This document shows, in pieces, positions 1 to 54,548 of a DNA stretch of 54,548 bases. The position numbers were made by a program, and so were the translations under genes. The first letter of the stretch is position 1. Every line of letters starts with the position of its first letter. The notes under the pieces are model-generated. The model had not been told where the DNA came from. It saw only the letters and a list, made by a program, of their open reading frames with translations, and made no database searches. Source of the DNA: Chloroflexota bacterium (GTDB taxonomy: Bacteria > Chloroflexota > Anaerolineae > Aggregatilineales > J027); NCBI GenBank assembly GCA_010092845.1, contig JAADYW010000014.1:1-54548 (forward strand), read 5' to 3'.

Positions 1-504
1 AAAGTGACCTGACTGGCCGCCAGACTTCTCCAGAAGACGGATGCCCTCGATTCGCATCTCGCGATCAATTGCTTTGGCCATATCATAGATCGTCAGGGCT
101 GCGACGCTGGTTGCGGTCAAAGCTTCCATCTCAACGCCTGTTTTTCCAGTTGTCTGGGCCACCGTGTAGATCGAAATTGCCGGGGTTGCCTTATCCATCG
201 TGAAGTCCACCTCGATATGCGTCAGCGCCAGCGGATGGCAAAGGGGAATAAGCTCGGCGGTGCGCTTAGCGGCCATGATGCCGGCCAGGCGGGCCACGGT
301 AAGCACATCCCCTTTGGCGAGATTACCAGACTCGATGGCAGCGAGCGTTGCAGGCTTCATGACAACCCGACCGCCGGCAACCGCGGTACGTCTGCTATCG
401 GGTTTCTGGCCAATGTCAACCATGCGTGCGGTGCCGTCCGCATCAAGATGTGTCAGCGGTTGCTCTGGCTCTTCGGAGGGCCTAATTGGTTTGGATGGGC
501 TCAT
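1..504 (-). CDS. moaC: Cyclic pyranopterin monophosphate synthase MoaC (3' end cut by window)
   Basis: MoaC converts the product of MoaA into cyclic pyranopterin monophosphate, an early step of molybdenum cofactor synthesis in the cytosol. The reading frame is open from an ATG at 504 down to base 1, giving 168 residues with no stop inside the window. Family hallmarks are seen in order: [16 protein letters not shown] near the N-terminus, [12 protein letters not shown] in the middle, [16 protein letters not shown], and KSGGQSGHF at the end. MoaC proteins normally finish within a few residues of that last motif, so almost the whole protein is present. The start overlaps the end of the upstream FHA gene by 23 bases, which suggests translational coupling. 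Identification is firm; only the last residues are missing. Confidence 0.95.
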
Positions 505-994
505 CTTCAAAAGTAACCCGGCAAACCAGACGCCCCAGACGCATCTCATCACCATCCCGCAGGATCCGCGGCTCGTTGGGTACGATACGTTGGCCGTTAA
601 GATACGTGCTGTTTGCGCTACTGAGGTCGATCAATACGATGGTGTCATTCTGGCGCCGTAATAGCGCATGCCGCCGCGAAACCCCTGCATCTAACCCGCC
701 GAAATTACTGAAGTCAATATCGACTTCTGAATCGCCATGGGTGCGGCCCAGAACAAGTTCTTCCTGGTTGAAGCGGACTCGCAGCGGTGACTCATAGCCA
801 CGTACATGCAGTAAAACAAACGTCTCGTTGTCAAAGCGGGCGGTGCCCCAGCGGCGCTTGGGGATAACCGGCGAATCGTCTTGCTGGGCAAAAATACGGG
901 TATCTGGATGGATGTCATCTAGCAGGCCTCCACACCGATAGCAGATAGCCTCACCCTCTTTATTTTTAGCTCCACAGTGTGGACATTCGATCAT
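482..994 (-). CDS. Zinc-ribbon/FHA domain protein
   Basis: This 170-residue cytosolic protein opens with a CPHC...CYRC zinc ribbon (about residues 5-21) and carries a C-terminal forkhead-associated domain (about residues 78-160). The FHA signatures are visible: LVLGR on the first strand, SRRHALL, and NSTYLNG. FHA domains bind phosphothreonine peptides, so the protein probably reads Ser/Thr-kinase signalling, with the ribbon as a second contact surface. The partner kinase is not in the window. It is the first gene of a two-gene unit with moaC, although no functional link to molybdenum cofactor is evident. A good promoter lies upstream. The domain call is firm and the biological role is unknown. 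Confidence 0.85.
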
Positions 995-1029
995 ATCTAA
1001 GACCTTTTAAGGCTGAATAGGTATAGTGT

Positions 1030-1057
1030 GGTATAGCACTCGGAATATGTCTGTCAA
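1030..1057 (-). promoter_or_regulatory. Sigma-70-type promoter for the FHA-moaC unit
   Basis: On the minus strand a perfect TTGACA (1052-1057) is followed after 16 bases by TATACC (1030-1035). It lies about 35 bases upstream of the FHA start codon and points toward it. A second TATACC copy (1020-1025) follows directly and could be an alternative -10. Confidence 0.6.
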
Positions 1058-1184
1058 AAAACCAAAAACGACCTTGGTCATCTTTGTGCAATCTCAGGCC
1101 CTAATTATATACGCATTCGTCAAAATTTTATAACAGGGCGTGTTTTTTTGGTATAGTATTGAACGGCTTATTGAATAGCCAATT

Positions 1185-2126
1185 GTGATCAATGAACAAA
1201 CTGAAAATATCTGCGAGGATGTCGTGGGATCGCTACGTAAAGGTCTTTCAAAAACACGGACTTCGTTCTTTGGGCGTATCGCTCAAGCCTTGAGCAGGAG
1301 TGATGTCACCGATGAAACCTGGGACGAGGTCGAAGAAATGCTGTTACAAGCAGATGTGGGTGTGCCAACTACCCTGAAGTTGATGGATGCGCTCCAATCA
1401 CGCAATGTACGCCGCAGTGACCAGCTCCGCGAGGTGCTTAAGGAGGAGTTGACAGCTTTGCTGTCTACACCACAACCAATGAATATCAGCGGCCGGGCGC
1501 TTTCGGTTATCATGATTGTCGGGGTCAACGGTTCGGGCAAGACGACGACGATCGGCAAGCTGGCACGGCGTATGCAGCTGAATAATCGCAAGTGCATTAT
1601 TGCTGCCGGCGATACCTTTCGTGCTGCCGCAATCGATCAGGTCCAAATTTGGGGTGAGCGTGCCAATGTACCCGTCATCGCTGGCAAACCAGGCATGGAT
1701 CCTGGCGCCATTGTATTTGATGCCGTCGAAGCAGCGCGCGCCCGTAACGCCGAGATCTTGATTGTTGATACCGCAGGTCGTCTGCACTCAAATTTCAACC
1801 TCATGCAAGAACTCAAGAAGATCCGGAACGTAATGGTCAAGGTCGTTCCGGATGCGCCGCATGAGACCCTCCTGGTGCTCGATGGCACCACCGGGCAAAA
1901 CGCCCTCAACCAGGCCAAGAAGTTCCAGGAGTTCGTGGATATCACTGGTGTCATCATTACCAAACTGGACAGCACCGCCAAAGGTGGTATGCTGTTTGCT
2001 ATTCAACAGGAGCTTGGGCTGCCGGTTCATTATATCGGGATCGGTGAGACCATATATGATCTGGTGCCCTTCGATCCTGATCGTTTTGTTGATGGCCTAT
2101 TCGAAGATGAAGAAGAAGAGGAATGA
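1185..2126 (+). CDS. ftsY: Signal recognition particle receptor FtsY
   Basis: FtsY is the SRP receptor GTPase at the cytoplasmic membrane that docks ribosome-nascent-chain-SRP complexes for co-translational insertion. The 313-residue protein has the short N-domain helical bundle, then the G-domain motifs in order: GVNGSGKTTTIGK (P-loop, near residue 115), DTFRAAAIDQ, DTAGRLHSN, TKLDSTAKGG. It lacks the long acidic A-domain of E. coli FtsY, as is common outside enterobacteria, and ends in an acidic EDEEEEE tail. The chosen start is GTG at 1185, the first in-frame initiator after the intergenic region. A TATAGT at 1152-1157 could be its -10 but has no good -35. prfB begins 6 bases after the stop, so the two form an operon. 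Confidence 0.95.
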   Translation: MINEQTENICEDVVGSLRKGLSKTRTSFFGRIAQALSRSDVTDETWDEVEEMLLQADVGVPTTLKLMDALQSRNVRRSDQLREVLKEELTALLSTPQPMNISGRALSVIMIVGVNGSGKTTTIGKLARRMQLNNRKCIIAAGDTFRAAAIDQVQIWGERANVPVIAGKPGMDPGAIVFDAVEAARARNAEILIVDTAGRLHSNFNLMQELKKIRNVMVKVVPDAPHETLLVLDGTTGQNALNQAKKFQEFVDITGVIITKLDSTAKGGMLFAIQQELGLPVHYIGIGETIYDLVPFDPDRFVDGLFEDEEEEE

Positions 2127-2132
2127 ACGGAA

Positions 2133-3222
2133 ATGGAAGCACTGATTAGCCAGCTAAACGAGATGCGGAAACGTATTGACAATTTAATGGTGCGTCTTTG
2201 ACATCGCTGACAAGCAGCAACGACTGAACGAGCTGGAAACCGCTTCAGCGAAACAGGATTTCTGGGACGACCCGTCCAGTGCTCAGAAGACGATGCAGCA
2301 CATTTCCAAACTGCGTAACGAGGTTGAGCGGTGGCAGGGAATCCATAGTCAAATCGCGGAGACTCTGGAACTGGCTGAGCTACGTGATGAGGCACTAGGC
2401 GATGAACTGACTAAGGAAGTTGAACGCCTTGAGAAGCGCGTCGAGGATATGTCCTTCCAAGCGATGCTCAGTGGCAAGCATGACAACGAAGATGCTATCC
2501 TGGCCATCCACGCCGGGGCCGGCGGGACGGACGCTCAGGATTGGGCTGGCATGCTGACCCGCATGTATCTGCGCTGGGCAGAGCAACAAGGCAACAAGAC
2601 CGAGGTCGTCTCGGAAACGCCTGGCGAAGAAGCCGGTGTGAAGAGCATCATGATCTCAGTTCAGGGCGATTGGGTCTATGGCTACCTGAGAGCAGAGCGC
2701 GGTGTCCACCGCTTGGTTCGCATCAGCCCCTTTGATGCCAATAGCCGGCGCCACACGTCTTTCTGTCTGGTCGAGGTTTGGCCGGATATTCACGATGAGA
2801 TCGAGATTGAAATCAACGACAAGGATCTTCAGATCGACACTTTCAGGGCGGGCGGTGCTGGTGGTCAGCATGTGCAGAAGAACGATACTGCTGTCCGGAT
2901 CACCCATCTGCCGACTGGCATTGTCGTCTCGTGTCAGAACCAACGCAGCCAGGTTCAGAACTTAAACCGGGCCATGCAGGTCCTCAAGGCACGTCTGGTT
3001 CAATTGGAAGAGCAGAAACGCGAAGAGGAGTTCGCAGAGCTGAAAGGTGAGCATGTCAGTGCCGAGTGGGGTAGCCAGATTCGCTCGTATGTCCTCCATC
3101 CCTACCAGATGGTCAAGGATCATCGTACCGACCATGAGACGGGACGCGTCGATGCTGTCCTGGATGGCGACCTGAATGAGTTTATGCAGTCCTATCTGCG
3201 TTTTTCGGTAGGTGAAATCTAA
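2133..3222 (+). CDS. prfB: Peptide chain release factor 2 (programmed +1 frameshift)
   Basis: RF2 recognises UGA and UAA stop codons and triggers peptide release. The gene starts at ATG 2133, runs 22 codons to an in-frame TGA at 2199-2201, and continues in the +1 frame from GAC at 2200 to the stop at 3220-3222. The joined product is 362 residues, the normal RF2 length. Downstream motifs are intact: the codon-recognition SPF in RISPFDANS and the catalytic GGQ in AGGAGGQHVQ. The N-terminal 22 residues match the RF2 N-terminal helix in register, and the post-shift part continues it. This is the classic autoregulatory frameshift, not a mutation: low RF2 makes the ribosome slip and restores RF2. 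It is co-transcribed with ftsY. Confidence 0.95.
2188..2202 (+). promoter_or_regulatory. RF2 programmed +1 frameshift site
   Basis: The slippery CTT codon (2196-2198) precedes TGA (2199-2201) followed by C, the conserved CTTTGAC arrangement. A GGTG (2189-2192) sits three bases upstream of CTT, where other prfB genes have an internal Shine-Dalgarno sequence. It is weaker than the E. coli AGGGGG but still pairs with the 16S rRNA tail. Confidence 0.9.
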
Positions 3223-3260
3223 GCCCGCGGAAAACCGCTTCGGTTGGATTAGATACTACG

Positions 3261-3299
3261 AGTCGCGGCAGCCCTGATGAGAGGGTCGCCGCGACTTTT
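3261..3299 (+). terminator. Rho-independent terminator after prfB
   Basis: AGTCGCGGC (3261-3269) pairs perfectly with GCCGCGACT (3288-3296). A nested CCCT/AGGG stem lies inside (3272-3275 with 3282-3285), and TTTTG follows. It lies 38 bases after the prfB stop and ends the ftsY-prfB unit. Confidence 0.85.
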
Positions 3300-3324
3300 G
3301 CGATTACCCTGGCTCCTGTATAGT
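3298..3324 (+). promoter_or_regulatory. Candidate promoter for the 3368 gene
   Basis: TTGCGA (3298-3303) and TATAGT (3319-3324) are separated by 15 bases, 44 bases ahead of the start codon and just after the prfB terminator. The spacing is short, so this is only a candidate. Confidence 0.4.
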
Positions 3325-3367
3325 TGGGCTATTTGCAGCGAACTCGTGTTCAGGAAGGTGCCATATC

Positions 3368-4642
3368 ATGAATGAGGAACTCAAGCAGAAGATTCGGTCA
3401 CTTCGGCATGATTATGACAAATTGCTGGAGGCAGTGGCGATGTCGGATGTTAGCCGAGAGTTGAGCGATACCGCTACCAGGATTGCGGCACTGCCAGGCC
3501 GTGTCCAGGCTATTCGTGGCGCAGGCTATGCCTACGCCAATTACCTTGAGCACAAGGTGGATACCCTCAATGATCAGTGGTCTCAGGTTCGGTTCCAGAT
3601 CCAGCGGGCGATCCGCAATGAACTGGCTAATGCCCGCAGCGAAGTTGAACCCCTCGATGAGCTTTGGGATGAATTGGAGCGGGCGATCGCCGGTGGCGCC
3701 AAAACCGAAACAGCCAAAACAGCGGGTAAGGGGATGAGCGCGATGCTGTCAGCGGCAGTGGGGACCGGATCTGAAGAAGAAACCGAAGCCGATTCGACGG
3801 GCGGATTGTTGTCCCAATTGAAAGCGATGTCCGAGCAAACGAAGGCGGCGGGTGATCTGGCAGCCGCTGTCGAATCGGCGATAGATGCCTCAGGCGATGG
3901 TGTTGACGACGCTCAGGCTGCGGCAATTATTGGTCAGCTTGAAGGCGCGATGGCGCGTGCCGAGAAATCTATCGAGGGGTCCAAGGAGCGGATCCAGGCC
4001 CTCTATGGTAATGTGCCGGGCAATGTTGGCCAGACTGAGAGTCAGCTTTCAGATATCGAGACCTGGCTGGAACGGGCTAAAACGGCGAACTTTGAATGGA
4101 ATGCCGGTGAAGACATGTATATGGTCGTCAAAGCCGAATGGAAGAAAACCGGCAACAAGAAAGAGGACCCCGATGGCTTCCTCTATATCACCAGCCAGCG
4201 TCTTGTGATGGAGCAGGCCGAGAAGAAGGGCGGTTTCATGGGCTTTGGCGGCAAGCGTGTTGAGGAATTGCTGTGGGAGAGCCCGATTGGCGCGATGGAG
4301 GAAATCGATTATGAGAAGAAGGGCTTGCTGGGTGGCATTGACCTCATTCATATCCGGTTTGGCTCCGGGGGCCCTTTTGGTGATGTCACCCTGGAAGTAA
4401 AAGAAGGTATACACGCCAGGGTATTTGCCAGCAAACTTCAGCAAGCAGCAAGCGGCGCCATCGAGCGGGAGCGCGGTCTAGAGCGGAGCGATGCAGAAAA
4501 AGCCTTCGTCGACGCCATCGCGGACCTGCCGACAACTTGCCCCGTATGCGGAGCCACACTTGATCAAGAGGTCACCCGGGGGATGACCCAGCTTGAGTGT
4601 GCCTATTGCGGTGCGATTGTTCGTATCGGCGCGACATCATAG
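3368..4642 (+). CDS. Orphan coiled-coil protein with C-terminal zinc ribbon
   Basis: I do not recognise this 424-residue protein. No signal peptide or membrane segment is visible. Residues 1-115 are charged and helical. A low-complexity Ala/Glu/Ser stretch follows (about 118-150), then another helical segment (150-245). Residues about 245-350 look like a compact beta domain: YMVVKAEWKK, then LYITSQRLVME, then a glycine-rich FMGFGGKR loop. This pattern recalls GRAM/PH-like folds but is not proof. The C-terminus has CPVC (391-394) and CAYC about 21 residues later, a zinc ribbon. The ATG has a good AGGAAGG ribosome site 8 bases upstream. It is a single-gene unit between a terminator and a hairpin. 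A role as a cytosolic scaffold or stress protein is a guess only. Confidence 0.75.
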   Translation: MNEELKQKIRSLRHDYDKLLEAVAMSDVSRELSDTATRIAALPGRVQAIRGAGYAYANYLEHKVDTLNDQWSQVRFQIQRAIRNELANARSEVEPLDELWDELERAIAGGAKTETAKTAGKGMSAMLSAAVGTGSEEETEADSTGGLLSQLKAMSEQTKAAGDLAAAVESAIDASGDGVDDAQAAAIIGQLEGAMARAEKSIEGSKERIQALYGNVPGNVGQTESQLSDIETWLERAKTANFEWNAGEDMYMVVKAEWKKTGNKKEDPDGFLYITSQRLVMEQAEKKGGFMGFGGKRVEELLWESPIGAMEEIDYEKKGLLGGIDLIHIRFGSGGPFGDVTLEVKEGIHARVFASKLQQAASGAIERERGLERSDAEKAFVDAIADLPTTCPVCGATLDQEVTRGMTQLECAYCGAIVRIGATS

Positions 4643-4656
4643 ATTGCTGGTCGCGC

Positions 4657-4693
4657 AGATGCCCTCTACCTAGGTCGCTATTAGGGGGCATCT
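4657..4693 (+). terminator. Hairpin after the 3368 gene, possible terminator
   Basis: AGATGCCCTCTA (4657-4668) can pair with TAGGGGGCATCT (4682-4693) with one mismatch. No T-run follows, so it may act as a weak terminator or as a 3'-end stabilising structure. Confidence 0.45.
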
Positions 4694-4740
4694 ATTATGG
4701 TTCTTAGAAAACCTATCATGGTATTCTAAGCCGGCGTCGC

Positions 4741-4746
4741 TATAAT
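4741..4746 (+). promoter_or_regulatory. -10 box for the site-2 protease operon
   Basis: A perfect TATAAT lies 38 bases ahead of the ATG at 4785. No convincing -35 is seen. It also argues against an in-frame TTG at 4749, which would start before the transcript does. Confidence 0.45.
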
Positions 4747-4784
4747 GCTTGCTACTGGCAAACTGTATCTGCAAGAAGGGTCGT

Positions 4785-6173
4785 ATGCTTTTCTGGTTGC
4801 TGACGTTTTTCATCATACTCGTTCCCCTCGTGATTATTCACGAATTGGGTCACTTCTTCGCCGCCAAAAATGTTGGGATTACGGTCCTTGAATTTGGGAT
4901 TGGTTTCCCGCCGCGAGCTGCAACACTCTTCACGCGTGGTGATACCATTTACACTCTGAATTGGATTCCGATCGGTGGCTTTGTGCGGCCCTATGGCGAA
5001 GACATGGTACGCCCGAAGACGGACGAGGAAATGGAAGCCGATCTTCAGGAGATTGAAGGTCGCCATATCGAGAATCCCAAGAGCGTCTTTGAAGCGGGAC
5101 CGTGGGAACGGCTATGGTTCATGTTTGCTGGGCCACTGGCGAATTTCATTGCTGCCTTCTTCATCTTTGTCCTGATCGCCGTGATTGGGCAGCCTTATCG
5201 CGAGGAGTCTGGCGTCGCCGTATCGAGCGTGCTCGACGAGTCTCCAGCGGCCGCCGCAGGGCTGCAGGAAGATGACTTCATCACGCACATAGCGGGCGAA
5301 CGGGTCACCGAAGTTGAGGATTTCAACGCTCGCGTCAATGGGCCTGAGCCGGTTGCCCTTACAGTAGAGCGCGATGGGGACTCGTTTGAAACGACCCTTG
5401 CGCCGACCACATCGACCGATGTCTCTGATAACCGTGTTGTCGTGCTGGATATTGTTGAAGGCTGGCCAGCAGATGGTAAATTGGAAGAGGGCGATCTAAT
5501 TGTTGCCGTTGATGGCGAGGATGTGCATACGACCGAGGCGCTCATTGACCGCACCAAGGATCGTGACGGTGAGACCATTGTCTATACCATTGAGCGCGAT
5601 GGTGAAACCCTCGATGTTGAGCTTGTACCGGAAAACCTCGATGCTTCGGATAATGCCAAGATTGGCGTCACAATTGCTGCATTTAACCCCAGCCTGGGGT
5701 TCGGCTATGCTCAGGGCTACGATATCAAAACGCGCCCTGCCGATGGTCCGGTTGATGCCGTGGTCACAGGTGCCGAAGAGTTTGCCTTTTCGATGGAGCT
5801 GATTGTGCGCGCCCCTATCATGTTGATAGAGGGGCAGCTTTCGCCCGAGCAAGCGCGCCCGGTAAGTATTGTCGGTATCGGCCAGATCGGTGGTGAGGTA
5901 ATCCGCCAGAGTATAGAACTCGAGGCGGTGTTCCCGATCCTGAACTTCATGGCGATCATCAGCATTGCGTTGGCCGTGACCAATCTCCTCCCCATACCGG
6001 GACTGGACGGTGGCCGTATGGTGTTCGTATTCATCGAATTGCTACGTGGCAAGCCGATGGAGCCTGAGCGTGAGGGCTTTGTCCACATGATTGGTATTCT
6101 CTTCTTGCTGTCTTTGATGGCGGTAGTTATCTTCTGGGACATCGTCGACCCTATCGATCTGAATTCGTTCTAG
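4785..6173 (+). CDS. rseP: Site-2 protease, RseP-type M50 metalloprotease with PDZ domains
   Basis: This intramembrane zinc protease cuts membrane-anchored regulators such as anti-sigma factors after a first cut outside. The 462-residue protein has an N-terminal membrane helix containing HELGH (residues 19-23, catalytic Glu20). Two PDZ-like domains follow (about 135-200 and 215-290), then a helix with NLLPIPGLDGG (400-409, third zinc ligand Asp408) and a final membrane helix. I chose ATG 4785 because AGAAGGG precedes it at good spacing and the hydrophobic helix starts there. An insertion of about 80 residues lies between the PDZ pair and the LDG motif. It leads an operon with the HEAT-repeat gene. 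Substrates are unknown; the putative anti-sigma protein at 10.5-11.9 kb is a possible client (inference). Confidence 0.92.
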   Translation: MLFWLLTFFIILVPLVIIHELGHFFAAKNVGITVLEFGIGFPPRAATLFTRGDTIYTLNWIPIGGFVRPYGEDMVRPKTDEEMEADLQEIEGRHIENPKSVFEAGPWERLWFMFAGPLANFIAAFFIFVLIAVIGQPYREESGVAVSSVLDESPAAAAGLQEDDFITHIAGERVTEVEDFNARVNGPEPVALTVERDGDSFETTLAPTTSTDVSDNRVVVLDIVEGWPADGKLEEGDLIVAVDGEDVHTTEALIDRTKDRDGETIVYTIERDGETLDVELVPENLDASDNAKIGVTIAAFNPSLGFGYAQGYDIKTRPADGPVDAVVTGAEEFAFSMELIVRAPIMLIEGQLSPEQARPVSIVGIGQIGGEVIRQSIELEAVFPILNFMAIISIALAVTNLLPIPGLDGGRMVFVFIELLRGKPMEPEREGFVHMIGILFLLSLMAVVIFWDIVDPIDLNSF

Positions 6174-6186
6174 GGATTGAGTTTTT

Positions 6187-7284
6187 ATGTCTGAACAACC
6201 GAGCGACGCGAGGTATGACTTCGACTCGGGGTACACGTCGCGCCCTGAGCCGTACGATATTGATAAGACGATGGAGGTTCTTAAGAACGCCGATGAGCAT
6301 GCGGTATTGCCAGCTGGCGCCATTTACGGCCTCTCGGATCTGTCTGGTGAAGCATTGGTGACGTTCCGTGCGGGCTGGCAAACGCTGGCGACGGCGCGCC
6401 GTCGCCAGTTGGCTACATCCTTAGTCGAGTCGATTGAGACAAACTTTTTTCTCCACTATGAAGCTGTGGCCTACGTCCTCCTCGAGGATCCTGATCCAGA
6501 AGTCCGTCAGAAAGCGATTGAAATGCCGTGGTATGTGATCAGCGAGCGACTGTTCCATACCCTGATGACGATGGCCCAGAAAGATTCCTCGACACCGGTG
6601 CGCGCGACAGCGATGAGCGCACTCGGGCGCTTCATCTACGAAGGGGAAATGGAGGAGTTTGACGTCGCGTTGACTGCCCGTGCCCGCCAACTGGCAATCG
6701 CGTACTACGAGGATCGTAGCGAGGATCTCGATGTCCGTCGCCGTTCACTTGAAGCTGTCTCGCATAGTACGATGGATGAGCTTGATGCGATGATCCTGGA
6801 GGCTTATGAGGATGACGAGCCGATGATGCAGGCGAGTGCGGTCTTTGCGATGGGGGCAAGCTGCAAACCGCGGTGGGCAGAGCAAGTCATCCGCGAGCTG
6901 GATAACCCCATGCCCGAGATACGGTTTGAGGCGATCCGGGCTGCTGGGGAGCTTGCTCTTGCAGACGCCGTGCCTAAGCTGATCGCGTCTGCACAGGAAG
7001 ACGGTGACGATTATGAGCTGCGCTTGACAGCGATATGGTCGCTAGGCGAAATCGGCACCAAGGAGGCAACGCGTGGCCTACAGGCGCTGTTGTCCCAAGC
7101 AGAGGCCGCTGAGAATGACACTTTGATGGAAGCCATCGAGGACGCACTCGAGACGGCCGCGTTAATGAGTGGTTTCATGCTCCCTATGTTCGAATTCATG
7201 GACGATGAGCCTGAGCTCTCCGACGATCTGATGGACCTTGATGATCTAGACGAAGACGATAACGACCCTTCCCGGCTCAACTAA
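6187..7284 (+). CDS. HEAT-repeat protein
   Basis: This acidic 365-residue cytosolic protein is built of helical HEAT/PBS-lyase-type repeats from about residue 95 to 325. Repeated units are visible, for example DPDPEVRQKAIEMP, DDEPMMQASAVFAMG, NPMPEIRFEAIRAAGELAL and DYELRLTAIWSLGEIG. Such solenoids bind other proteins. The C-terminus is strongly acidic (DLDDLDEDDND). It starts 13 bases after the protease stop with an AGGGA ribosome site, so the two are co-transcribed. It could be a partner or adaptor of the protease, but nothing in the sequence proves this. Confidence 0.85.
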   Translation: MSEQPSDARYDFDSGYTSRPEPYDIDKTMEVLKNADEHAVLPAGAIYGLSDLSGEALVTFRAGWQTLATARRRQLATSLVESIETNFFLHYEAVAYVLLEDPDPEVRQKAIEMPWYVISERLFHTLMTMAQKDSSTPVRATAMSALGRFIYEGEMEEFDVALTARARQLAIAYYEDRSEDLDVRRRSLEAVSHSTMDELDAMILEAYEDDEPMMQASAVFAMGASCKPRWAEQVIRELDNPMPEIRFEAIRAAGELALADAVPKLIASAQEDGDDYELRLTAIWSLGEIGTKEATRGLQALLSQAEAAENDTLMEAIEDALETAALMSGFMLPMFEFMDDEPELSDDLMDLDDLDEDDNDPSRLN

Positions 7285-7450
7285 AGCTCTGCTTACATAA
7301 ATGCGGCATCTGAGGCGCCAGGGAAATGAACTGACGTCTTTTTATCTTCTGAATCGTATTCGACGCCTTGGGCACCGAGCGCACTTCGTTGAAGTATCTG
7401 CCTACTATCCGGGTATACTTCTACGGGTCAAAAGCCCGGCAGGGGTATGT

Positions 7451-7456
7451 TATAAT
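7451..7456 (+). promoter_or_regulatory. -10 box for acyP (in the 213-base gap 7285-7497)
   Basis: A perfect TATAAT lies 41 bases upstream of the acylphosphatase start. The -35 region shows only GTCAAA. The rest of the 7285-7497 gap holds no gene or terminator that I can support. Confidence 0.4.
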
Positions 7457-7497
7457 CCGGATGCGCGTTGGAAAATTGGATTATCGTGGATGGGTTT

Positions 7498-7791
7498 ATG
7501 GCGAACAATCGAAATTTTGAACGACTCCATGCAATTGTCTCAGGCCACGTTCAGGGTGTGAATTTCCGACATAATACTGTACAGGAGGCGCGGCAGCTCG
7601 GCGTGGATGGGTGGGTCTACAATCGTCCCGACGGCACTGTCGAAGTTACCGCTGAAGGCCCCCGCTTGCAGCTAGAGCAGCTGGAAGCATTTTTGCATAG
7701 AGGCTCGCCAGCGGCTCGTGTCGAAGATGTTCGTGTCGAGTGGCAGCCCGCCACCGGTGAGTTCAGTGAGTTTGGGGTCCGCTATCGGTGA
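7498..7791 (+). CDS. acyP: Acylphosphatase
   Basis: This small cytosolic enzyme hydrolyses carboxyl-phosphate bonds of acylphosphates. It has 97 residues, the usual size. The phosphate-binding loop GHVQGVNFR carries the essential Arg24, and GWVYNRPDG carries the catalytic Asn42. The start is ATG 7498; an upstream in-frame TTG at 7468 would add ten residues that the family lacks and has no good ribosome site. The stop overlaps the GTG of the next gene (GTGA), so both are translated from one mRNA. Confidence 0.93.
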   Translation: MANNRNFERLHAIVSGHVQGVNFRHNTVQEARQLGVDGWVYNRPDGTVEVTAEGPRLQLEQLEAFLHRGSPAARVEDVRVEWQPATGEFSEFGVRYR

Positions 7792-9137
7792 TCAAGACAC
7801 TCATGTTTGCTAAGCCGCATCGTGTCGCCTGGCTGACGCTAGTGGCTGCTTTCGTAATCTTCTGTATCGTGGCTGTGGGAATGGTCCAGCTTGTCCAGTA
7901 TGTGTTGTTCGACTGGACAACGAACCTGGAGACGACGGTTCATGTGGCACGTGGCACGCTGGTGGTCCGGAGTGCGGCCGATCCCAACGAGCATGCCGTG
8001 AGCTTGTGGCGGCAGATTGATCCTGGCGATCGTATTCGCACGGATGAGCTGTCGCAGGGGCATCTGACCTTTCGTGACCCGATTAACAGTGAGGTGGTTG
8101 TGGCCACTGTTCAATTGATTGCAGGGAGCGAAGTATCGATCAAGCAGTCGTCACGCCCGCGGTTTCTGGGTGACGGCCCTTTTTCGATTCGGCTGGAGGA
8201 CCTGATTGGCGAGGTTGAGATTACCATCTCTCCGAAGCTGGAGCGAGACGTGCGCGTCGAACTACGGACCAACGACCAGAAGGTACTCCTTAATGAGGCC
8301 GGGCTTTACCGGCTACGCGGCGAAACCGAGTCGCTACGGGTGACGGTGCACCGCGGAAGTGCGCTGTTGATCAACCAGGTGTCTCAGAACAAACTGGTCG
8401 AAGCCGGCGAGACAGGAACCAGTGGACGGTCCGTTGCACCCTACGTTGTCGAAGTAAACACTGCGAACCTGGTGACAAATAGCTATTTTCTGCCTGCGGG
8501 AGATGACCAGCTCCCTACGGGCTGGGGCTGCAGCGATGATCCAGATCCTGTGCTTGATCCTGAAACTGGCAACCCCGTTCCCCAACCTGCGGGCGAGTTC
8601 GCGGCTACGTTTTTCCAGGGCCGGCATACAGTACATATCAAGCGTGATGCCGATCGAACACTGGACCATTCTGAAACGCTCTGTACCCAGATTGTCAATC
8701 ACGATGTGAGCCAGTATGATAGCCTTCGCGTCCGGGCAACGATGTATCTTGAGTCCCACTCGCTGCCGGGCTGTGGCGAGCGCGCATCTGAGTGTGTGAT
8801 GATGTTGCGTGTTCGCTATATTGACCAGCAAGGGGTGCGCCGTACCTGGCTGCATGGCTTCTACGTTCACTATGATGAGAATCTGGGTTGGCCATTGCGG
8901 TGCGATACATGTGATCAGAATCATGAGCATGTGAATCCGGGCACCTGGTTTGTCTTTACTTCCGAGGATCTCATCCAGGATCTGCCGCCAGATCTACAGG
9001 CCAGGCGGCCTGTGGAGATTGTCGATGTTCAGTTCGACGCATCGGGTCACAAATATGAAGCTTATATTGGCGAGCTATCCGTGTTGGCGTCCTCGTCCGC
9101 CGCAGAAGTGGCGTCCAACGACGTCGTAACCGAATGA
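7788..9137 (+). CDS. Membrane-anchored FecR-like envelope protein
   Basis: This 449-residue protein has an N-terminal membrane anchor (about residues 13-42, hydrophobic from WLTLVAAFVIF onward), then an extracytoplasmic part. Residues about 50-190 resemble a FecR-type beta domain: RGTLVVRS, then a GDRIRTDELSQG segment, then GSEVSIKQ. The C-terminal half (about 225-435) is a separate domain with several cysteines (CSDD, LPGCGERASEC, RCDTCDQ) and no family I can name. The start is GTG 7788, overlapping the acyP stop. No iron-uptake sigma factor or receptor is nearby, so the FecR resemblance is structural only. Its last 76 bases overlap the 3' end of radC on the other strand. Confidence 0.7.
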   Translation: MIKTLMFAKPHRVAWLTLVAAFVIFCIVAVGMVQLVQYVLFDWTTNLETTVHVARGTLVVRSAADPNEHAVSLWRQIDPGDRIRTDELSQGHLTFRDPINSEVVVATVQLIAGSEVSIKQSSRPRFLGDGPFSIRLEDLIGEVEITISPKLERDVRVELRTNDQKVLLNEAGLYRLRGETESLRVTVHRGSALLINQVSQNKLVEAGETGTSGRSVAPYVVEVNTANLVTNSYFLPAGDDQLPTGWGCSDDPDPVLDPETGNPVPQPAGEFAATFFQGRHTVHIKRDADRTLDHSETLCTQIVNHDVSQYDSLRVRATMYLESHSLPGCGERASECVMMLRVRYIDQQGVRRTWLHGFYVHYDENLGWPLRCDTCDQNHEHVNPGTWFVFTSEDLIQDLPPDLQARRPVEIVDVQFDASGHKYEAYIGELSVLASSSAAEVASNDVVTE

Positions 9138-9823
9138 AAGCCAATGCCTCGTTCCCGAAGCGAGACCCATTCTTCGTTGCCGATGATGATATGGTCCAGC
9201 ACGGCGATATCCATCAGCTTCCCGGCCTCAACCAGATCATGGGTGAGGGCGATATCCTCTGGCGAAGGCGCGGCGGAGCCTGACGGGTGGTTATGCACAA
9301 CGATGATGCCGGCGCTATTGTGTTGGATTGCGCTCCGGAACAACTCCGCGATCCGGACGACGGTGCTGTTCAAGCTGCCGATATAGACGGTATTGACGTC
9401 CACAACATGATTCTGAGTGTCGAGCAGTACTACGATTAGATGCTCTTGCCGCAAGCCGCTGAACTGCCTGCGCACCAGATCGAAAACATCCGACGGACGC
9501 CGAATTACAGTGCGTGGGTGAGTGTGTCTCGACTGAAGGCGCCCAGCCAGCACCAGTAGTGCACTGATCTTGCTGGCGTTCACATCACCAACACCGGGGA
9601 GCCGGCGCAAGTGATCAGTGGTTACATCACCGAGCCCCGCCACGTGGTCCAGGACCGTGCTGGCAACTTGGCTGTCACCGAGTACCAGTGCGAGTAAATC
9701 GACATCGCTCAAAGCGTCAAAACCATTTTCGAAGGCTTCTCGTCGTAGCTCGGGAAGGTCATGCTTCCGGTCAGGTAGCTTCATCGCTGATAATCCGATA
9801 ATTGCGTTGGTTTCCATGCGCAT
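9062..9823 (-). CDS. radC: RadC family protein (JAB/MPN domain)
   Basis: RadC-family proteins have an N-terminal helix-hairpin-helix region and a C-terminal JAMM metalloprotease-like domain. The cellular role is unsettled: a repair role was proposed and later doubted, and relatives occur in defence and competence. The 253-residue product shows LRRLPGVGDVNASKISALL as the helix-hairpin-helix, and VVHNHPSGSAAPSPED, whose two His and Asp match the JAMM metal ligands. The last 25 residues are a polar tail encoded inside the overlap with the convergent gene. The start could be ATG 9823, 9817 or 9784; the conserved part begins after the last of these. Confidence 0.92.
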   Translation of the reverse strand: MRMETNAIIGLSAMKLPDRKHDLPELRREAFENGFDALSDVDLLALVLGDSQVASTVLDHVAGLGDVTTDHLRRLPGVGDVNASKISALLVLAGRLQSRHTHPRTVIRRPSDVFDLVRRQFSGLRQEHLIVVLLDTQNHVVDVNTVYIGSLNSTVVRIAELFRSAIQHNSAGIIVVHNHPSGSAAPSPEDIALTHDLVEAGKLMDIAVLDHIIIGNEEWVSLRERGIGFHSVTTSLDATSAADEDANTDSSPI

Positions 9824-9831
9824 GCTATACT
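9802..9831 (+). promoter_or_regulatory. Candidate promoter for the double-zinc-ribbon gene
   Basis: TTGCGT (9802-9807) and TATACT (9826-9831) are 18 bases apart and point to the gene at 9882. The element lies over the start codons of the divergent radC, so the two genes could interfere with each other. Confidence 0.4.
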
Positions 9832-9881
9832 TTCACGATGATAATGCATTTATCGGGAATTTTCAGGAGACCGCAAACCGC

Positions 9882-10469
9882 ATGGATCAGGCAACGCTCA
9901 ACAATATCATTTTGGTTATGGTCACTATTGTGGGGGCGGTTTTCACGGCGTTCTCGGTTGCTTTTGTAATCTGGACGTACAACGACATGAAGGCCCGCTC
10001 GCGGGACCCTCTGGCGCAGATCGCGGCGGCATTGGTGGTGGCTGTCCTCAATGTATTTGGCTTGATTATCTATGTGATGCTGCGCCCCCGCGAAACTCTG
10101 GTCGATGCCTACGAGCGTTCACTTGAAGAAGAAGCGCTTCTGCAAGAGATAGAGGAAAAGCCCGCCTGCCCTGGGTGTGGCAGACCGACCCAGAATGCCT
10201 GGCAAATCTGCCCTTATTGTCACACGCGCCTCAAACAGCCATGTATCAACTGCGGACATTTTTTGGAGCTGTCGTGGAAGCTCTGCCCCGTATGTGCAAC
10301 GGTCCAGGCCTCTGGTGTTGAGCCCAGTGACGAGCCGCTGCGGCAGCTTGGTAAAACCCCTGGCAATCCCCAGCTTAGGCGCTCACCCTATGACACCGGT
10401 ACGGCACCGGCTCAGCAAACCCCTCAGGTGCAGGAAGAGCAACTCGAATGGGTGGACAGCGAATTCTAG
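9882..10469 (+). CDS. Membrane protein with double zinc ribbon
   Basis: This 195-residue protein has two membrane helices (about residues 7-32 and 48-70) followed by a cytosolic tail. The tail carries four CxxC pairs: CPGC, CPYC, CINC and CPVC (about 97-143), a double zinc ribbon of DZR type. The polar C-terminus (about 150-195) is rich in Pro and Gln. The start ATG 9882 has AGGAG 13 bases upstream. Longer in-frame starts reach back into radC and are unlikely. Double zinc ribbons on membrane proteins usually mediate binding to protein or nucleic acid; the partner is unknown. Confidence 0.8.
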   Translation: MDQATLNNIILVMVTIVGAVFTAFSVAFVIWTYNDMKARSRDPLAQIAAALVVAVLNVFGLIIYVMLRPRETLVDAYERSLEEEALLQEIEEKPACPGCGRPTQNAWQICPYCHTRLKQPCINCGHFLELSWKLCPVCATVQASGVEPSDEPLRQLGKTPGNPQLRRSPYDTGTAPAQQTPQVQEEQLEWVDSEF

Positions 10470-10524
10470 GCACTCTCCTGGTCACCCAGTTGTGGCTGCC
10501 GCTTTGCACTCTGGCTAAGTGTTC

Positions 10525-11907
10525 CTAGTGTGGATTCCGCCCTGGTGGGTCTTTGCCCTCCAAGCCCGGCGGATTGTTGTTGCTCTGGCCAAGTGGTCCC
10601 TCGTCAGAGTGCCCAGGGGTATTTCCACTGTTGCCGGGTGCCTCGTCAGATTGCCCTGGTGCATTTCGCCTATTTCCCGGTTCCGCACCCGACTGCCCTG
10701 GTGCATTTCCGCTGTTGCCCGGAGCCTCATCCGACTGCCCTGGCGCGTTCCCGCTGTTACCACGTGGCTCAACAACAATGCTCGAGGGGTCAGTAGGGCG
10801 AATAGATGTGCCTTTCCCGTTGCCAATGACTATGCCTGCGGCAAGGCTTCCAGGACTGAGGTCGTCGAGTTGGCTAAGGATTTCTCCCCACGAGCGGCCC
10901 TCCTGCCGCTCCTCAATAATCTGATCGACCTCAACATTCGCCTGGTCGGCCAAAGCATAGGCGCGACTGATCTCACCAACGCCGAGGCCTTCTGCATGCA
11001 ACGCCTCGAGTACGTCGCAATCAGTGCCATACGCATTCGCGATGATATGGAGAACTGGATGACAGTCGACTTCAGCCGGTACCATAACTTCTGGCCCGGT
11101 AGGTTGCAAGGTGTCCACTGCGATGTCTCCGGAATCAGAGAGCTCGCCGCTAATGGTGATGGTTTTCCCGGTCTCAATGCCGCGTATCTGCTCTGCATCG
11201 ACATAGGCCGTGATTCCATCGATTGTCAGGGTGCCCCCGGTTGCGTCGATCGTTTGGACTGTGCCTGTCAAATCAACGAAAATCGGGACCACCTCTTCTT
11301 CGGGGTCGGGGGTCGGGGTATCACTTGCCGTCGGAGTCGGCGATGGCGGTTGTGGTGTGGCTGACGCCGGCACCCGGGTCTCTGTCGTTGGTACTGGGGT
11401 GTACGTGACCGTCGCTGAAGCTATAGCGGCTGTTGGTGGCTCTGTCTCCGTCGCCGTGCTTGTTGATGTAGCGCTCATGTCCGCTGCGACGCGAGTTTGC
11501 CTGGTGGGGTCTTCGGTGATCTCTACAATTGATACGTCGTCTCCGGACGATCCGGGAGTGCCACCGTCATCATTGGACATGATGGCGAACGTACCACCGG
11601 CGACAATGAGGATCGTAGCTGCCGTTACCAGGATCCACGAGAGCGCATTTTGTGCTGTCTGGAGGATGGGGCTTGCTGTTGACGATCGGAGCCGCTGAAA
11701 AACCTGTTGTTCGATACGTCCTATCTGGCCTGGCTGCACTGCGGGTAAGGGAATGCCCTGAAGCTCATGTGCCATCCACAGCAGCGGCGCCAGTTCATCT
11801 GCATACCCGGGATATTTCGCAAGACATTCCTCCAGAGTAACGCCATGTGCCATCGCATCAGTGCACTCTGCCAGGATTTCTGCCAGGGATTTCTGGTCTC
11901 GGTTCAT
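10525..11907 (-). CDS. Putative membrane-anchored anti-sigma factor with secreted-protein-like ectodomain
   Basis: The gene overlaps the upstream ECF sigma factor by ATGA and encodes 460 residues. Residues 1-85 are a cytosolic helical region with a LEECLAKYPGYADELAPLL motif, which resembles N-termini of sigma-linked membrane proteins but lacks the HxxxCxxC zinc motif. A membrane helix lies at 88-110. A Pro/Thr/Ser linker (111-205) precedes a DUF5666-like beta domain (207-270, LTGTVQTIDATGGTLTIDG), a roughly 80-residue module with [12 protein letters not shown] (282-363), and a Gly/Asn/Pro/Gln-rich repeat tail (382-460). The last three parts recur in the same order in the secreted protein encoded divergently at 12809. 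The anti-sigma role is inferred from the sigma overlap and topology; it could instead be an effector of unknown action. Confidence 0.75.
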   Translation of the reverse strand: MNRDQKSLAEILAECTDAMAHGVTLEECLAKYPGYADELAPLLWMAHELQGIPLPAVQPGQIGRIEQQVFQRLRSSTASPILQTAQNALSWILVTAATILIVAGGTFAIMSNDDGGTPGSSGDDVSIVEITEDPTRQTRVAADMSATSTSTATETEPPTAAIASATVTYTPVPTTETRVPASATPQPPSPTPTASDTPTPDPEEEVVPIFVDLTGTVQTIDATGGTLTIDGITAYVDAEQIRGIETGKTITISGELSDSGDIAVDTLQPTGPEVMVPAEVDCHPVLHIIANAYGTDCDVLEALHAEGLGVGEISRAYALADQANVEVDQIIEERQEGRSWGEILSQLDDLSPGSLAAGIVIGNGKGTSIRPTDPSSIVVEPRGNSGNAPGQSDEAPGNSGNAPGQSGAEPGNRRNAPGQSDEAPGNSGNTPGHSDEGPLGQSNNNPPGLEGKDPPGRNPH

Positions 11908-12464
11908 TCGTCCGCTCCTTGAGTAGGTTCAAGGTGCTTGGCCAGCGAACGCAATGCCCGCATCTGTAAGGCTTTGACCGCACCGACTTGTTTGCCCATC
12001 AATGCTGCTGTTTCACGAAGATCGTATCCCTGCAGGAATCGCAGCGAAACTACCTGTTGCTGTTCTGGGGTCAGTTTCCGGATATGGTGTAAGAGCTGTT
12101 CGTGGCGGATATTCTTGAATGCTGCTTGTTCCGGGTTATGGTCGGACGCGATAGTCATGTCGTGAATGGATTGAGCGGGCTGGCGGCGCGACTGCTTGCG
12201 ATAATAATCGACAACCAGGCCATGCGCCAGATGGTAGAGCCAGCCCAGGAACGGTATGCCCCGCTGCTCGTAAGCGGCTAGCTTCTCAATTGCACGGACA
12301 AATACGTCGCTGGTCATGTCTTCCGCCAGAGGACTATTGTTTACTCGCGATTGAATGTATCGATAGACGTTGTCAGCATGTTTCCGGTAAAGGGCCGCTA
12401 TGGCATGTTCATCACCCTGTTTAGCAGCCTCGACTAGTCTGGTTTCGTCTTCGTGTGCATTCAT
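11904..12464 (-). CDS. ECF-type RNA polymerase sigma factor
   Basis: This 186-residue protein has region 2 (about residues 22-92, with LAEDMTSDVFVRAIEKL and FLGWLYHLAHGLVVDYYR) and region 4 (about 125-180, LTPEQQQVVSLRFLQGY and KQVGAVKALQMRALRSL), the two-domain layout of extracytoplasmic-function sigma factors. It directs RNA polymerase to a regulon that cannot be read from this window. The stop overlaps the start of the putative anti-sigma gene, the usual order for such pairs. No clear GGAAC/GTC-type autoregulatory promoter was found in front of it. The ribosome site (AAGAGA) is modest. Confidence 0.92.
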   Translation of the reverse strand: MNAHEDETRLVEAAKQGDEHAIAALYRKHADNVYRYIQSRVNNSPLAEDMTSDVFVRAIEKLAAYEQRGIPFLGWLYHLAHGLVVDYYRKQSRRQPAQSIHDMTIASDHNPEQAAFKNIRHEQLLHHIRKLTPEQQQVVSLRFLQGYDLRETAALMGKQVGAVKALQMRALRSLAKHLEPTQGADE

Positions 12465-12561
12465 TAGAGTGGCAATTCTCTTTGGACACTAGATGAATGC
12501 AGTCGGCTTGTATTGAATACCGCTGCTGTAGGCAAAAAGATACGAGGCTAACCCCTGTATA

Positions 12562-12589
12562 TTAACACATCGCGAACAATTCTTATCAT
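12562..12589 (+). promoter_or_regulatory. Sigma-70-like promoter for the 12809 gene
   Basis: TTAACA (12562-12567) and TATCAT (12584-12589) each match the consensus at five of six positions and are 16 bases apart. Transcription would begin near 12597, giving a leader of about 210 bases. Confidence 0.55.
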
Positions 12590-12687
12590 CTGATGGGGCA
12601 GATTTTACTGGCTTGATGACCTCTGGAACTACGAAGGCACATAATGGTTAGTGATACCCAACAATGTAACCAAGGGCATGCGATGGT

Positions 12688-12708
12688 TGTTTTTGCATTA
12701 ACAAAACA
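12688..12708. repeat. Short inverted repeat in the long leader
   Basis: TGTTTT (12688-12693) and AAAACA (12703-12708) form a perfect 6-base inverted repeat around a 9-base centre. It lies within the predicted leader and could be an operator or a chance AT-rich match. Confidence 0.3.
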
Positions 12709-12808
12709 TAACAATGATGCCGTAACTAATTCGCTTCTCAAGCGGTATGCAGGGTACAGTCACCCAAGAAAGAAAACCGAATGTGATCCACTGGATCAAA
12801 GGAGAGGC

Positions 12809-13909
12809 ATGAAGATGCTAAAGCTTCGTTGGGGACTTCTTATCCCCATATTACTCGCGCTAGCTATCGCGCTCGTTTTGGTTCCATCAACTGGTCTGGC
12901 CCAGGATGGTGGCGAGGATGATGACGAACTCTGGGTCTATATCGAGATAGAAGGCGAAGTCGAGGCGCTCGAAGACGACTTGATCGTCGTTGATGGCTAC
13001 GAATTGGCCCCGGCGGGTGCATTCAATCCATCAACGCTAGAGGTTGGTGATTATGTAGTTGTTGCAGGCTATTTGCTGGATGATGATACCCTCTATGTCG
13101 AGTCCCTGGAAGTAGTTGAGGATTTCGATCAGGACGGCATTCTAGACAATGAAGATAATTGCCCGGAGGTGGCCAATCCTGAGCAGGAGGACACCGATGG
13201 TGACGAGGTCGGCGACGCCTGCGACCCCGACATGGTTGACAGCGACGGCGACGGTGTCGTCGATGCCGAAGAGAACTGCCCCGACGTAGCTAACTCCGAG
13301 CAGGAGGACACCGATGGTGACGAGGTCGGCGACGCCTGCGATCCCGACATGGTTGACAGCGACGGCGACGGTGTCGTCGATGCCGAGGACAATTGCCCCG
13401 ACGTAGCTAACCCCGAGCAGGAGGACACCGATGGCGATGGTGTCGGTGATGTCTGTGACAGCGATGAAGAGGATACCTGCTACTTCGAAAATCACCCGGT
13501 CGCCGAGGCAATTGCAGCCCAGTTTGACGTCAGCTATGAGGAAGTGATGGATCTGCATTGCAGTAGCGAGGGTTTCGGGAACATCAGCCGCGCCTATGCC
13601 CTGGCTGCACAGACCGATGCAACCGTGGAAGAGATCCTGGCATCGTCGAAGGAATCGGGTTGGGGCAACGTCTTGCGCGACTATGACGTGCACCCATCAG
13701 AGCTCGCTCCTGGACTTGCTGTTTCTGAGCGCAACCGCAACCAGCACCAGAACCGCGAGCATACGGGTCCCCCCGAAGACCGCGGTCGGCCTGATAATCC
13801 CGGTAATGGAAATGGTCCACCTGAGGACCGTGGCCGGCCTGACAACCCCGGCAATGGCAATGGCCCACCGGAAGGCCGAGGTCAGGGCAATGGCCGTGGC
13901 AATCGTTAG
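12809..13909 (+). CDS. Secreted thrombospondin-type-3 repeat protein
   Basis: This 366-residue exported protein starts at ATG 12809 behind AAGGAGAGG. Its parts in order are a signal peptide (residues 1-31, cleavage likely after GLA), a DUF5666-like beta domain (41-104), three aspartate-rich thrombospondin type 3 repeats (106-219, [11 protein letters not shown] and CPDVAN motifs), a module with [12 protein letters not shown] (224-305), and a Gly/Asn/Pro tail with [13 protein letters not shown] twice (320-366). The Asp-rich loops are expected to bind calcium. No anchor is seen after the signal peptide. The DUF5666-like domain, the ISRAYALA module and the tail also occur in the membrane protein encoded at 10525-11907. 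It may be a matrix or surface protein; the function is unknown. A terminator follows. Confidence 0.82.
13124..13466 (+). repeat. Three tandem type-3 repeats, 117-base period
   Basis: Units start near 13124, 13238 and 13355 and encode 38-39 residues each. The DNA of units 1 and 2 from GACACCGATGGTGACGAGGT onward is almost identical, which points to recent duplication or slippage and a possible length-variable locus. Confidence 0.8.
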
Positions 13910-13940
13910 TTCGGCGTCTTGATTTGATGGAACAGCTTCC

Positions 13941-13970
13941 GCGCAGGTCCGGCACTGACCTGCGCTTTTT
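13941..13970 (+). terminator. Rho-independent terminator after the secreted protein gene
   Basis: GCGCAGGT (13941-13948) pairs perfectly with ACCTGCGC (13958-13965), followed by TTTTT. It lies between the convergent ends of this gene and the Mrr-type gene. Confidence 0.88.
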
Positions 13971-15021
13971 ACTCACCCACTTCCTCGATTACCAGGCTAT
14001 CACTATCGAAACTTACTACGGCAACGTATTCGACCCGCACGCCGATCTGGTGCTCGATAAGTAGATCGGTAAGTTGTTCACCGTCAATCAGAATGATGGG
14101 GACTGTATTCGGCAGGCGGGCTACGGCCAGAGCACCGCTGGAGAATCCGCTTGTCGTCAGTATCATCCCTTGATCAATATCCTCCATCGCCAGCATGTCG
14201 CCGCGAAATTGACTGACCGTCGGGCGGCCGATGTTCGATTGCATGCGCTTGACCTGGACGGCCGTGTGCACCTGCATCACGCCTACCGCAACATCAGCCA
14301 CAACATCTACCCCGCCATCTGGTCCCCGGCGGGTGACCAGGATGTTGTTGTAACCCATCTTCCCTAGAAGGCGCCCCACAAGATTCTCAAATGCAAAGGG
14401 ATCCATGTGGTTAATGACATTCAGCAGTTGTTGCTGGGCCTTGCCGCGCTGGCGAAGTGCCATCTGTGCGATGGTGTCGATTTCGTGTTCCCACTCTGCC
14501 AGGCTGAATATTCCCGGCCCATCCCGCCGGAAGGCTGAAGCCGAGCCGTGTTGCTGGATATCTCGGTAGAGCTGGGCTGAGAGCGAGGTCTCAGGTGTCA
14601 TGCTTTCGGGGTTGAGGAAGCCCCATTCGATGGCCAGGGCGGCGATGTTAGTGTAGTGCATTGGACGCCCCTCGGTCTTAAGAACCTCATAGGCGGCATC
14701 CCGGTAGGTTAGGTATTCTCCCTGTTGCTGAAAGATGGCATGATCGATGAAGTTGTCGGGTAGGGGATCCGCAGCAGTGCGTAGACGGTAGCGGCCGCGT
14801 TCCACCCGGACAAATGGCGACAGATCGCCAGTTTCTGGCTGACGACGCAGTGACCCGGTGATGACAGCGGACATCGTCTGGCGCGGCGTTTGGCCCATCG
14901 AGTCGATATAGCCGTGTTCAAGGGCCAGGCGGGTGATTTCTGAAACCGACAGAGGCCGCGGGGCCTGGCGTAGCACCTCAACAGCGGCCTGTAGGAACGT
15001 CATTCGTGCAGAATACTCCAT
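13969..15021 (-). CDS. Mrr-type restriction endonuclease with two HARE-HTH domains
   Basis: This 350-residue protein has two winged-helix HARE-HTH domains (about residues 7-80 and 104-175) and a C-terminal Mrr-type PD-(D/E)xK nuclease domain (205-325). The nuclease motifs are visible: FENLVGRLL with Glu212, GGVDVVAD with Asp239, and QVKR with Gln256 and Lys258. Mrr enzymes cut DNA with modified bases, and HARE-HTH domains have been proposed to sense modified DNA. No methyltransferase gene is next to it, so it is probably a solitary type IV-like defence nuclease or a repair enzyme. Starts at 15021 or 15003 are possible. The gene stands alone, downstream of lepA on the same strand. Confidence 0.85.
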   Translation of the reverse strand: MEYSARMTFLQAAVEVLRQAPRPLSVSEITRLALEHGYIDSMGQTPRQTMSAVITGSLRRQPETGDLSPFVRVERGRYRLRTAADPLPDNFIDHAIFQQQGEYLTYRDAAYEVLKTEGRPMHYTNIAALAIEWGFLNPESMTPETSLSAQLYRDIQQHGSASAFRRDGPGIFSLAEWEHEIDTIAQMALRQRGKAQQQLLNVINHMDPFAFENLVGRLLGKMGYNNILVTRRGPDGGVDVVADVAVGVMQVHTAVQVKRMQSNIGRPTVSQFRGDMLAMEDIDQGMILTTSGFSSGALAVARLPNTVPIILIDGEQLTDLLIEHQIGVRVEYVAVVSFDSDSLVIEEVGE

Positions 15022-15097
15022 ATCTGGTCTTCATCCGAGTCCGGGATGCGTAACCCGGCTCGATTACTATGGTCTGGCTGAGAAGCCTGGCGTGAGG

Positions 15098-16900
15098 CTA
15101 GTCCTCGTCGAGGCTCAGGACGGCCATGAAGGCTTCCTGCGGAACTTCCACACTACCGATCATCTTCAGGCGCTTCTTGCCTTTCTTCTGTTTCTCCAGT
15201 AGTTTGCGTTTGCGGGTGACATCGCCACCGTAGCATTTGGCCAGCACATCTTTCCGCACGGCCTTCACGTTCGCACGGCTGATTACCCGCTTGCCGATGG
15301 AAGCCTGGATCGGAACGACAAATTGCTGCCGTGGGATGAGCTCCTTGAGCTTGGATACCAGCTTCTGACCCTTATGGAACGCTTGATCGCGATGGACAAT
15401 CATCGCCAGCGCATCTACCGGATCACCATTGACCAGAATATCCATTTTGACCAGATCTTCGGGCCGATATTCCTTGAAGTGGTAGTCCAGGCTGGCGTAG
15501 CCCTGGGTGACGCTTTTCAGTCGATCGTAGAAATCCACGATCAACTCGGATAGCGGCAGATCGTAGGTAATCATCACGCGCGACATATCCAGATATTCCA
15601 TGTTGACGTATTCGCCACGCTTACCGGTGACCAGTTCCATCACCGGGCCAATGTAGGTCTCGGGCGTAAACACCTGGATCGTCATCCACGGTTCGCGGAT
15701 TTCGCGGATCGTCGACTCATCAGGTAATTCGGCCGGGCTATCGATAAGCTCTGTCTCTCCGCTGCTAAGTATTATCTGGTACTCCACGCTTGGTGCTGTC
15801 GCCAGGATATCCAGATCGTATTCACGCTCGAGTCGTTCTTGCACAATCGTCATGTGAAACAAGCCGAGAAAGCCCACCCGGAAGCCCAGGTTGAGCGCCT
15901 GCGAAGTCTCGGGGACAAAGGTCAACGAGGCGTCATTGAGCTGAAGCTTTTCGATGGCATCGCGCAGATCGTCGTAGTCATCATTGTCAACAGGATAGAA
16001 TCCCGCAAAGACCATCGGTTTGGCTGGCTTGTAGCCTGCCAGCGGTTCCTCGGCGCCATTGATGATCGTCGTCACGGTATCCCCGACGCGGCAATCGCGC
16101 ACCGTTTTCAGCCCGGTCGCAATATAGCCAACACTGCCGACAGTCAGGGCTTCGCGTTTGGTCATTGTCGGGGTGAAGACCCCAATCTCGATCGGTTCGA
16201 CCTTGACACCGTTTGACATCAGGACCAGCTTGTCCCGATGCCCCAGTTTTCCGTGGACAATACGCACATACGAGATCACCCCGCGATAACTATCGTAGTG
16301 GCTGTCGAATACCATCGCCCGCAGCGGGGCATCCGGATTACCCCGGGGTGGGGGCACACGATCAACGACCGCCTGAAGGATGGCCTCGACATTGTGACCT
16401 GTCTTGGCGCTGACCGGTATGATGGTTTCCGGCTCAACACCTAGTAAATCAACGATTTCCTGGGTGATTTCCTCGGGACGGGCTGCCGGGAGATCAATCT
16501 TGTTGACGACGGGGATGATCTCGAGGTCGGCTTCCATTGCCAGGTAGAGGTTGGCCAGGGTTTGAGCCTCAATCCCCTGCGACGCGTCAACTACCAGCAC
16601 GGCGCCCTCACACGATTGTAGTGCCCGACTCACCTCGTAGGTGAAATCGACGTGCCCCGGCGTGTCGATCAGATTCATTTCATAGTTATCACCATCAGCT
16701 GCTGTCCAATCCATGCGTACTGCAGAGGCCTTGATGGTTACGCCGCGCTCGCGTTCCAGATCCATGTCATCTAGAAGTTGGTCCTTCATTTGGCGTTCGT
16801 CGATGGTATGGGTAATCTGGAGCAGCCGGTCGGCGAGAGTGCTCTTACCGTGGTCAATATGGGCGATAATGCAGAAATTCCGAATATGCGTGATTTCCAT
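15098..16900 (-). CDS. lepA: Elongation factor 4 (LepA)
   Basis: LepA is a ribosome-associated GTPase that affects initiation and back-translocation under stress. The 600-residue protein has the full layout: G-domain with AHIDHGKSTLADRLL, DTPGHVDF and NKIDLPAARPEE, then EF-Tu-like domain 2, and the C-terminal LepA-specific domain with KMDILVNGDPVDALAMIVHR and RKDVLAKCYGGDVTRKRKLL. Length matches the family. The start ATG 16900 is preceded by GAAGGT and a good promoter. It is oriented toward the Mrr gene with a 76-base gap, so read-through is possible. Confidence 0.97.
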   Translation of the reverse strand: MEITHIRNFCIIAHIDHGKSTLADRLLQITHTIDERQMKDQLLDDMDLERERGVTIKASAVRMDWTAADGDNYEMNLIDTPGHVDFTYEVSRALQSCEGAVLVVDASQGIEAQTLANLYLAMEADLEIIPVVNKIDLPAARPEEITQEIVDLLGVEPETIIPVSAKTGHNVEAILQAVVDRVPPPRGNPDAPLRAMVFDSHYDSYRGVISYVRIVHGKLGHRDKLVLMSNGVKVEPIEIGVFTPTMTKREALTVGSVGYIATGLKTVRDCRVGDTVTTIINGAEEPLAGYKPAKPMVFAGFYPVDNDDYDDLRDAIEKLQLNDASLTFVPETSQALNLGFRVGFLGLFHMTIVQERLEREYDLDILATAPSVEYQIILSSGETELIDSPAELPDESTIREIREPWMTIQVFTPETYIGPVMELVTGKRGEYVNMEYLDMSRVMITYDLPLSELIVDFYDRLKSVTQGYASLDYHFKEYRPEDLVKMDILVNGDPVDALAMIVHRDQAFHKGQKLVSKLKELIPRQQFVVPIQASIGKRVISRANVKAVRKDVLAKCYGGDVTRKRKLLEKQKKGKKRLKMIGSVEVPQEAFMAVLSLDED

Positions 16901-16937
16901 TGTTTACCTTCACCGCGCTAACCCATTGAATGCAACA

Positions 16938-16967
16938 AGTATAGCGAATGGGGGCACTACATATCAA
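16938..16967 (-). promoter_or_regulatory. Sigma-70-type promoter of lepA
   Basis: On the minus strand TTGATA (16962-16967) and TATACT (16938-16943) are 18 bases apart, 38 bases upstream of the lepA ATG. Confidence 0.6.
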
Positions 16968-17090
16968 TGGCGACGCCGCCGCATTGCCATTCACTCCATT
17001 GGCTGCGTGATGTGATCCTGAGTAGCATGCGCTGCGTAGTTGGATTATCGTTTGACGGATGAACCGCTGTCAGGGAAAGGTAGGTGAACT

Positions 17091-17492
17091 ATGCCAGGCG
17101 ATTGGTTCCTGTGGTTGCGACGTCTCCCGTTGGCGTATCGAAGGCACCCCCTGGCGAGTCTGGCGGATATTGAGGCGAATTTCCGCATTGTCCAGCGTCA
17201 TGCCCGCGGGCATCAACAGGTTCCGCTGGAGGCCATTGGTGGCAGCCTTAACCGAACAGCTACATTTGATCACCGCTTCCGCCCGACGCCAAAATGCGAC
17301 CATCTTCGGCTGGCGCGTATTACGTCAGCGCTGATCGCTGGCGTCGAATTCGCCCCAGTTGAGCTGGTTCTGGTGCAAGGGCTGTACTATGTGGTTGACG
17401 GCCATCATCGTGTTGCGGCAGCCCGCGCATTGAAGCGGGCCACGATCGCGGCGGTGGTTACTGAATGGATCGTCGAAGAACGCCAGACCTAG
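17091..17492 (+). CDS. Small ParB-like (ParB/Srx fold) protein
   Basis: This 133-residue protein carries a ParB/sulfiredoxin-like domain from about residue 42 to 125. The signature VVDGHHRVAAARAL is the ParB box II-like motif that binds a nucleotide in relatives. A VPLEAI strand lies upstream, as expected for the fold. No helix-turn-helix follows, so it is not a chromosome-partitioning ParB. Relatives of this minimal size are mostly uncharacterised. The ribosome site AGGTAGGTG is strong. The gene stands alone, divergent from lepA, and its stop touches the stop of the convergent SulP gene. Confidence 0.75.
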   Translation: MPGDWFLWLRRLPLAYRRHPLASLADIEANFRIVQRHARGHQQVPLEAIGGSLNRTATFDHRFRPTPKCDHLRLARITSALIAGVEFAPVELVLVQGLYYVVDGHHRVAAARALKRATIAAVVTEWIVEERQT

Positions 17493-19268
17493 TTAATTGT
17501 TGTGAGCAAGTGCCTGGATCGCGGCGTGGGCGTTCAGGAATACCCTCTCAATCCCCAAATGATCAATGAAGCCGATCCGCTGCAAGCGGTCCATGACGGG
17601 GCCCTTGACCTCTGCTAGGTAGAAATTGACACCACTACTATGCAGCTGGTCAATCAACTTTTCCAGGGCTTCGAGGGCGCTGGTGTCAATATAATTCACG
17701 CCACTACAGACCAGCACCAAATGCTCGACCTCCTTGTGTTCGGCAATGGTGTTGAGAAGCGTGTTCTCAAGATACTGCGCGTTAGCGAAATAGAGACTTT
17801 CATCGACCCGAATGGCCAGGATTTCGGGATGGATCCGGGTCTCATAGCGCAGGATGTTGCGGAAGTGCTCGGTCTCGCCAACTCGCCCCACGATCGCGAT
17901 GTGGGGGCGGCTGGTTCGCCACAGATGGATCAGCAAGGCAGAAGCAGCCCCCAATAGAATGCCATATTCGATGCCGAGCGCCAGGACGCCGATGAACGTG
18001 ACCACAAACGAAATGGCATCTGTGTGATCATAGTGCCAGGCATGCGCCAGCGGTTGGAAGTCGATCAAATTAGCGACAGCGACCAGAATAATCGCCCCCA
18101 GAACGGCATTTGGCAGGAAGTAGAAGAGTGGCGTAAAGAAGATGACGGTAATGCCGATTAAGAGCGCAGTGATGATCGATGCCAGGCCCGTATTGGCCCC
18201 GGCGGAGAAGTTGACCATCGAGCGCGCCAGCCCCCCCGTTACAGGATAGCCGCCGGTGAACGCGGCCCCGAGATTCGCAGTACCCAGCGCAACCAGCTCT
18301 TGATTGGCATTTACCTTTTGGCGCCGCCGGCTGGCCAGTGATTTGGCGACGGTGATGCTCTCCATGAACCCAACGATGCTGATCGTGAGCGCAATTGGCA
18401 GCAGAACCTGGATGTCGCTTATCTGTAGGTCTGGCGCGGCAATCGTCGGTAGGCCCGCTGGTACATCTCCCACAATTGGAACCTGGGCGGATTGGTTGAG
18501 ACCGAAGACAGCCACCAACAGCGAACCGACCACGACCACCACCAACGGCCCAGTTTTGGTAATTGGCACCAGCAGTGCTTCTCGGAGGCCGAATCTTGCC
18601 AGATGCCTTGCAAATGCCGTCTTGAAATACACCAGGACGGCGATTGCGCCAAACCCCAGACCGAGCACCGCAAGATTGCTCTCTCCGAAATGCCCGACGA
18701 GATAGAATAGGGTCTCATAGGTGTGTTCCTGACGCGGCATCTGGACTCCAAGAACATGCTTCACCTGGCTCAGGCCGATGTAAATGGCGGCGGCGTTGGT
18801 GAACCCAGACAACACAGGATGGCTGAGGAAGTTCACCAGAAAACCGACTCGCATCAAGCCCATGGCAACTTGAATAATCCCGACCATAAGCGCCAGCACA
18901 ACTGCCAACGCGATATAGTCTCCTGTGCCCGCCGTTGCGATGGCGCCCACACCCGTGGCCACCATCAGCGAGACGATGGCGACTGGCCCGACCGCCAATG
19001 TGCGGCTGGTCCCGAGAAAGCCATAGATGATGAGCGGGCTGATGCTGGCGTAGAGGCCAACTTCAGGGGGCAGCCCGGCCAGCATCGCATAAGCCATGGC
19101 CTGCGGAACCAGCATGATGGCGACGATGATTCCGGCCAGCAGATCGCCGAGAAGATCCTCGCGCCGGTAATTGGCGAGCCAGCTTAAGAAGGGTAGGGCG
19201 CTACGCAGATCGAAACGGTCGCGGATCCCCGTATTGGTCTGGGGCGATGCGGGTGAAAGAGTCGCCAT
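17493..19268 (-). CDS. SulP family anion transporter with STAS domain
   Basis: This 591-residue membrane protein has a hydrophobic core of about 10-14 helices (about residues 25-420) with GLYASISPLIIYGFLGTSR near the N-terminus, typical of SulP carriers, and a C-terminal cytosolic STAS domain (about 450-565, HLVLVCSGVNYIDTSALEAL). SulP proteins carry sulfate, bicarbonate or similar anions. The start at 19268 is chosen because AAGGAAGGA precedes it at ideal spacing; the longer frame to 19340 adds a non-conserved N-terminus. It lies downstream of two sulfur-metabolism genes on the same strand, which favours an inorganic sulfur anion as substrate (inference). Confidence 0.9.
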   Translation of the reverse strand: MATLSPASPQTNTGIRDRFDLRSALPFLSWLANYRREDLLGDLLAGIIVAIMLVPQAMAYAMLAGLPPEVGLYASISPLIIYGFLGTSRTLAVGPVAIVSLMVATGVGAIATAGTGDYIALAVVLALMVGIIQVAMGLMRVGFLVNFLSHPVLSGFTNAAAIYIGLSQVKHVLGVQMPRQEHTYETLFYLVGHFGESNLAVLGLGFGAIAVLVYFKTAFARHLARFGLREALLVPITKTGPLVVVVVGSLLVAVFGLNQSAQVPIVGDVPAGLPTIAAPDLQISDIQVLLPIALTISIVGFMESITVAKSLASRRRQKVNANQELVALGTANLGAAFTGGYPVTGGLARSMVNFSAGANTGLASIITALLIGITVIFFTPLFYFLPNAVLGAIILVAVANLIDFQPLAHAWHYDHTDAISFVVTFIGVLALGIEYGILLGAASALLIHLWRTSRPHIAIVGRVGETEHFRNILRYETRIHPEILAIRVDESLYFANAQYLENTLLNTIAEHKEVEHLVLVCSGVNYIDTSALEALEKLIDQLHSSGVNFYLAEVKGPVMDRLQRIGFIDHLGIERVFLNAHAAIQALAHNN

Positions 19269-19352
19269 GTATCCTTCCTTATTCGCTGGCTCAGCGTGGG
19301 CGGTGGGCAGAGCCGGACTTGATGACCGCTCTCTACCCACGGCGCGACTGAC

Positions 19353-20753
19353 CTAACTGGCACTTGTCTGCAGGATTGATTCCCACTCTTCGGGGCCGGC
19401 GTTTAGATTCGTCACGTTCTCAAAACCATAGCGCCGCAGCAGGCTGGCGCCGATCTGGGACCGGAAGCCACTGGCGCAGTTCATCACGATCATCCGGTCC
19501 CGTGGCAGTTGGTTGAGATGACGGGGCAAGTAGCCCAGGGGGATATTTGTTGCTCCAACGATATGCCGGGATGTGAATTCGCTTCTTCCTCGCACATCAA
19601 TGATCACCGGGTTGTCTGTCCCGATGCGCTGGCTCAGCTCTTGAGCCGTCATCAGATGCAATCTGGCATCTGCATCGCCGACGACCTCCGGTGCCCAGTA
19701 GCCGCCGACGTTATCGACCCCAATCGCCCGCAAGGCCCCCAGGATTTCGTCAACTTGCGGCAGGCCGGGCGCGATGAAGTACAGGGGCCGTTCGTAGTCG
19801 ACGAACCAGCCCACATAGGTGTTGAAGCCGCCACTATTGACCGGGATATTGACCGTTTTCGGACGATGGGATGCCGCGAAAGCCTCCATGTCTCGCATAT
19901 CAATCACCAGTTCATCCGACGCGAGCACGGTGTCCAGTGCGGCGCGATCCAATTGCCGCGGAGCCGTGAGTTCGCTCAGGGGGGCAGGGCCAAGCTTGTT
20001 GACCTTCTTCATCTGCGCGAAGTAGCGCGGCGCTTCGGGCTGACCTTCAAGGAGCCATTCGACGAAGCTGTCCTCATCGTCAATCTGGAAAGCCGGATTG
20101 AAGCGCTTCTCATAACCCAATGTCGTTGAGGGGATTGCGCCCAGAGCCTTGCCACAGGCGCTGCCCGCACCGTGCCCCGGCCAGACCTGGAGATAATCCG
20201 GCAGCGCCTTGATCCGCTGTACACTCTCAAACTGGAGCCGGGCTCCTGCTTCCTTGGTTCCAGCAATGCCCGCGGCTTCCTCCAGCAGGTCGGGGCGGCC
20301 AATATCGCCAACGAACAGAAAATCCCCGGTGAAAACGCCAATAGGCTCATCGGCGGCAGCGGTATCTGTGATCAGAAAGGCGAGGTGTTCGGGGGTATGC
20401 CCCGGTGTGTGCAGGACATCGACGCGGACGTTGCCCACCATCCATGTATCGCCTTCGCCGACCAGTCCTGCGTTTTCATCAGCGAAAGCATATTTCCAAT
20501 CGGCATCCCCCGCATCGCTGAGGTATAGCGTGGCGCCTGTCGCAGCCGCCAATTCACGGCTGCCGCTGACGAAATCGGCATGAATGTGGGTTTCAGTAAC
20601 GTGTGTGATTCTCAGGCCCTCAGCCTCAGCAGCTTCAATGTATTGCGCAATGTCGCGTGCCGGATCAACGATGAGTGCTTCGCCAGTCGCTGCGCAACCA
20701 ACCATATAGGAAGCCTGGGCGAGTTTTTTGTCGTAGAAGTATTTCAGTAACAT
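19353..20753 (-). CDS. Persulfide dioxygenase-rhodanese fusion (CstB-like)
   Basis: This enzyme oxidises low-molecular-weight persulfides and passes sulfur on, detoxifying sulfide in the cytosol. The 466-residue protein has an N-terminal metallo-beta-lactamase fold of the ETHE1/persulfide dioxygenase type (about residues 1-245) with THIHAD (His56, His58, Asp60) and HTPGH (His115, His119). Two rhodanese domains follow. The first (about 260-355) has no active-site cysteine (FIAPGLPQ in that position). The second (about 365-460) has the loop CASGFRS with Cys426. This three-part layout matches CstB of staphylococci. GAGGAG precedes the ATG. It lies between a free-standing rhodanese gene and a SulP transporter gene, making one sulfur operon. 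Confidence 0.9.
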   Translation of the reverse strand: MLLKYFYDKKLAQASYMVGCAATGEALIVDPARDIAQYIEAAEAEGLRITHVTETHIHADFVSGSRELAAATGATLYLSDAGDADWKYAFADENAGLVGEGDTWMVGNVRVDVLHTPGHTPEHLAFLITDTAAADEPIGVFTGDFLFVGDIGRPDLLEEAAGIAGTKEAGARLQFESVQRIKALPDYLQVWPGHGAGSACGKALGAIPSTTLGYEKRFNPAFQIDDEDSFVEWLLEGQPEAPRYFAQMKKVNKLGPAPLSELTAPRQLDRAALDTVLASDELVIDMRDMEAFAASHRPKTVNIPVNSGGFNTYVGWFVDYERPLYFIAPGLPQVDEILGALRAIGVDNVGGYWAPEVVGDADARLHLMTAQELSQRIGTDNPVIIDVRGRSEFTSRHIVGATNIPLGYLPRHLNQLPRDRMIVMNCASGFRSQIGASLLRRYGFENVTNLNAGPEEWESILQTSAS

Positions 20754-20789
20754 GTGTTGACTCCTCGGTCTGCAATGCTTTCAGCGGCA

Positions 20790-21137
20790 CTAGTGATCCA
20801 GGGGCAGGCCGTTCATCATCCACATCATGGTGCCCCCGGCGAGATTGTAGACGTTGTCAAAGCCTGCATTGGCGAACGCATAGGCAGCATCGGCGCTGCG
20901 GGTGCCCGTTGCGCACACAAACACAACCGGCTTATCGGTGGGAACCTTATCGGCCTGAAATTGGAGTTGGTTCAACGGGATATTGATGGCACCCGGGAGA
21001 TGACCGCGAGCGAATTCGAAGGGGGTGCGCACATCAATCAACGCGTGATCGGTGTTCGTGTCGAGGAAGTCACTGCGGTACTCTACAATGGTGATATCTT
21101 TGTGGGCGGCATTCTGATAGTCAAAGAGTGAACTCAT
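20790..21137 (-). CDS. Single-domain rhodanese
   Basis: This 115-residue rhodanese sulfurtransferase carries the active-site loop CATGTRS with Cys75. It probably moves sulfane sulfur to or from glutathione or other thiols, ahead of the persulfide dioxygenase encoded 36 bases downstream. The start is ATG 21137 behind GGAGGA; the longer frame from 21206 has no good ribosome site. No clear promoter is seen, only a TATGCT on the minus strand about 55 bases upstream of the start. Confidence 0.88.
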   Translation of the reverse strand: MSSLFDYQNAAHKDITIVEYRSDFLDTNTDHALIDVRTPFEFARGHLPGAINIPLNQLQFQADKVPTDKPVVFVCATGTRSADAAYAFANAGFDNVYNLAGGTMMWMMNGLPLDH

Positions 21138-21300
21138 GGCGATGTCCTCCGGGGCCTTGATGTTATTGATCCATTGGACACCAGCATAGCGGAAATCGGG
21201 CGCCATGTATTCGGGCCAACCCTTTATGGCTAGCTATTAGAATCCGCTTGGGTTAATGGGTGGGATACATTAGCGCAAGATGAGTGTGGCTATCGCCTAG

Positions 21301-21936
21301 CTAAGGGATAAATGGGGTGTTTTCGCTCTGCCAATCCTGAATTGCGTGTGATAAGCGCTTGCTGATGAGGTCATTGGTTTGCCAGAAACTGGCCATCTCC
21401 TCTAGCGTGATGAGGGCGCGAATGTCTGCGATGTCGGTATGCTCTGCAAGTGCGGATTGATCGAGTCTCTCAGTCGCAACGATAGCGCGCAGGCGCTTCA
21501 CTGGCAGGCCGACTCGTTGCGATCGCCGCGCGATCTCGATGATGGGCACGGCATCGAGCAGAACATCGGTCAACAGTGTCACTGGATTGCCGACATCGGC
21601 TGCGCCCTCGATTGCAAAGGCGGGCGCCAACTGCGGCGCATTATGCCGCGGATACAAAAGCGGGATCCCGGTTTCGACCGCCAGAACAGCCCCGAGAGGG
21701 ATGGTGTCGTAGGTGGCCAGCAAGCGCGCCGCTGGAGCGGTCGTGCTCACCAATGGACGTAACGCCTGTGCGGTAGCGTGCATCAGCGCCGGGAAGGAGG
21801 GTAGCAACGAGAAGGCAAACTTGATTGGGCCTGCGGGGGCACCAAATGACGTCGTGAAGTATCCAAATTGGATGAGACCGGCGTTCAGATACTCTCGTAG
21901 CAGATTCTCATTCTGGGTTTTCATTTTGGAGTGCAT
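21301..21936 (-). CDS. Divergent phosphoribosyltransferase-like protein (PyrE-like)
   Basis: This 211-residue protein resembles type I phosphoribosyltransferases of the orotate group: a helical hood at the N-terminus, GYFTTSFGAPAGP, and a core with IPLLYPR and GNPVTLLTDVLLDA. The PRPP loop, normally DDxxTTG, reads TDVLLDAVP here and lacks the Thr-Gly pair, so normal PRPP chemistry is doubtful. The start overlaps the upstream DUF6884 gene by 29 bases (or 17 if ATG 21924 is used), which implies coupled translation. It is the last gene of a cinA-DUF6884-PRTase operon. The fold assignment is moderate and the activity unknown. Confidence 0.65.
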   Translation of the reverse strand: MHSKMKTQNENLLREYLNAGLIQFGYFTTSFGAPAGPIKFAFSLLPSFPALMHATAQALRPLVSTTAPAARLLATYDTIPLGAVLAVETGIPLLYPRHNAPQLAPAFAIEGAADVGNPVTLLTDVLLDAVPIIEIARRSQRVGLPVKRLRAIVATERLDQSALAEHTDIADIRALITLEEMASFWQTNDLISKRLSHAIQDWQSENTPFIP

Positions 21937-22345
21937 GTTCTAGCCACCGCAGTTGCTGGGCGGCATTCATCCCGCTAAGCGGCACCGTGACATTAAAGCG
22001 CCGGCCTTCCATGACGGGGATCAGGAATTCCTGAAAATGCTTGCCAGCGAAGATGGCAATCGTATCATGCGTCCTGATGCGCTGGTGAGACAACCGTTCA
22101 ATGACGCGGCGCGCCCAGCGGAAACGTTCATCCCGAGACAGATCGTGAAAGCTGAGCGAATAGGGCTCAATCACTGTATCGGGTTCAAGTAAGCCGTATT
22201 TGGCCGATAAGATATACCAGCGTTCGTAGTGCTGCTCGACATAGAGGCTCGTTTTCTGAAATAGAGGTGTCCGATAGAGTAACTGGCTCAGGGCGGGGAC
22301 TTTTTGCTGGGATTTCGAACCTGCCACCAGCGCAATTGTGGTCAT
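21908..22345 (-). CDS. DUF6884 family protein
   Basis: This 145-residue cytosolic protein matches the pattern of the uncharacterised DUF6884 family: a short first strand with AGSKSQQK, LYRTPLF, WYILSAKYGLLEPD, IEPYSLSF and a helical end. The family resembles YaaA-like proteins in its SAKYGLL region, but no activity is assigned. It starts 6 bases after the cinA-like stop and overlaps the next gene, so it is central to a tight operon. Pairing with a phosphoribosyltransferase suggests nucleotide or modified-base metabolism (inference). Confidence 0.65.
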   Translation of the reverse strand: MTTIALVAGSKSQQKVPALSQLLYRTPLFQKTSLYVEQHYERWYILSAKYGLLEPDTVIEPYSLSFHDLSRDERFRWARRVIERLSHQRIRTHDTIAIFAGKHFQEFLIPVMEGRRFNVTVPLSGMNAAQQLRWLEHALQNENPE

Positions 22346-22351
22346 ATGGTG

Positions 22352-23548
22352 CTACTCCTGGATCTGGATCTCGCGGAGGAGCCGCCAGGCAAAACTCAAG
22401 CCCCAGGTAGCGGCCCACAGGTGGGCCTGGGTTTCCTCGCCGCCGAAGCCATACGTGCGTTGCCGGATGCGTTTGCCGTCCGAAACGGCGATGGCCGTGC
22501 TGCTACTCTGGGTCGCGATAGCAATAGCAACGGTTGCCTGGCCCTCGGCCACCAAACGCTTGGCGGCAGCTTCGGTGAGTTCATCCAGCGTGTCGGCGCT
22601 ATTCGGGTAGGCCTGGCGCAACGCGCCAACGTCGGGATACGCCTCTGCCTGGGCAAGTACCCCCGGCCCCTGGGGAACACTCTTGAGTCGCTGGTGGAGG
22701 GAGCCATCTGTGCCGGCTTCACAGATCGCTAGCTTCTGGCCATGCATCTGGAGAACATCGACGATGGCATTCTCCAGAGGGTAGTCGCCTTCACCGTAGA
22801 TATAGTCCCCGATACGGTTGCGCACCTGTGCTGCCATATCCTCGAGCATGCTCATGGCGAGCTCAACCGTCTCGGCGCTGGCCGTGATGCGAATATCAGT
22901 CTGGCCCGTGTGAGCAGAGAGTCCAATCGTTGGATTTGCGTTCGCCATCAGTTCACCGATCTTCTCGTCGAGGTGGCTTTCGCCGATACCGGCCGTCTTG
23001 AGGATCAGTGACTTGATAATCTTGCCGGTTCCGTTGCGCTGTTGTAGATATGGCACCACATGGGACTGCATCAGGTGCTTCATTTCGCGGGGGACACCCG
23101 GCAGGCTGATGATCGTTCCGGCGCTGCTCTCCGCAATGAAGCAGGGGGCTGTGCCAACAGTGTTCTCAATTGGAAGGGCGCCTTCAGGTATATAGGCCTG
23201 CTGGCGATTGTTCTCGCTCATACGGGCGCCAAATCGCGCGAAACGGTCAGCGATCTGGTCGTATAGATCCTGACGGAAGACGAGCGGTTTTCCCAGCGCA
23301 GAGGCCACCGCCGGGCGCGTCATATCGTCGACTGTCGGGCCCAGGCCCCCGGTTGTGATGATCACATCACTGCGCTCCAGACCTGCTCTAAGGACCTGAG
23401 TAATCCGTTGTTGGTTGTCGCCGACGGTGGTGAAGAAGTAAACATTGATACCGGAATCGCGCAGGATGCGGGCGATGTAATTGGAATTGGTATCGACAAG
23501 CTCACCTAACAGGATCTCGGTTCCGATGGCGATGATTTCAGCGTTCAT
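22352..23548 (-). CDS. CinA-like protein with degenerate C-terminal domain
   Basis: This 398-residue protein has an intact N-terminal CinA/MoCF-type domain (about residues 1-170: IGTEILLGELVDTNS, TTGGLGPTVDDMTR), the ADP-ribose pyrophosphatase part in other CinA proteins. The C-terminal NMN-deamidase-type domain (about 250-395) has lost its signature: where active enzymes have ESCTGG with a catalytic Ser, this protein has EAGTDG, and the TGIAGP motif is also gone (IATQSSS). The deamidase half is therefore probably inactive. AGAAAGG precedes the ATG. It leads the operon with the DUF6884 and phosphoribosyltransferase genes. Confidence 0.85.
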   Translation of the reverse strand: MNAEIIAIGTEILLGELVDTNSNYIARILRDSGINVYFFTTVGDNQQRITQVLRAGLERSDVIITTGGLGPTVDDMTRPAVASALGKPLVFRQDLYDQIADRFARFGARMSENNRQQAYIPEGALPIENTVGTAPCFIAESSAGTIISLPGVPREMKHLMQSHVVPYLQQRNGTGKIIKSLILKTAGIGESHLDEKIGELMANANPTIGLSAHTGQTDIRITASAETVELAMSMLEDMAAQVRNRIGDYIYGEGDYPLENAIVDVLQMHGQKLAICEAGTDGSLHQRLKSVPQGPGVLAQAEAYPDVGALRQAYPNSADTLDELTEAAAKRLVAEGQATVAIAIATQSSSTAIAVSDGKRIRQRTYGFGGEETQAHLWAATWGLSFAWRLLREIQIQE

Positions 23549-23716
23549 GGTGCCTTTCTGGTGGAAGTCTGCGCGCGGTTAGCGGCTGGTTGTCGGTCGA
23601 TCAAAGTTGTTTAACAGTGCAAATCCATCATAGAAGATCAAGGGGAAGTATGATACGCTACAGCCGTTACTGGACCCCAATAGTACGGCAATCGCTACAG
23701 ATTAGAAAGGCCAAAC

Positions 23717-24052
23717 GTGAACATACTGCGGACACTTTTCGGTGGTGTCAAAGAAATCAGCCCGGAGAAATACCACCAGGCATACGAGACTCAAGAGCAT
23801 ATTCTGTTGGATGTTCGAAATCCCAGCGAATTTACTGCTGAGCATATTGATGGCGCGGTGAACATACCCCTCAACAAACTGCAGAAGAAACTCAAAACCC
23901 TTCCCCAGGACCGGCCGATCATATGCGTGTCGCGCAGTGGCGACCGGGGGCGCGAGGCCACCGATCTGCTGCACCATGCTGGCTATAACGCTGCCAACCT
24001 CGCCGGGGGGATCCTGGCCTGGCGCAAAGCGGGTGAGCGGCTCGTCCATTAG
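23717..24052 (+). CDS. Rhodanese-like protein with Ser in the active-site position
   Basis: This 111-residue single rhodanese domain has LLDVRNPSEF and HIDGAVNIPL as expected. The active loop reads VSRSGDRG: aligned with CRSGNRS-type loops, the catalytic Cys is replaced by Ser72, while a Cys sits two residues earlier (Cys70). Sulfur transfer by the usual route is therefore doubtful. The start is GTG 23717 behind AGAAAGG. It is a single-gene unit, divergent from the cinA-like gene and convergent with the cyclic-nucleotide-binding gene. It may have become a binding domain. Confidence 0.85.
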   Translation: MNILRTLFGGVKEISPEKYHQAYETQEHILLDVRNPSEFTAEHIDGAVNIPLNKLQKKLKTLPQDRPIICVSRSGDRGREATDLLHHAGYNAANLAGGILAWRKAGERLVH

Positions 24053-24171
24053 GGAGCAGGGTGCTCTCCGGCGTATGTCGTCAAGAGGTCGCCTTCAAGT
24101 CTGGTTGGGCATAGCCGGCAAGCTGGCCGGGGCCAAATAGCGATCTGGCACATGCGGTGCTAGCGCTACTG

Positions 24172-24675
24172 CTATTCTTCTTCCTGGCCCCCTGGTGTCC
24201 AAAGCAACTTCTCGCGCAGATGAAGATCAGCATGACGGATCTTCATCGAGAGATCAACCGCCACGTTGTACATCAGCCGGTAGCCAAGCTCTGGATAGGT
24301 CTCGCATAGCGTGATAAGCTTATCCCGCGGAACAACAATGAGCTGCACATTTCCCTGGGTACAGCGCGCCGATGCTGAGCGCCGACCCTCATCAAGGAGC
24401 GCCATCTCCCCAAACGACTGCCCACGCCGAATGGTAGCAATGGTCTGCGGTCCGGAGACACGTGCTTTGTCGGCGCCGATGATGTTGGGGTCTATCTGGA
24501 TTTCAACCTCGCCCTCGGCGACGACATAGAGCTCATCGCTGGCGCTATGCTCGGCGAATATGGTGTCACCGTAGCTGAATTCCTTCTCGGTACAGATGGA
24601 GGCAATCAATTCGAGCTGGCTGGGTGTCATCTCATAGAAGATGTCTGCGTGGCTTAAGATGGCCGTAAGTGACAT
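24172..24675 (-). CDS. Cyclic nucleotide-binding domain protein
   Basis: This 167-residue protein contains one cyclic-nucleotide-binding beta-roll (about residues 10-130) with the phosphate-binding cassette FGEMALLDEGRRSAS, where Glu and Arg would contact a cyclic nucleotide. A short helical end follows without a DNA-binding helix-turn-helix, so it is not a Crp-type regulator by itself. It may be a free cAMP/cGMP sensor acting on another protein. It has an extended -10 promoter. Confidence 0.85.
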   Translation of the reverse strand: MSLTAILSHADIFYEMTPSQLELIASICTEKEFSYGDTIFAEHSASDELYVVAEGEVEIQIDPNIIGADKARVSGPQTIATIRRGQSFGEMALLDEGRRSASARCTQGNVQLIVVPRDKLITLCETYPELGYRLMYNVAVDLSMKIRHADLHLREKLLWTPGGQEEE

Positions 24676-24720
24676 TGTATGTGCTCCGTATCGCTTGCGC
24701 TCGGTGGTCTAAGCTATTGA

Positions 24721-24729
24721 ATTATAGCA
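24721..24729 (-). promoter_or_regulatory. Extended -10 promoter of the cNMP-binding gene
   Basis: On the minus strand TGCTATAAT combines a perfect -10 with the TG extension. It lies 45 bases upstream of the ATG at 24675. No -35 is needed or evident. Confidence 0.5.
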
Positions 24730-24770
24730 TGACTTGCTCCGTCTTGGTCGTATCGGGCTGATCTTTGCAG

Positions 24771-24776
24771 TATAAT
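24771..24776 (+). promoter_or_regulatory. -10 box for yraN-miaA
   Basis: A perfect TATAAT sits 40 bases ahead of the yraN ATG. The -35 is weak (TTGGTC is 21 bases upstream, too far). Confidence 0.4.
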
Positions 24777-24816
24777 ACAGGCGATATTTGCTTCAGGCTT
24801 CAGAAAGTCCCACTTG

Positions 24817-25206
24817 ATGGCTGAGAATCGGGACAACGCTGGGAAACGTCGTGCTCTGGGCGTCCTGGGCGAGGACGCCGCCACAAGATATCTCGAGGCT
24901 CTTGGGTGGTCGATATGGGCGCGCAACTGGCGCTGTCCCTATGGTGAGATTGATATTGTCGCCCAGGACGAATCAGTTGTGGTCTTCGTCGAGGTTCGCG
25001 CGCGCCGCGATGGGAACGGTGGTCCCGATCTTGCGCTGGCCAGTATTGGTCCCCGTAAACAGGAGCAGCTCCTGCGCCTCGCGGAATACTACGCAAGCAG
25101 TGAGCTTTCGCCTGGCGTTCCAGTCCGGCTAGATGTGGTGGGCGTTGCCGTAGCACCGGATGGCCGCGTTAGAATTGAGCACGTGCGTGATGCCGTTGAC
25201 TGGTGA
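24817..25206 (+). CDS. YraN family (UPF0102) nuclease-fold protein
   Basis: This 129-residue protein belongs to the YraN/UPF0102 family with an endonuclease-like fold. The motif series GEDAATRYLEALGW, NWRCPYGEIDIVAQD and VFVEVRAR is characteristic, with Glu-Asp and Glu-Val-Arg at the positions of the nuclease core. No reaction is firmly established for the family. ATG 24817 is preferred over the TTG one codon earlier. The 3' end overlaps the probable miaA start by 17 bases. Confidence 0.9.
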   Translation: MAENRDNAGKRRALGVLGEDAATRYLEALGWSIWARNWRCPYGEIDIVAQDESVVVFVEVRARRDGNGGPDLALASIGPRKQEQLLRLAEYYASSELSPGVPVRLDVVGVAVAPDGRVRIEHVRDAVDW

Positions 25207-26143
25207 AATAGCGACTGCCCAGCCTGTCATGGTTATTGTCGGGCCAACCGCCGTCGGTAAAACGGATGTTGCTATTGCGGTAGCCATGGCCCTGGGCGCT
25301 GAGATCATCAACGCGGATAGCCGGCAGATCTACCGGTATATGGATATCGGTACCGCTAAGCCAACGCCTTCCCAGCAAGCTAGCGTCCCCCATCACCTAG
25401 TTGATATCGTCGATCCGGACGAGATATTCAATGTAACCGATTTTCAGCGGGCTGCCTTTGCTGCGATTGAGGCGATTCATGGACGTGGCCACTTGCCAAT
25501 GATCGTTGGTGGCACCGGGCAATACGTTTCAGCGACGATTGAGGGTTGGCAATTTCCGGGCGTCGCGCCTAATCTCGCACTGCGTGCTGAGCTCGAAGCG
25601 TATGCGCAATCAGAGGGTTGGCAGGCACTCCTTGAGCGCCTCCGGCTGCACGATCCGGTCAGCGCGGAGCAGATCGATGGGCAGAACATCCGGCGCGTGA
25701 TCCGCGCGCTGGAGGTCTCTCTGGAGACAGGGCGGCCCTTCTCCGATTTTCAGAAGAAAGTGCCACCAGGCTACGCTGTTCAGTCGTTTTGCCTTACACT
25801 GGAACCACGGGAGGCGTTATACGAGCGAGCTGATCAACGCATCCAGCAGATGCTCGATGCCGGCTTTGTTGATGAAGTGCGGTACCTGGTTGATCAGGGC
25901 TATACCTGGGATCTCCCGGCAATGAGCGCCCTTGGCTATCCTCAAATCGGTGATTATCTTCAGGGCGACGTAACGCTCTCCGAGGTGGTTGTCGAATTGC
26001 AGCGGGCGACTCATCGGTTCATACGCCGGCAAATGACCTGGTTTCGAAAGTACAATGCAGATGCACGGTGGCTTCAAAGTGACGGCGCCGCGGATGAAAT
26101 CTTATTCATGGTCGAGAATTGGCTTAGGACACTGGCGGGGTAA
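25190..26143 (+). CDS. miaA: tRNA dimethylallyltransferase
   Basis: MiaA adds a dimethylallyl group to A37 of tRNAs that read codons starting with U. The protein has the P-loop GPTAVGKT, then INADSRQIYRYMDIGTAKPT, VGGTGQYV, and RQMTWFRKY near the end. With the start at ATG 25190 it has 317 residues, the family length. ATG 25160, in the same frame, would add ten residues inside yraN. The ribosome site is weak at either start, so translation is probably coupled to yraN. Confidence 0.94.
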   Translation: MPLTGEIATAQPVMVIVGPTAVGKTDVAIAVAMALGAEIINADSRQIYRYMDIGTAKPTPSQQASVPHHLVDIVDPDEIFNVTDFQRAAFAAIEAIHGRGHLPMIVGGTGQYVSATIEGWQFPGVAPNLALRAELEAYAQSEGWQALLERLRLHDPVSAEQIDGQNIRRVIRALEVSLETGRPFSDFQKKVPPGYAVQSFCLTLEPREALYERADQRIQQMLDAGFVDEVRYLVDQGYTWDLPAMSALGYPQIGDYLQGDVTLSEVVVELQRATHRFIRRQMTWFRKYNADARWLQSDGAADEILFMVENWLRTLAG

Positions 26144-26148
26144 ATCCT

Positions 26149-26880
26149 ATGCGACGTGCACGACGGGCAGTTGTGGATACAGATAACATTATCCTCATTT
26201 TGGTGGTGGTAGGGATTGTACTGGTCGCGACGCTGGGGCTCCCCGTCGCACTTCCCGATTTGCAGCAAGGGGCACGCTGTACAAATCTGCCCTCCCCAAA
26301 AGGCGGCAACCATCAGTCACTGCTAGCGTTGGCTAGCGATAACCAGGATATGACGCTTGAGTTGACGGTCGTCACCGAGCAGGTGGAGGGGAATATCCCG
26401 ATAGTTGAGGCTGGGGATCCGCTCAACGTGCGTGTGACGTTCAACAACAATGATGTTGGTCCCATAACCCTTTACCTCAGCGAAGACGATCGGGTTGTCG
26501 GCGATTTCGAGGCGCTAGCAGGTCAGGGAATTGTCGGCCTCGTCTTTGAGATCACACCAGTTGATTCTGAAGTGACCTATACCGACACTGGAGTCACGGG
26601 CCAGATCCAGCCGCAAGTCTTTGAACTGGATAACCTGCACATCCTCCGCGCGCAGGGTAGATGCTTTGTTGAGGCGGATTTCACGCGCGAGCGCTTCATC
26701 CGTATGAACATTCAGCCTGGTGAATATGAGATCAAGGCCTACTATCGCAACGCCTATGAAGGGGACTACATCCCGCCAACACCCGCGGGCAATAACCCCA
26801 CGCCGACGCCGATGTTCGAGAATATGAACGTGTGGGTTGGTCGGGTTGAGAGCAACAGCGTGCGGTTCATCGTCGAATAG
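26149..26880 (+). CDS. Single-pass envelope protein of unknown function
   Basis: This 243-residue protein begins with a basic segment and one membrane helix (about residues 14-36), then an outside domain. The region TLELTVVTEQVEGNIPIVEAG and VRVTFNNND suggests an immunoglobulin-like beta fold of the kind that measures or carries surface features, but I cannot name a family. Pro/Thr-rich PPTPAGNNPTPTP lies near residue 210. It starts 5 bases after miaA and is probably co-transcribed. Its last 14 bases overlap the 3' end of the convergent permease gene. Confidence 0.65.
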   Translation: MRRARRAVVDTDNIILILVVVGIVLVATLGLPVALPDLQQGARCTNLPSPKGGNHQSLLALASDNQDMTLELTVVTEQVEGNIPIVEAGDPLNVRVTFNNNDVGPITLYLSEDDRVVGDFEALAGQGIVGLVFEITPVDSEVTYTDTGVTGQIQPQVFELDNLHILRAQGRCFVEADFTRERFIRMNIQPGEYEIKAYYRNAYEGDYIPPTPAGNNPTPTPMFENMNVWVGRVESNSVRFIVE

Positions 26881-27661
26881 GCCGAGAAAATGCATCGGCA
26901 CTGATTTCGGCCAGCCAGACAGTCAATGCCAAAAATCCCCCTGGCAGCAGGACGAGCTGTGGGGCCTGGGTGAGAACACCCCGACCCTGAGCAATCATGA
27001 TCCCCCAGTCCGGCGCTGAAGGATTCCCGCCCAACCCCAGGAAGGCCAGCGCTGCACCGTAGAGCATTGACCAGGCAAAGACTACCGACGCGAAACTCAG
27101 CAGGGTCGGCAGTGCGCCGGGAACGATATGACGTGTCAGGACGCGCCATTGGCTGGCTCCGATACTCTGTGCGCCCTCAATATGAGGTTGAAGTGCCGCA
27201 GTATTTAAAGCGCTGATCGTCACGCGAGCATAAGGGGCGATACTGGCTACCCCGATAGCCAGCGAAAGTGTAACCAGGCTGCCCTCTAGCGCTGTCCGGA
27301 CCACGAGCGCCAACAATATAGCGGGAAAGGCCAGCAGAGCATCGATCAGGACGGTGGCTGTTTCGCGCATTAGGTAAGGCCCAACTGTTGCGAAGCCGCC
27401 TAGCATGGTGCCGATGCCAATTGCAATGCCGGTGGCCAGAAACCCACCTGTGATGGTTCGTCGTCCCCCGATCACAAGCCGGCTCCATACATCGCGGCCC
27501 AGCCGGTCGGTGCCCAGCCAATGATCTGCAGATGGTCCCTCCAACTCACGACCCGGTGTGGCGTGGATCGGGTCATGAGTTGCCACTAGCGGGGCCAACA
27601 GGACCAGGCCGAGCAGAATCACGGCTGGCAGCCAATAGCCAGGGTGCTGGAATGACAACAT
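26867..27661 (-). CDS. ABC transporter permease, DppC/OppC-type
   Basis: This 264-residue inner-membrane permease of the dipeptide/oligopeptide/nickel group has HWLGTDRLGRDVWSRLVIGG near residue 45, a typical DppC motif, and the binding-protein-dependent transport loop around GASQWRVLTRHIVPGALP. It begins 3 bases after the DppB-type gene and is the last gene of the operon. It lacks part of the usual N-terminal region, being shorter than the common 280-300 residues. Confidence 0.88.
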   Translation of the reverse strand: MLSFQHPGYWLPAVILLGLVLLAPLVATHDPIHATPGRELEGPSADHWLGTDRLGRDVWSRLVIGGRRTITGGFLATGIAIGIGTMLGGFATVGPYLMRETATVLIDALLAFPAILLALVVRTALEGSLVTLSLAIGVASIAPYARVTISALNTAALQPHIEGAQSIGASQWRVLTRHIVPGALPTLLSFASVVFAWSMLYGAALAFLGLGGNPSAPDWGIMIAQGRGVLTQAPQLVLLPGGFLALTVWLAEISADAFSRPIRR

Positions 27662-27664
27662 GAC

Positions 27665-28609
27665 TCAGGCCGTTCGAACCTCGCGCAAGCGCGGATCAAG
27701 GGTGTATCGTGCGACGCTGCTGGTGCCGTTGGCCAACAGGTAGAGCAGCGCACCAAGTAGGGTGAGCGCCTGTACGACTGGATAGTCTCGATTGAGCACC
27801 GATTGGTAGAGCAGAGTTCCCAGGCCACGCCGGACGAATAGAACCTCCAGGATGACGCTGCCACCCAGGATGAACCCCGCCTGAATGGCGACTACGCCCA
27901 GTGTAGGCAAGATCGCGATACGCAACGCGTGATCGAGTAAGTCGATTGGGGCGAGGCCTTTGGCTCTTGCAGCCAGAATATAGGGTTGGCGATAGGTATC
28001 TTGTAAATTGGCGCTCAGTACACGGGCAATGGCTCCGGCGGTATGAAATCCCAGTGTCAGTGCTGGCAGGATAAGGTGACTCGGTGTTTGCGATCCTGAA
28101 GCTGGAAGCCAATCGAGCTGGACACTGATGAGATGAATCGCCAGGAGTGCTGTGACATAGAAAGGAATGGCCTGGGAGATGGTAATGAAGAAACCTGTTG
28201 CTGCCGATAGCCATACCGGTCCATTCAGGCCATTGCCCAACCCCAGGAGCAAACCAAGTGCGATGGCAACACCGAAGCTCGCCAGGCCGAGCGAAAGCGT
28301 GGGTAGCAGGCGGGCGCCAATCATATCGCTGACACGTTCTGATGTGATTAGCGAGTACCCTAGATCGCCCTGGAGTAGATTGCTCAGATACCTTAGATAT
28401 TGCTCGGCGTAGGGATCATCCAGGCCGAGCTGCTCGCGGCGTGCACGGATATCGGTGGCGGAGGCCTCGATGAGTGTTCCCGAAACAGCATCGCCAGGCA
28501 ACACGCGCAAAGCGAGAAATACCAGTGTCAGCGCTACCCAGAGCACAAGAACACTCCGGGCGAGCCCCGTCAGTAGGCGCGGCCCCAGATCGACGCCCGG
28601 CGTGATCAC
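27665..28609 (-). CDS. ABC transporter permease, DppB/OppB-type
   Basis: This inner-membrane permease pairs with the DppC-type protein to form the channel. The start GTG 28609 overlaps the upstream stop as GTGA, a common coupling pattern, and gives 314 residues that begin just ahead of the first membrane helix. An in-frame ATG at 28648 would add 13 residues and overlap by 43 bases. The N-terminal LALRVLPGDAVSG and the loop AILAARAKGLAPIDLLDHALRIAI-like segment (about residues 195-220) are characteristic. No ATPase gene follows. Confidence 0.88.
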   Translation of the reverse strand: MITPGVDLGPRLLTGLARSVLVLWVALTLVFLALRVLPGDAVSGTLIEASATDIRARREQLGLDDPYAEQYLRYLSNLLQGDLGYSLITSERVSDMIGARLLPTLSLGLASFGVAIALGLLLGLGNGLNGPVWLSAATGFFITISQAIPFYVTALLAIHLISVQLDWLPASGSQTPSHLILPALTLGFHTAGAIARVLSANLQDTYRQPYILAARAKGLAPIDLLDHALRIAILPTLGVVAIQAGFILGGSVILEVLFVRRGLGTLLYQSVLNRDYPVVQALTLLGALLYLLANGTSSVARYTLDPRLREVRTA

Positions 28610-30267
28610 GGCGAGTCTACTACCAGATTCGACAATAGTGGCCACCATCCGTGAGCAGCATAGATGAGTCCGTCAAGCCGTGTAGTAATCCCAACCAGAT
28701 TCACATAGTCTCTGATGGGAAGAATAAGCCCCTGTTCCATAATCCGCCGTTGGATGGCGCTGTAGAGCTCTTGTCGCGTCTCCAGGTCGGTGGTCCGGGT
28801 GGCTTCGATTAGCCAGCCATCCAATTCGGGGTCACTGAAGCGCGTCCAGTTGCTGTCACCTGAAGAGAGATAGAACCGGTTGATGAAAGCTGGATCAACC
28901 CCGAAATCGTTGAAGGCAATAAGATTGAAATCACCCGACTCGGCGTACTCACGCAGGTCTGCAAAACTACCGAGTTGAACCAGCTCGACTTCGAGGCCGA
29001 TCTCCCGCCATTGGCTCTCAAGGAGCTGGCTGACTTCTGGCAGAAAGCCAAAACCCATAAAGACGACCTTAAGCCGCAGCGGTTCACCATTAAGATCCAG
29101 GATATTGTCGCCATCGCTATCCTCAACACCGGCGCTCTCAAAGATCGTGTTGGCCCGTTCCAGGCTATGCGGATAAAGCGTCTGCATCGCCGGGTCGTAA
29201 AACTGGGTTGCGGCGCTCAGCGGTCCGTAAGCCATTGGCGAGAACTGATCGAAGAACACTGTTCCGACAACTGCCTCGCGGTTGGTAGCATACAACAGGG
29301 CTTGCCGGATCCGAATGTCGTCGGTTGGGAACTTGGCGGTGTTGAAGAAGAACTGCAATGGCTGTCCTGGGATGAGTTCTTGGTGGATGCGGAAATCCTG
29401 GTTGCGCAGGATGAGATCAGCATCGGTTGGCGGGAGTTCGCCTACAAGATCAACATCGCCAGCCTCAAGCGCGATGCGCCGCGTTTCAGGGAGTTCGTAG
29501 AACCGGAAGATGACACGCTCGACGGAAGTGTCGGTATAGGACGCCAGGTAAACTGGCCCCCAGTTGTAGTCAGGGTTGCGCTTGATGACAAAGCGGTCGC
29601 CAGGTATATACTCGACCATTTCAAATGGGCCAGTCCCAACTTGATGATACTGGTATGTCGCATTGGTTGTGTTGGCCAGTGCGGTGGGGCTGGCGATACC
29701 AAAATACGGCTGACTGAGCGCATCCAGCAGTGGCGCGTATGGTTCGCTGAGCTGGAGTTCAAACGTATACGCGTCCACGGCGCGATGACCAGCGTAGGGC
29801 CCCAGTAGTGCCAGCGCCTTTTGGGATCCAGTCTCGGGAGCTATTATACGGTCAAAGGTGACGGCGACAGCATCAGCATTAAAGGGCGTGCCGTCGTGGA
29901 AGAACACACCCTCTTTAAGTCGAAAGGTGTATATCAGGCCGTTCTCACTAACCTCCCATTCGTCAGCCAGGCCGGCGACGAATTCCAGGGTTTCAGGATG
30001 CCGATAGACGAGGGTGTCATACACGCTGTGTAGGGGGATGCCTAGTTCGGCAGATCGATGAATGTGGGGATCAAATCCACTGGGCAATAGCGTCAGCCCG
30101 TAGGTAATGGTGAGCAGATCATCATCTTCCTCATCGACCGACTCGGACATGATCGTTCCGATGACGGCGAGACTGATAGCACTCAGCGCACAGGCGAACA
30201 CCCCAACCAGTGGAAGCCACAAACCCCACCGCGTGCGCCCTCGAGAGCGCGACCGCAACAAGCTCAT
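28606..30267 (-). CDS. ABC substrate-binding protein, peptide/nickel family 5
   Basis: This 553-residue extracytoplasmic binding protein belongs to SBP family 5. It has an N-terminal membrane helix (about residues 15-41) in place of a clear lipobox, followed by ITYGLTLLPSGFDPHIHRSAE, the family's opening strand, and YTFRLKEGVFFHDGTPFNADAV, here in two short matching pieces. It captures a peptide, sugar or metal complex and hands it to the two permeases downstream. Ligand type cannot be read from sequence. No ATPase genes accompany it in this window. Confidence 0.9.
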   Translation of the reverse strand: MSLLRSRSRGRTRWGLWLPLVGVFACALSAISLAVIGTIMSESVDEEDDDLLTITYGLTLLPSGFDPHIHRSAELGIPLHSVYDTLVYRHPETLEFVAGLADEWEVSENGLIYTFRLKEGVFFHDGTPFNADAVAVTFDRIIAPETGSQKALALLGPYAGHRAVDAYTFELQLSEPYAPLLDALSQPYFGIASPTALANTTNATYQYHQVGTGPFEMVEYIPGDRFVIKRNPDYNWGPVYLASYTDTSVERVIFRFYELPETRRIALEAGDVDLVGELPPTDADLILRNQDFRIHQELIPGQPLQFFFNTAKFPTDDIRIRQALLYATNREAVVGTVFFDQFSPMAYGPLSAATQFYDPAMQTLYPHSLERANTIFESAGVEDSDGDNILDLNGEPLRLKVVFMGFGFLPEVSQLLESQWREIGLEVELVQLGSFADLREYAESGDFNLIAFNDFGVDPAFINRFYLSSGDSNWTRFSDPELDGWLIEATRTTDLETRQELYSAIQRRIMEQGLILPIRDYVNLVGITTRLDGLIYAAHGWWPLLSNLVVDSP

Positions 30268-30279
30268 ATTGACGTCAAT
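30268..30279. promoter_or_regulatory. 12-base palindrome just upstream of the binding-protein start
   Basis: ATTGACGTCAAT is a perfect inverted repeat directly before the start codon, between it and an AGAGG ribosome-site candidate. It could be a repressor operator or affect translation initiation. A chance origin cannot be excluded. Confidence 0.35.
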
Positions 30280-30314
30280 GACCTCTAGGATTCAGTGTTT
30301 TTCGTTGGCTAGTG

Positions 30315-30320
30315 AGTATA
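30315..30320 (-). promoter_or_regulatory. -10 candidate for the ABC transporter operon
   Basis: TATACT on the minus strand lies 48 bases upstream of the binding-protein start. The -35 region (TGCAAA) is poor. Confidence 0.3.
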
Positions 30321-30357
30321 CCTGGAATGCCAACACCTTTGCAGGGGGAGTATTCCG

Positions 30358-30393
30358 CCGGGCTTCCCACGCTTAGGCGAATGAGGAGCCCGG
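30358..30393 (-). other. Hairpin between the nuclease and ABC genes
   Basis: CCGGGCT (30358-30364) and AGCCCGG (30387-30393) form a 7-base stem with a 22-base loop 17 bases after the end of the nuclease gene. It lacks a T-run, so termination is uncertain. Confidence 0.35.
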
Positions 30394-30409
30394 GGATAGC
30401 TCGTGGTCT

Positions 30410-32446
30410 CTAGTTTTGTGGGAACGCGAAGTTCGCAATCACAGGGTCATGGTCGGCGGCCCGATAGGGCGTTGTTGCATCGGTACCATATTGGAATGGG
30501 TAGTCGGCGTTAATATGCGCGACCTCCACGCTGAGCAAGCTCTGCATCAGGCTGGGTGTGGCGTAGATGTAGTCCAACGTCTGCGTTTGACCAGCATAGA
30601 TATAGGTGTATCGGGACACCGCCGGGATTTCATCCCACAGGCTCTCCAGTGTCGGCTCTAGAACGGACAATTCTTCGGACTCCGGGAAAGAATTCAGGTC
30701 GCCCAGCACGAGGAAATGGGCTTCTGGCTGGGTTGCCAGGACGCTATCAACCAGATCAAGATTGTACAGACTCTGCGCACGGCGCAACTGGATAAATGCG
30801 GTTGGATCGCTCTTGAAGTGATTATTCGAGACGTAGACCTCGACATAGTCTTGGCTGCCTACCGCCTCACGATGAATCCGGAAAAGCGCGACGACTGGCG
30901 CGCGCGAGAATGTTGGTGTCCCGGGGCCAAAGCGCTGGTTGAGCGCCTTCGGATTGCTCACCTCCTGGTTAAACGCGTAGATAGCACTGGCGGGGTCATC
31001 GGGACGGGCGCCGAGTAGGGGGTGCTCTGGGGTGGCTGGCACCAGTTCGACGCGGTCGGTGCGATACAGGTATCCCTGTGCAATGCCCCGGTCGTCGGCG
31101 CTATCGCGGTCGGTGGCCGCTACATAGATGATGTCCCCGTCACTAATAATCGCGACAGCCGCCGCTACATCCTGGAGGACATCAGGCTGGCCGTCCAGAT
31201 TGTCGGTTGACTCACTACAGGTGCCATATAGCTGCCCCCCCTCGTGGCAGACATCCTGATCCTCGATTTCCTGGAAAGCGATGATGTCTGGTGCGTGCAG
31301 TTCGTCCACGATGGAAAGCGCGATCTTGTTGATATGAGTCTGGTAGTCTTCCAGTGAGTAAGGGACATAGTTGAGGCGTGTATCGCCCGGTGTATCCCGG
31401 AAGTCGAAGGGGTCATTATAAAAATCATACAGATTCTGGACGTTATAGATGGCGACACTAAAGGCCTGGTCGCGTTCGATTGCCGTGGGGGGCAGATTCT
31501 CATCTGGGGGGACCGTCGTCTCCACCTCGGGGAGTGCTTCGATATGGAGCGTGTAACGGCCATAGGCGTAGACCAGATTGCCGGTGAGCGGCGTTTTGAA
31601 CACGTCATAGGTCTGGTAGGGGGGTAGGTTGACCTCATAGTCGCCTGCGTTGGCTTTGAGGATATTCGCCTCAACGGATATGCGATATGGATTCTCGCCT
31701 GGCAACCCGTCATCCAGCACGTGAGGATCGCGGAAGACCCGCCGTGCATAGACTGTTTCGCGGCTGGCCACTGGATGATCGTCCCGGATGACGTAAGTCT
31801 CGGTATCGTTGGTCGATGTGAAGATATGCGTTGGCGCAACGACCAGCGTGTCGGTAGGAACGTAGACGCGCATACCTTCCAGCCGCTCGTACATTCTGGA
31901 CACTTCCTCGAAACTACCGGTTGGGTTGATCTCGATGGGTGGCATAACGCTGTCCAGGTCCTCTATGCGGCCGTCAACACTGACCAATGCCAGGTCGATC
32001 AGACGGGTGTTGTCATAGAATTCGTCAACCTCACCCTCCAAGGTGATGAGATCGCCTACCGCCAACGGATGACCATCCAGGCTGCTGCTCGCGCCAATGA
32101 TCGCCAGGATACCGTCTGATGTCAACGGGTCTCCGTCGCTTTCGCTGGGCAGTTCTTGAAGAAAGAAGGCGTTGACCACCCGACTGTCAGTCGTGATCAT
32201 GATTCGATTCGTAACCACACCGCTTATCCGTACCCGCTGATCTTGCATTGGCGACTTAAACGTCTGCGGATCGGACATGTTTTCACCAACGGATCCCTGT
32301 ATGTCACCGATATAGACGCTCGGTGCAGCTTCCTGGCCGCGGTAGCTGTTGGGGGCTTCTTGTGCCGCAGCGAAGATTATGCCTGCGGGAAGCCCCATGA
32401 TTAACAAGAGCAAGAGAGGGGTCAGAATGCTCGGGCGATTTCTCAT
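30410..32446 (-). CDS. Secreted endonuclease/exonuclease/phosphatase-fold nuclease
   Basis: This 678-residue exported protein has a signal peptide (about residues 1-28, ending FAAAQ). An OB-fold-like region (about 40-150) with VRISGVVTNR is followed by further beta structure, then an EEP catalytic domain (about 350-675). Motifs in order: VAIYNVQNLYDF, IIAFQEIED (metal-binding Glu), NNHFKSD, LVLGDLNSF and AADHDPV (catalytic His-Asp). This is the layout of extracellular DNases such as ExeM/NucH. It likely degrades extracellular DNA for phosphate or biofilm remodelling. AAGGAGACC precedes the start. No C-terminal anchor is seen, so it is probably released. Confidence 0.88.
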   Translation of the reverse strand: MRNRPSILTPLLLLLIMGLPAGIIFAAAQEAPNSYRGQEAAPSVYIGDIQGSVGENMSDPQTFKSPMQDQRVRISGVVTNRIMITTDSRVVNAFFLQELPSESDGDPLTSDGILAIIGASSSLDGHPLAVGDLITLEGEVDEFYDNTRLIDLALVSVDGRIEDLDSVMPPIEINPTGSFEEVSRMYERLEGMRVYVPTDTLVVAPTHIFTSTNDTETYVIRDDHPVASRETVYARRVFRDPHVLDDGLPGENPYRISVEANILKANAGDYEVNLPPYQTYDVFKTPLTGNLVYAYGRYTLHIEALPEVETTVPPDENLPPTAIERDQAFSVAIYNVQNLYDFYNDPFDFRDTPGDTRLNYVPYSLEDYQTHINKIALSIVDELHAPDIIAFQEIEDQDVCHEGGQLYGTCSESTDNLDGQPDVLQDVAAAVAIISDGDIIYVAATDRDSADDRGIAQGYLYRTDRVELVPATPEHPLLGARPDDPASAIYAFNQEVSNPKALNQRFGPGTPTFSRAPVVALFRIHREAVGSQDYVEVYVSNNHFKSDPTAFIQLRRAQSLYNLDLVDSVLATQPEAHFLVLGDLNSFPESEELSVLEPTLESLWDEIPAVSRYTYIYAGQTQTLDYIYATPSLMQSLLSVEVAHINADYPFQYGTDATTPYRAADHDPVIANFAFPQN

Positions 32447-32475
32447 AGTAAGGTCTCCTTGGAAGTAGGATGGAA

Positions 32476-32494
32476 GTTCACATGATTGTTCACA
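32476..32494. repeat. Direct repeat upstream of the secreted nuclease
   Basis: GTTCACA occurs at 32476-32482 and again at 32488-32494, 12 bases apart start to start, about 30-48 bases before the nuclease start on the minus strand. PhoB-type and other response-regulator sites use direct repeats of near one helical turn, but no specific match is claimed. The surrounding 32447-32716 gap also holds a CTTTCGAAAG palindrome (32543-32552) and the malQ promoter. Confidence 0.35.
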
Positions 32495-32651
32495 AGGTGA
32501 TTTTAGCGCCCTCTCACTGTTGTTTGCCCTGGTTTAAATAAGCTTTCGAAAGTAGTGCCCGAATACACCCGTGGGGACTTGTTTCAGGACAACAAGCATC
32601 AATGGATGCTGATACTTGTCAGTCGCGATAATCGCTGGTAATGCCGATTTC

Positions 32652-32660
32652 TGGTATGAT
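32652..32660 (+). promoter_or_regulatory. Extended -10 promoter of malQ
   Basis: TGGTATGAT carries the TG extension and a five-of-six -10 match, 57 bases upstream of the malQ ATG. Confidence 0.4.
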
Positions 32661-32716
32661 CAAGAGTGAATTGTGACAATGCCAGCCGGCATTTACAGAT
32701 GGGAGACATTAACCCA

Positions 32717-34303
32717 ATGGCATTTGAGCGCGCGAGTGGCATTCTGCTCCATCCAACATCCCTACCGGGAGCCTATGGAATAGGCAGTCTCGGCGATACA
32801 GCATACCGGTTCATTGATTTTCTCAGCGAAACGAAGCAGCAGCTCTGGCAGGTATTGCCCCTTGGCCCAACCGGCTACGGCGATTCCCCGTACCAGTGTT
32901 TTTCCGCCTTTGCGGGTAATCCACTGCTTATCAATCTGGAATACCTGGTCGAAAAGGGGCTGCTTCCTCCCGAGGATACGCAAGCCGGCGCTGATCATTT
33001 TCCTGCCGAGTATGTCGACTATGGTCATGTCATTACGCACAAGACCTCGCAGCTAGCGCGCGCCTTCGAGCAGTTCCGCCGGCAGAAGATGGAGCGCGCG
33101 GATTACGACGCCTTCTGTGAGGAGCAGGCAGGTTGGCTTGACGATTTTGCCCTGTTCATGGCGCTAAAGGCGGAGCAGGGTGGTGGGTCGTGGGTGAAGT
33201 GGCCTAAGGAACTTGTTCAGCGTGATGCTGTGGCTCTGGAAGCTGCCCGTGAGCGCCTCGCGGATTCAATCGCCTATCATAAGTTCACCCAATGGATATT
33301 TTTCGAACAATGGACTGCGTTGAAACGTGCCGCCAACGATAAAGGCATCAAGATCATTGGTGATCTTCCGATCTTTGTGGCGCACGACAGTGCCGATGTT
33401 TGGGCGAATCCTGACTTATTCTATCTCGATGATCTGGGCAACCCGACAAGCGTGGCGGGTGTACCGCCGGACTACTTCAGTGCCACTGGGCAGCGCTGGG
33501 GCAATCCGCTCTATCGCTGGGATGTCATGAAAACTCGGGGCTATAGCTGGTGGTTATCCCGCTTCAAGCAGATGTTGACTCTGGTCGACATCGTGCGCAT
33601 CGACCATTTCCGTGGATTTCAGGATTATTGGGAGATCCCGGCGGATGAACCAACGGCTGTCAACGGGAAGTGGGTCCCCGGCCCGCGGGATGATTTCTTC
33701 AATGCAATCCGCGACAATCTAGGCGAGTTGCCCATTATCGCGGAGGACCTGGGCCTCATTACCCGCTCGGTGACTGAACTACGCAAGCGATTCGATCTGC
33801 CGGGAATGGCCGTGCTGCAGTTTGCATTTGCTGAAGACTCGACGAATGCGTTTTTGCCCCACAATCTTGAGCCCAATACTGTGGTCTATACAGGCACTCA
33901 CGACAACGAGACGACTGCCGGGTGGTTCTTCCGGGCCGACACGGCCGGAACTACCGTGGATGTAAGCTCTCTGGTGCAGGAGCGTCATTATGCGCGCCAG
34001 TATGCCAAGATACTCGTCGACTCTGAAGTTCACTGGGATTTCATCCGGCTCGCTTTCCAGTCGGTAGGTGTTTTTGCAATTGTCCCTATGCAAGACGTGC
34101 TGGGACTGGGCAACGATGCCCGGATGAACTTTCCCAGCAGCGAGCGCGGGAACTGGCAGTGGCGGATGCGTGAAGAGCACCTGACAGACGAAATCAAGCG
34201 CCGTCTGACCGAGCTGACGACCATCTATGGCCGGCACGTGGGCGGCAATTACAGGCAAGAGCCACATGCGCCGAATGAAGATGAGCATCCGGCGGGGCGA
34301 TAG
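32717..34303 (+). CDS. malQ: 4-alpha-glucanotransferase (GH77)
   Basis: MalQ (amylomaltase) moves glucan segments between maltooligosaccharides during maltodextrin or glycogen use in the cytosol. The 528-residue protein opens with RASGILLHPTSLPG, then LLPLGPTGYGDSPYQ-like (VLPLGPTGYGDSPYQ), RIDHFRGF with the nucleophile Asp, and AEDLG with the acid Glu. The start ATG 32717 has GGGAGA 10 bases upstream; longer in-frame starts at 32666 and 32699 add residues absent in the family. It is a single-gene unit closed by a terminator. Confidence 0.95.
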   Translation: MAFERASGILLHPTSLPGAYGIGSLGDTAYRFIDFLSETKQQLWQVLPLGPTGYGDSPYQCFSAFAGNPLLINLEYLVEKGLLPPEDTQAGADHFPAEYVDYGHVITHKTSQLARAFEQFRRQKMERADYDAFCEEQAGWLDDFALFMALKAEQGGGSWVKWPKELVQRDAVALEAARERLADSIAYHKFTQWIFFEQWTALKRAANDKGIKIIGDLPIFVAHDSADVWANPDLFYLDDLGNPTSVAGVPPDYFSATGQRWGNPLYRWDVMKTRGYSWWLSRFKQMLTLVDIVRIDHFRGFQDYWEIPADEPTAVNGKWVPGPRDDFFNAIRDNLGELPIIAEDLGLITRSVTELRKRFDLPGMAVLQFAFAEDSTNAFLPHNLEPNTVVYTGTHDNETTAGWFFRADTAGTTVDVSSLVQERHYARQYAKILVDSEVHWDFIRLAFQSVGVFAIVPMQDVLGLGNDARMNFPSSERGNWQWRMREEHLTDEIKRRLTELTTIYGRHVGGNYRQEPHAPNEDEHPAGR

Positions 34304-34333
34304 ATCGTATTCATTTATTATCTGAGCGTGATG

Positions 34334-34361
34334 TACCCGGTGAGTGATTGCCGGGTATTTT
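34334..34361 (+). terminator. Terminator after malQ
   Basis: TACCCGG (34334-34340) pairs with CCGGGTA (34351-34357), followed by TTTTG. Confidence 0.75.
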
Positions 34362-34393
34362 GAACTTTGTCCTCCGGGGAAGGGGCGCATTTT

Positions 34394-35896
34394 GTGGCAG
34401 TGATGCTGAATGGTGGTACCCTCAGATTTTCGGATGTTGTTACTGTTGCCCGGCAGCAGGTGCCGGTAGAGCTGGATGCTGACGCTGTTAACCGGCTCGA
34501 GGCCGGTCGCAGGCTCGTGGATCACGTCGTGGATCAACAAGTGGTGACCTACGGCGTCAATACCGGCTTCGGTAGCCTGAGCCGGGTCCGGATCCCTGCT
34601 GAGCAGGTCCGGCAGGTCCAGCGGAATCTCGTGCGTAGCCATTCGGCGGGAATCGGTCCGCCGTTGCATCCTGAGATCGTGCGAGCGGTAATGGTGATAC
34701 TCGCTGCTAGTCTGTCACGAGGGCATTCGGGCGTGCGACCTGTCGTGGTTGAGACACTGGCCGATGTGCTCAACGCTGGGGTTGTGCCTGTTGTCCCGTC
34801 TCGGGGGTCCGTGGGTGCTAGCGGCGACCTCGCACCCCTGGCGCATATCGCGGATGTATTGATCGGCGAAGGCGTCGCCGAATATCAGGGGCAGCAGATG
34901 CCAGGCGGTCAGGCACTCTATGCGGCGGGCATAAAACCCCTGGTTCTGGAAGCCAAAGAAGGCCTGGCCCTCATCAATGGCACCCATTTGATGACGGCGA
35001 TGGGGGTCTTGCTTATTGAAGACACCAGCAAGCTCCTAAATGCAGCAATTGGGGCGGCGGCGCTTTCTATAGATGCGTGCCGTGCGACCGACGCATTTCT
35101 TGACGCGCGAGTTCATGCCGCACGGCCGCATCCTGGCCAGATCGCCGTGGCCGGGCGAATGCGTGGCCTGCTCGAGGGCAGCACCATTCTGCCCAATCAC
35201 AAGACGGACGATCCCCGCGTACAGGATCCCTACTCGCTGCGATGTATGCCTCAGGTCCTGGGCGCGGCTATGGATACCATTGATCACGTCCGAACGGTGT
35301 TTGAGCGAGAATTGACTGCGACGACTGATAATCCACTGGTTTTTGATGATGGTGCAATTATCAGCGCCGGAAATTTCCACGGCATGCCCCTCGCGCTGGC
35401 GCTGGATACGCTAACAATGGCGCTGGCCCAAATTGCCGGGATCAGCGAACGGCGTGTCTATTTCTTGCTGAGTGCTTCCGATAGCGAAAATCCCTTGAAT
35501 CCTTATCTCAGCCCGCATCCTGGCCTCCACAGTGGCTTGATGATTGCCCAGTATACCGCCGCCGCCGCCTGCAACGAGATCCAGACCCTGGCCACCCCGG
35601 CCAGTGTTCACAATATCCCGACAAGCGCCGGTATGGAGGATTACAACAGCATGGGGGTTACGGCAGCGCACCAGGCCTGGCAGGCACTTGATTTGGCGAT
35701 GCATGTGGTGGCTATCGAACTCCTTTGTAGTGCAGAGGCGTTGGAATACCAGCGCCCCCTACGCAGTGGCGCAGGTGTCGAGAAAATTCATGATCAGGTG
35801 CGCGCGCGGGTACCACGGCTTACGGAAGACCGCCCGCCGCAGCCTGATATCCAGCAAATTGTCCGTTTGATACGGGAAGGAGTATTTGTGTCATGA
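34394..35896 (+). CDS. hutH: Histidine ammonia-lyase
   Basis: HutH removes ammonia from histidine to give urocanate, the first step of histidine degradation. The protein has [14 protein letters not shown], whose Ala-Ser-Gly forms the MIO cofactor by self-cyclisation, plus [18 protein letters not shown] and [15 protein letters not shown]. The start is taken as GTG 34394, seven bases after an AAGGGG site; ATG 34403 is an alternative, giving about 500 residues either way. The stop overlaps the hutU start by ATGA, so the pair is one unit. Confidence 0.95.
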
Positions 35897-37539
35897 CCCG
35901 TGAAATCCGTGCCCCTCGTGGGACCACGCTCTCTTGCAAAGGCTGGCAACAGGAAGCCGCTTTGCGCATGCTAATGAATAATCTTGATCCCGAAGTGGCT
36001 GAAGACCCGGAGCGCCTGATCGTCTATGGTGGACGCGGCCAGGCCGCGCGCAATTGGGAAGCCTTTGATGCCATCGTCCAGACGCTCCAATCCTTAGAGG
36101 ATGACGCGACTCTGTTGGTTCAGAGTGGAAAGCCTGTCGGCGTGGTCAGGACAACTCCCGACTCGCCCCGGGTGATGATCGCTAACAGCAATCTGGTCCC
36201 CCATTGGGCGACCCAGGAACACTTCGACGAACTTGCTGCCAAGGGGCTGATGATGTACGGTCAGATGACGGCAGGGAGTTGGATCTATATTGGTACGCAG
36301 GGGATCTTGCAGGGTACCTACGAAACACTGGCTGAAGCGGCGCGCCAGCATTTTGGCGGCTCCCTCAAGGGACGATTGACCGTTACGGCTGGCCTCGGCG
36401 GGATGGGAGGCGCCCAGCCATTGGCTGTCACCATGAATGATGGCGTATGTCTCATCGCTGAGGTTGATGAACACCGCATCCAGCGGCGAATCGAACATCG
36501 CTATCTCGATGAGTGGACGGCTGATCTTGACGATGCCATCCAACGCGCATTGGCCGCCAAGCAGGCGGGTGCGGCGCGCAGTATCGGTGTCCTGGCAAAT
36601 GCGCGCGACCTCTACGAGGTGTTGTTGCGTGAAGCGGTGATTCCGGATGTTGTAACGGATCAAACGCCGGCACATGACGTGATGAGCTATGTGCCCGCAG
36701 AGATGAGCTTCGCGGAGGCAAGCGATCTGCGCGTGCGCGATCCCCAGGCCTATTGGGCGGCCAGCATGGATACCATGCGACGTTCAGTGGAGGCAATGGT
36801 CGCCCTGCAGGAACACGGGGCCGTGGTATTTGACTATGGCAATAACCTGCGGCAACGTGCCTTCGATCATGGCTTCGCGAATGCCTTTGCATTTCCCGGC
36901 TTTGTCCCGGCCTTTATCCGTCCCCTATTCTGCGAAGGCAAAGGCCCCTTCCGGTGGGCCGCACTCTCGGGCGATCCCCAGGATATCTACCGCACCGATG
37001 CAGCTATCTGCGATCTTTTTCCCGAGGACGCGGCACTGAAACGCTGGATTTCGAAAGCCCAGAACGCCGTGGCCTGGCAGGGTTTGCCAGCCCGTATCTG
37101 TTGGCTGGGGCAGGGACAGCGGGCCAGGGCGGGTCTGGCATTCAATGAGCTGGTGGCTAGCGGCGAGGTCAGCGCGCCGATCGTCATCGGCCGCGATCAT
37201 CTCGATACAGGGAGCGTGGCCAGCCCTAATCGCGAGACCGAGGGTATGCGAGACGGCACGGATGCGGTGAGCGATTGGCCGTTATTGAACCTCATGGTCA
37301 ATGTTGCCAGCGGCGCAACGTGGGTGAGTTTTCATCATGGGGGTGGAGTCGGTATCGGCTTCAGCCAGCACGCTGGCCAGGTAATCGTCGCTGACGGGAC
37401 GCCCGAAGCAGCCGCACGGCTCCAGCGCGTGCTCACCAACGATCCCGCCTTGGGTGTGTTTCGTCATGTTGACGCCGGTTACGACCTGGCCAAGCAGACA
37501 GCGCGGCAGCACAATCTTGACATTCCCATGCAAGACTAG
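35893..37539 (+). CDS. hutU: Urocanate hydratase
   Basis: HutU converts urocanate into imidazolone propionate using tightly bound NAD as electrophile. The 548-residue protein is full length. Family segments are seen: [20 protein letters not shown] near the start, [19 protein letters not shown] for NAD binding, and [19 protein letters not shown] near the end. It overlaps hutH by four bases. hutI and the later hut genes are not in this window, so the rest of the pathway must lie elsewhere. Confidence 0.96.
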
Positions 37540-37574
37540 CGGTGGGTTTCGGCCTCGAGTAGGGCGCTCACGCC

Positions 37575-38360
37575 TTAGAGTCGGTCAATGCTCAATATGT
37601 CGGGGCGGTTGGTGGTGATGCCATCAACCCCCATCCATAACAGGAGGCGCATCAGAGCGAGATTGTCAACGGTCCACACCAGGACCTGATGGCCATCTGA
37701 TTTCAGCTTGCGAAAGCGCCAGGGTGTCATGAGCACGCGTGTCCAGTGGATATTGGCGAAAACGGCGTTCTCCAGGTTATCCTCATCCTTGACATCGAAG
37801 CCGAGACAGCCAATCTGGATGTCAGGGGCGGTGTTTTGGAAGTCTTGAAGCCAGTGGCCGTCAAATGACATAACGATGACCCTTTCCGCTAGCTGGTGGG
37901 CGCGAATCGCCTCCGCGATGCGCATTCCCAGGTCGGGATAGCGTGCTGGCTCTTTGACCTCCATAAGTAGATTTACAGCGGGTGACGCTTCCAGCAACTG
38001 TAGCACCGCGCTCAGTGTTGGGATGTGCTCGCCCGAGAACGTACGCGAAAAATGGCTGCCAGCATCAAGTTGCTGGAGATGGTCGAGCGTCAGCTTGTCC
38101 ACCGTGCCAACACCGTCAGTGGTCCGATTCACCGAACGATCATGCAGGAGTACGGGGATCTGATCCGCCGTTTGGCGGACATCGACTTCCAACCAGGTGG
38201 CTTCGCGCTGTATGGCGTCGTGGAGAGCGGCGAGAGTGTTTTCAGGGGCGTACGCTGACGCGCCGCGGTGGGCGATGATCAGGGGGGCAGCTGGTCGTGT
38301 CTGGCGCGCCCACCAGAGTATCGCTCCCCAGATTAGAAGCGCAAGAAAGACAAGTTGCAT
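37575..38360 (-). CDS. Glycerophosphodiester phosphodiesterase family protein
   Basis: This 261-residue GDPD-fold protein has an N-terminal membrane helix (about residues 2-15), then IIAHRGASAYAPENT with the catalytic His and the EVDVRQTADQIPVLLHD metal site (Glu, Asp, His). It hydrolyses glycerophosphodiesters to glycerol-3-phosphate and an alcohol, on the membrane surface. The C-terminal end DGITTNRPDIL is also typical. It lies 38 bases downstream of the histidine kinase gene on the same strand and could be co-transcribed. Confidence 0.92.
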   Translation of the reverse strand: MQLVFLALLIWGAILWWARQTRPAAPLIIAHRGASAYAPENTLAALHDAIQREATWLEVDVRQTADQIPVLLHDRSVNRTTDGVGTVDKLTLDHLQQLDAGSHFSRTFSGEHIPTLSAVLQLLEASPAVNLLMEVKEPARYPDLGMRIAEAIRAHQLAERVIVMSFDGHWLQDFQNTAPDIQIGCLGFDVKDEDNLENAVFANIHWTRVLMTPWRFRKLKSDGHQVLVWTVDNLALMRLLLWMGVDGITTNRPDILSIDRL

Positions 38361-38397
38361 AGACTTTGCCGCCTTGAGAAGATGGTTACGAACGAAG

Positions 38398-39654
38398 CTA
38401 CTCGTTGAAGGTGGTGGTGGTGGGCAGCGTGAAGAAGAATGTCGACCCTACTCCCGGGTCACTCTCCAGCCAGATTCTGCCGCCATGTGCCTCAACGATA
38501 CGCTTGGCGATCGCTAGGCCGAGACCAGTGCCCTGAGTGCCCTCCGAGCCGGGCACGCGGAAGAACCGCTCAAACATGCGCTTCTGGTGTTCCTCAGAAA
38601 TCCCCTGGCCGGTGTCACGGACGGAAACCTGTATCCAGTCGATCTCCTCAGCGGACTGCACGGTAACATGGATTTCACCGTTCTCGCGGTTGTATTTGAT
38701 CGCGTTGGTGAGGAAGTTGAGCAACACCTGCTTGATCTTCCCCCGATCGCCGCGTACAGTGGCCGCTTCGCCATGTAGTTCGGTGGAAATGCCTTTCTCG
38801 TCCGCCTGGTGATGGATGATCTCCAGGCTCTCTTTGGCCAGGACTTGCATGTCAAAATCTTCAGTCTCGATCCGGCTACGGCCAGACTCGAGCCGTGCAA
38901 GGTCCAGGAAATCCGTGGCCATGCGGCTCAGTCGTTCGGTTTCACTTTGCATCGTCTGGATGATCTCTGTGCGGCGATCATCGGGAAGGCTTGGCCTCAG
39001 CAAGAGAACAGTGCTGGCTTTCAGCGCCGCCAGGGGGGTGCGCAGCTCATGCACCATCTCAGAGATGAAGTCGCTCTGTTGGAAGAGGCGTGCGTTTTCG
39101 ATGGCGATGGCCGCTTGCGCTGCCAGCGTGCTGAGTGTATCCATATCCTCTTCAGTCCACGGCCGGTCGTCAATTTTGTTGATAGCTTCGACAACACCGA
39201 TAATTCGGCCATGAACTTCCATGGGCACGCCCAACAGGTTGCGGGTGTTGAAGCGCAGAACCTTATCAGCCTGGCTGAACCACCTTTTTTCATTTCGGGT
39301 GTCCTCAACCAGGACCGGCTCCCCCGTTGTCGCGACCCAGCCCGCGAGGCTGCCTTCCATTGGCACGGGTACAGCTGCCATTGCGCCAGGGGACATATTG
39401 GAAGCTGCCTCGAACCTTAGCTCGCCGCTGCTGGGGTCAATCAGCATAATGGAAGCTTCTTCGGTTTGTGTGAGTTCGGTAGCAGCCTTGATGATCTGAT
39501 TGAGGAGGGTGCCTACGTTGAGGGTGGAATTCAACTGGCGACTGATCTCCATCAACCGCTCATAGCGCGCCATCAAGCGCATATACTTACTGGCCGAATC
39601 TGAAGACGGGTCCGTCATGGGGATGTCTGGCCCGCTGCCATTGATGTCAGTCAT
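38398..39654 (-). CDS. GAF-domain sensor histidine kinase
   Basis: This 418-residue cytosolic kinase has a GAF sensor (about residues 48-190), a HisKA dimer domain with EMVHELRTPLAALKAS (phospho-accepting His202), and a HATPase domain with NAIKYNREN (N box), VRDTGQGIS and GTGLGLAIAKRIVEAHGG. No membrane helix is seen. The start ATG 39654 lies within the end of sir2 (8-base overlap, GAACGGA just upstream), so translation is coupled; a longer frame to 39840 runs back through sir2 and is not real. No response regulator is directly adjacent; the RR-MinD fusion about 0.9 kb away is the nearest candidate partner. Confidence 0.92.
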   Translation of the reverse strand: MTDINGSGPDIPMTDPSSDSASKYMRLMARYERLMEISRQLNSTLNVGTLLNQIIKAATELTQTEEASIMLIDPSSGELRFEAASNMSPGAMAAVPVPMEGSLAGWVATTGEPVLVEDTRNEKRWFSQADKVLRFNTRNLLGVPMEVHGRIIGVVEAINKIDDRPWTEEDMDTLSTLAAQAAIAIENARLFQQSDFISEMVHELRTPLAALKASTVLLLRPSLPDDRRTEIIQTMQSETERLSRMATDFLDLARLESGRSRIETEDFDMQVLAKESLEIIHHQADEKGISTELHGEAATVRGDRGKIKQVLLNFLTNAIKYNRENGEIHVTVQSAEEIDWIQVSVRDTGQGISEEHQKRMFERFFRVPGSEGTQGTGLGLAIAKRIVEAHGGRIWLESDPGVGSTFFFTLPTTTTFNE

Positions 39655-40420
39655 TCCGTTCACCTTGTACCAGCTTGACGATCTGTGGCAAAACCTCAGC
39701 CACGTCACCATGAATGACGATATCAGCGATACGGTCATAATCGGTGCTTGCCAGGTTGACCAGGATAAGTTTACCGCCTTTTTCCTTAACCCGCCGTGGC
39801 AAATCAGCAATTGGATAAACCTCAAGCGAAGAGCCCGCAACCAGCATTAAGTCAGCGCGGCGGGTGTCGCGCTCAGCTTTCATAAGGATCTGAGCGGGTA
39901 ACTGCTCGCCAAACAGCACGACATTCGGCTTGAGCACACCCCCGCAGTCCTCGCAACGTGGTATATCATCCAAATGGCTATCCAGCAAAGCCCGTAGAAT
40001 CGGCTCGCCGGGATAGACCTTGAAGCACGAGATACAGGTCGCCTCCCGTATGTGGCCATGTACCTCGTACACAGTTTTCGACCCGGCCCGGGTGTGCAAC
40101 ATATCGATGTTCTGCGTGATGACGCTCTTGATGAAACCGTGCTGCTCAAGTTCAGCCAGGGCATAGTGGGCCGGATTTGGCTCTGTCTCGAGCATCTTCC
40201 TGGCCAGTGGTTTTATCCAGCGATAGAAGGCTTCAGGGCGGTAACGGAATCCTTGCAGACTGGCGACTTCAAATGGATTGACCTGGTGCCACAGACCGGA
40301 TTCGGGGCTGCGAAAATCTGGAATGCCAGAGTGTGTACTACTACCGGCTCCCGTAAGGGCAATAGCGTACTCGGCTCGCATCAACAATCTACTGGCTTCA
40401 ATAAGTAGTTCTGTTGGCAT
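39647..40420 (-). CDS. Sir2 family NAD-dependent protein deacylase
   Basis: Sirtuins remove acyl groups from lysines using NAD. The 257-residue protein has TGAGSSTHSGIPDFR for NAD binding, TQNIDMLHTRAG, EVHGH with the catalytic His, and two CxxC pairs (CISC, CEDC) of the structural zinc site, followed by VAGSSLEVYP. All key residues are present. It is translated ahead of and overlapping the histidine kinase gene, an unusual pairing. Confidence 0.95.
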   Translation of the reverse strand: MPTELLIEASRLLMRAEYAIALTGAGSSTHSGIPDFRSPESGLWHQVNPFEVASLQGFRYRPEAFYRWIKPLARKMLETEPNPAHYALAELEQHGFIKSVITQNIDMLHTRAGSKTVYEVHGHIREATCISCFKVYPGEPILRALLDSHLDDIPRCEDCGGVLKPNVVLFGEQLPAQILMKAERDTRRADLMLVAGSSLEVYPIADLPRRVKEKGGKLILVNLASTDYDRIADIVIHGDVAEVLPQIVKLVQGERND

Positions 40421-40447
40421 TAAGGCCGCCCTGGCTCACTTGCCCAA

Positions 40448-40453
40448 ATTATA
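40448..40453 (-). promoter_or_regulatory. -10 candidate of the sir2-kinase unit
   Basis: TATAAT on the minus strand lies 28 bases upstream of the sir2 ATG. A TTGTGT occurs 20 bases further up, at a spacing too long for a good -35. Confidence 0.35.
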
Positions 40454-40586
40454 GTTGAGTTGCATCGGTCCGTACACAACCTCATACGGCGGTTTCTGAT
40501 ACCTGGATAGGGTTTTGAGTTTGACGTGCTATCAAGGAGTACAAAGAGTATTTAAGTATAGTCATTATTCTGTGTGCCAGACACAC

Positions 40587-41720
40587 CTAACCGGCAGCAT
40601 GTTTATGGAGTTCTTCTACGAGTTTGCTGAACTGCCCTACAACGGCTGAATCTGGCTGGTACTTCACGATGGGTGTACTGGCTTCAGTGGCTTGATAGGC
40701 GAGCTCAGGTACTGGTGAAATGATCGCAGCGATCGTCTTGCCAAGCAGTCGCTCTGCTTCCTGCCAGGCTGTTTGCACACCCGATTGTACGCGATTGATG
40801 ATGACGACGTGGATATTGGCGTCGCTAATGCCAATCTGCTGCAATTCCTGCAACAGGTTACGCGCGAGCGTTAGGCAGACTCGGTTTGGCTCGGCAGTGA
40901 TGATAACATGGTTGGTTTCGCGGACGACGCGCGCCGTCAAGCGGTTGAGGCCCACCCCTAGATCGACAATCACGTTGCTGTTGAACGCCCGGAGACCCTT
41001 CAGCACAGCCAGGACGGCTTCAGGGGTTGGGTTCAGTTGGCTTTCGCGGGGACGCGAGGAGGATAATAAAACGCGCATGCCCGAGTTGTGCTCGACGATC
41101 TCGCGCTGCAGGACTTGCTCATTGATGTCAGCGGCCGAATGTCCCAGTACATTGGCCAATGTGGTATTACGGCCCAGTCCCAGGCTTAATCCCAACGAGC
41201 CCTGCCCCAAACGTAGATCTAACATTGCTGTGGTATCATGAGATGCGAGAAGCGCCCCGATGTTGGTTGCCAGTGTGGTAGTGCCAACACCGCCCTTAGC
41301 GCCCAGGAAAGCATAGGCAATGCCCAGATTTTCGCCGCGCCGTGCTGCTGCACTCCGTGCCAGCACGGCCTTCACACGCGATGCAAGTTCCGCGGGATGC
41401 GTTGGCTTGGTCAGGTAGTCATCGGCCCCGGCTTCGAATCCGGCAACTTTGTCATCAATAAGCGTTTTGGCGGTGAACATGATAATCGGAATACCGCGTG
41501 TCCGCTGGTTTTCGCGGAGCTGACGACAGACTGTGTACCCATCCATGTCGGGCATCATGACATCCAGGATAATCAAATCCGGCTGCTCAGCCACAGCGCG
41601 CTCAATGGCCTGACTGCCAGAGTTTGCCCCGTTGACCTCGTAGCCTTGCCGCTGGAGCATCAGCCCGATGAGTTTCAGGCTGTCAACGTCGTCATCGACG
41701 ACTAAGATTTTGGTAGCCAT
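40587..41720 (-). CDS. Response regulator fused to MinD/CpaE-type ATPase
   Basis: This 377-residue protein joins a receiver domain (about residues 3-122; Asp53 in LIILDVMMPDMDG, Lys105 in LTKP) to a ParA/MinD-like ATPase (about 135-375) with the deviant Walker A GAKGGVGTTTL (140-150). This is the CpaE/TadZ layout, in which a receiver or pseudo-receiver localises a pilus or secretion machine. Here the receiver keeps its acidic pocket and looks active. The start ATG 41720 has GGAAAAG upstream; the frame to 41762 is less likely. No pilus genes occur in the window, so the target is unknown. The lone kinase encoded at 38398-39654 may be its partner. Confidence 0.9.
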   Translation of the reverse strand: MATKILVVDDDVDSLKLIGLMLQRQGYEVNGANSGSQAIERAVAEQPDLIILDVMMPDMDGYTVCRQLRENQRTRGIPIIMFTAKTLIDDKVAGFEAGADDYLTKPTHPAELASRVKAVLARSAAARRGENLGIAYAFLGAKGGVGTTTLATNIGALLASHDTTAMLDLRLGQGSLGLSLGLGRNTTLANVLGHSAADINEQVLQREIVEHNSGMRVLLSSSRPRESQLNPTPEAVLAVLKGLRAFNSNVIVDLGVGLNRLTARVVRETNHVIITAEPNRVCLTLARNLLQELQQIGISDANIHVVIINRVQSGVQTAWQEAERLLGKTIAAIISPVPELAYQATEASTPIVKYQPDSAVVGQFSKLVEELHKHAAG

Positions 41721-41923
41721 AGAGTACTTTTCCGTATGCAATGCTGACGCTAAACTCCGCACAATCCATCCAGTTTCTGGAGTGTTTTCGACCTATTCCT
41801 GAACAGACTTGCGGTAGCCGGCAGTGTATCACGGATAGATCATGCGTGCAACAGCCATTCGCCCCGCACAGTTTTGGCAGAATTCTATGCAAAAACTTAG
41901 AACCAGCAGGGGGTGTCGGAGGT

Positions 41924-41929
41924 TATAAT
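41924..41929 (+). promoter_or_regulatory. -10 box of the GNAT-GT4 unit
   Basis: A perfect TATAAT sits 33 bases before the GTG at 41963 in the divergent region. No -35 at standard spacing is seen. Confidence 0.4.
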
Positions 41930-41962
41930 CAGCAGACCGAAGGGAACGACAAGGACAAAGCA

Positions 41963-42997
41963 GTGAAAATTGATACATACACCACGTCCTCGGTATTTGA
42001 CGAGTTGCAACATGAATGGAATGACTTGCTATCGCAGGCATACAGTGATCGTGTCTTTTTGACGTGCGAATGGCAGTCATCCTGGTGGCAGGCTTACCAG
42101 CCAGGTGACCTCTGGGTTCTGGCCGTGCGTAATGACCAGGGCCAGCTGGTCGGGTTGGCTCCCTGGTTCATCAAGCCGGGCGCGGATGATCTGCGCGTAG
42201 TCCATACCATAGGCTGCGTAGATGTTACCGACTATCTTGAAGTCATCGCGCATAAGGACTGCGAGGCCGAGGTTTTTGCGGCCCTGGCAGAATTCCTCAA
42301 AGCGAACCTGGCCCGCTTTGACAAGATTGACCTGTGCAATATCCCCCAAGCCTCGACGATGTTACAGCATTTCCCGGGGGTGCTTCGGGATCAGGGCTTT
42401 ACGGTAGAGGTGAAGCAACAGGAAGTTTGTCCGGTCATTGATCTACCCCCGAGTTTTGCGGACTATGTCAATGGCCTCGATAAGAAAGACCGCCATGAAC
42501 TACGCCGCAAAATGCGCAAAATCGACGGGATCGGCGAAGGCGTTGAATGGTACATCGTCGGTGAAGAGCATGATCTGAGCAGCGAACTTGAGAATTTCCT
42601 TGACCTCATGCGGTCTGCCAGCCAGGAGAAAGCTGAATTCCTGGGAGATGAGCGCAATCTGCAGTTTTTCCGCGATATCACCTCACGTGCTTATGCGGCG
42701 GGTTGGCTCCAGCTTGCATTCATGATTATCAACAACAAACCTGCTGCGGCCTACCTGAATTTTGACTATCACAACGATATTCTGGTCTATAATTCAGGGC
42801 TCGATCTTGCGGTCGCCTCAAATCTGAGCCCGGGCATTGTGCTGCTAGCCTATCTGATTCGCCACGCAATCGAAAAGGGGCGTAGGCGCTTCGATTTCCT
42901 GCGGGGAGATGAGGAATACAAGTACCGGATGGGTGGCAAGGACACAGATGTCTTCATGTTGTTAGCGACAGTGCCTGAGACTATTCAATCATCCTGA
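41963..42997 (+). CDS. GNAT/FemAB-like (CelD-type) acyltransferase
   Basis: This 344-residue cytosolic protein resembles the CelD/BioF2-like group of GNAT acyltransferases, used in exopolysaccharide and cell-wall modification. Features are FLTCEWQSSWWQAY near residue 35, LVGLAPWFI, the central RHELRRKMRKI, and the acceptor-fold end IEKGRRRFDFLRGDEEYKYRMG, seen here as shorter consecutive parts. The start is GTG 41963 behind AAGGA; an open frame back to 41741 lacks a ribosome site. The family-4 glycosyltransferase gene starts 15 bases after its stop, supporting a role in surface-glycan building. Confidence 0.82.
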   Translation: MKIDTYTTSSVFDELQHEWNDLLSQAYSDRVFLTCEWQSSWWQAYQPGDLWVLAVRNDQGQLVGLAPWFIKPGADDLRVVHTIGCVDVTDYLEVIAHKDCEAEVFAALAEFLKANLARFDKIDLCNIPQASTMLQHFPGVLRDQGFTVEVKQQEVCPVIDLPPSFADYVNGLDKKDRHELRRKMRKIDGIGEGVEWYIVGEEHDLSSELENFLDLMRSASQEKAEFLGDERNLQFFRDITSRAYAAGWLQLAFMIINNKPAAAYLNFDYHNDILVYNSGLDLAVASNLSPGIVLLAYLIRHAIEKGRRRFDFLRGDEEYKYRMGGKDTDVFMLLATVPETIQSS

Positions 42998-43012
42998 GCA
43001 AAAGGTTGCCAC

Positions 43013-44350
43013 ATGCCCGCACAGTTAAAACAACCGCCCGTGAAGCGTATTGCCATGCTGAGCGTCCATACGTCACCGTTAGCCAGGTTAGGGCGCAAGA
43101 AGACCGGCGGTATGAATGTCTACGTTCGCGAAATTGCCCGTGCACTTGGTGCAAACGGAGTTCAGGTCGATGTGTTCACTCGCGTTGCCTCACCTGCGGA
43201 GCGTCATCAGCAGGTTACCGAGATTGCCCCCGATGCGCGGTTGATTTATGTGGCGGCAGGGCCGGCGGCTCCACTCGATCCTTCAGAAATCTACCGCCAT
43301 CTGCCGCAGTTTCGCGATGGCGTGCTGGCTTTTGCCGCCGAGCAGCAACTCGCTTACGAGCTTATCTATAGTCACTATTGGCTGAGCGGCTGGGTTGCAC
43401 TTGCCCTCAAAGCGAGCTGGCAGTTACCTGTCGTGCAGATGTTTCATACCCTGGGCAGAATGAAAGATCGAATTGCTGAGGGCAACTCGTCGCTCGATAC
43501 ACCAACCATTCGCCTCGATGAACGCAATATTCGCGTTGCGGTGGAAACGGAGATTATGAACAAGGTTGATCGGCTGATTGCTGCCACTCCGGCGGAGCAG
43601 ATTCAGATGCTCTGGCTCTACCGGGCTGACCGCCGCAACATTGAGATCGTCCCGCCTGGGGTTACCCTGAACCATTTCCGCCCCATGGATCGCGCTGAGT
43701 CCAGAGCCGCGATTGGCCTGCAGCCAGAGGAGCGGATGCTTCTGTTTGTAGGGCGTATCGAGCCGTTAAAGGGGGTGGAAACTATTTGTCGTGCGCTCAA
43801 TCATCTCTTACCAGAGTGTCCTGACATTCTGGAAAACCTCACCGTACACATTGTTGGAGGGGATCCTGATCGGGAATCACCCGACAATGCTGAGCTACAG
43901 CGCCTACGTGCTTTGTGCCATCAACTTGGTTTGGAGGACATTGTCCGGTTTGTGGGCAGCCGCGAACAATCCGTTTTGCCTTACTATTACAATGCAGCTG
44001 AAGCCTTGATTATGCCCTCAGACTACGAGAGTTTTGGGATGGTAGCCCTGGAGGCGATGGCGTGCGGCACACTGGTCATTGCCTCCCAGGTAGGCGGTCT
44101 GGCGTTCCTGGTGGACGATGACGTGACTGGATTCCATGTGCCGGTGCGGGATCCCGAATCGCTGGCGGAGCGTATTCGGGTGGTGCTCAGGGAGCCGGAG
44201 CGCCGTCAACATATGGCTCAGGCTGCACGCCACGCCGCGGAGAGTTATAGCTGGGATCTCGTTGTTGAACGGCTTTTCGCTGTGTTTAGCGGCGTGTTGC
44301 CCGAGAAACAGCAGCCCCTGGACCTCACGTCGCGGTGCGGCGAAGGCTAG
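43013..44350 (+). CDS. Family 4 glycosyltransferase
   Basis: This 445-residue GT-B glycosyltransferase has the N-terminal acceptor domain with HTSPLARLGRKKTGGMNVYV and a C-terminal donor domain with LLFVGRIEPLKGVETICRAL, MPSDYESFGMVALEAMACG (the EX7E-type donor motif) and ASQVGGLAFLV. The N-terminal loop resembles MshA and sucrose-phosphate synthase-type enzymes. The sugar donor and acceptor cannot be read from sequence. It is co-transcribed with the GNAT-type gene. Its stop overlaps the 3' end of the small convergent gene by four bases. Confidence 0.92.
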   Translation: MPAQLKQPPVKRIAMLSVHTSPLARLGRKKTGGMNVYVREIARALGANGVQVDVFTRVASPAERHQQVTEIAPDARLIYVAAGPAAPLDPSEIYRHLPQFRDGVLAFAAEQQLAYELIYSHYWLSGWVALALKASWQLPVVQMFHTLGRMKDRIAEGNSSLDTPTIRLDERNIRVAVETEIMNKVDRLIAATPAEQIQMLWLYRADRRNIEIVPPGVTLNHFRPMDRAESRAAIGLQPEERMLLFVGRIEPLKGVETICRALNHLLPECPDILENLTVHIVGGDPDRESPDNAELQRLRALCHQLGLEDIVRFVGSREQSVLPYYYNAAEALIMPSDYESFGMVALEAMACGTLVIASQVGGLAFLVDDDVTGFHVPVRDPESLAERIRVVLREPERRQHMAQAARHAAESYSWDLVVERLFAVFSGVLPEKQQPLDLTSRCGEG

Positions 44351-44676
44351 CCGCCATACGAACGACGCGTATTGATAATCGGTGCAGTCATGTATGGCTC
44401 GCTATTCTGGATCGTGAAAGCGTCTTCCTCAGCGATGCTGCGTTGGCCTTTGTAGTGCAAGACGTCGGTGAAGGCGTCATACCGATAGCGCCGGTTGACC
44501 CAGTTATACTCGGGGTGGTGAAATACAACATTGAACTGGACGGCATCCTCATTCGGAATTGGTTTCTCTTCGACCAGCCAGATTGGGGCATATTGTCGTA
44601 GGTGCTCTTGCACCTTGCGATCTCGCATGTCAAGGATCTGTTGCACGCGTTCCTCGGTTGAGGGTTCCTTGCTCAT
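44347..44676 (-). CDS. Small hypothetical protein
   Basis: I do not recognise this 109-residue acidic protein. It has no signal peptide or membrane helix. A charged helical start (STEERVQQILDMRDRKVQEH) is followed by a beta-rich middle (YNWVNRRYRYDAFTDVLHY). The coding pattern looks genuine: ATG start after a short divergent gap, and no good competing frame. Function unknown. Confidence 0.6.
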   Translation of the reverse strand: MSKEPSTEERVQQILDMRDRKVQEHLRQYAPIWLVEEKPIPNEDAVQFNVVFHHPEYNWVNRRYRYDAFTDVLHYKGQRSIAEEDAFTIQNSEPYMTAPIINTRRSYGG

Positions 44677-44786
44677 AGACTGGTGGCCTCCATTGCCTGA
44701 AAGTCGCGCTTGCCTGTATTGACCACCTATTGTAATCTACCCGGCTAGGAACGTAAACCTCTTTGTGCGTCTAGACTGGAAGAGTC

Positions 44787-46703
44787 GTGCCGCTTCATCC
44801 GTTTGGTGTGGGCAGTTTTCGACCCATATTTCTGTGGGGCGGGCCGGGTACCTATCGTGTGACCCAGCTGTCCTTTCCGCGCGTACCTGTTGACGAAAAG
44901 ACCTTCCTCTTTTCGCATTCCATTGAAGGCGCTGAACGAGTTGCCGCAATGGGCTTCAATTGGGTTTTCCTTGCCTTCCACTGGGGTTTCCCGCCAGAAT
45001 TGGAGGACTCGCATCGTGAGTCATTTCGTGCGGCGGTGCATCACTTTCATCAGGTTGGAGTGAAAGTCATTGGCACGATCCAGACGTCCAATTGCATCGC
45101 ACAGGGAAGCTATGCTGAAAAGGATTGGTACGCCCAAGACACCTACGGCCACAAGATCTACTGCTTCACCGGCCGCTCCTATACATCCCTGTTTCATCCT
45201 GATTGGCTAGCAGAGATCCGCGAACGTATCCGCGAACTCATCGCGACGGGTGCTGATGGCATTTTCTTCGACAATCCATGGATCGGAGGCGTTGGGCATG
45301 ATGTGGCTGAGATGCCGCTTGGTCCTATCGGGAGCCACGACCCGTACACACAAGCAAGCTATGAGCGCAGCTTTGAGGGCGAACGTGTCCCGGTTGCCTT
45401 GAGCACACGCAAGGCGCGCGATCAGCAGTATCTCGAGTGGCGTGCCAGGAGCGCTGCCCAGCAGCTTGGCAAATGGGTAGAGGTGGCCCGCAATCTCAAG
45501 CCGGATACCGTAGTCATAGCCAATAACTTCGCGCCCGTTGCCCGCAATAGCTTCGCCACCATGGGAATGGACCTTAAGGCATTGGCGGCGAATCAAGATG
45601 TCGTTTTCGTGGATGATTTGGCCTGGCCCCGCCTCCAGGAGGATTCATCTGTGGTTGCCAATGCAATAACCCTAGCTGCTAGCATGTCACAAGTCGATCC
45701 GAAGCCTGTGGTATCCAAAACTGCGATCAAAGGCTATGGTTTTGAGCGCATGTGGACGCCCGATGATATCCGGCGTGCGATAGCCGAATCGGTGGCGGTG
45801 AATGCTCCTCTTGTCGTCCAGGGCAGCGGGATCCGGCACCTTGACGAGATTACGCAATTGCTCCATAGTCGGTATCGACCCCAGCACGACGCCCTTGAGG
45901 GTATGAACCACTGGCTTTCCGAACATGCGGACTGGTTGCAAGCCCGGCAGCCTGCCAGTCCGCTTGCTATCTATTACCCTTTCGATGCGGCGCATTGGAA
46001 TTGGAATCAAGTAACCCCGATCTACTTTGCTGCCTGTGAGACACTGTTGCTCAAAGGCTACCCTCTGCGTGTGATTGGGGCCAACGATAGCTGGGAACAC
46101 GTTAAGATTGTGCTGCTTCCGCCCGGCGAGCTGGGTGATGCCCAGGATCGTCTGGCATCCTTTGTCGCCGGTGGTGGGCGTGTCATTGCCTTGGGGCAGA
46201 AGCGTCCCGGCCTTGCCGATCGCACGGTATGGGACGGATGGCGACCGCTCCGTGCGCGCATTCCCCATTGGCGCTGGTTACGGCGACGCCTGAACCAGGG
46301 AGCGACCATCTCCTGGCGCTTCTATCATCGCTATCATGTTGTGCGTTGGTTGGCCAAGCGGCTCAAGGTCCAAGAAGCGATGGTGCATTCGCCAGCGTAT
46401 ATTGTGCCCCCCCAACCCTTCCAGCAGGTGCTCATCGAGGCGATTGGACGTGATTTCTCGCCTCGTGTTGAGAGTGAGTTTCCCGTTTTGTTGACAATGT
46501 GGCAAGAACCGAACGGTCAGAGCCAATGGCATCTGGTAAACTATGCAGAGGCGCCACAAAAGGTCACACTCCAAGTCGGTGATTTGCGGGCCTTTGAGGT
46601 GTTCACGATGGGGAGCAATGCGCTACCAAGCCGAGTAGTCGGCTCCGCCGTGATGTTGACCCTTGGGCTGGGTAAGATTGTCCGTGCCGTCGAATCAGGA
46701 TAA
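44787..46703 (+). CDS. Putative glycoside hydrolase (TIM barrel, GHL6/10-like)
   Basis: This 638-residue protein has an N-terminal TIM-barrel region (about residues 35-340) with GFNWVFLAFHWGFPPE, VKVIGTIQTSN and TGADGIFFDNPWIGG, the last Asp being a likely catalytic residue by comparison with hypothetical glycosyl hydrolase families. A second domain (about 385-480) with VKIVLLPPGELGDAQDRL resembles the amidotransferase-like domain that follows such barrels. A basic linker and a small beta domain end the protein. No signal peptide is seen at the GTG 44787 start, which has GGAAGAG upstream, so it is cytosolic or non-classically placed. Substrate unknown. It groups with the glycosyltransferase upstream and the orphan downstream. 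Confidence 0.72.
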   Translation: MPLHPFGVGSFRPIFLWGGPGTYRVTQLSFPRVPVDEKTFLFSHSIEGAERVAAMGFNWVFLAFHWGFPPELEDSHRESFRAAVHHFHQVGVKVIGTIQTSNCIAQGSYAEKDWYAQDTYGHKIYCFTGRSYTSLFHPDWLAEIRERIRELIATGADGIFFDNPWIGGVGHDVAEMPLGPIGSHDPYTQASYERSFEGERVPVALSTRKARDQQYLEWRARSAAQQLGKWVEVARNLKPDTVVIANNFAPVARNSFATMGMDLKALAANQDVVFVDDLAWPRLQEDSSVVANAITLAASMSQVDPKPVVSKTAIKGYGFERMWTPDDIRRAIAESVAVNAPLVVQGSGIRHLDEITQLLHSRYRPQHDALEGMNHWLSEHADWLQARQPASPLAIYYPFDAAHWNWNQVTPIYFAACETLLLKGYPLRVIGANDSWEHVKIVLLPPGELGDAQDRLASFVAGGGRVIALGQKRPGLADRTVWDGWRPLRARIPHWRWLRRRLNQGATISWRFYHRYHVVRWLAKRLKVQEAMVHSPAYIVPPQPFQQVLIEAIGRDFSPRVESEFPVLLTMWQEPNGQSQWHLVNYAEAPQKVTLQVGDLRAFEVFTMGSNALPSRVVGSAVMLTLGLGKIVRAVESG

Positions 46704-46738
46704 TCTCCTCTTTATAAATTGAGAAGTCAGGGGCACTC

Positions 46739-49132
46739 TTGGATAACAAGATCGAGACGATCGAGGAAGCACGACGCCGAACTGCTGCCAGTCTGGGACC
46801 ATTGTTTCAGTCAACTAACGAGCTCACTCATCTGTCGCTGAAAGATATAACGGAGCTTGCCGATGAGGTAGCACGCGTCTTGCCAGCGGGAAATGTCGTC
46901 AAGATGGTCTTCTCGCAGCTTCGGTCGATCAAAGGGCGCCGTATCCCCGCCGATGAATCACGGCGGCTGCTGGGTTTATTGCACCAGGGCATTGCGACGT
47001 TATTGGATCGTGCCACCTACATGGCCTTCTACACGACCCCAGCGCTGCTGATTTCCGGATACCAGTTGTTGCTTCAGGCGGCTGGCAAGGACCCGCAAGC
47101 TGCCTTCACAGATGGAACCTGGCAATTCTACCTTGAATTTGGCCTGCGCGCTGATACGGCACGCCATGCGTGTGAAACGACTGGTTTCCATCAACAGATC
47201 GCCCGCGCTGGTTGGCAGCTCTCAGAAATGGACCAATTGGCTGCCTGGATTATGGCGGCGAGTTGGTTAGTCGCCAGTTATCCTAGCCTGCTGGCCCACG
47301 AATGGTACGAGCACATGCAGCTCAAGCGTCTGGGGGACCGCCTTGGCGATTCTCGCATGTTGAAGCAGTGGGTGAAGCAGCGTCCCTACCACGTGCCTGG
47401 GCACCGTTCTGATGGCTATATCCGTTATCGCCGTGAGGTATTTGCCACTTTCGTCTATGATGTATTGTCGGGCGATTTGCCCGCCCACGAGGTTGACGAG
47501 ACCTTGAACTTCTGGCATCAAGAGGTGACGCTGGATAATGCGGCCCGGGCCGCGTATCAGACCCAGATGTCGCTTCAAATGGCGCTGACGCCTGAACCGT
47601 ACTTCGACCGGCGTGACCCCATCCCCCTCGAAGCCTGCACCATCGCTGTAGCCTGGAATGGAGAGTATTACCTTGTCCCTATCTTCCACAATGGGGCACG
47701 TCTCAATCAGCAAACGGTGCGTGCCATGGCCTCGACGATCCTGGCGAATGGGCCAGCCCGTGTGCCGACGCCAGTCGATACGCTTCTGGTGCATGTGCCG
47801 CGTTCCCAGCAGGCCACTGTCCGCAACTCGTTGCCCGCGGGAATGCTGGAGACGCTACGTACTGCACCGATTATCATCAATTGGAATACTGCGGATGCCG
47901 CATTACCCCTTGCCGAAATCCGGCGTGGGCGCCGTGGCATCGGTGATCATGCTTTGACCCTGTTCCGCACCGACCAGAGCATAGTTTTCGATCAGTCGCA
48001 TATTTTCTTCGACGCCATTTGGGGTATGGCTATCGCTGAAATCCTGACGGGGCAAGCGATCCGGCATGCAGGTGAAATGAAGGATCTGGCGCCGATTCGC
48101 GATTCACATGTTCGCGCCCGCCCGGTGAATATGGCGCTGCCATCGCCAGTGATCGAGAAAATTCGGCGGCAGACTGAGCCCACCATCGAGGTCGCGGCCG
48201 AGACAGAAACACGCATCCTCGAGGAGATCAATTACGTAAGGCGCCTGCTGAAACGCCGGAACTCCGAGCTCGATCTCACCTTCAACGATTTGCTCGTATT
48301 GTATCGGTCAATGCATAATCAGCTTTATCGGCCAGCGAAATCCCTCATGCAATCGCTAAAGATGCTGGCCATGGCCGGCCGGCGCCAGGAAGCGGTTGTC
48401 GACAATGTGCGGGTGATGCTGGACAATCTGCTACGGGAAAGCCCGGCATTCCTGATTCCTATTGACGCCACTACGATCAATCCCCGCGCCCGGATATTCC
48501 CTGTGACGTTTTCCCCTCAACCTCCCTGGACGACGATCGCGCCCCAACACGAGCAAACCTGGGCCCGCCTTGATCTCTATCGAGAGCAACCTACGGATGC
48601 CAACTGGAAAGCCTTCAGTGAGGCCCGGAGCTACTATCTCGGGATGCTTCGGTTGTTTGGTGCTCTGATGCAGCGCTACAAGGATCTCGCTCTCGAAGGC
48701 AAGAGCATCAGCACAATTTCGCTCGAGTTTCTGGGCAGTGTGCCCCGGCGCTTGCAGCCATTGCTGCGTGACCTGCCTGATCATATAGATTTGCTGAACG
48801 ATATGCTGAAGGGCACTGAGGTCTTCAGCAATGTGGGCCACGTAGCGTCGACCTCTTCTCTCAAACGTTTCATCACGGCCAAGGACGATAATCGGAAGAA
48901 GGAACTCTGTTGGGGGGTTATGACCCGCGCAGATGGTACAACCGCGATCTCCTTGCGGGATTTCAGGCCACAAGTGACAGCCCTGGTTGACATCAACGCA
49001 TCCGATATCGCCCTGATGATTACCCGCGATTTCCTGGAAAGTTATGCCTATGGCCTACGCCAGTATGTTCTTGAGCTTACCGAAATGGCCGGTATGCGTA
49101 AACAGCGAGGTGGCAACCGTAATGAGCTTTGA
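46739..49132 (+). CDS. 797-residue orphan protein
   Basis: I cannot assign this long cytosolic protein. It has no signal peptide and no membrane helix. The N-terminal 300 residues are mostly helical. A mixed region (about 295-460) holds PIPLEACTIAVAWNGEYYLVP-like strands and SIVFDQSHIFFDAIWG, which faintly recalls acyltransferase folds with a His/Asp dyad; this is weak. Residues about 480-560 form a charged helical stretch, and the last 200 residues are again helical. The start is TTG 46739 with CAGGGG five bases upstream. It lies 35 bases after the glycoside-hydrolase-like gene, and its end overlaps the purB start by 11 bases, so it is translated within the same unit. Confidence 0.7.
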   Translation: MDNKIETIEEARRRTAASLGPLFQSTNELTHLSLKDITELADEVARVLPAGNVVKMVFSQLRSIKGRRIPADESRRLLGLLHQGIATLLDRATYMAFYTTPALLISGYQLLLQAAGKDPQAAFTDGTWQFYLEFGLRADTARHACETTGFHQQIARAGWQLSEMDQLAAWIMAASWLVASYPSLLAHEWYEHMQLKRLGDRLGDSRMLKQWVKQRPYHVPGHRSDGYIRYRREVFATFVYDVLSGDLPAHEVDETLNFWHQEVTLDNAARAAYQTQMSLQMALTPEPYFDRRDPIPLEACTIAVAWNGEYYLVPIFHNGARLNQQTVRAMASTILANGPARVPTPVDTLLVHVPRSQQATVRNSLPAGMLETLRTAPIIINWNTADAALPLAEIRRGRRGIGDHALTLFRTDQSIVFDQSHIFFDAIWGMAIAEILTGQAIRHAGEMKDLAPIRDSHVRARPVNMALPSPVIEKIRRQTEPTIEVAAETETRILEEINYVRRLLKRRNSELDLTFNDLLVLYRSMHNQLYRPAKSLMQSLKMLAMAGRRQEAVVDNVRVMLDNLLRESPAFLIPIDATTINPRARIFPVTFSPQPPWTTIAPQHEQTWARLDLYREQPTDANWKAFSEARSYYLGMLRLFGALMQRYKDLALEGKSISTISLEFLGSVPRRLQPLLRDLPDHIDLLNDMLKGTEVFSNVGHVASTSSLKRFITAKDDNRKKELCWGVMTRADGTTAISLRDFRPQVTALVDINASDIALMITRDFLESYAYGLRQYVLELTEMAGMRKQRGGNRNEL

Positions 49133-50522
49133 CTTCGACACCTATCTTTCCACTTTCACCTGGCGCTATGGCTCCACCGAGATGCGCGAGATATGGAGTG
49201 AGACCTATAAGCGAAAGCTTTGGCGGCGTTTGTGGGTGGCCCTGGCCCGCGCCCAGCAAAGGGCCGGGCTGGTGAGGCAAGCTCAAGTCGATGAACTTGA
49301 AGCACATAAGGGCGAAATCGACGTCGCAGCCGCCCACGCCATCGAAGCGCAGATCCATCACGACTTGATGGCTGAGGTACGCGTGTTCGCGGAGCAATGC
49401 CCAAATGCGGGTGGCATTATTCACCTGGGTGCAACCAGTATGGATATCGAGGACAACGCCGACGCCATGCGCTTGCGAGATGCCCTCGACTATGTTATCG
49501 CTGGGCTACGTGGTTTGCTGGCCATTTTCTGCGACCAGATTGAACAACATGCCAATCTGGCATGTATGGGCCATACCCATATCCAACCGGCTGAACCAAC
49601 AACGGTCGGTTTCCGCCTGGCACAGTACGCGCAGGACCTGCACACCGATCTGCTGATGTTGCACCATATTCGCGCGGGGATCCGTGGCAAGGGTTTCCGC
49701 GGAGCTGTGGGCACTGCTGCCTCCTATCACGAGCTGCTCAGCGGCACAGGTCTCACTCCGCAGATGATGGAACAGCAGATCATGGCGGAAATCGGTCTTG
49801 AGGCTTTTGATGTAACCACGCAGACCTATCCGCGCAAGCAGGATTGGCATGTGTTGAACGCGCTAGCCGGATTGGCAGGTAGTATCTATAAGTTCTCGCT
49901 GGACTTGCGTATCCTGCAGGCGCCGCCTTACGGAGAATGGGCGGAACCCTTTGGTAAGAAGCAGGTCGGCTCTTCAGCAATGCCCTTCAAGCGCAATCCG
50001 ATTCGCGCTGAGCGCTTGAGTAGCCTGGGACGGCTGGCGATTGCATGGCCACATGTGGCATGGGACAATGCTGCCCACTCAATGCTTGAACGGACGTTGG
50101 ATGACTCGGCCAATCGCCGCACGATATTGCCGCAAAGCTTTCTCCTCGTGGATGAGATGTTGCGTCTGGCAACACGTATTGTCAAGGATTTGCGCCTGGA
50201 TACAGATGCAATTGGTCACAATCTTGAACGCTATGGTATCTTTAGTGCGGTTGAACGGGTCCTGATGGCTCTCGGGCGAGCGGGAGCAGATCGCCAAGCC
50301 ATGCACGAAATCCTGCGAGAGCACTCGATGGCGGCCTGGGAGGCGGTCTCGACGGGGCAGCCTAATCCCCTGGTACAGCGCCTATCGAGTGATGATCGGC
50401 TGCTGGCTTATCTCTCAGGCGCTGAGATTGTGTCCCTTTTGGACGCAAGTGAATATACAGGCGACGCTGCTCATCGCGCGCGCCAGTTGGTTGAACTTAT
50501 ACGCACAACACTACAGGTTTGA
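49122..50522 (+). CDS. purB: Adenylosuccinate lyase
   Basis: PurB cleaves adenylosuccinate to AMP and also SAICAR to AICAR in purine synthesis, releasing fumarate. The 466-residue protein shows GATSMDIEDNA, MGHTHIQPAEPTT with the catalytic His, and the lyase signature GSSAMPFKRNP with the catalytic Ser. The start ATG 49122 overlaps the orphan's stop and has AGGTGG upstream; the frame open to 49044 is a read-back. AICAR made here is the substrate of PurH, encoded about 1.4 kb downstream. Confidence 0.92.
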   Translation: MSFDFDTYLSTFTWRYGSTEMREIWSETYKRKLWRRLWVALARAQQRAGLVRQAQVDELEAHKGEIDVAAAHAIEAQIHHDLMAEVRVFAEQCPNAGGIIHLGATSMDIEDNADAMRLRDALDYVIAGLRGLLAIFCDQIEQHANLACMGHTHIQPAEPTTVGFRLAQYAQDLHTDLLMLHHIRAGIRGKGFRGAVGTAASYHELLSGTGLTPQMMEQQIMAEIGLEAFDVTTQTYPRKQDWHVLNALAGLAGSIYKFSLDLRILQAPPYGEWAEPFGKKQVGSSAMPFKRNPIRAERLSSLGRLAIAWPHVAWDNAAHSMLERTLDDSANRRTILPQSFLLVDEMLRLATRIVKDLRLDTDAIGHNLERYGIFSAVERVLMALGRAGADRQAMHEILREHSMAAWEAVSTGQPNPLVQRLSSDDRLLAYLSGAEIVSLLDASEYTGDAAHRARQLVELIRTTLQV

Positions 50523-50546
50523 TCGTTGGTTTATGGAGGAAACAAG

Positions 50547-51884
50547 ATGCTGAAGTTACATCATTTTGCTGTGATCCTATCGGTCGTGGGCCTTATGCTC
50601 CTGCTGCCGGTTATTGCGCAGGGCCAGGGCGGGGGCGAGGACGATCCAGTTGCACCACCTGATGATGTACGGCTGCCCCTGGTAGAACTTGTCTACACTG
50701 CCGATTTCACCGATGAAGCCGCTTGGCCTTCCGGTCAGACATCGGATGGATCGATGGGTTTCAATCTCACGCCAGAAGGCTACTCGATTGCCAGCCTGGA
50801 TCCAGAGGGCGGGATTGGCGTCGCTAATCCTATCGATCTCGTTATTGATGATTTCTACGCGGAGATTGCCTTCACGGTCGATACCTGCAATAGCCCGGAT
50901 AGCGCGTTTCTCTTCTTCACCCGCTTTGGGTCCAGCACGCTAGACCCCGATGCCCCGGCTTCCTATGTGTTCGTAATCCAGTGTAGTGGTGACTACCGGT
51001 CGCGGGGACTTGATGCTGGAGAAATCCTGCCGGTAACGGTCAGCGGCCAGACAATGGCGCTGGAAGAAGGCCAGGAAGTTGTCATGGGCGTGTTGTTTGT
51101 TGGGGATCAAGTGGTGTGGTTCTTGAATGGGGAAGAGCTCGAAAGCTTCGCCATTGGCGATGCCGCATTGCCCGAGGGTTCCTTGACTGCCGGCGCACAG
51201 CTTGGTTTTGGCTACACCGTGACCGATTGGCGTGTTTGGAGCCTTAAGTCAACGGGATCGGCTGCCGATACTGCTTCGCAACCGACGCAATCTCCCCCTA
51301 GCGATGGCGATCCCCTCAACCAGCAAGGACCAGGTGACATTGTCTACCAGCCGGACTTCAATCCGCCAACCAGCCTTGATTACGGCTTGCATAATCCGGT
51401 TGCAGCTTATATTTCCGGAGACAACCTGACGCTCTATAACACTGAGCCGCTGGCCGTCTGGCCATTAAGGGGCCTCGATGCTAGCGAATATTACCTCGAG
51501 GTCCCCATCGCAGTCCGCGACTGTGAGGATACATCGTCGGTTGGTTTTGCTTTCAACGCGGCTGATGATTACAGTAGCTATTTCGCTTACCAGGTGCAAT
51601 GCGACGGCCAATATCGTGTAATCCGCGTTGAAGATGGTACCGTCGTCGAGGAATTGGCCTCTGGGGAAACTGGTATGGACCTGCGGGACTTTTCGCGAGG
51701 CCTGGTGCTGGGACTCTATCTGCAGGGGGACACTGCCTGGCTGTATCTGGACAACCAGCTTCAGGGATCGTTTACCGACTCGCGGCTAGCTGGTGGAGAG
51801 GCGGGTCTTTTGCTGGCCTCTGGCGAGAACAGTCGACGGATGGACGTTCTGGTCTTTAATATTGCCGCCTTTGACATTCGGTAG
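50547..51884 (+). CDS. Secreted two-repeat beta-domain protein
   Basis: This 445-residue exported protein has a signal peptide (about residues 1-26, ending VIAQG) and two homologous domains of about 190 residues (about 48-235 and 260-445). Both begin with a (L/I)VY-x-(A/P)DF strand and contain a cysteine pair around DTCNSPDSAFLFF and RDCEDTSSVGFAF, later FVIQCSGDYR and YQVQCDGQYR, and a final strand with a VWFLNG or AWLYLDN motif. The fold is probably a jelly-roll like LamG. An acidic and Pro-rich linker follows the signal peptide. GGAGGA precedes ATG 50547. The role is unknown; a surface-binding function is likely. Confidence 0.75.
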   Translation: MLKLHHFAVILSVVGLMLLLPVIAQGQGGGEDDPVAPPDDVRLPLVELVYTADFTDEAAWPSGQTSDGSMGFNLTPEGYSIASLDPEGGIGVANPIDLVIDDFYAEIAFTVDTCNSPDSAFLFFTRFGSSTLDPDAPASYVFVIQCSGDYRSRGLDAGEILPVTVSGQTMALEEGQEVVMGVLFVGDQVVWFLNGEELESFAIGDAALPEGSLTAGAQLGFGYTVTDWRVWSLKSTGSAADTASQPTQSPPSDGDPLNQQGPGDIVYQPDFNPPTSLDYGLHNPVAAYISGDNLTLYNTEPLAVWPLRGLDASEYYLEVPIAVRDCEDTSSVGFAFNAADDYSSYFAYQVQCDGQYRVIRVEDGTVVEELASGETGMDLRDFSRGLVLGLYLQGDTAWLYLDNQLQGSFTDSRLAGGEAGLLLASGENSRRMDVLVFNIAAFDIR

Positions 51885-51961
51885 TGTGCGCTTGCAGGCT
51901 CAACTGGCTGTGTAATGCTTAGTTGGTGCTAGACGCTATTCATTGAACTGAGAAGTGCTTT

Positions 51962-53503
51962 ATGCCACGTGCATTGTTTAGTGTTTCGGACAAGACAGGT
52001 CTGACGCCTTTTGCCGAGGCGTTGGCACGCATTGGCTGGGATATCGTTGCTACCGGGCGAACCGCCACGACATTGCAGGATGCAGGAATCACGGTGACGC
52101 CAGTTGAGCAGCTCACGGGCTTCCCTGAGATGTTGGGTGGTCGCGTCAAGACGTTGCATCCTGCTGTTCACGCAGCTATTCTGGCCCGTGATCATAGCCG
52201 CGACATTGCCGAGTTACAGGAATCCGGCTATGCTCCCATTGATCTGGTCGTGTGCAATCTCTATCCCTTTCAGCAGACAATCGCCGCGCCTGATGTCAGT
52301 CTCAACGAGGCAATTGAGCAGATCGATATTGGCGGTGTTGCCATGATCCGCGCGGCGGCCAAGAACTTCGAGCGAGTCGGTGTTTTGGTTGATCCCGCTG
52401 ATTATCCGGCTGTTCAGGATGTGCTGATTGCAGACGGCAAACTGCCACCTGCCACGCGTCGTCAGCTTGCGATCAAGGCCTTTGCCCATACTCGTGATTA
52501 CGATACAGCAATTCACGGCTATCTTGCGGATGAGAATATCCTGGTTGAGGATCGACCGGAATTGCCAAAGACCTTTACGCTGGGAATGGCCGAGGTTCAA
52601 CCGTTGCGTTATGGCGAGAACCCACACCAGCAGGCAGGTCTGTATGCTCTCCGGGCGGCGACTGGTCCCCTGGGGGGAAGGCTGCTGCGCGGCAAGCCCC
52701 TCTCCTATAACAACCTGTTGGATGCAGATGCGGCCTGGCGTGCCGTCGCGTCTTTCGATGAGGAAGCTGCGGTGGTCATTGTCAAACACTTGAACCCGAC
52801 AGGGATTGCAGTGGCCACGACCCTGGCTGAGGCTGCCCCGGCGGCCATTGCCAGTGATCCGGTGTCAGCTTTCGGGGGCGTAGTCGCCGTGAATCGTGTG
52901 GTTGAGACGGACTTTGTGCACGCGCTGGGCAATCTTTTTGTCGAAGTCATCATTGCACCGGATTTCGCGGAAGCAGCCTCGAATCTTCTGGCAGAGGGTC
53001 GCAAGAACTGTCGCCTGCTGATGATACCAAACGCCAAGACTGCACCACATCTAGAATTCCGGACGATACGCCATGGCGTTCTGGTGCAGCAACGCGACTC
53101 AGGCGATCCTGCTGATGTGCAATGGGAGGTGGTGACGCGACGGCATCCAACGGAGCTTGAGGTCGTCGCTCTGAAATTTGCCTGGCGTGCGGTCCAACAT
53201 GTCAAGAGCAATGCCATTGTCCTGGCGGGGTCGAGCGCGACTGTTGGTATCGGCGGGGGCTTGCCGAGCCGCGTCGATGCGGTCCGGCTGGCGGTCCAGA
53301 AAGCTGGTGACGCGGCGCAGGGGGCCGTTCTGGCCTCGGATGCGTTTTTCCCGTTCCCGGATGGTGTCGAAGTTGCCGCCCAAGCAGGGGTATCTGCCCT
53401 GATCCAACCTGGCGGCTCCATTCGGGATCAACAGGTGATCGAAGCCGCCGATGCGGCGGAAGTGGCAATGGTGTTTACCAAGACCCGCCATTTCCGCCAC
53501 TAG
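51962..53503 (+). CDS. purH: Bifunctional AICAR transformylase/IMP cyclohydrolase
   Basis: PurH catalyses the last two steps of IMP synthesis. The 513-residue protein has the N-terminal cyclohydrolase domain (about 1-190: ALFSVSDKTGL, GGRVKTLHPAVHAAIL) and the C-terminal transformylase domain (about 200-513) with RYGENPHQQAGLY, VIVKHLNPTGIAVA (catalytic Lys-His) and VKSNAIVLA. Full length. The start ATG 51962 has a modest GAGAAG site. Confidence 0.97.
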   Translation: MPRALFSVSDKTGLTPFAEALARIGWDIVATGRTATTLQDAGITVTPVEQLTGFPEMLGGRVKTLHPAVHAAILARDHSRDIAELQESGYAPIDLVVCNLYPFQQTIAAPDVSLNEAIEQIDIGGVAMIRAAAKNFERVGVLVDPADYPAVQDVLIADGKLPPATRRQLAIKAFAHTRDYDTAIHGYLADENILVEDRPELPKTFTLGMAEVQPLRYGENPHQQAGLYALRAATGPLGGRLLRGKPLSYNNLLDADAAWRAVASFDEEAAVVIVKHLNPTGIAVATTLAEAAPAAIASDPVSAFGGVVAVNRVVETDFVHALGNLFVEVIIAPDFAEAASNLLAEGRKNCRLLMIPNAKTAPHLEFRTIRHGVLVQQRDSGDPADVQWEVVTRRHPTELEVVALKFAWRAVQHVKSNAIVLAGSSATVGIGGGLPSRVDAVRLAVQKAGDAAQGAVLASDAFFPFPDGVEVAAQAGVSALIQPGGSIRDQQVIEAADAAEVAMVFTKTRHFRH

Positions 53504-53641
53504 GGTCGCTGGTTGGTACCGGAAAGGGCAGTGGCGGCGTAAGAATTGGGTAAGAACATCCTGGGGCAGCGCAATGTCTTTGATGCTGATTGCGTCAAGA
53601 TTCTATGCTTATTCGTGTTGATGATGTAGAAAGTGACTGTA

Positions 53642-54079
53642 ATGGCAGATCATACTGCGAAGATTGCCTGGAAAGAAAGCATGACATTTGATGCCGTTTC
53701 TGATGAGAAGACCCACCTCAATTTCCCCTTGAGTTCTTCTCACTTTGACGAGGCCGAAGGCGACAAGGGCCTGTCGCCGATGGGCCTGGTGCTGGTAGGA
53801 CTTGCTGGCTGCACTGGAATGGATGTGGTGAGCATTCTGCGTAAGAAGCGTCAGGAGATCAGCTTCTTTGAGATTGAAGTTGAGGGTGATCAGGATGACT
53901 CCCACCCACGCGTTTACCGGAACGTCACGATTGTCTACCGTATTGCAGGCCCGGATCTGGATGAACAGGCGGTGGCACGTGCGATCGAGCTCTCTATGAC
54001 CAAATACTGTCCCGTGAGTGGTATGCTACGCGAGGTGGGTGAAATCAACTATCGCTACGAGATGGTGAATGCCGACTAG
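53642..54079 (+). CDS. OsmC/Ohr family thiol peroxidase-like protein
   Basis: This 145-residue OsmC-type protein has both reactive cysteines: Cys57 in LAGCTGMDVV and Cys123 in MTKYCPVSGML. Members reduce organic hydroperoxides, protecting the cell. The sequence is closer to the OsmC/YhfA-like branch than to Ohr. ATG 53642 is preferred; a GTG three codons earlier is possible. It is a single-gene unit followed by a hairpin. Confidence 0.9.
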   Translation: MADHTAKIAWKESMTFDAVSDEKTHLNFPLSSSHFDEAEGDKGLSPMGLVLVGLAGCTGMDVVSILRKKRQEISFFEIEVEGDQDDSHPRVYRNVTIVYRIAGPDLDEQAVARAIELSMTKYCPVSGMLREVGEINYRYEMVNAD

Positions 54080-54099
54080 ACTTAGGAGATTTTAATGCC

Positions 54100-54124
54100 G
54101 GATGTGGTCAGGAAGGCCACATCC
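54100..54124 (+). terminator. Hairpin after the OsmC gene, probable terminator
   Basis: GGATGTGGTC (54100-54109) pairs with GGCCACATCC (54115-54124) through a 10-base stem (one wobble) and a 5-base loop. ATTTG follows and a GTTT lies further down; the T-run is short. Confidence 0.55.
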
Positions 54125-54163
54125 ATTTGCATCGTTTAGAACTTTCAGAATATTATGAATATA

Positions 54164-54192
54164 TTGACGGTTGCAGTGCTATTCAGTATACT
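54164..54192 (+). promoter_or_regulatory. Strong sigma-70-type promoter of the polyprenyl synthase gene
   Basis: TTGACG (54164-54169) and TATACT (54187-54192) are exactly 17 bases apart, 81 bases upstream of the ATG. It is one of the best promoters in the window. Confidence 0.78.
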
Positions 54193-54273
54193 GAAAACAA
54201 GTTCAGCAATTCACAAAGCTATGAGCAACTGCGCAAACAGAGGCGTTGCCCTTCTGAAAGGAACCACATACTT

Positions 54274-54548
54274 ATGACCGTATCCCGCGATGCTGTAGCC
54301 AAACCGTCACTTTCCTGGATGGAAAGCGTCCGCGCTGATCTAGTGCAGGTGACGGAGAAGATGCGGGCTGCCTCATTTCTCGACAATGACCTGATTGATG
54401 CAGCGCTGACTATGATTCTGGCATCAGGGGGCAAACGGATGCGTCCGTCGATTACGCTTCTGGTGGGTCGCGCGGTTGATACGCCCTACAGCAAGTTAAT
54501 GTCTGTGGCAGCATCGGTTGAGCTACTACATACTGCAACGTTGGTGCA
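54274..54548 (+). CDS. Polyprenyl diphosphate synthase (5' part, cut by window)
   Basis: The frame from ATG 54274 is open to the window end (91 codons). The segment ASGGKRMRPSITLLVGRA matches the isopentenyl-diphosphate-binding GGKRxRP motif of trans-polyprenyl synthases, and VELLHTATLV is the start of the helix leading to the first Asp-rich motif, which lies beyond the edge. Such enzymes make farnesyl to longer prenyl chains for quinones or lipids; chain length cannot be judged. GAAAGGA lies about 12 bases before the start. Confidence 0.88.
   Translation, partial: MTVSRDAVAKPSLSWMESVRADLVQVTEKMRAASFLDNDLIDAALTMILASGGKRMRPSITLLVGRAVDTPYSKLMSVAASVELLHTATLV

Follow-up and report, generated by a model that had tools for sequence, protein, structure and literature searches.

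The 797-residue protein, its family and its neighbourhood

The window, by which we mean the whole 54,548-nt stretch of Chloroflexota DNA analysed here, carries on its forward strand, at 46739-49132, an open reading frame that starts with TTG, ends with TGA at 49130-49132 and encodes 797 amino acids. A Shine-Dalgarno-like AGGGG (46729-46733, +), read from the sequence, stands 5 nt before the TTG, and the gene overlaps purB by 11 nt, the ATG at 49122 opening a reading that begins MSFDF and is the likely purB start. The length, the TTG start and the purB overlap given in the initial annotation thus return at exactly these coordinates. The longest opposite-strand reading frame listed inside the gene has 180 aa; a chance or shadow frame was considered for the gene itself and is ruled out by the many stops in the one reverse-strand frame translated across it, by its homologues and by its invariant residues.

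The protein belongs to a conserved Chloroflexota family. Matches at E ≤ 1e-3 were found in 26 of 61 genomes, and a profile of 20 aligned rows (A1) recovered the family in 12 of the 151 genomes of a phylum-wide draw, the window's own genome being included in both counts. A search of genome contigs gave 160 stretches encoding a relative, the best 80 of which were kept (L031-L110); these are titled as Chloroflexi or Anaerolineae-type, L067 as Brevefilum. Three genomes (G006, G007 and G009) hold two relatives each, one 53-54% and the other 39-40% identical to the window protein. None of 23 pattern matches in viral contigs was a relative, plasmids gave no match, and those portions of open-licence papers that were available held nothing on such a protein in Chloroflexota. 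For comparison of residues we used an alignment of 71 rows (A2), consisting of the window protein and 70 proteins from the 80 loci, with near-copies (>90%) and L050, an open frame without a start codon, left out. A larger set of 95 rows, 94 of them different, adds the near-copies and 15 rows from further genomes to A2 and holds two places twice (L137 is L044, and L139 is L075).

Upstream, 35 nt before the gene, lies a glycosidase-like gene for 638 aa (44787-46703, +), whose match to PF14871 (GHL6) stays below the cut-off at E 0.052 and whose model, built from five sequences, is poor (pLDDT 43.5). Downstream, purB (49122-50522, +; adenylosuccinate lyase, TIGR00928 over cut-off) is followed by a gene at 50526-51884 (+) for a 452-aa protein with a hydrophobic stretch near its N-terminus and no Pfam match, which separates purB from purH. 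A 109-aa protein without a Pfam match is encoded at 44347-44676 (−), and in seven of eight related loci it lies near a GT4-like gene. Close relatives share much of an order made up of GNAT-like, GT4, 109-aa, glycosidase-like, 797-aa, purB and 452-aa genes. Within the flanks of the 80 loci, the GNAT-like gene appears in nine, the GT4 and 109-aa genes in eight each, and the glycosidase-like, purB and 452-aa genes in five each; the glycosidase-like gene is each time just upstream of the acyltransferase-like gene, and purB is directly downstream in four. Elsewhere in the window, a reverse-strand gene (40587-41762) joins a response-regulator receiver domain to a ParA/MinD-like ATPase domain.

Predicted fold and invariant residues

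By sequence, the 797-residue protein resembles no recognised family, in line with its first description: Pfam and NCBIfam return no family even at E 10, a phmmer search of PDB sequences gives one chance-level match only (E 0.82), and the A1 profile finds no match in the PDB. The fold speaks more clearly. An AlphaFold2 model built on A2 reaches a mean pLDDT of 89.4 and a pTM of 0.91, and in a Foldseek search of the PDB each of the 28 best matches is a choline/carnitine acyltransferase (lowest E 1.2e-12), with moderate TM-scores of 0.39-0.48 by query and 0.50-0.63 by target and large rmsd values. VIA-align places rat CPT2 (2h4t) first, with Z 22.6 and an rmsd of 4.6 over 507 aligned residues, followed by ChAT (Z 20.0) and CrAT (Z 19.4) in a group that also includes CROT and whose lowest Z is 18.2. 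In the rows shown, the next group, made up of AzeD, condensation and epimerisation domains and wax-ester synthase, reaches at most Z 13.1 over about 330 residues. Of the two folds that the initial annotation had named for comparison, that of the carnitine acyltransferases therefore matches clearly and that of the condensation domains more weakly. The known fold covers most of the modelled protein (residues about 118-786), the first ~117 residues matching in some alignments only, and identity to the solved enzymes in the fold alignments is 9-13%. From the model, the protein looks like a remote and atypical relative of the carnitine/choline acyltransferases, nearly 200 residues longer than the solved PF00755 enzymes and, unlike them, bacterial. 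The earlier suggestion of a new family lacking clear domains survives in its first half only, as most of the chain takes a known fold.

The sequence signal to CPT2 and CrAT is weak and points the same way as the fold. Searching the PDB with the A2 profile gives CPT2 as the best match (E 0.15) and CrAT at E 0.28, values similar to that of an unrelated sigma-factor match (0.19), such matches falling at residues 8-65. When the family is aligned with CrAT and CPT2 by hhalign (P 5.7e-5, probability 65.8), residues 300-378 (47636-47872, +), the stretch that aligns by profile with these enzymes in hmmsearch as well, are the only reliable part. The one full-length alignment obtained, at a low threshold and unreliable, leaves H421 out of register with the catalytic His, and the global mode yields a meaningless 13-column result. 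PF00755 appears in one of the 20 A1 members at E 0.019, in a Pfam scan in which unrelated families reach E 0.0039-0.014, and its curated cut-off is reached neither by the window protein nor by the 20 members. The window's own genome contains no PF00755 match, and none over the cut-off was found in the 151 Chloroflexota genomes (12 sub-threshold), which by their handles are the same genomes as in the A1 profile search above; 14 control genomes also gave none, so that this count stands without a positive control.

What remains constant across the family is a set of mostly polar residues: D418, H421, D425, T514, D517, R523, R585, S697, N698, D716, D717, K721, W725, R740, D741 and R743 are identical in 95 of 95 rows. 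The first three belong to FDQSHIFFDA (47987-48016, +), in which the proposed catalytic H421 is encoded at 47999-48001 and D425 at 48011-48013. The pattern Hx3[DE][GA], an active-site motif of the PF00755 enzymes, is found here in every row, and the faint His/Asp acyltransferase hint that had been read from SHIFFDAIWG thus gains both from conservation and from the fold. H421 would be the counterpart of the catalytic His, judging by the motif and by the order of elements in the fold. Towards the N-terminus, the motif WQFYLEFGLRADTARHACET (residues 128-147; 47120-47179, +), with W128, R137, D139 and E146 in 95 of 95 rows, resembles by eye WFDMYLTARDS of CPT2 and WLKTAYLQYRQP of CrAT; written as a pattern, this W..Y..R motif picks up CrAT and 89 of 95 rows but misses CPT2. 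A pattern designed for R355 matches 69 of 95 rows and, in the window protein, falls at another site, which makes it uninformative.

Other hallmarks of the carnitine acyltransferases are missing. GRT[DE]T and FDRHL, which we take to line the carnitine site, and SPDA, presumably by the CoA site, each occur in none of the 95 rows and are all present in CrAT (1nm8) and CPT2 (2deb); two PROSITE-type signatures likewise match both enzymes and no row. Where the carnitine acyltransferases have SPDA, a position equated by eye, the family has T-x-[NS]-D in 95 of 95 rows, read as TFNDLL in the window protein (residues 514-519; 48278-48295, +). SNVG (residues 697-700; 48827-48838, +) would, from the strand order in the model, correspond to the STS motif, and SN at 697-698, present in every row, may replace it; an STS string occurs somewhere in 30 of 95 rows, at 704 in the window protein. 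Because no match exceeds the Pfam cut-off and none of the 95 rows has the carnitine- and CoA-site motifs of CrAT and CPT2, the protein is best described as belonging to a new family within the choline/carnitine-acyltransferase fold that is no member of PF00755 and whose chemistry is probably similar.

A clade of neighbouring Ser/Thr kinases

What lies beside the relatives of this gene? In the flanks of the best 80 of the 160 loci, the neighbour cluster seen most often, in 57 loci, is that of a Ser/Thr protein kinase. Counted by position, a kinase gene is directly beside the gene in 57 of these 80 loci, which are not a random draw, near it in one and not adjacent in 22; among the latter, L091 and L095 are close to a contig end and 14 fall in the window's own sub-clade. 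ORF clustering places a kinase within 300 nt in 54 loci downstream and in two upstream (L068 and L080), with a 4-nt overlap of gene and kinase in 18 of the 54 when longest-ORF starts are used; the kinase of L099 is 970 nt away, and that downstream of L088 was found by direct search. In 20 further stretches, a kinase match lies beside the gene in L137-L145 and L156, about 1.9 kb upstream in L146, and not beside it in L147-L155. Three of these ten linked stretches duplicate L044, L075 and L076, leaving seven new ones (L138 and L140-L145), of which L141-L143 belong to one genus and some to other classes. For nine of the ten, the kinase ORF begins at most 220 nt ahead of the end of the gene and at most 410 nt past it, and in L138 the similarity match to a kinase lies ~270 nt after it. 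Since six genomes that were counted contain 15-43 kinase matches each, adjacency by chance should be rare, which is an estimate rather than a computed null. Kinase genes beside most of the relatives examined, a feature that sets the family apart from the PF00755 enzymes, hint at an enzyme-kinase pair.

The partner kinases resemble bacterial Hanks-type Ser/Thr kinases: PF00069 was found in seven of seven clustered kinases scanned, and 63 of the 64 ORFs in the cluster contain HRDxKxxN, DFG and VAIK-type motifs. A crude hydrophobicity scan indicates a membrane segment in many of them, not all. They differ from other Hanks-type kinases in forming a distinct clade tied to the acyltransferase-like gene and in their varied extra domains. 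Among the linked kinases, L061:10406-13525 has two kinase domains and an FGE-sulfatase domain and L106:10604-12619 carries PD40 repeats; in G170, tandem kinase domains follow the acyltransferase-like gene.

For a kinase tree, 56 linked and 40 unlinked domains were picked among the matches listed, the unlinked ones being 20 of the 30 in the window's genome, 10 of the 15 in G172 and 10 of the 37 in G170. The 56 linked domains, together with two from the window's genome (G000:C186:13042-13797 and G000:C154:8207-8986), are set apart from the other 38 domains by a branch with support 99. The label linked or unlinked changes three times on this tree, compared with 30.8 times when shuffled, and mean identity is 0.58 among linked kinases versus 0.38 between linked and unlinked ones. 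Both this tree and that of the acyltransferase-like proteins, the target tree, are quick trees without bootstrap, and in the latter two long branches (L144 and L145) meet. Over 55 loci, target and kinase distances correlate with r 0.84, a value reached in 0 of 999 permutations; among the 1022 pairs whose target divergence exceeds 0.45, r is 0.65. Both values are uncorrected for the descent of the organisms. Two kinases of the partner clade stand away from the 797-aa gene in the window's genome (L197:6947-9445 and L198:5365-7038), and the C-terminal domain of the former looks repeated by eye. In their C-terminal parts, both orphan kinases show weak similarity to the corresponding parts of some linked kinases (22-30% identity, E 1e-4 to 3e-8).

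In the target tree, 15 rows without an adjacent kinase form a set (support 98) that includes the window protein; kinase-linked rows are found on both sides of the midpoint root. With 65 rows labelled as linked, 27 as not and three unlabelled (L091, L095 and L099), the kinase label changes eight times, compared with 23.4 times when shuffled. Because linked rows stand on both sides of the root and the label changes so rarely, loss of the kinase neighbour in the window's lineage would be the simpler story if this root holds; the neighbour may have been lost or never have been there. Among the relatives examined, the two-gene unit with a kinase of this one clade is the usual state and probably the ancestral one.

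Proposed function and alternatives

How could such a protein work? The explanation we favour, and hold to be reasonably probable, is a soluble acyltransferase with a putative non-carnitine acceptor, from a family that is usually, and probably ancestrally, paired with a kinase. As a CoA-dependent enzyme of the choline/carnitine-acyltransferase fold, it would use His421 as the general base for an acceptor with a hydroxyl or amine group, and this acceptor would then attack the thioester of an acyl-CoA lodged in the central tunnel. Asp425 would have a structural role in ordering the loop, and Ser697/Asn698 would act at the oxyanion in place of the STS motif of the carnitine acyltransferases. To judge from the sequences, the acceptor is probably not carnitine, because the motifs of the carnitine site are missing; the gene setting weakly suggests an envelope or glycoconjugate acceptor. 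The linked kinase would phosphorylate the acyltransferase-like protein or be informed by it, and acyltransferase activity is probably controlled by the kinase or feeds into it, since a two-gene unit with one kinase clade is the usual state of the family. We can further imagine, with clearly less conviction, a module found across Chloroflexota in which an enzyme of the carnitine-acyltransferase fold with a new acceptor is co-inherited with a dedicated Ser/Thr kinase, phosphorylation gating acyl transfer or the acylated product gating the kinase.

The pairing with one kinase clade in most of the loci examined would also suit a regulatory protein that hardly turns over substrate, if at all, and on binding acyl-CoA or an acylated ligand passes a signal to the kinase. 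We consider this unlikely: an active enzyme would be expected to show the strict conservation seen at H421, D425, S697, N698 and many further polar positions, which do not vary in any of the 95 rows, and the 15 rows of the window's sub-clade retain these residues with no kinase gene next door. Still less probable is a true carnitine or choline acyltransferase of bacteria whose sequence has drifted past the reach of Pfam: CPT2, ChAT, CrAT and CROT are indeed the best fold matches, and H-x3-D is conserved, but GRT[DE]T, FDRHL, SPDA and both signatures are lacking in all 95 rows, and PF00755 exceeds its cut-off in none of the 151 genomes (nor in the 14 controls).

NRPS condensation domains and wax-ester synthases carry the motif HHxxxDG, and BAHD acyltransferases HxxxD together with DFGWG, which is found in none of the 95 rows. 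That the protein works like a condensation domain or wax-ester synthase (WS/DGAT), on a carrier-protein-bound or long-chain substrate and with a likeness to the carnitine acyltransferases in overall build only, is very improbable: these proteins, of what may be the same broader acyltransferase fold, form the second fold group (Z 12-13), share H-x3-D and have motifs that T-x-N-D and SNVG may resemble, but their Z is lower by 5 to 9.5 than that of the carnitine group and covers ~330 rather than 500 residues, HHx3DG occurs in one of 95 rows, the Pfam matches of 20 members at E 1 include no condensation or wax-ester synthase family, the family's proteins stand alone at ~800 aa, and a carrier protein is absent from the ten annotated window genes.

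Finally, we would like to place the favoured reading, a kinase-paired acyltransferase with an acceptor other than carnitine, in a broader context. To our knowledge, work on choline/carnitine acyltransferases has been confined almost entirely to eukaryotes. A bacterial branch that has diverged from them and lacks the motifs of the carnitine site would help to reveal what this fold did before carnitine, or does in addition to it. The stable association with a single clade of Ser/Thr kinases offers a clean genetic handle on a bacterial kinase, for which the neighbouring acyltransferase-like gene is the first candidate substrate or regulator.
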